From Candidatus Omnitrophota bacterium (lineage in GTDB: Bacteria; Omnitrophota; Gorgyraeia; Gygaellales; Profunditerraquicolaceae): a stretch of DNA of 12,445 nucleotides. A program made the translations under genes and the position numbers. The notes under the pieces are model-generated. The model was not told the origin of the DNA. It saw only the letters and a list, made by a program, of their open reading frames with translations, and did no database searches. Within the stretch, counting starts at the first letter, position 1; each line of letters opens with the position of its first letter. This document shows positions 1 to 12,445 of this stretch, in pieces. Location: NCBI GenBank assembly GCA_023818905.1, contig JAMWDE010000005.1:1-12445 (forward strand), written 5' to 3'.

Positions 1-1328
1 CCTTTTTCGGTAAGATATGTAGTGAAGTTTCTGTAAATTTCTGAGTCGGGAACATTTAATGCACTATATTCATCCAACTCATGCTGGAAGAGCAACTTTA
101 ACAATTCCTCTTGTTCAGGTGGTGATTTGTTCTTTAACCCTTCTAAGAACGCTTCGTGAATATATATCGTTGCATCTCCTTGTGATAAATTAACTTGCAT
201 TGTAGCTAACGCCCAAGCATCTTTCTGTATCAAGGCTGGACTTTTGCTTACACGAAATTTTATATTTTTTATTTTGGCTTCCTTAAGTTTATCAGAAATT
301 TCTTTAGTTTTAAATTTGTCTTTCATAATTTCTAGCAGTTTACCATATCTTTTCCGTTGTTCTTGGACACTGAGCAACATTTCTTCTTTTTCACCCTTAA
401 ACAATGCTATTAGTTTTTGTGCTTCTGATATTGCTGGGTCTTCAAGAATTTTTATAAGATTTGACACTTGTTGAATTGGTGGTGTTGTTTTTAGTTGTTT
501 TAAAATATTATATTCTAACGAAATCTGTGGAACTTCTTTTTTCTTTTCACCTATTATATCTGCATAATCTGGATTAGCAGTTATATATTTTTCAATAGAT
601 TTTGGTAATAATGCCAATCCTTTTGTTTCACCTTTGCCTGAATATGCGTTCCTTATCGCTGTAGATGACGCAGCAAAATTTTGTCCTCTGAATGTAGCTA
701 AATCTATACCTGCCTGCCTTACCTTATCAATGGACTTACCATGGGCAGAGCCCTTTGTAGAATAACTCAAAAAGGCAACCGCGGGTTTAAAATCTAAAAC
801 CCTCTGTGCCAATTCTGCAGATTCAACTGCAATAAATGCGAGCTGTTGTGCATCTGGTTCAGGGATAATTCCGCAATCAGCAAAGATAAATGTACCATCT
901 TCCCCATAATCTGGTTTATCCAAAATCATAATAAAAGCACTACAAGCAATCTTCCATCTCTCATCCACTCCCAAGCAGTATATTGCAGCCCTGGCTACAT
1001 CAGGTGTGGTATGCGATGCGCCTGCCACAAAACCATCTGCCTTACCTTCTCTAACCATCATTGAAGCATAATAAAGTGGGCTCTCAAAAATCTTTGTGGC
1101 AATACTCATATCCAAACCTTTGTGCCTACGCAGTTGATAGAATTCCCGAATGTATCTTTCTTTCTCCTCTGGATTTATCTTATCTTCTGTAAGAAGTAAA
1201 ACCCGAGCAATTCCTTCTGCTTCAATGATCTTAGCTGCCTCAACTACCCTTCTATCTTCTGCTTCAGGAAGGACTATAGTTTTTAACTGAGATCTTGCCT
1301 TTAAACGCAACTTTTTAATCGTATCCAT
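1..1328 (-). CDS. Chimeric phosphotransacetylase-like protein, C-terminus beyond window
   Basis: The reading frame opens at ATG 1328-1326, directly after the stop of the preceding gene and behind an AAAGGG ribosome site. It stays open for 442 codons to the window edge, so the 3' end is missing. Residues 1-206 match phosphate acetyltransferase (acetyl-CoA + Pi to acetyl phosphate + CoA): TIVLPEAEDRRV near 17-28, an AGASHTTPDVAR segment near 102-113, and STKGSA then DKVRQA at 190-206. At about residue 206 the similarity stops. The family's remaining ~115 residues, with the late VNDLSRG-type motif carrying the catalytic Ser-Arg, are absent. The frame instead continues with SSTAIRNA and LLPKSIEKYI (221-250), resembling the C-terminal motif of NadD/NMNAT-type nucleotidyltransferases. 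A lysine-rich helical stretch follows (about 260-360), then a segment with HELDE at 416-420. Base composition also drops (hand count 14/60 G+C at 241-300 against 32/60 at 961-1020). Transacetylase activity is unlikely for this product as read. It is either a true fusion or an assembly join. Confidence 0.8.
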   Translation of the reverse strand, partial: MDTIKKLRLKARSQLKTIVLPEAEDRRVVEAAKIIEAEGIARVLLLTEDKINPEEKERYIREFYQLRRHKGLDMSIATKIFESPLYYASMMVREGKADGFVAGASHTTPDVARAAIYCLGVDERWKIACSAFIMILDKPDYGEDGTFIFADCGIIPEPDAQQLAFIAVESAELAQRVLDFKPAVAFLSYSTKGSAHGKSIDKVRQAGIDLATFRGQNFAASSTAIRNAYSGKGETKGLALLPKSIEKYITANPDYADIIGEKKKEVPQISLEYNILKQLKTTPPIQQVSNLIKILEDPAISEAQKLIALFKGEKEEMLLSVQEQRKRYGKLLEIMKDKFKTKEISDKLKEAKIKNIKFRVSKSPALIQKDAWALATMQVNLSQGDATIYIHEAFLEGLKNKSPPEQEELLKLLFQHELDEYSALNVPDSEIYRNFTTYLTEK

Positions 1329-2417
1329 TCATATCCCTTTCAACAAGCGCTCCAGGTCTACATAATCTTTAACCAAACCAACTACCTTATTTATCTTATC
1401 GATATCCTTAGGTCTAATCTTAACTGTAATATCGTGAACCTTAGAAGCTACCGTATAAGTATCATATTTAGCCAAAAGAACTGCTACTTCTGATTGATTA
1501 ACTAAATCCATAACTGACGGTTGAGGGATGATGCCTCCAGTCAAAATCATCCCTGAAATTCTAAGCCTCTTAGGATCGTCCTTCCTAAAACAATTCAAAA
1601 CTGCTTTTATTATATCCTCTCTGTCTCCAGGAGTAATTATCAAGCTATCATTTACAATATATTTTAAGGCCTCTTTGGGCTGCATTGCTCCTACTATAAC
1701 ACGGGCTACAATGTTCTCTAAGTAAGATTTTCCGCTGAGTAAAGTAAAATCGGTCTCCTCTAATATCTGCTCTATGGTAGGCCAGGATAGCTCAGGTTGA
1801 TATGGAATAGCACCTAAAACATTTACGCCTTTGCGAGATAAACCCTTTCTTATTAGTTTATTTATCTTATCAAATTTTTCTGGTAAAACCTTGTTGATAA
1901 TCACTCCTAAAACTTTTACTCCTTTTTTCTCAAAGAGGGTTTTGTTTAAAACTATCTCATCAATAGGTCTACCAATACCACCCGAAGATATAATGATTAC
2001 TTTGGAACCCAAAAGCTTTGCTACATAAGCATTAGAATGGTCAAATACCGAACCCACGCCAGCATGCCCGGTACCTTCAATAACCACTAAATCCTGATCC
2101 TTAGACACATGGCGAAATGCCTCTTTGATCTGGTTAGTAATAGAATTTTTATCTGGATGTTCTATATACCTCTCAGTGAACCCTTTCTCCACAGCTACCG
2201 GACTCATATCTTTCAATCCGCACTTTATACCACAAACCTCCTCAATCAGCAGAGAATCTTCATCTACCTTAAGGCCGTCTTCCTCAAGATATCGCTGACC
2301 AATAGGTTTTATAAAAGAGATTTTCTTAAACCTATTTTTCAAATTAAGTATTAGACCTAAAGAGACTGTAGTCTTGCCGTCATTCTGACGAGTAGCAGCG
2401 ATAAATATCTTTCTCAT
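1329..2417 (-). CDS. BioD-like P-loop / DRTGG domain protein (Pta N-domain homologue)
   Basis: This 362-residue protein corresponds to the non-catalytic N-terminal part of long enterobacterial-type phosphotransacetylases, here encoded as a separate gene. Residues 1-225 form a dethiobiotin-synthetase-like P-loop domain. It has ATRQNDGKTT at 8-17 as the nucleotide-binding loop, an EGTGHAGVG segment at 114-122 and a GVIINKV strand at 171-177. Residues about 230-345 form a DRTGG domain with VGAMQPKEALKYI at 242-254, GDREDI at 264-269 and LTGG at 292-295. In long Pta enzymes this half is thought to be regulatory rather than catalytic. The ATG follows the thioredoxin stop (TAG) without a gap. The stop (TGA) is followed at once by the ATG of the phosphotransacetylase-like gene, so the three are probably co-transcribed. 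A role as an allosteric partner of the downstream transacetylase is inferred; that partner looks broken here. Family assignment is firm, exact role unknown. Confidence 0.85.
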   Translation of the reverse strand: MRKIFIAATRQNDGKTTVSLGLILNLKNRFKKISFIKPIGQRYLEEDGLKVDEDSLLIEEVCGIKCGLKDMSPVAVEKGFTERYIEHPDKNSITNQIKEAFRHVSKDQDLVVIEGTGHAGVGSVFDHSNAYVAKLLGSKVIIISSGGIGRPIDEIVLNKTLFEKKGVKVLGVIINKVLPEKFDKINKLIRKGLSRKGVNVLGAIPYQPELSWPTIEQILEETDFTLLSGKSYLENIVARVIVGAMQPKEALKYIVNDSLIITPGDREDIIKAVLNCFRKDDPKRLRISGMILTGGIIPQPSVMDLVNQSEVAVLLAKYDTYTVASKVHDITVKIRPKDIDKINKVVGLVKDYVDLERLLKGI

Positions 2418-2738
2418 CTAAAGATTCTCTTCTATTTTTGCTTTGAGTTCAGACTTATTTAAGGCACCTACCAGCTGCTGTATTATCTTACCATCCTTAA
2501 AGAATATAAGCGTGGGTATAGACATTATACTGTATTGGGTAGCGATTCGGTTGGCTTCATCCACATTTATTTTACATATCTTTATCCTTCCTCTATACTC
2601 CTCAGCTAACTCTTCTAAGATAGGTAACAGTATCTTGCAAGGACCACACCAAGGCGCCCAAAAATCCACTAAGATTATCAAATTGGGCTCAAGTACTTCC
2701 TTATTAAAGTTTGCTTCGTTTATCTCTACAATAGACAT
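2418..2738 (-). CDS. trxA: Thioredoxin
   Basis: A 106-residue thioredoxin, the normal length for the family. It is a cytoplasmic dithiol reductant for ribonucleotide reductase, peroxiredoxins and other targets. The active site WCGPC lies at residues 30-34 (C31, C34) after VDFWAP. The buried Asp of the family is at D25 and the cis-proline is in SIPTL (P75). The frame can be extended upstream to 2813, but that extension (25 residues beginning MLAKNIYLCY) has no thioredoxin similarity and overlaps the likely promoter, so ATG 2738-2736 is chosen. There is no Shine-Dalgarno sequence before this ATG; the upstream bases are CCATATAATAAA. The stop TAG abuts the next gene's ATG, implying one transcript with the DRTGG and phosphotransacetylase-like genes. 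Confidence 0.95.
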   Translation of the reverse strand: MSIVEINEANFNKEVLEPNLIILVDFWAPWCGPCKILLPILEELAEEYRGRIKICKINVDEANRIATQYSIMSIPTLIFFKDGKIIQQLVGALNKSELKAKIEENL

Positions 2739-2977
2739 TTTATTATATGGAATGTAGATGGCTAATAGGTTGGTTTTTATAAAATAACACAAATATATAT
2801 TTTTGGCAAGCAATTTTAGAACAGACTCACCTCGTTACGGCTCCATTCTGTATGTTATCTCACTGCTTCTACCTTTAGAATGCGAGACAACCTTTAAACT
2901 CGACACCAGATACACTTTAACTCAGCTCAAAGGCTAATTTGAGATAGGGTTTGGAAGATGGTCTTAAACTCAACCAT
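2739..2977. other. Non-coding gap between propeller gene and trxA
   Basis: These 239 bases are the longest non-coding stretch in the window. They hold the predicted trxA promoter and a short perfect inverted repeat at 2926-2943 (CTCAAA, six-base loop, TTTGAG). The repeat has no T-run after it on the minus strand, so it is a poor intrinsic terminator. No tRNA-like fold (no TTC-loop signature), small ORF with a ribosome site, or recognised riboswitch was seen. Confidence 0.6.
2781..2809 (-). promoter_or_regulatory. Predicted housekeeping sigma promoter for trxA operon
   Basis: On the minus strand TTGCCA (2809-2804; 5 of 6 to TTGACA) is followed by 17 bases and TATTTT (2786-2781; 4 of 6 to TATAAT). 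A TG sits one base before the -10, giving an extended -10. Transcription would start near 2774, leaving a leader of about 35 bases before the thioredoxin ATG. It lies in a non-coding gap, as expected for the start of a new operon. Prediction from consensus only. Confidence 0.5.
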
Positions 2978-4597
2978 TCAATATTTAGGATTTAGATTAG
3001 GCTCAAGTTGTAGCTGTCGAGAGAAGTAACCTCCGGTTAAGGCATCCAACATTGCGGTTAATTCCTGTATCTTTAGTTCCTTTTCGCATCTCTTATTTTT
3101 ATCTTGAAATGGAAGGTTGAGTAACTCCATTTTAATTCTTAGGCGTTCAAAGTATATCTTGGTTACCTCATCCAAGATATCATCGCGCAGTTGAACCATA
3201 AGACGAGAACGCACATCAATATTGGTCTGGTCATCACTCCAAATCAAATCACCCAACTCCCAGGTCAGAGAGATGCTCCAATTCCTATTTCTATAGTTAG
3301 TGGTATCATCCGGACCAACAAAATATTTCCCAGGATTACAATTTGTGCCATAAGTCCCCCATATACTATTTGAAATTGTTTTGTTTTTATCATAATCCAT
3401 ATCAATGCTAAGTCGAGGTAATAATGCTCGCTTAGCTGCCTGCCTACGCCACTGTTTTATCTTTTCTGGAGATACCTCTGCGTACTCTATCGCTGCCTGG
3501 TGTACCTCTCTAATCCCTGGCTCTCCTTTGATATAGGGAGCCAACACATCGTATTTGTCGTCTTGGGATAATAGTGCCAAATTAGCCTTAAATAGCCCTT
3601 TATCTGTGGCAGCATATAGGTTATCTTGATTATCTAAGGCTAAACCATTTATCTTTTTTACCATCAATCTCAACGATAACTCCTGCCACCTCAACTCTTC
3701 CTCATCAAATCTAAATATACCTGATTCTGTGGCTGCATAAAGATTGCGTTTACTAGATACAAAGAGAAATCTTACATCTCTACTGAGCAAACCCTGGGAT
3801 GATAAAGGTTTCCAGGTTTTTCCATCATCTTCGGTTTTATAGACACCCTTTTGGGTAGAAAGATAGAGTACCCCTGAATTATGAGGGTCAATACTTATGT
3901 ATCTTAAATCAGAACAACTTGCTGAATCTGGGTGATCTTCTAGTGTATCCTCTAACAAAAATTTATCTTTATCATCCTCTGAAAGATGAGCGGTAAAAAT
4001 CTTATCCCAGAGACCAGCCTTAGCTCTAAAAACTCCTTCTGTATTTGCTAAATATATCTGGGCTGAGCCAGATCCTTCTAATCTATAGGCAATAGCTAAA
4101 ACCGGAATATCTGCCAATATACCAGGGTCTTTATACCAGTTCCTGCCATCATCTTTTTTAATTTCTTTACTTAAAAATAATCCTGCACGTGTGCCTAAGT
4201 AAATCTGATGGGGTAAAACCGCGATACTAATGCAGTTATCCTCTAGTCTGTTTTTGCCTTTAAAAACCCTCCTCCAGTGTCTACCTTGATCATCACTAAA
4301 GTATAAGCCCTTCTCAGTAGCAGCATAGATAGAATTACCTTCATCCCTATCGAATAAAAGAAAATTAACCTTACCTTGACTAAACAAAATATTTCTCCAG
4401 GTCTGGCCAGCATCTTCAGTTTTAAAGACTCCTCTGCTTGAGCCCACATAGATGATATCTGGATTATCTGGATGTAGCGTAACTGCACTGATGTCTGTTA
4501 ATTCTTGACTAATCTGCCTCCATACCAAATCCTCAGCAAAGCAGTTCAGGGTAATAATAAAAACTAACCATATCGCCAATGTAATGTATCTTCTCAT
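2978..4597 (-). CDS. Exported beta-propeller (Ycf48/BNR-like) protein with conserved C-terminal domain
   Basis: A 539-residue protein from ATG 4597. A GTG three codons upstream (4606) overlaps the AGGAGG ribosome site, whereas the ATG sits 8 bases after GGAGG, so the ATG is preferred. The N-terminus (MRRYITLAIWLVFIITLNCFA) is a clear signal peptide, probably cleaved before EDLVW. Numbering from the GTG, residues about 27-341 carry repeated blades of the type IYVGSSRGVFKTEDAGQTW, IYAATEKGLYFSDDQGRHW, LYLSTQKGVYKTEDDGKTW and NLYAATDKGLFK. I count about seven, as in sortilin/BNR or Ycf48-like propellers. After a linker, residues 366-530 form a second domain with ALLPRLSIDMDYD, WSISLTWELGDLIWSDDQ and a long helix containing RSRLMVQLRDDILDEV and IYFERLR, ending ELTAMLDALTGGYFS. 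This tail faintly recalls outer-membrane TolC-type proteins, but I cannot assign it. The gene has its own promoter-like element, shared with the anti-sigma gene of the same island. A periplasmic or outer-membrane sensor/scaffold role is inferred. Confidence 0.8.
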   Translation of the reverse strand: MRRYITLAIWLVFIITLNCFAEDLVWRQISQELTDISAVTLHPDNPDIIYVGSSRGVFKTEDAGQTWRNILFSQGKVNFLLFDRDEGNSIYAATEKGLYFSDDQGRHWRRVFKGKNRLEDNCISIAVLPHQIYLGTRAGLFLSKEIKKDDGRNWYKDPGILADIPVLAIAYRLEGSGSAQIYLANTEGVFRAKAGLWDKIFTAHLSEDDKDKFLLEDTLEDHPDSASCSDLRYISIDPHNSGVLYLSTQKGVYKTEDDGKTWKPLSSQGLLSRDVRFLFVSSKRNLYAATESGIFRFDEEELRWQELSLRLMVKKINGLALDNQDNLYAATDKGLFKANLALLSQDDKYDVLAPYIKGEPGIREVHQAAIEYAEVSPEKIKQWRRQAAKRALLPRLSIDMDYDKNKTISNSIWGTYGTNCNPGKYFVGPDDTTNYRNRNWSISLTWELGDLIWSDDQTNIDVRSRLMVQLRDDILDEVTKIYFERLRIKMELLNLPFQDKNKRCEKELKIQELTAMLDALTGGYFSRQLQLEPNLNPKY

Positions 4598-4606
4598 CTT
4601 TACCAC

Positions 4607-4650
4607 CTCCTACTATAATAGACGTAGAAAGTGGAAAAATCTAACACGAA
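4607..4650 (-). promoter_or_regulatory. Two-block promoter-like element, copy 1 (propeller gene)
   Basis: Read on the minus strand, block 1 is TTCGTGTTAGATTTTT (4650-4635), then 8 unconserved bases, then block 2 TACGTCTATTATAGTAGGAG (4626-4607). Block 2 merges into the ribosome site of the propeller gene. A second copy with identical spacing lies before the anti-sigma gene (7713-7756): block 1 matches 15/16, block 2 20/20, and the spacer only 3/8. GTGTTAG and CGTC are 16 bases apart, the geometry of ECF sigma promoters. TTAGAT with TATTAT (18 bases) could instead serve a housekeeping sigma. The inferred mRNA leader is short. Confidence 0.55.
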
Positions 4651-4669
4651 TTTTTTAATTTTTGTCCAC
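4631..4669. repeat. Imperfect inverted repeat around copy-1 block 1
   Basis: On the plus strand GTGGAAAAAT (4631-4640) pairs with ATTTTTGTCCAC (4658-4669), 10 bp with a two-base bulge. It encloses most of conserved block 1. It is absent from copy 2, so if real it would be an operator or hairpin specific to the propeller gene. AT-rich arms make chance likely. Confidence 0.25.
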
Positions 4670-4783
4670 ATATAGGTTGAGATAGACTGAGTATCTTGGT
4701 GTCTGGTTAAATTTAGCTTGAGGTCATAATTGAGAAATGATGTATGGAAGGGTATAGATGAATGGGGCTACTGTATATTACAC

Positions 4784-6988
4784 TCAATCTAACTGCAATA
4801 TTTCCTGTTTTATCTGTTGATAATGAGGTGTATCGATTTTGCTATAAATCTCCTGCGCCAAACGAAGATATTCTTTGGCTCTATTGCTCTTGCCTTGCTG
4901 TTTATACAATAACCCTAAGTTGTAGTAGCTGGAGGCTAATTCTAAAGGACCATCTATCTGCTTAGAAATCACAACAGCTTGATTAAAAAACCTTTCTGCT
5001 TCAATAAAGTTATCCATCTGAAAATACAGCTCACCTAACATGTTATAATCACTGGCAATGTTAGGTTGATCTCCATGCAATTGGTCAATCTTTAAACCTC
5101 TTAGGTAGCAATCCAATGCCTTCTGATACTGCTTCTCAAATAGATAAATCTCTCCCAGATTAAAATAATAGTCACTGAGTTCTCCTTTTAGATCCAATCT
5201 CTCAAATAACGCTCGACTCTTCTGATAAAACTCCTTGGCGGTAACAAAGTCATCCTTCTCAGTAAACAGTAACCCTAAGTCAAAATAATCACAGGCCAGA
5301 TTATACCTGTATCTGTAGGAGTTCTGCCCGCAGCGATTTATCTCTGAACTCTTAGTAAGTAATTCTAATGCCTGCGTATAATCTTGTTTATCTATATACC
5401 AAACTGCCAATCTTCTTAAAGCAAAAGCCTCATTAAGCTTATCCCTATTCTGCCTGCTTAGATTTACCGCTTTATTATAAAATTCAAATGCCTTGGGATA
5501 CTCTCCCAAGTTCTGGTAGACCCAAGCGATATCAATATATGCGCAGGCCAAACTTTTTAAGTCCTGCCTCCTTTCGCTAAATAGGGCATAATCAAAATAA
5601 TACCTTAAGGCCTCTTTTCTCTTGCCCATACGTTGATACGTCTCACCTAACAAATGGTGAACCTCCAAAAACAAAGGTTCTTTACGCGCGATCTGACTAC
5701 AGATTGCAATAACCTCTTGATTCTTGCCTTTTGAGAATAATCTTTTTGCCTTTGCGAATAAAATATAGGTATTGGGATTTAAGGTAGGTAGCCAACAGTA
5801 AAATCCAAAAACCAAAGTTAATACTGCGATTAACAAAGCCAATCTTAGAGTTACCCTTTTATAGACTGAAATATCTCTTTTAGGCCTTAACGTCTCTACC
5901 TGAGGTCTTGATGTCAGTCCAAACAAACTAAAATTAGGGTCACCGTAAAGAAGATAGCTTATCCAATACATATTGTCTAGTCCGTATCTTTTAACCAACT
6001 GCATCCGGGCTAAACGCACACACTCTCCTACAGGCTTTGACTCTAAAAGACGACTGTAGAACTCCTCGGCAAAAGCCAAACTTACCGTATCCTCTACCTT
6101 ACAGATTGAGCCTATATAATGTCTTACTCCAGAAAACAAAAATGCCGAAGCCAAACTATAGGATTTCTGTTGATAGTCCAAATCCATTAAGTTGAACTCC
6201 TGAACCTGGGCAGACTGACAGGCGTTAGAAAAAACCAGAATCGGTAGATACGGACTTTGCCCCAAAGATAAGACATCTTTAATGGTAAACCTACCATCAC
6301 TTAAAACCCAACCGCTCATCTGGGGATCATCTCTATCGTATTGGCAATGTCCAGCAAAATGCACGATATCGTAATCACGTAGATTCTTTTTCAGATACAG
6401 TATATCTATAGAGGTAGATTTAAAGTCAATCTTAACCTGGCTCCTCCTTAGGTCAAACTGGTTTTTGATAAATAAACCTTCTCGATAAGCAGAATCCAAG
6501 TCGCCAGTAGGATTTGAAAGGACCAGCATCTTTAAGGGGAGCGTTTGACTACGGTACTTAACCGGTCCGAGATAATCCTTTGCCCGAACCAACCTACCTA
6601 AATTAAACTTAAGACACAAGAATTCCTCTGAGTTGTAGAGAAGTTCCCAGGGGATATAGATGAGTTCCTCATCTAAAGATAGAACCAGATTTTTAATGTT
6701 TGTGGAATTCAGTCTGTCTTTGACTGAGCGAGTCAAAAGATGGTCCCATAAGACTTGACCTATCTTTTTTAGCTCATTTATCAGTTCAGGTTGTTCAAAT
6801 TGTTTTTTATATATCCTATTTATAACTAACGTCATCTGCTGACATAACTTATCAACCTCACCAAAATCTACGCTACATTGACTGTAGTGTTTTATAGTAG
6901 ATGTAGGCTGATGTGATTCATATAGACTCATACTTAATTGGCTATTGTGTCTGATAATCTCTAAAACCAAAGATTTTATCTCTTGCAT
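4784..6988 (-). CDS. Membrane CHAT protease with C-terminal TPR array
   Basis: A 734-residue protein, ATG 6988 behind AAGGACA, 8 bases after the anti-sigma gene. Domains in order: an N-terminal region (1-100); a CHAT caspase-like peptidase domain (about 100-355); one transmembrane helix (about 381-400, LALLIAVLTLVFGFYCWL) preceded by a basic stretch (RPKR...YKR); and eight TPRs (about 405-718, e.g. YYNLGLLYKQQGKSNRAKEY). The CHAT dyad is present: His in IVHFAGHC (H210/H214) and Cys in FSNACQSA (C257). The usual HG after the catalytic His is HC here (C215). A YLLYGDPNF motif near 346-354 is the normal end of CHAT domains. By the positive-inside rule CHAT faces the cytoplasm and the TPRs the periplasm. 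Many CHAT proteins carry their TPRs on the N-terminal side, so this order is notable. Position next to sigma and anti-sigma genes suggests it processes the anti-sigma or another regulator after a periplasmic signal. That substrate is inference. Confidence 0.88.
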   Translation of the reverse strand: MQEIKSLVLEIIRHNSQLSMSLYESHQPTSTIKHYSQCSVDFGEVDKLCQQMTLVINRIYKKQFEQPELINELKKIGQVLWDHLLTRSVKDRLNSTNIKNLVLSLDEELIYIPWELLYNSEEFLCLKFNLGRLVRAKDYLGPVKYRSQTLPLKMLVLSNPTGDLDSAYREGLFIKNQFDLRRSQVKIDFKSTSIDILYLKKNLRDYDIVHFAGHCQYDRDDPQMSGWVLSDGRFTIKDVLSLGQSPYLPILVFSNACQSAQVQEFNLMDLDYQQKSYSLASAFLFSGVRHYIGSICKVEDTVSLAFAEEFYSRLLESKPVGECVRLARMQLVKRYGLDNMYWISYLLYGDPNFSLFGLTSRPQVETLRPKRDISVYKRVTLRLALLIAVLTLVFGFYCWLPTLNPNTYILFAKAKRLFSKGKNQEVIAICSQIARKEPLFLEVHHLLGETYQRMGKRKEALRYYFDYALFSERRQDLKSLACAYIDIAWVYQNLGEYPKAFEFYNKAVNLSRQNRDKLNEAFALRRLAVWYIDKQDYTQALELLTKSSEINRCGQNSYRYRYNLACDYFDLGLLFTEKDDFVTAKEFYQKSRALFERLDLKGELSDYYFNLGEIYLFEKQYQKALDCYLRGLKIDQLHGDQPNIASDYNMLGELYFQMDNFIEAERFFNQAVVISKQIDGPLELASSYYNLGLLYKQQGKSNRAKEYLRLAQEIYSKIDTPHYQQIKQEILQLD

Positions 6989-6996
6989 TATTGTCC

Positions 6997-7707
6997 TTAT
7001 ACCTTTATATCCAGTAACACAGAAGCAATCTTGCGCTCAAGACTAAATATGTCAATGGTATATCTACCTATTAAGACATGCTCAAATACAACCTTACCGG
7101 CATCGGTAAGGTAGGATTCAAGCTCTATATTATCTTTGATAAGTGTGACTCTCAAATCCCTGATTTCCTTCTGGGTCTGTTTTTCTCTTGTTGTCAACAT
7201 CAAACTAAATTCACCCTTGCCTTTACTTTCTACCTTTGCCTCCAGGGTCATATCCCCCAAATCCTTTAGGATGGCTATCTCATCTTTAAAATCCTTTATA
7301 TGTCGACTACGTAACACTGGAGCAGGTAGCAATTCCTGTCCCCATAAGACATCACCTGTGGTACTAATAAGCTCTAACATCTTCTCTTTTAACCTTAAAA
7401 ATATCTCCAAAATGACTGTCTTTTCTTCTGTGGGTTTTACCAGGATTTTCTTTGCAAGCTCCAGGATGCCCTCAGGAATATCTATCTGTTGACCGGAAGC
7501 CAGGTTTATCTGTAAGGCAACCGATTCAGCACAGTCTTGACAATTTATTAGATGTTGCTTAACTTGCTCTGCTTCTCCTGGAGATAGTCTATTCTCCACA
7601 AAACAAACGAGGGTCTCTTCATCAGGATGCAAGACTTCTCTGGCCATCTTTTCTGATTTCCATCTTCTGTAAATAAACCTGATTATCTTTTCTATTCTAT
7701 CTGTCAT
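6997..7707 (-). CDS. Zinc-finger (zf-HC2-like) anti-sigma factor, soluble
   Basis: A 236-residue protein starting at ATG 7707 behind AGGAGAGG. Residues 27-62 contain HPDEETLVCFVENRLS and HLINCQDC (H52, C56, C59), the HxxxCxxC zinc-binding motif of ZAS/zf-HC2 anti-sigma factors, with an upstream His at 27. Anti-sigma proteins of this type usually hold their sigma factor inactive through this N-terminal domain. Many continue into a transmembrane helix; none is seen here. A helical linker spans about 80-120. Residues about 140-236 look beta-rich, with ELESYLTDAGKVVFEHV and IGRYTIDIF, like carboxypeptidase-regulatory/FN3-like sandwiches. It sits 31 bases after the sigma gene and 8 bases before the CHAT gene, and the promoter-like element lies immediately upstream. 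Anti-sigma function for the adjacent sigma is inferred from motif plus position. Confidence 0.8.
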   Translation of the reverse strand: MTDRIEKIIRFIYRRWKSEKMAREVLHPDEETLVCFVENRLSPGEAEQVKQHLINCQDCAESVALQINLASGQQIDIPEGILELAKKILVKPTEEKTVILEIFLRLKEKMLELISTTGDVLWGQELLPAPVLRSRHIKDFKDEIAILKDLGDMTLEAKVESKGKGEFSLMLTTREKQTQKEIRDLRVTLIKDNIELESYLTDAGKVVFEHVLIGRYTIDIFSLERKIASVLLDIKV

Positions 7708-7712
7708 ACCCT

Positions 7713-7756
7713 CTCCTACTATAATAGACGTAAAAACATCAAAAATCTAACGCGAA
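7713..7756 (-). promoter_or_regulatory. Two-block promoter-like element, copy 2 (anti-sigma/CHAT genes)
   Basis: Block 1 TTCGCGTTAGATTTTT (7756-7741) covers the last codons and first stop base of the sigma gene. Block 2 TACGTCTATTATAGTAGGAG (7732-7713) lies in the gap before the anti-sigma ATG and includes its ribosome site. The 8-base spacer differs from copy 1 at 5 positions, although most of the flanking blocks are identical. It would drive the anti-sigma and CHAT genes separately from the sigma gene. Partial coding overlap of block 1 could also reflect a duplicated gene end. Confidence 0.5.
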
Positions 7757-8347
7757 ACCTCTATGTTTAAAGCATTCTCTAAGTCTTCTGATAATGCGGG
7801 CCTTGCGCATATCCAAAGCACTACGAGAAATCCTTAAAACCTTGCTCATCTCCTCCAGACTTAACCCCTGATTCAGATACATCTCTAAAAAATACTTCTC
7901 CTCTGCCTCTAGTTCTTCGATGCAATCCTTTAGATAATCTAATTTCTCTCTAAACACAATTTCATTTGCACAAGAAACCTCCTCATCTGCAAGTATATCT
8001 TTTAGACTAATGCCTTCTGGATTATCTTCATCTAATGAAACTGTTGGCTTCAATTTACGCAAGTAGTCTATGGTTAGATTGATGGTTACCTGTCTCAGCC
8101 AAGAGGCTAGACTACAACCATTCTTTGCCTTAAAACTCTTTAATTTTCTGTAATCGTCTCTTACCAGACTGAATAGTACGTCTTGGAAGATATCTTTTAC
8201 AGTATCTAGATTTATAAAAGAAGTGGTTTTTGTTTTTAAGATATGATAAATACAGCTGTAAATAAGACGGGAGTATCTTCTGGCGAATTCGTTCCAGGCG
8301 TCTGTGTCAGATTTTACACAGCGCTGAACAAATTCCAAATCATTCAT
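7739..8347 (-). CDS. ECF-like sigma-70 family RNA polymerase sigma factor
   Basis: A 202-residue two-domain sigma factor. Region 2 spans about 5-100: FVQRC..SDTDAWNEFARRYSRLIY, then DIFQDVLFSLV at 52-62 and SLASWLRQVTINLTIDYLRK at 79-98, which bind core polymerase and the -10 element. A short acidic linker follows (about 105-130). Region 4 spans about 132-192, with the helix-turn-helix GLSLEEMSKVLRISRSALDMRKARIIRRLRE at 161-191 for -35 recognition. No region 1 or 3, as expected for ECF-type factors. ATG 8347 has a rather distant AAGGTGG ribosome site (8366-8360, 12 bases). The adjacent zinc-finger protein is the probable anti-sigma. The C-terminal codons overlap block 1 of a promoter-like element also found upstream of the propeller gene, so self-regulated transcription of the island is plausible. 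I could not place it in a numbered ECF group. Confidence 0.92.
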   Translation of the reverse strand: MNDLEFVQRCVKSDTDAWNEFARRYSRLIYSCIYHILKTKTTSFINLDTVKDIFQDVLFSLVRDDYRKLKSFKAKNGCSLASWLRQVTINLTIDYLRKLKPTVSLDEDNPEGISLKDILADEEVSCANEIVFREKLDYLKDCIEELEAEEKYFLEMYLNQGLSLEEMSKVLRISRSALDMRKARIIRRLRECFKHRGFALDF

Positions 8348-8353
8348 AATGCT

Positions 8354-8381
8354 ATTATACCACCTTCAACAAAAAATCAAA
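8354..8381 (-). promoter_or_regulatory. Candidate promoter close to the sigma gene start
   Basis: On the minus strand TTTGAT (8381-8376), 16 bases, then a perfect TATAAT (8359-8354). Transcription from it would begin around the ATG at 8347, giving a leaderless message. Yet a ribosome site AAGGTGG (8366-8360) lies inside the spacer and would be usable only from a promoter further upstream. One of the two signals is therefore probably fortuitous. Confidence 0.3.
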
Positions 8382-8400
8382 AGAAATATAACCGATGTTT

Positions 8401-8446
8401 AAAAAATGCATTATTTGAAACGTCTCAATACAGTCTCATTCGTTTC
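8401..8446 (-). terminator. Possible weak terminator after the lipoyl-domain gene
   Basis: Between the metabolic operon and the sigma gene, GAAACG and CGTTTC (8446-8441 and 8422-8417) form a 6-bp stem with an 18-base loop. On the minus strand this is followed ten bases later by six T residues (8406-8401). The stem is short and the T-run is displaced, so termination would be inefficient. Position at an operon boundary is the main support. Confidence 0.25.
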
Positions 8447-8472
8447 TACCTTACTGAAGTTTTATCTCTGAG

Positions 8473-8709
8473 TTATCCTTCCTCTATAATTGCTAATACG
8501 TCACCTATACTCACTGTATCGCCTTCCTTAAATATGACCTCTGTGAGTATTCCTGAGCAAGGGCTGGGTAGATTAAAAGTAGCCTTGTCGGTAGTAAGCT
8601 CTACCAAGTCATCATTTTGATTTACCTTATCCCCTGGTTTAAAGTACCAGAAGGAAACCGTGGCTCTCTCAATCCCCTCGCCCAATTCTGGCAAAATCAC
8701 CCTCGTCAT
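8473..8709 (-). CDS. Stand-alone lipoyl-domain carrier protein
   Basis: A 78-residue protein that is just one lipoyl/biotinyl-attachment domain. It starts VILPELGEGIERATV and has the lipoylation hairpin TTDKATF with acceptor K42 in a canonical DKA, then GDTVSIGDVLAIIEEG at the end. Such domains are the swinging arms of 2-oxoacid dehydrogenase E2 subunits, shuttling acyl groups and electrons to E3. Here no linker, peripheral subunit-binding domain or acyltransferase core follows; the frame stops and the next 125 bases are non-coding. It overlaps lipB by ATGA and has a strong GGGAGG ribosome site, so it is translationally coupled to the enzyme that would octanoylate it, with E3 just upstream. 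It could be a free carrier serving an E2 encoded elsewhere, or an E2 gene reduced to its first domain. The DKA context is of E2 type rather than GcvH type. Confidence 0.85.
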   Translation of the reverse strand: MTRVILPELGEGIERATVSFWYFKPGDKVNQNDDLVELTTDKATFNLPSPCSGILTEVIFKEGDTVSIGDVLAIIEEG

Positions 8710-9377
8710 CTTATCCTCCCTGAACTTAAACCAACCTTTAATCGTTCATCAGCAAAGTTATCTTTGAATTTAAAAATAAGTTTTTGTTTTATCATCTCCA
8801 TGTCTACTCGCCTACTTAGAATCATTTCCAGCGCAACCATATCTATATCCATGCCACAAGGCCGTATAAGAGAAAAATTACGCAGGTCATCCTCTTTTAT
8901 ATTTATGCTTATTCCATGAAAGCTTATCCAATTCCTGATCGCAATCCCTAAAGAAGAAATCTTAAATCCCTTCACCCAAACTCCCGTCAAACCAGCGTAC
9001 CTGGTTGCTTCTATTCCAAAATCTGATAACAGCTCTATCACTACCTCCTCTAACCTTCTCAAGAAGAGATGTATATCTTTTTTAAGATAATGAAGGTTAA
9101 ATATAGGATAGGCATTGATTTGACCAGGGCCATGATAGGTCACATCTCCTGCACGCTCTATCTCGTATATAGGTATCCCCCTTTTTTTTAGTTCCTCCTC
9201 AGAGACCAATATATTTCTCCTATCTGCCTGCCTACCCAAGGTAATCACTGGATAATGACAACAGAGGATAAGCGCAGAACTCAAATGATTTTCTTTTACT
9301 ACCTGAAATATCTCTTTCTGAAACTGCCAGGCGTGTTTGAAATCAACCAGACCCAAATCAAAAACCTCAAATTCCAT
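8706..9377 (-). CDS. lipB: Octanoyl-[acyl carrier protein]:protein octanoyltransferase
   Basis: A 223-residue LipB, normal length. It transfers octanoyl from acyl carrier protein to the lysine of lipoyl domains, the first step of lipoate assembly before LipA inserts sulfur. Family features: HYPVITLGRQ at 41-50, GDVTYHGPGQINAYPI at 77-92, catalytic lysine in KISSLGI (K139), and catalytic cysteine in RPCGMD (C174). The usual RGG before DVTYHGPGQ reads RAG. The gene overlaps the end of the E3 gene by 11 bases and overlaps the lipoyl-domain gene by ATGA, so its substrate protein is encoded directly downstream. LipA is not in the window. Confidence 0.94.
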   Translation of the reverse strand: MEFEVFDLGLVDFKHAWQFQKEIFQVVKENHLSSALILCCHYPVITLGRQADRRNILVSEEELKKRGIPIYEIERAGDVTYHGPGQINAYPIFNLHYLKKDIHLFLRRLEEVVIELLSDFGIEATRYAGLTGVWVKGFKISSLGIAIRNWISFHGISINIKEDDLRNFSLIRPCGMDIDMVALEMILSRRVDMEMIKQKLIFKFKDNFADERLKVGLSSGRIR

Positions 9378-10677
9378 AATCTTTACTTAAGGCTAAATTT
9401 ATGGATTCAGATAAGGTGGGATGAGCAAATACAGTATCTTTTAACTGGCAGGTCTTAATCTTACAGTTGACTGCTAAGGTCAAAATACCGATGAGCTCAG
9501 TAGCCTTTGGGCCAATGATAGATGCTCCTAAGATTTCTCCTGAATTTGCCTCAGATATTATCTTGATAAATCCCTCTGTCTCATCTGAAATCCTAGCCAT
9601 ACCTGCACCTAAAAAATCAAACTTATGTAGCCTTATCTGAATACCTTTGGCCTTTGCCTCATCCTCTCTAAGGCCTACACTGGCCACCTCGGGTTCAGTA
9701 AAGATACAGTTTGGTATATTGGATTCAGATGATTTTTTGGGTCTATCAGGATGGACTATGTTTTCTACTGCCTGACAACCCTGATAAGCAGCAAAATGGG
9801 CAAGCATTATTTTTGCAGTACAGTCACCTGCTGCATAAATATTTGGAATATTGGTCCTTAGGTAAGCATCAATCAGTATTTTATTTTTTTCTGTGGCTAC
9901 GCCCACTCCTTCTAAACCAAGTCCGTCGGTATTGGGCATCCTTCCCACGCAAACCAAAATCAAATCATATCCCTGAATATCAAAATTATAGACATCGGTA
10001 TTGGTAAATACATCTATACCTTTCTTTCTAAAGATATTCTCTAATCTCTTGGCCAACTCTCTATCCTCTCCCGGAAGAATCTGTGGCATCTTCTCAATTA
10101 TGGTGATCTTTGCTCCTAAGATAGAAAAAAGGCAAGCGAATTCACAACCAATAACTCCGCCACCAACAATCAAAAAGGACTTGGGAATCTCTTTTAGATT
10201 TAATACTTCGTCACTAGAGATAACCCTTTTCCTATCAAACCTAAGGTTTTGAAGTTCAATCGGCTTTGAACCACTGGCAATAAGTATAAACCTCGTAGTT
10301 ATTTGTCTGTCTTCTACTTTTATAGTATTACAGGATAAGATCTCAGCCTTTCCGTTAATAAAGTCTATACCTTTAAGTAAGAACTGCATACCTTGGCGTA
10401 GTTGTTGGATTAGCTTTTCCTTGCGTGCTTGGATATCAGCAAAATTTATCTTTATGTCTGAGATTTCTATACCGAACACCCTAGATTTTCTAGAAAGGTT
10501 ATATACCTTAGCAGACTGCAGTAAGGCCTTGGTAGGAATACAACCGTAATTAAGACAGGTTCCTCCCAGGTGTCCCTGGTCAATAAGACAAACCTTTAAA
10601 CCATAATCCCTTGCAGTTACAGCGGCATTAAAACCTGCCCAACCTGCGCCAATTATAACCAGGTCATAGTTAGCCAT
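9367..10677 (-). CDS. lpdA: Dihydrolipoamide dehydrogenase (E3)
   Basis: A 436-residue class I pyridine nucleotide disulfide oxidoreductase that reoxidises dihydrolipoyl groups with NAD+ through FAD. FAD-binding GAGWAG lies at 10-15, the redox-active disulfide in GGTCLNYGCIPTK (C41, C46), and a second Rossmann motif VGGGVIGCEFA near 171-181. A YAAGDCT motif near 310-316 contacts FAD, and the C-terminal HPTLSE (H419, E424) supplies the catalytic base. The C41/C46 spacing and CLNYGC context favour E3 over glutathione or mercuric reductase. It is slightly shorter than typical E3 (about 460-475). It overlaps the malate dehydrogenase gene by 8 bases and lipB by 11, indicating tight co-expression with the lipoyl carrier. 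Confidence 0.92.
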   Translation of the reverse strand: MANYDLVIIGAGWAGFNAAVTARDYGLKVCLIDQGHLGGTCLNYGCIPTKALLQSAKVYNLSRKSRVFGIEISDIKINFADIQARKEKLIQQLRQGMQFLLKGIDFINGKAEILSCNTIKVEDRQITTRFILIASGSKPIELQNLRFDRKRVISSDEVLNLKEIPKSFLIVGGGVIGCEFACLFSILGAKITIIEKMPQILPGEDRELAKRLENIFRKKGIDVFTNTDVYNFDIQGYDLILVCVGRMPNTDGLGLEGVGVATEKNKILIDAYLRTNIPNIYAAGDCTAKIMLAHFAAYQGCQAVENIVHPDRPKKSSESNIPNCIFTEPEVASVGLREDEAKAKGIQIRLHKFDFLGAGMARISDETEGFIKIISEANSGEILGASIIGPKATELIGILTLAVNCKIKTCQLKDTVFAHPTLSESINLALSKDYGI

Positions 10678-11599
10678 GGCATTGCTTTAGATTATTAAGC
10701 TGTTCTCTCAAAGATAGGGCAGAACTAAGTAAGGCTTGTTTTTCTTGAGGTTGTAAATCTAACTCTATAATATCCTCGATGCCTGACCTTCCAATTCTGC
10801 AGGGCACACCAATACAGATATCTCTTAAACCATACTCTCCATCAAGATAGGCACTTACTCCAATGATGCGCTTCTCGTTCTTAGCAATCGCCTTTACTAA
10901 ATTAGTTATAGCTAAAGAAGGAGCCAGGTAAGCACTTCCATTACCCAACAGATCTACTATTTCTTTACCCCTCTCAATAGTACGTTTAACCAGGCGTTCT
11001 ATCTTTCCTTCGTCTAGAAACTCTTCTAAACTAATTCCTCTTATAGTGGTCAATCTACCTAAAGGCAACATACCTTCTCCGTGACTACCAAGCACATATG
11101 TGTCTATATCTGCCACAGAGATATTCAATTCTTTGCTGATAAGATTAATAAACCTGGAGGCATCTAAACTGACTCCCATACCAAATACCCTATTTGGGCT
11201 AAAACCTGTAATCTTAAGAGCATAATACGTCATAATGTCTAAGGGATTGGTTACTACAATTACTATCGCTTCTGCAGCAAGTGTTCTTATCCTAAGGCAT
11301 ATCTCCTTTAATATCTCTGCATTTTTTGTTAATAAATCCTCGCGTTTCATCCCGGGTTTACGGGTAAGACCAGCAGTAATCACCAAAATATCTGAGCCCT
11401 GGATTTCTTCAATTTGTTCTGTCCCTTTAATCTGGTAGTCCTGTTTTAAAAGCCCTGCCTGGTCTTCTAGGTCTAATGCCCTTGCCTGGGCAAGGCCTTT
11501 TATAATATCCACCAAAACCACCTCTCCAATTGCCTCTTGGAGAACCCGCATCGCAGTCAAGCTACCAACCTGTCCAGCACCGATTATGCCTATCTTCAT
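10670..11599 (-). CDS. mdh: Malate dehydrogenase (NAD-dependent, LDH-like type)
   Basis: A 309-residue enzyme interconverting malate and oxaloacetate with NAD(H). The Rossmann motif GAGQVG is at 7-12 and D31 ends the second strand, as in NAD-specific enzymes. The substrate loop GLTRKPGMKRED carries R80 and R86; arginine at the first position distinguishes malate from lactate dehydrogenases. VTNPLD is at 116-121, and the catalytic Asp/Arg pair LDASR is at 145-149. The catalytic His is H173 in GSHGEGMLPL, where nearly all relatives have HGD rather than HGE. It starts three bases after the isocitrate dehydrogenase stop, with no strong ribosome site, suggesting translational coupling. Together with its upstream neighbour it points to TCA-cycle or reductive-branch metabolism. 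Confidence 0.93.
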   Translation of the reverse strand: MKIGIIGAGQVGSLTAMRVLQEAIGEVVLVDIIKGLAQARALDLEDQAGLLKQDYQIKGTEQIEEIQGSDILVITAGLTRKPGMKREDLLTKNAEILKEICLRIRTLAAEAIVIVVTNPLDIMTYYALKITGFSPNRVFGMGVSLDASRFINLISKELNISVADIDTYVLGSHGEGMLPLGRLTTIRGISLEEFLDEGKIERLVKRTIERGKEIVDLLGNGSAYLAPSLAITNLVKAIAKNEKRIIGVSAYLDGEYGLRDICIGVPCRIGRSGIEDIIELDLQPQEKQALLSSALSLREQLNNLKQCHG

Positions 11600-11602
11600 A
11601 TT

Positions 11603-12445
11603 CTAATTATATCTTTTAAGCCTTGCAATAATAGCATCTGCCATCTCTTGGGTACCTACTGCTGTAGGGTCTTCGCGTTGGGGCTTTAAATCATAGGTCA
11701 CAAATTTACCTTCACTTATAACCTCTTCTACTGCTTTTTCTAATCTATCCGCTGCCTCTGACTCACCCATATACCTGAGCATCAGCACACCGGAGAGTAT
11801 CAGGGCAGTAGGATTTACTTTATTTAGACCTGTGTATTTTGGTGCTGCTCCATGAACTGCCTCAAATACCGCCATACCATCTCCGATATTGGCGCCTGGT
11901 GCAACGCCCAATCCACCTACCAGGCCTGCACAGAGATCAGAAATGATATCTCCGTAGAGATTAGGCAAAACTAACACATCATAGTTATGTGGTCTCTGCA
12001 CTAACTGCATTGCCATATTATCTACAATCGCCTCTTCAAAGATTATCTTACCCGAATACTCTTCGGCTAATTCACGGGCCACCCTCAAGAATAAACCGTC
12101 GGTAAACTTCATAATATTTGCCTTATGCACTGCTGTGACTTTCTTGCGTTTGAACTTTAAGGCGTATTCAAAAGCAAATCTTAAAATTCTAATAGAAGCA
12201 AAACGCGAGATAGGTTTGATAGAAATGGCTGAATCAGGACGGATCCTCTTCTGACTGTACTTCTCAATTTCTCTGATAAGCCTTTGGGTAAGAGGTTTCT
12301 CCTCTTCAAATTCAATACCGGCGTATAAATCCTCGGTATTCTCCCTTATCACCACTAAATCTATATCGCGGTAATGGCTTTTTACGCCTGGATATGATTT
12401 TACCGGTCTTACGCAGGCGTACAAATCCAAGGCCTGCCTAATAGC
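11603..12445 (-). CDS. Isocitrate dehydrogenase, NAD-type (5' end beyond window)
   Basis: The frame is open to the window edge, so the true start lies outside. 280 C-terminal residues are present, beginning [17 protein letters not shown]; an internal TTG at 12430 is not a credible start because conserved sequence precedes it. The family is isocitrate/isopropylmalate dehydrogenase. [12 protein letters not shown] supplies a substrate arginine, followed by [12 protein letters not shown], then [14 protein letters not shown] with the catalytic lysine. [13 protein letters not shown] carries the metal-binding aspartates, and [19 protein letters not shown] forms the nucleotide site. The VHKANIMK and DLYAGIE wording fits NAD-dependent isocitrate dehydrogenase better than LeuB, and the malate dehydrogenase three bases downstream supports that. 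A homoisocitrate or isopropylmalate role is less likely but not excluded without the N-terminus. Confidence 0.88.

Follow-up and report, generated by a model that had tools for sequence, protein, structure and literature searches.

A candidate receptor-protease sigma switch for natural transformation in Omnitrophota

Omnitrophota are abundant and almost uncultured, and a stretch of 12,445 nucleotides from one of them (the window, meaning here the whole stretch of DNA that was analysed) raises the question of what a sigma factor encoded beside a membrane-spanning CHAT protein might control. Three consecutive minus-strand genes encode an ECF sigma factor, a soluble zf-HC2 anti-sigma factor and a CHAT-TM-TPR protein, and a beta-propeller gene follows (Table 1). 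We propose that the first three probably form a receptor-protease sigma switch by which natural transformation is activated. A preliminary description of this DNA had joined all four genes into one signalling island; all four were found on the minus strand where it had placed them, but the real makeup appears to be three genes and one likely target gene, the propeller, rather than four equal partners.

Table 1. Features of the locus, in window coordinates, with the basis of each assignment.
Feature	Position	Strand	Basis
ECF-type sigma factor gene, 202 aa	7739..8347	-	TIGR02937 over cut-off
Putative extended -10 promoter TGGTATAAT of sigma gene	8354..8362	-	TATAAT count in relatives
Putative ECF-type promoter site GTTAGATTTTTGATGTTTTTACGTCTATT for anti-sigma/CHAT genes	7723..7751	-	-35 box within sigma 3' end
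Soluble zf-HC2 anti-sigma with C-terminal beta-sandwich, 236 aa	6997..7707	-	profile, alignment, model, hydropathy
Zinc-binding anti-sigma domain, residues 28-70 (H52, C56, C59)	7498..7626	-	profile, alignment
Beta-sandwich domain, residues 99-235	7003..7413	-	alignment, model pLDDT about 96
Putative CHAT-TM-TPR receptor protease, 734 aa	4784..6988	-	profiles, alignment, model
CHAT domain, residues 75-350 (His214, Cys257), predicted cytoplasmic side	5939..6766	-	profile, alignment, topology
Single transmembrane helix, about residues 376-403	5780..5863	-	topology, model
Eight TPRs, predicted outer (periplasmic) side, presumed sensor	4790..5776	-	profiles, topology, model
Putative ECF-type promoter site GTTAGATTTTTCCACTTTCTACGTCTATT of propeller gene	4617..4645	-	conservation in relatives
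Predicted hairpin, promoter spacer (anti-SD) x propeller Shine-Dalgarno, -18.6 kcal/mol	4596..4640	-	
Exported beta-propeller, ATG start corrected	2978..4597	-	profile, relatives' context, N-terminus

Judged by gene order, the sigma, anti-sigma and CHAT genes are a conserved Omnitrophota module, carried also by most relatives of the window's bacterium. CHAT lies directly downstream in 75 of 80 anti-sigma places in the phylum, the remaining five being contig ends or partial; the count covers the best 80 anti-sigma rows of a longer list whose weaker rows are mostly the zinc domain alone, and it includes twice two genes split across contigs. Among 46 contig loci retrieved via the anti-sigma alone, 40 showed the order sigma-anti-sigma-CHAT. 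The conserved gene order on which the preliminary description had made its proposal depend was thus found for these three genes. CHAT without such an anti-sigma occurred in ten places in the phylum.

The sigma factor reached 77.9 bits against TIGR02937 (cut-off 42.9), with SigW as its best solved relative (5wuq, E 2.7e-6). TATAAT was present in 31 of 43 sigma upstream regions, compared to 38 of 476 control ORFs, and because the extended -10 element TGGTATAAT ends only 6 nt before the ATG, the sigma mRNA is probably leaderless. The zinc anti-sigma is encoded next to its ECF sigma, which lies directly upstream with a promoter site in the gap. Its score against PF13490 was barely over the cut-off (22.8 versus 22.2 bits); the H-x3-C-x2-C residues H52, C56 and C59 were kept in 50 of 50 rows, and R186, S198, G214 and Y216 of the beta-sandwich did not vary among 44 rows, a set that includes two from a second lineage. 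Moreover, the protein weakly matched RsiW (E 0.05), the sigma and anti-sigma matches being the two chains of 5wuq, and we infer that it binds and inhibits the sigma factor. As had been claimed from the sequence, the anti-sigma appears to be soluble: hydropathy peaked at 0.95 in the window protein, only two of 50 rows reached 1.6 (highest 1.66), and hydropathy showed no membrane helix in the window protein, which places it outside the membrane anti-sigma class.

The third protein scored 115.1 bits against PF12770 (cut-off 24) and matched TPR families as well. His214 and Cys257, earlier named as the catalytic pair, were present in 43 of 43 rows, and the equivalent His and Cys were also seen by eye in the nine distant CHATs whose length covers both positions; profile score and catalytic residues together place the domain in PF12770 as a putative protease. 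As the CHAT part of the predicted model was poor (pLDDT mostly 35-65), the active site is not visible in three dimensions. One hydrophobic helix stood between CHAT and the TPRs in 42 of 43 rows, as the preliminary description had expected of homologues, and the K/R counts flanking it were 239 inside and 71 outside. Because of this helix, CHAT is predicted to be cytoplasmic and the sensor to lie outside the inner membrane. Across residues 407-733 the model contains 17 helices, forming eight TPR pairs and a cap, and three relatives (L082, L171 and L172) have F5/8 type C sugar-binding domains after the helix instead of TPRs.

A link between CHAT and sigma factors is not new in kind, because the PDB already contains DdvA, a CHAT protein and anti-sigma in one, under the titles 'Antisigma factor DdvA' (8rlz) and 'CHAT domain-containing protein' (8rot). 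These entries, with 8rw5, we take to be the Myxococcus DdvS/DdvA pair. Weak matches were obtained between our anti-sigma profile and the DdvA zinc domain of 8rlz (E 0.0083) and between our CHAT profile and the C-terminal CHAT of 8rot (E 0.25). Like the window module, DdvA links an anti-sigma zinc domain with CHAT; however, it carries both in one 991-residue chain, whereas in the window they are two proteins, encoded as separate neighbours in the 75 places counted above, with CHAT as a membrane receptor. In Craspase, of the type III-E CRISPR system (Csx29/Csx30/RpoE), the substrate of a TPR-CHAT protease keeps an ECF-like sigma in check; Craspase is RNA-guided and soluble, with the TPR before CHAT and no zf-HC2. 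In both systems a TPR-CHAT protease would act on a sigma restraint, but the window sigma is unlike the type III-E one, reaching 36.4 bits against model NF041236 (cut-off 100). SigW-RsiW and other site-1/site-2 systems combine an ECF sigma with a zinc anti-sigma, as in the window, where in contrast the anti-sigma has no membrane helix and the membrane part is the protease. What this system adds is the split, membrane-receptor form together with its proposed competence regulon.

In our reading, CHAT would cut or disable the anti-sigma. The same switch and regulon could work otherwise, with CHAT holding and releasing the anti-sigma via the beta-sandwich, allosterically or by partner switching, or cutting another protein. 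The beta-sandwich is the shared hallmark of these anti-sigmas, cleavage is something we infer, and there is no long disordered linker, as residues 71-98, of low confidence in the model, yet align to the end of the RsiW chain. We nevertheless regard such a non-cutting role as unlikely, since a pure scaffold would not need to keep both His and Cys in every row and in the distant CHATs.

Upstream of the anti-sigma and propeller genes lies a promoter-like site, GTKAGATT-N13-CGTCWATT, whose two copies in the window (7723-7751 and 4617-4645) the preliminary description had not included. With at most one mismatch it was found in 39/48 anti-sigma, 25/35 propeller, 0/52 CHAT and 1/42 sigma upstream regions, whereas the reversed control gave none with two or fewer mismatches (0/48 at the anti-sigma loci). 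The boxes were 15 nt apart in 65 of 68 sites and 16 nt in three. The site was present in 113 of 128 genomes of the window's order (reversed pattern, 0), and the window genome has three exact copies, before the anti-sigma, the propeller and comEA-comEC. Five genomes have the module and no exact site (G409, G007, G043, G038 and G003), three of them with a site of one or two mismatches before the anti-sigma (L037, L055, L065). The two boxes, their fixed spacing and their position before the anti-sigma gene suggest that these are ECF sigma promoters, which this sigma may recognise.

Target genes after the site include comEA-comEC, comM/yifB, recA, dprA, a DNA methyltransferase and the propeller, so that DNA-uptake and DNA-processing genes have the site in common, comEA-comEC doing so in the window genome. 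ComEC, YifB/ComM, RecA and DprA exceeded curated HMM cut-offs; ComEA was identified by its HhH domain and position before comEC, one of four scanned exceeding the TIGR00426 cut-off, and comEC followed comEA in all six cases scanned. To sample the regulon among the matches listed, 30 returned loci were combined with 40 chosen by hand from part of nine genomes' listed sites, excluding from the latter those already known before anti-sigma or propeller; entries with the same target were then combined, leaving 66, and the first gene, at most 260 nt away, was picked by a simple score. It was ComEA, ComM, RecA or DprA in 24 of the 66 (17 of the 24 HMM-scanned). In 29 of the 66 it was none of the known competence, methyltransferase, propeller or anti-sigma genes, these others including ORF6N, BrnT, Gp49, Y1 transposase, Vsr, SpoVG and a Cas3-like gene, and in one locus (L272) an HtrA-like gene follows recA. 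Such genes would suit a general envelope-stress or mobile-element/defence response with DNA uptake as only a part, a reading that the recurrence of competence genes, the constant comEA-comEC pair and the lack of any chaperone or envelope set standing out by eye in the sample make quite improbable.

For the propeller gene, a hairpin joining the promoter spacer to the Shine-Dalgarno sequence is predicted, which read-through RNA alone could form, and near targets carry an anti-Shine-Dalgarno strand in the spacer that covaries with the ribosome site. Permutation matched this in 0 of 5000 trials at 28 propeller sites and 0 of 3000 at 27 near targets; sites with starts more than 40 nt away (36 of 63 non-anti-sigma sites) were tested apart. 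The same approach detected no covariation at the anti-sigma sites, although the hairpin there also lowers predicted Shine-Dalgarno exposure (0.50 versus 0.82); absence of covarying pairing is what this gene would require if the anti-sigma is made from read-through. At near targets, the anti-Shine-Dalgarno strand probably silences read-through RNA. In phage T4 gene e, a hairpin likewise hides the ribosome site in read-through RNA and not in RNA from an inner promoter; in the window, by contrast, the anti-Shine-Dalgarno strand is the promoter spacer and is repeated over the regulon.

This pairing could instead mean that GTTAGA-N15-CGTC is a regulatory RNA, or is read by another factor, the module being merely one of its targets. 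Eleven genomes with exact sites and no module found could be taken in the same sense: eight of the window's family, 65-93% complete, in which sigma and CHAT were not found (G036, G020, G028, G380, G017, G329, G423, G234), G061 (94% complete, six sites), and G069 and G076 (one each). We consider this very unlikely, however. Box spacing of 15-16 nt is kept at the anti-sigma sites, which have no covarying pairing, and this speaks against an aptamer made of RNA; ECF -10 cores commonly have CGTC; and no Rfam match at gathering score over the site was returned by the four sources searched. Moreover, outside the family, exact sites occur in 7/7 genomes with the module and 3/13 without. The site also precedes 9/9 propeller genes, unlinked to CHAT, from module genomes, compared to 0/11 in the controls, which comprise every genome of the order beyond the family with a propeller and no module; one of them (L228) aligns only from residue 358, its start not being placed.

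The propeller is of the Sortilin-Vps10/BNR type with a hydrophobic N-terminus, and its start codon is most likely the ATG at 4597 rather than the GTG at 4606 of the earlier gene call (2978-4606), which falls within AGGAGGTGG. A four-part chain had been proposed in which the TPRs sense a periplasmic signal, perhaps via the propeller; the propeller's export signal and its distance from CHAT, no more than 7.5 kb in 47 of the 90 genomes having both, would agree with this, but it occurs in genomes without the module, linkage is not shown in the other 43 (33 on another contig, in partly fragmentary assemblies; the nine unlinked genes above are among them), and it is itself a likely target, so we abandon that chain as highly improbable. 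The site precedes the propeller as well in G028 and G380, two incomplete genomes of the family that yielded no module. Comparison among relatives marks the propeller as a likely sigma target, not a switch part, and feedback through it is possible.

In the switch that we propose, the housekeeping polymerase would transcribe the sigma gene constantly, read-through past it supplying the anti-sigma, which would hold the sigma, and the CHAT receptor. An exchangeable sensor domain, here the TPRs, would read a signal outside the inner membrane and activate the cytoplasmic CHAT, which would cut or disable its partner anti-sigma. The freed sigma would then recognise GTTAGA-N15-CGTC, make more anti-sigma and CHAT, closing the loop, and switch on comEA-comEC, comM, recA, dprA, the DNA methyltransferase and the propeller. 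At targets starting about 20 nt from the site, pairing of spacer and Shine-Dalgarno would keep read-through RNA silent, only RNA started at the sigma promoter being translated. Such a switch hints at the way in which these bacteria choose the moment for natural transformation. ComX, a dedicated competence sigma driving DNA-uptake genes, is made on demand; the window sigma, of ECF type, would instead be transcribed constitutively and be paired with an anti-sigma. More tentatively, natural transformation may be controlled throughout the order by a receptor that signals inwards and has a caspase-like protease as its cytoplasmic half; in this view one cut frees a pre-made competence sigma, spacer anti-Shine-Dalgarno strands limit translation of DNA-uptake genes to sigma-started RNA, swapping of sensors (TPR, sugar-binding or none) adjusts the trigger, and the propeller belongs to the competence proteins without having been recognised as one. 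The sites define a regulon concrete enough to test (comEA-comEC, comM, recA, dprA and propeller), and they point to the propeller as a candidate for a role in DNA uptake. If true, the switch would join the ideas behind DdvA and Craspase, a CHAT protease on a sigma brake, as a membrane receptor with exchangeable sensors, and the promoter spacer, if it works as proposed, would be a simple way to silence a regulon against read-through.

In a second, GC-rich lineage, relatives of the window anti-sigma lack the His of its H-x3-C-x2-C motif, and one of them (L135) matched no Pfam family. Among 11 of the 12 rows from this lineage (G474, weak and with stops, was omitted), nine adjoin a CHAT gene, which independently supports the pairing seen in the module, and two anti-sigmas have no CHAT alongside.

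The CHAT half of the module was found in 102 of the 128 Gygaellales genomes scanned (E 1e-10), and a close sigma in 99 (E 1e-20). For the 80 strongest anti-sigma places across 384 genomes of the phylum, CHAT lay immediately downstream and on the same strand in 75, the other five being contig ends or partial, including one (genome G220) where the start of CHAT is visible at the contig end. Counted from the CHAT side, 89 places comprised 75 with an adjoining anti-sigma, 4 contig ends and 10 without an anti-sigma. A search of named genomes using just the anti-sigma matched mostly Omnitrophota records and yielded 46 loci, 40 of which carry sigma, anti-sigma and CHAT in order; two of the exceptions stop before CHAT, one starts after sigma, and the remaining three (L135-L137), which are the most distant, differ. 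The gene order given in the preliminary description is thus conserved for these three genes, and the module is real and old.

Features of the window discussed here
Feature	Position	Strand	Basis
ECF sigma gene	7739-8347	minus	domain match
zf-HC2 anti-sigma gene	6997-7707	minus	domain match
CHAT-TM-TPR gene	4784-6988	minus	domain match
Exported beta-propeller gene	2978-4597 or 4606	minus	domain match
Promoter-like site, anti-sigma	7723-7751
Promoter-like site, propeller	4617-4645

His214 and Cys257 are kept in all 43 CHAT rows compared, and a single hydrophobic helix separates CHAT from the TPRs in 42 of them; the transmembrane helix described earlier is also present in homologues. Lys and Arg residues flanking this helix number 239 on the CHAT side versus 71 on the TPR side, the CHAT side being the richer in 40 of the 43 rows and the TPR side in none. 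This bias places CHAT in the cytoplasm and the TPRs outside. In the structure model the TPR part is of good quality and the CHAT part of poor quality. Distant members retain CHAT, helix and anti-sigma with a variable outer part, consisting of F5/8 type C sugar-binding domains at three loci (L082, L171, L172), other TPR sets at two (L081, L170), no Pfam match beyond CHAT at two more (L168, L173) and almost nothing past the helix at L167. The CHAT protein therefore looks like a receptor with exchangeable sensors.

The anti-sigma lacks a membrane helix, in agreement with its earlier description as soluble, and is predicted to consist of a zinc helical domain followed by a confidently modelled beta-sandwich (residues 99-235). 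Its profile matched the solved structures of DdvA (8rlz, E 0.0083) and RsiW (5wuq, E 0.05), both weakly; the best solved relative of the sigma is SigW, from the same 5wuq complex (E 2.7e-6). Relatives from a second lineage, whose genomes are large and GC-rich, align across both domains, although their zinc ligands differ, with H3, C5, C34 and C37 invariant and the His of H-x3-C-x2-C not retained; the one at L135 has no Pfam family match. Nine of 11 such relatives adjoin a CHAT gene, in each case divergently, and the CHAT gene at L135 is of a different build (CHAT-AAA-TPR). Two sigma/anti-sigma pairs of this lineage (L136, L212) have no adjoining CHAT, unlike their near relatives. Genomes G407 and G408 hold 31 and 23 CHAT matches in 11.4 and 10.1 Mb, and from the former chance adjacency is estimated at about 2% per gene.

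When up to one mismatch is allowed, a two-box, promoter-like site, GTKAGATT-N13-CGTCWATT, precedes the anti-sigma at 39 of 48 loci and the propeller at 25 of 35, compared with 0 of 52 for CHAT and 1 of 42 for sigma; the reversed pattern gave no match with up to two mismatches in the same regions. GTTAGA and CGTC are 15 nt apart in 65 of 68 sites and 16 nt apart in the other three. Exact sites occur in 113 of the 128 genomes of the order, none of which has an exact match to the pattern read backwards. Outside the family Profunditerraquicolaceae, they are present in 7 of 7 module genomes versus 3 of 13 non-module genomes. These three account for 8 exact sites. Six belong to G061, a genome that is 94% complete and in which no sigma and no CHAT were detected; by eye, one of the six precedes a ComEA-like gene (L247). 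Within the family, exact sites are present in eight incomplete genomes for which no sigma and no CHAT were detected, and absent from five genomes with the module. Inspection by eye revealed similar boxes in the sigma/anti-sigma gap at three loci of the same class but outside the order (L168, L169, L170), only the second box at L167, and none in the stretches examined of L082, L171, L172 and L173.

The propeller had been proposed as part of the sensing chain, a role that its distribution argues against. It occurs in 111 of the 128 genomes, some with neither sigma nor CHAT found. Among 90 genomes with both propeller and CHAT (the window genome left out), the two lie within 7.5 kb in 47, farther apart on the same contig in 10, and on separate contigs in 33, some of these assemblies being fragmentary. 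In one genome (G029) a c-di-GMP-I-GGC riboswitch lies between CHAT and propeller (L044:10161-10249, plus strand; 59.3 bits, gathering 59). The propeller has its own upstream site: the two-box site was found just upstream of all nine unlinked propeller genes retrieved from genomes with the module, compared with 0 of 11 from genomes that lie outside the family and lack the module. The site also precedes the propeller in G028 (82% complete) and G380 (75%), two members of the family for which no module was detected. On these comparisons, the propeller is best described as an output of the switch.

Upstream of the sigma gene, a housekeeping-type TATAAT was present in 31 of 43 cases versus 38 of 476 control ORFs, and TGNTATAAT in 22 of 43 versus 11 of 476. 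In 31 of the 34 rows listed (33 relatives plus the window, at 8345-8362), the end of TATAAT, or of a similar box, is 6-9 nt away from the start codon; the sigma should therefore be made constantly, from a leaderless mRNA. In targets starting within 40 nt of the site, the spacer between the boxes pairs better with the gene's own ribosome site than with those of other genes (28 propeller sites, mean -14.7 vs -11.7 kcal/mol, 0 of 5000 permutations; 27 sampled targets, 0 of 3000; the 22 without propellers, 0 of 3000). No such own-gene fit was detected at anti-sigma sites (3352 of 5000) or at sites far from the start (1031 of 3000), a group that includes most sites of RecA and ComM. The predicted hairpin of the window propeller (-18.6 kcal/mol) hides the whole Shine-Dalgarno, with an exposure of 0.00 versus 0.79 in an RNA starting after the CGTC box. 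Mean predicted exposure was 0.20 with and 0.67 without the spacer at 18 propeller loci, and 0.50 and 0.82 at 31 anti-sigma loci; as exposure falls at the latter too, the contrast between both groups is weakened. Spacer pairing may serve to silence read-through RNA.

The window genome has three exact sites, preceding the anti-sigma, the propeller and, on another contig, comEA-comEC. Among the matches listed, 70 loci gave 66 distinct first downstream genes, named by eye as 9 ComEA, 8 YifB/ComM, 6 RecA, 1 DprA, 4 methyltransferases, 6 propellers, 3 anti-sigmas, 5 ORF6N and 24 others. Of the 24 competence genes, 17 were scanned by HMM, and the results agreed with these names, with YifB (TIGR00368), RecA (TIGR02012) and DprA (TIGR00732) exceeding curated cut-offs. 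The ComEA proteins have the HhH domain, and one of four scanned reached the TIGR00426 cut-off, that of the window genome being below it; ComEC (PF03772) follows ComEA directly in 6 of 6 scanned cases. Further site-linked genes were identified as methyltransferase, Vsr, SpoVG, ORF6N, BrnT, Gp49, Y1 transposase and Cas3. ORF6N, BrnT, Gp49 and Y1-transposase-like genes follow the site at L267, L283, L293, L296, L308, L265, L251, L286, L294 and L305 (part by eye only), as though the DNA-uptake regulon had recruited mobile or toxin-antitoxin-like genes. A Cas3-like gene follows it in G006 (L279:150-2600).

Sequence comparison establishes the module and its topology, the invariance of the catalytic residues, and the site with its targets and covarying pairing. 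In the mechanism that we propose, this sigma would read the GTTAGA-N15-CGTC site and be held by the anti-sigma until an outside signal led CHAT to cut the latter, the outcome being transformation. Such a switch would work like DdvA, but anti-sigma and CHAT, a single chain in DdvA, are here separate genes. It would also work like Craspase, but the window sigma scores 36.4 bits against a III-E sigma cut-off of 100, and so lacks the defining feature tested. In this reading the system is a CHAT/anti-sigma switch of split form, in which CHAT belongs to a membrane receptor and the regulon serves DNA uptake.

The window genome (1.1 Mb, 65% complete) has one CHAT match. Flanking genes, named by eye, are LipB, LPD and MDH-like upstream of sigma, and thioredoxin and PTA-type beyond the propeller. 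In many relatives the propeller is likewise followed by thioredoxin and two PTA-type genes (window 1-2813), so that this neighbourhood is conserved, though apparently unrelated.
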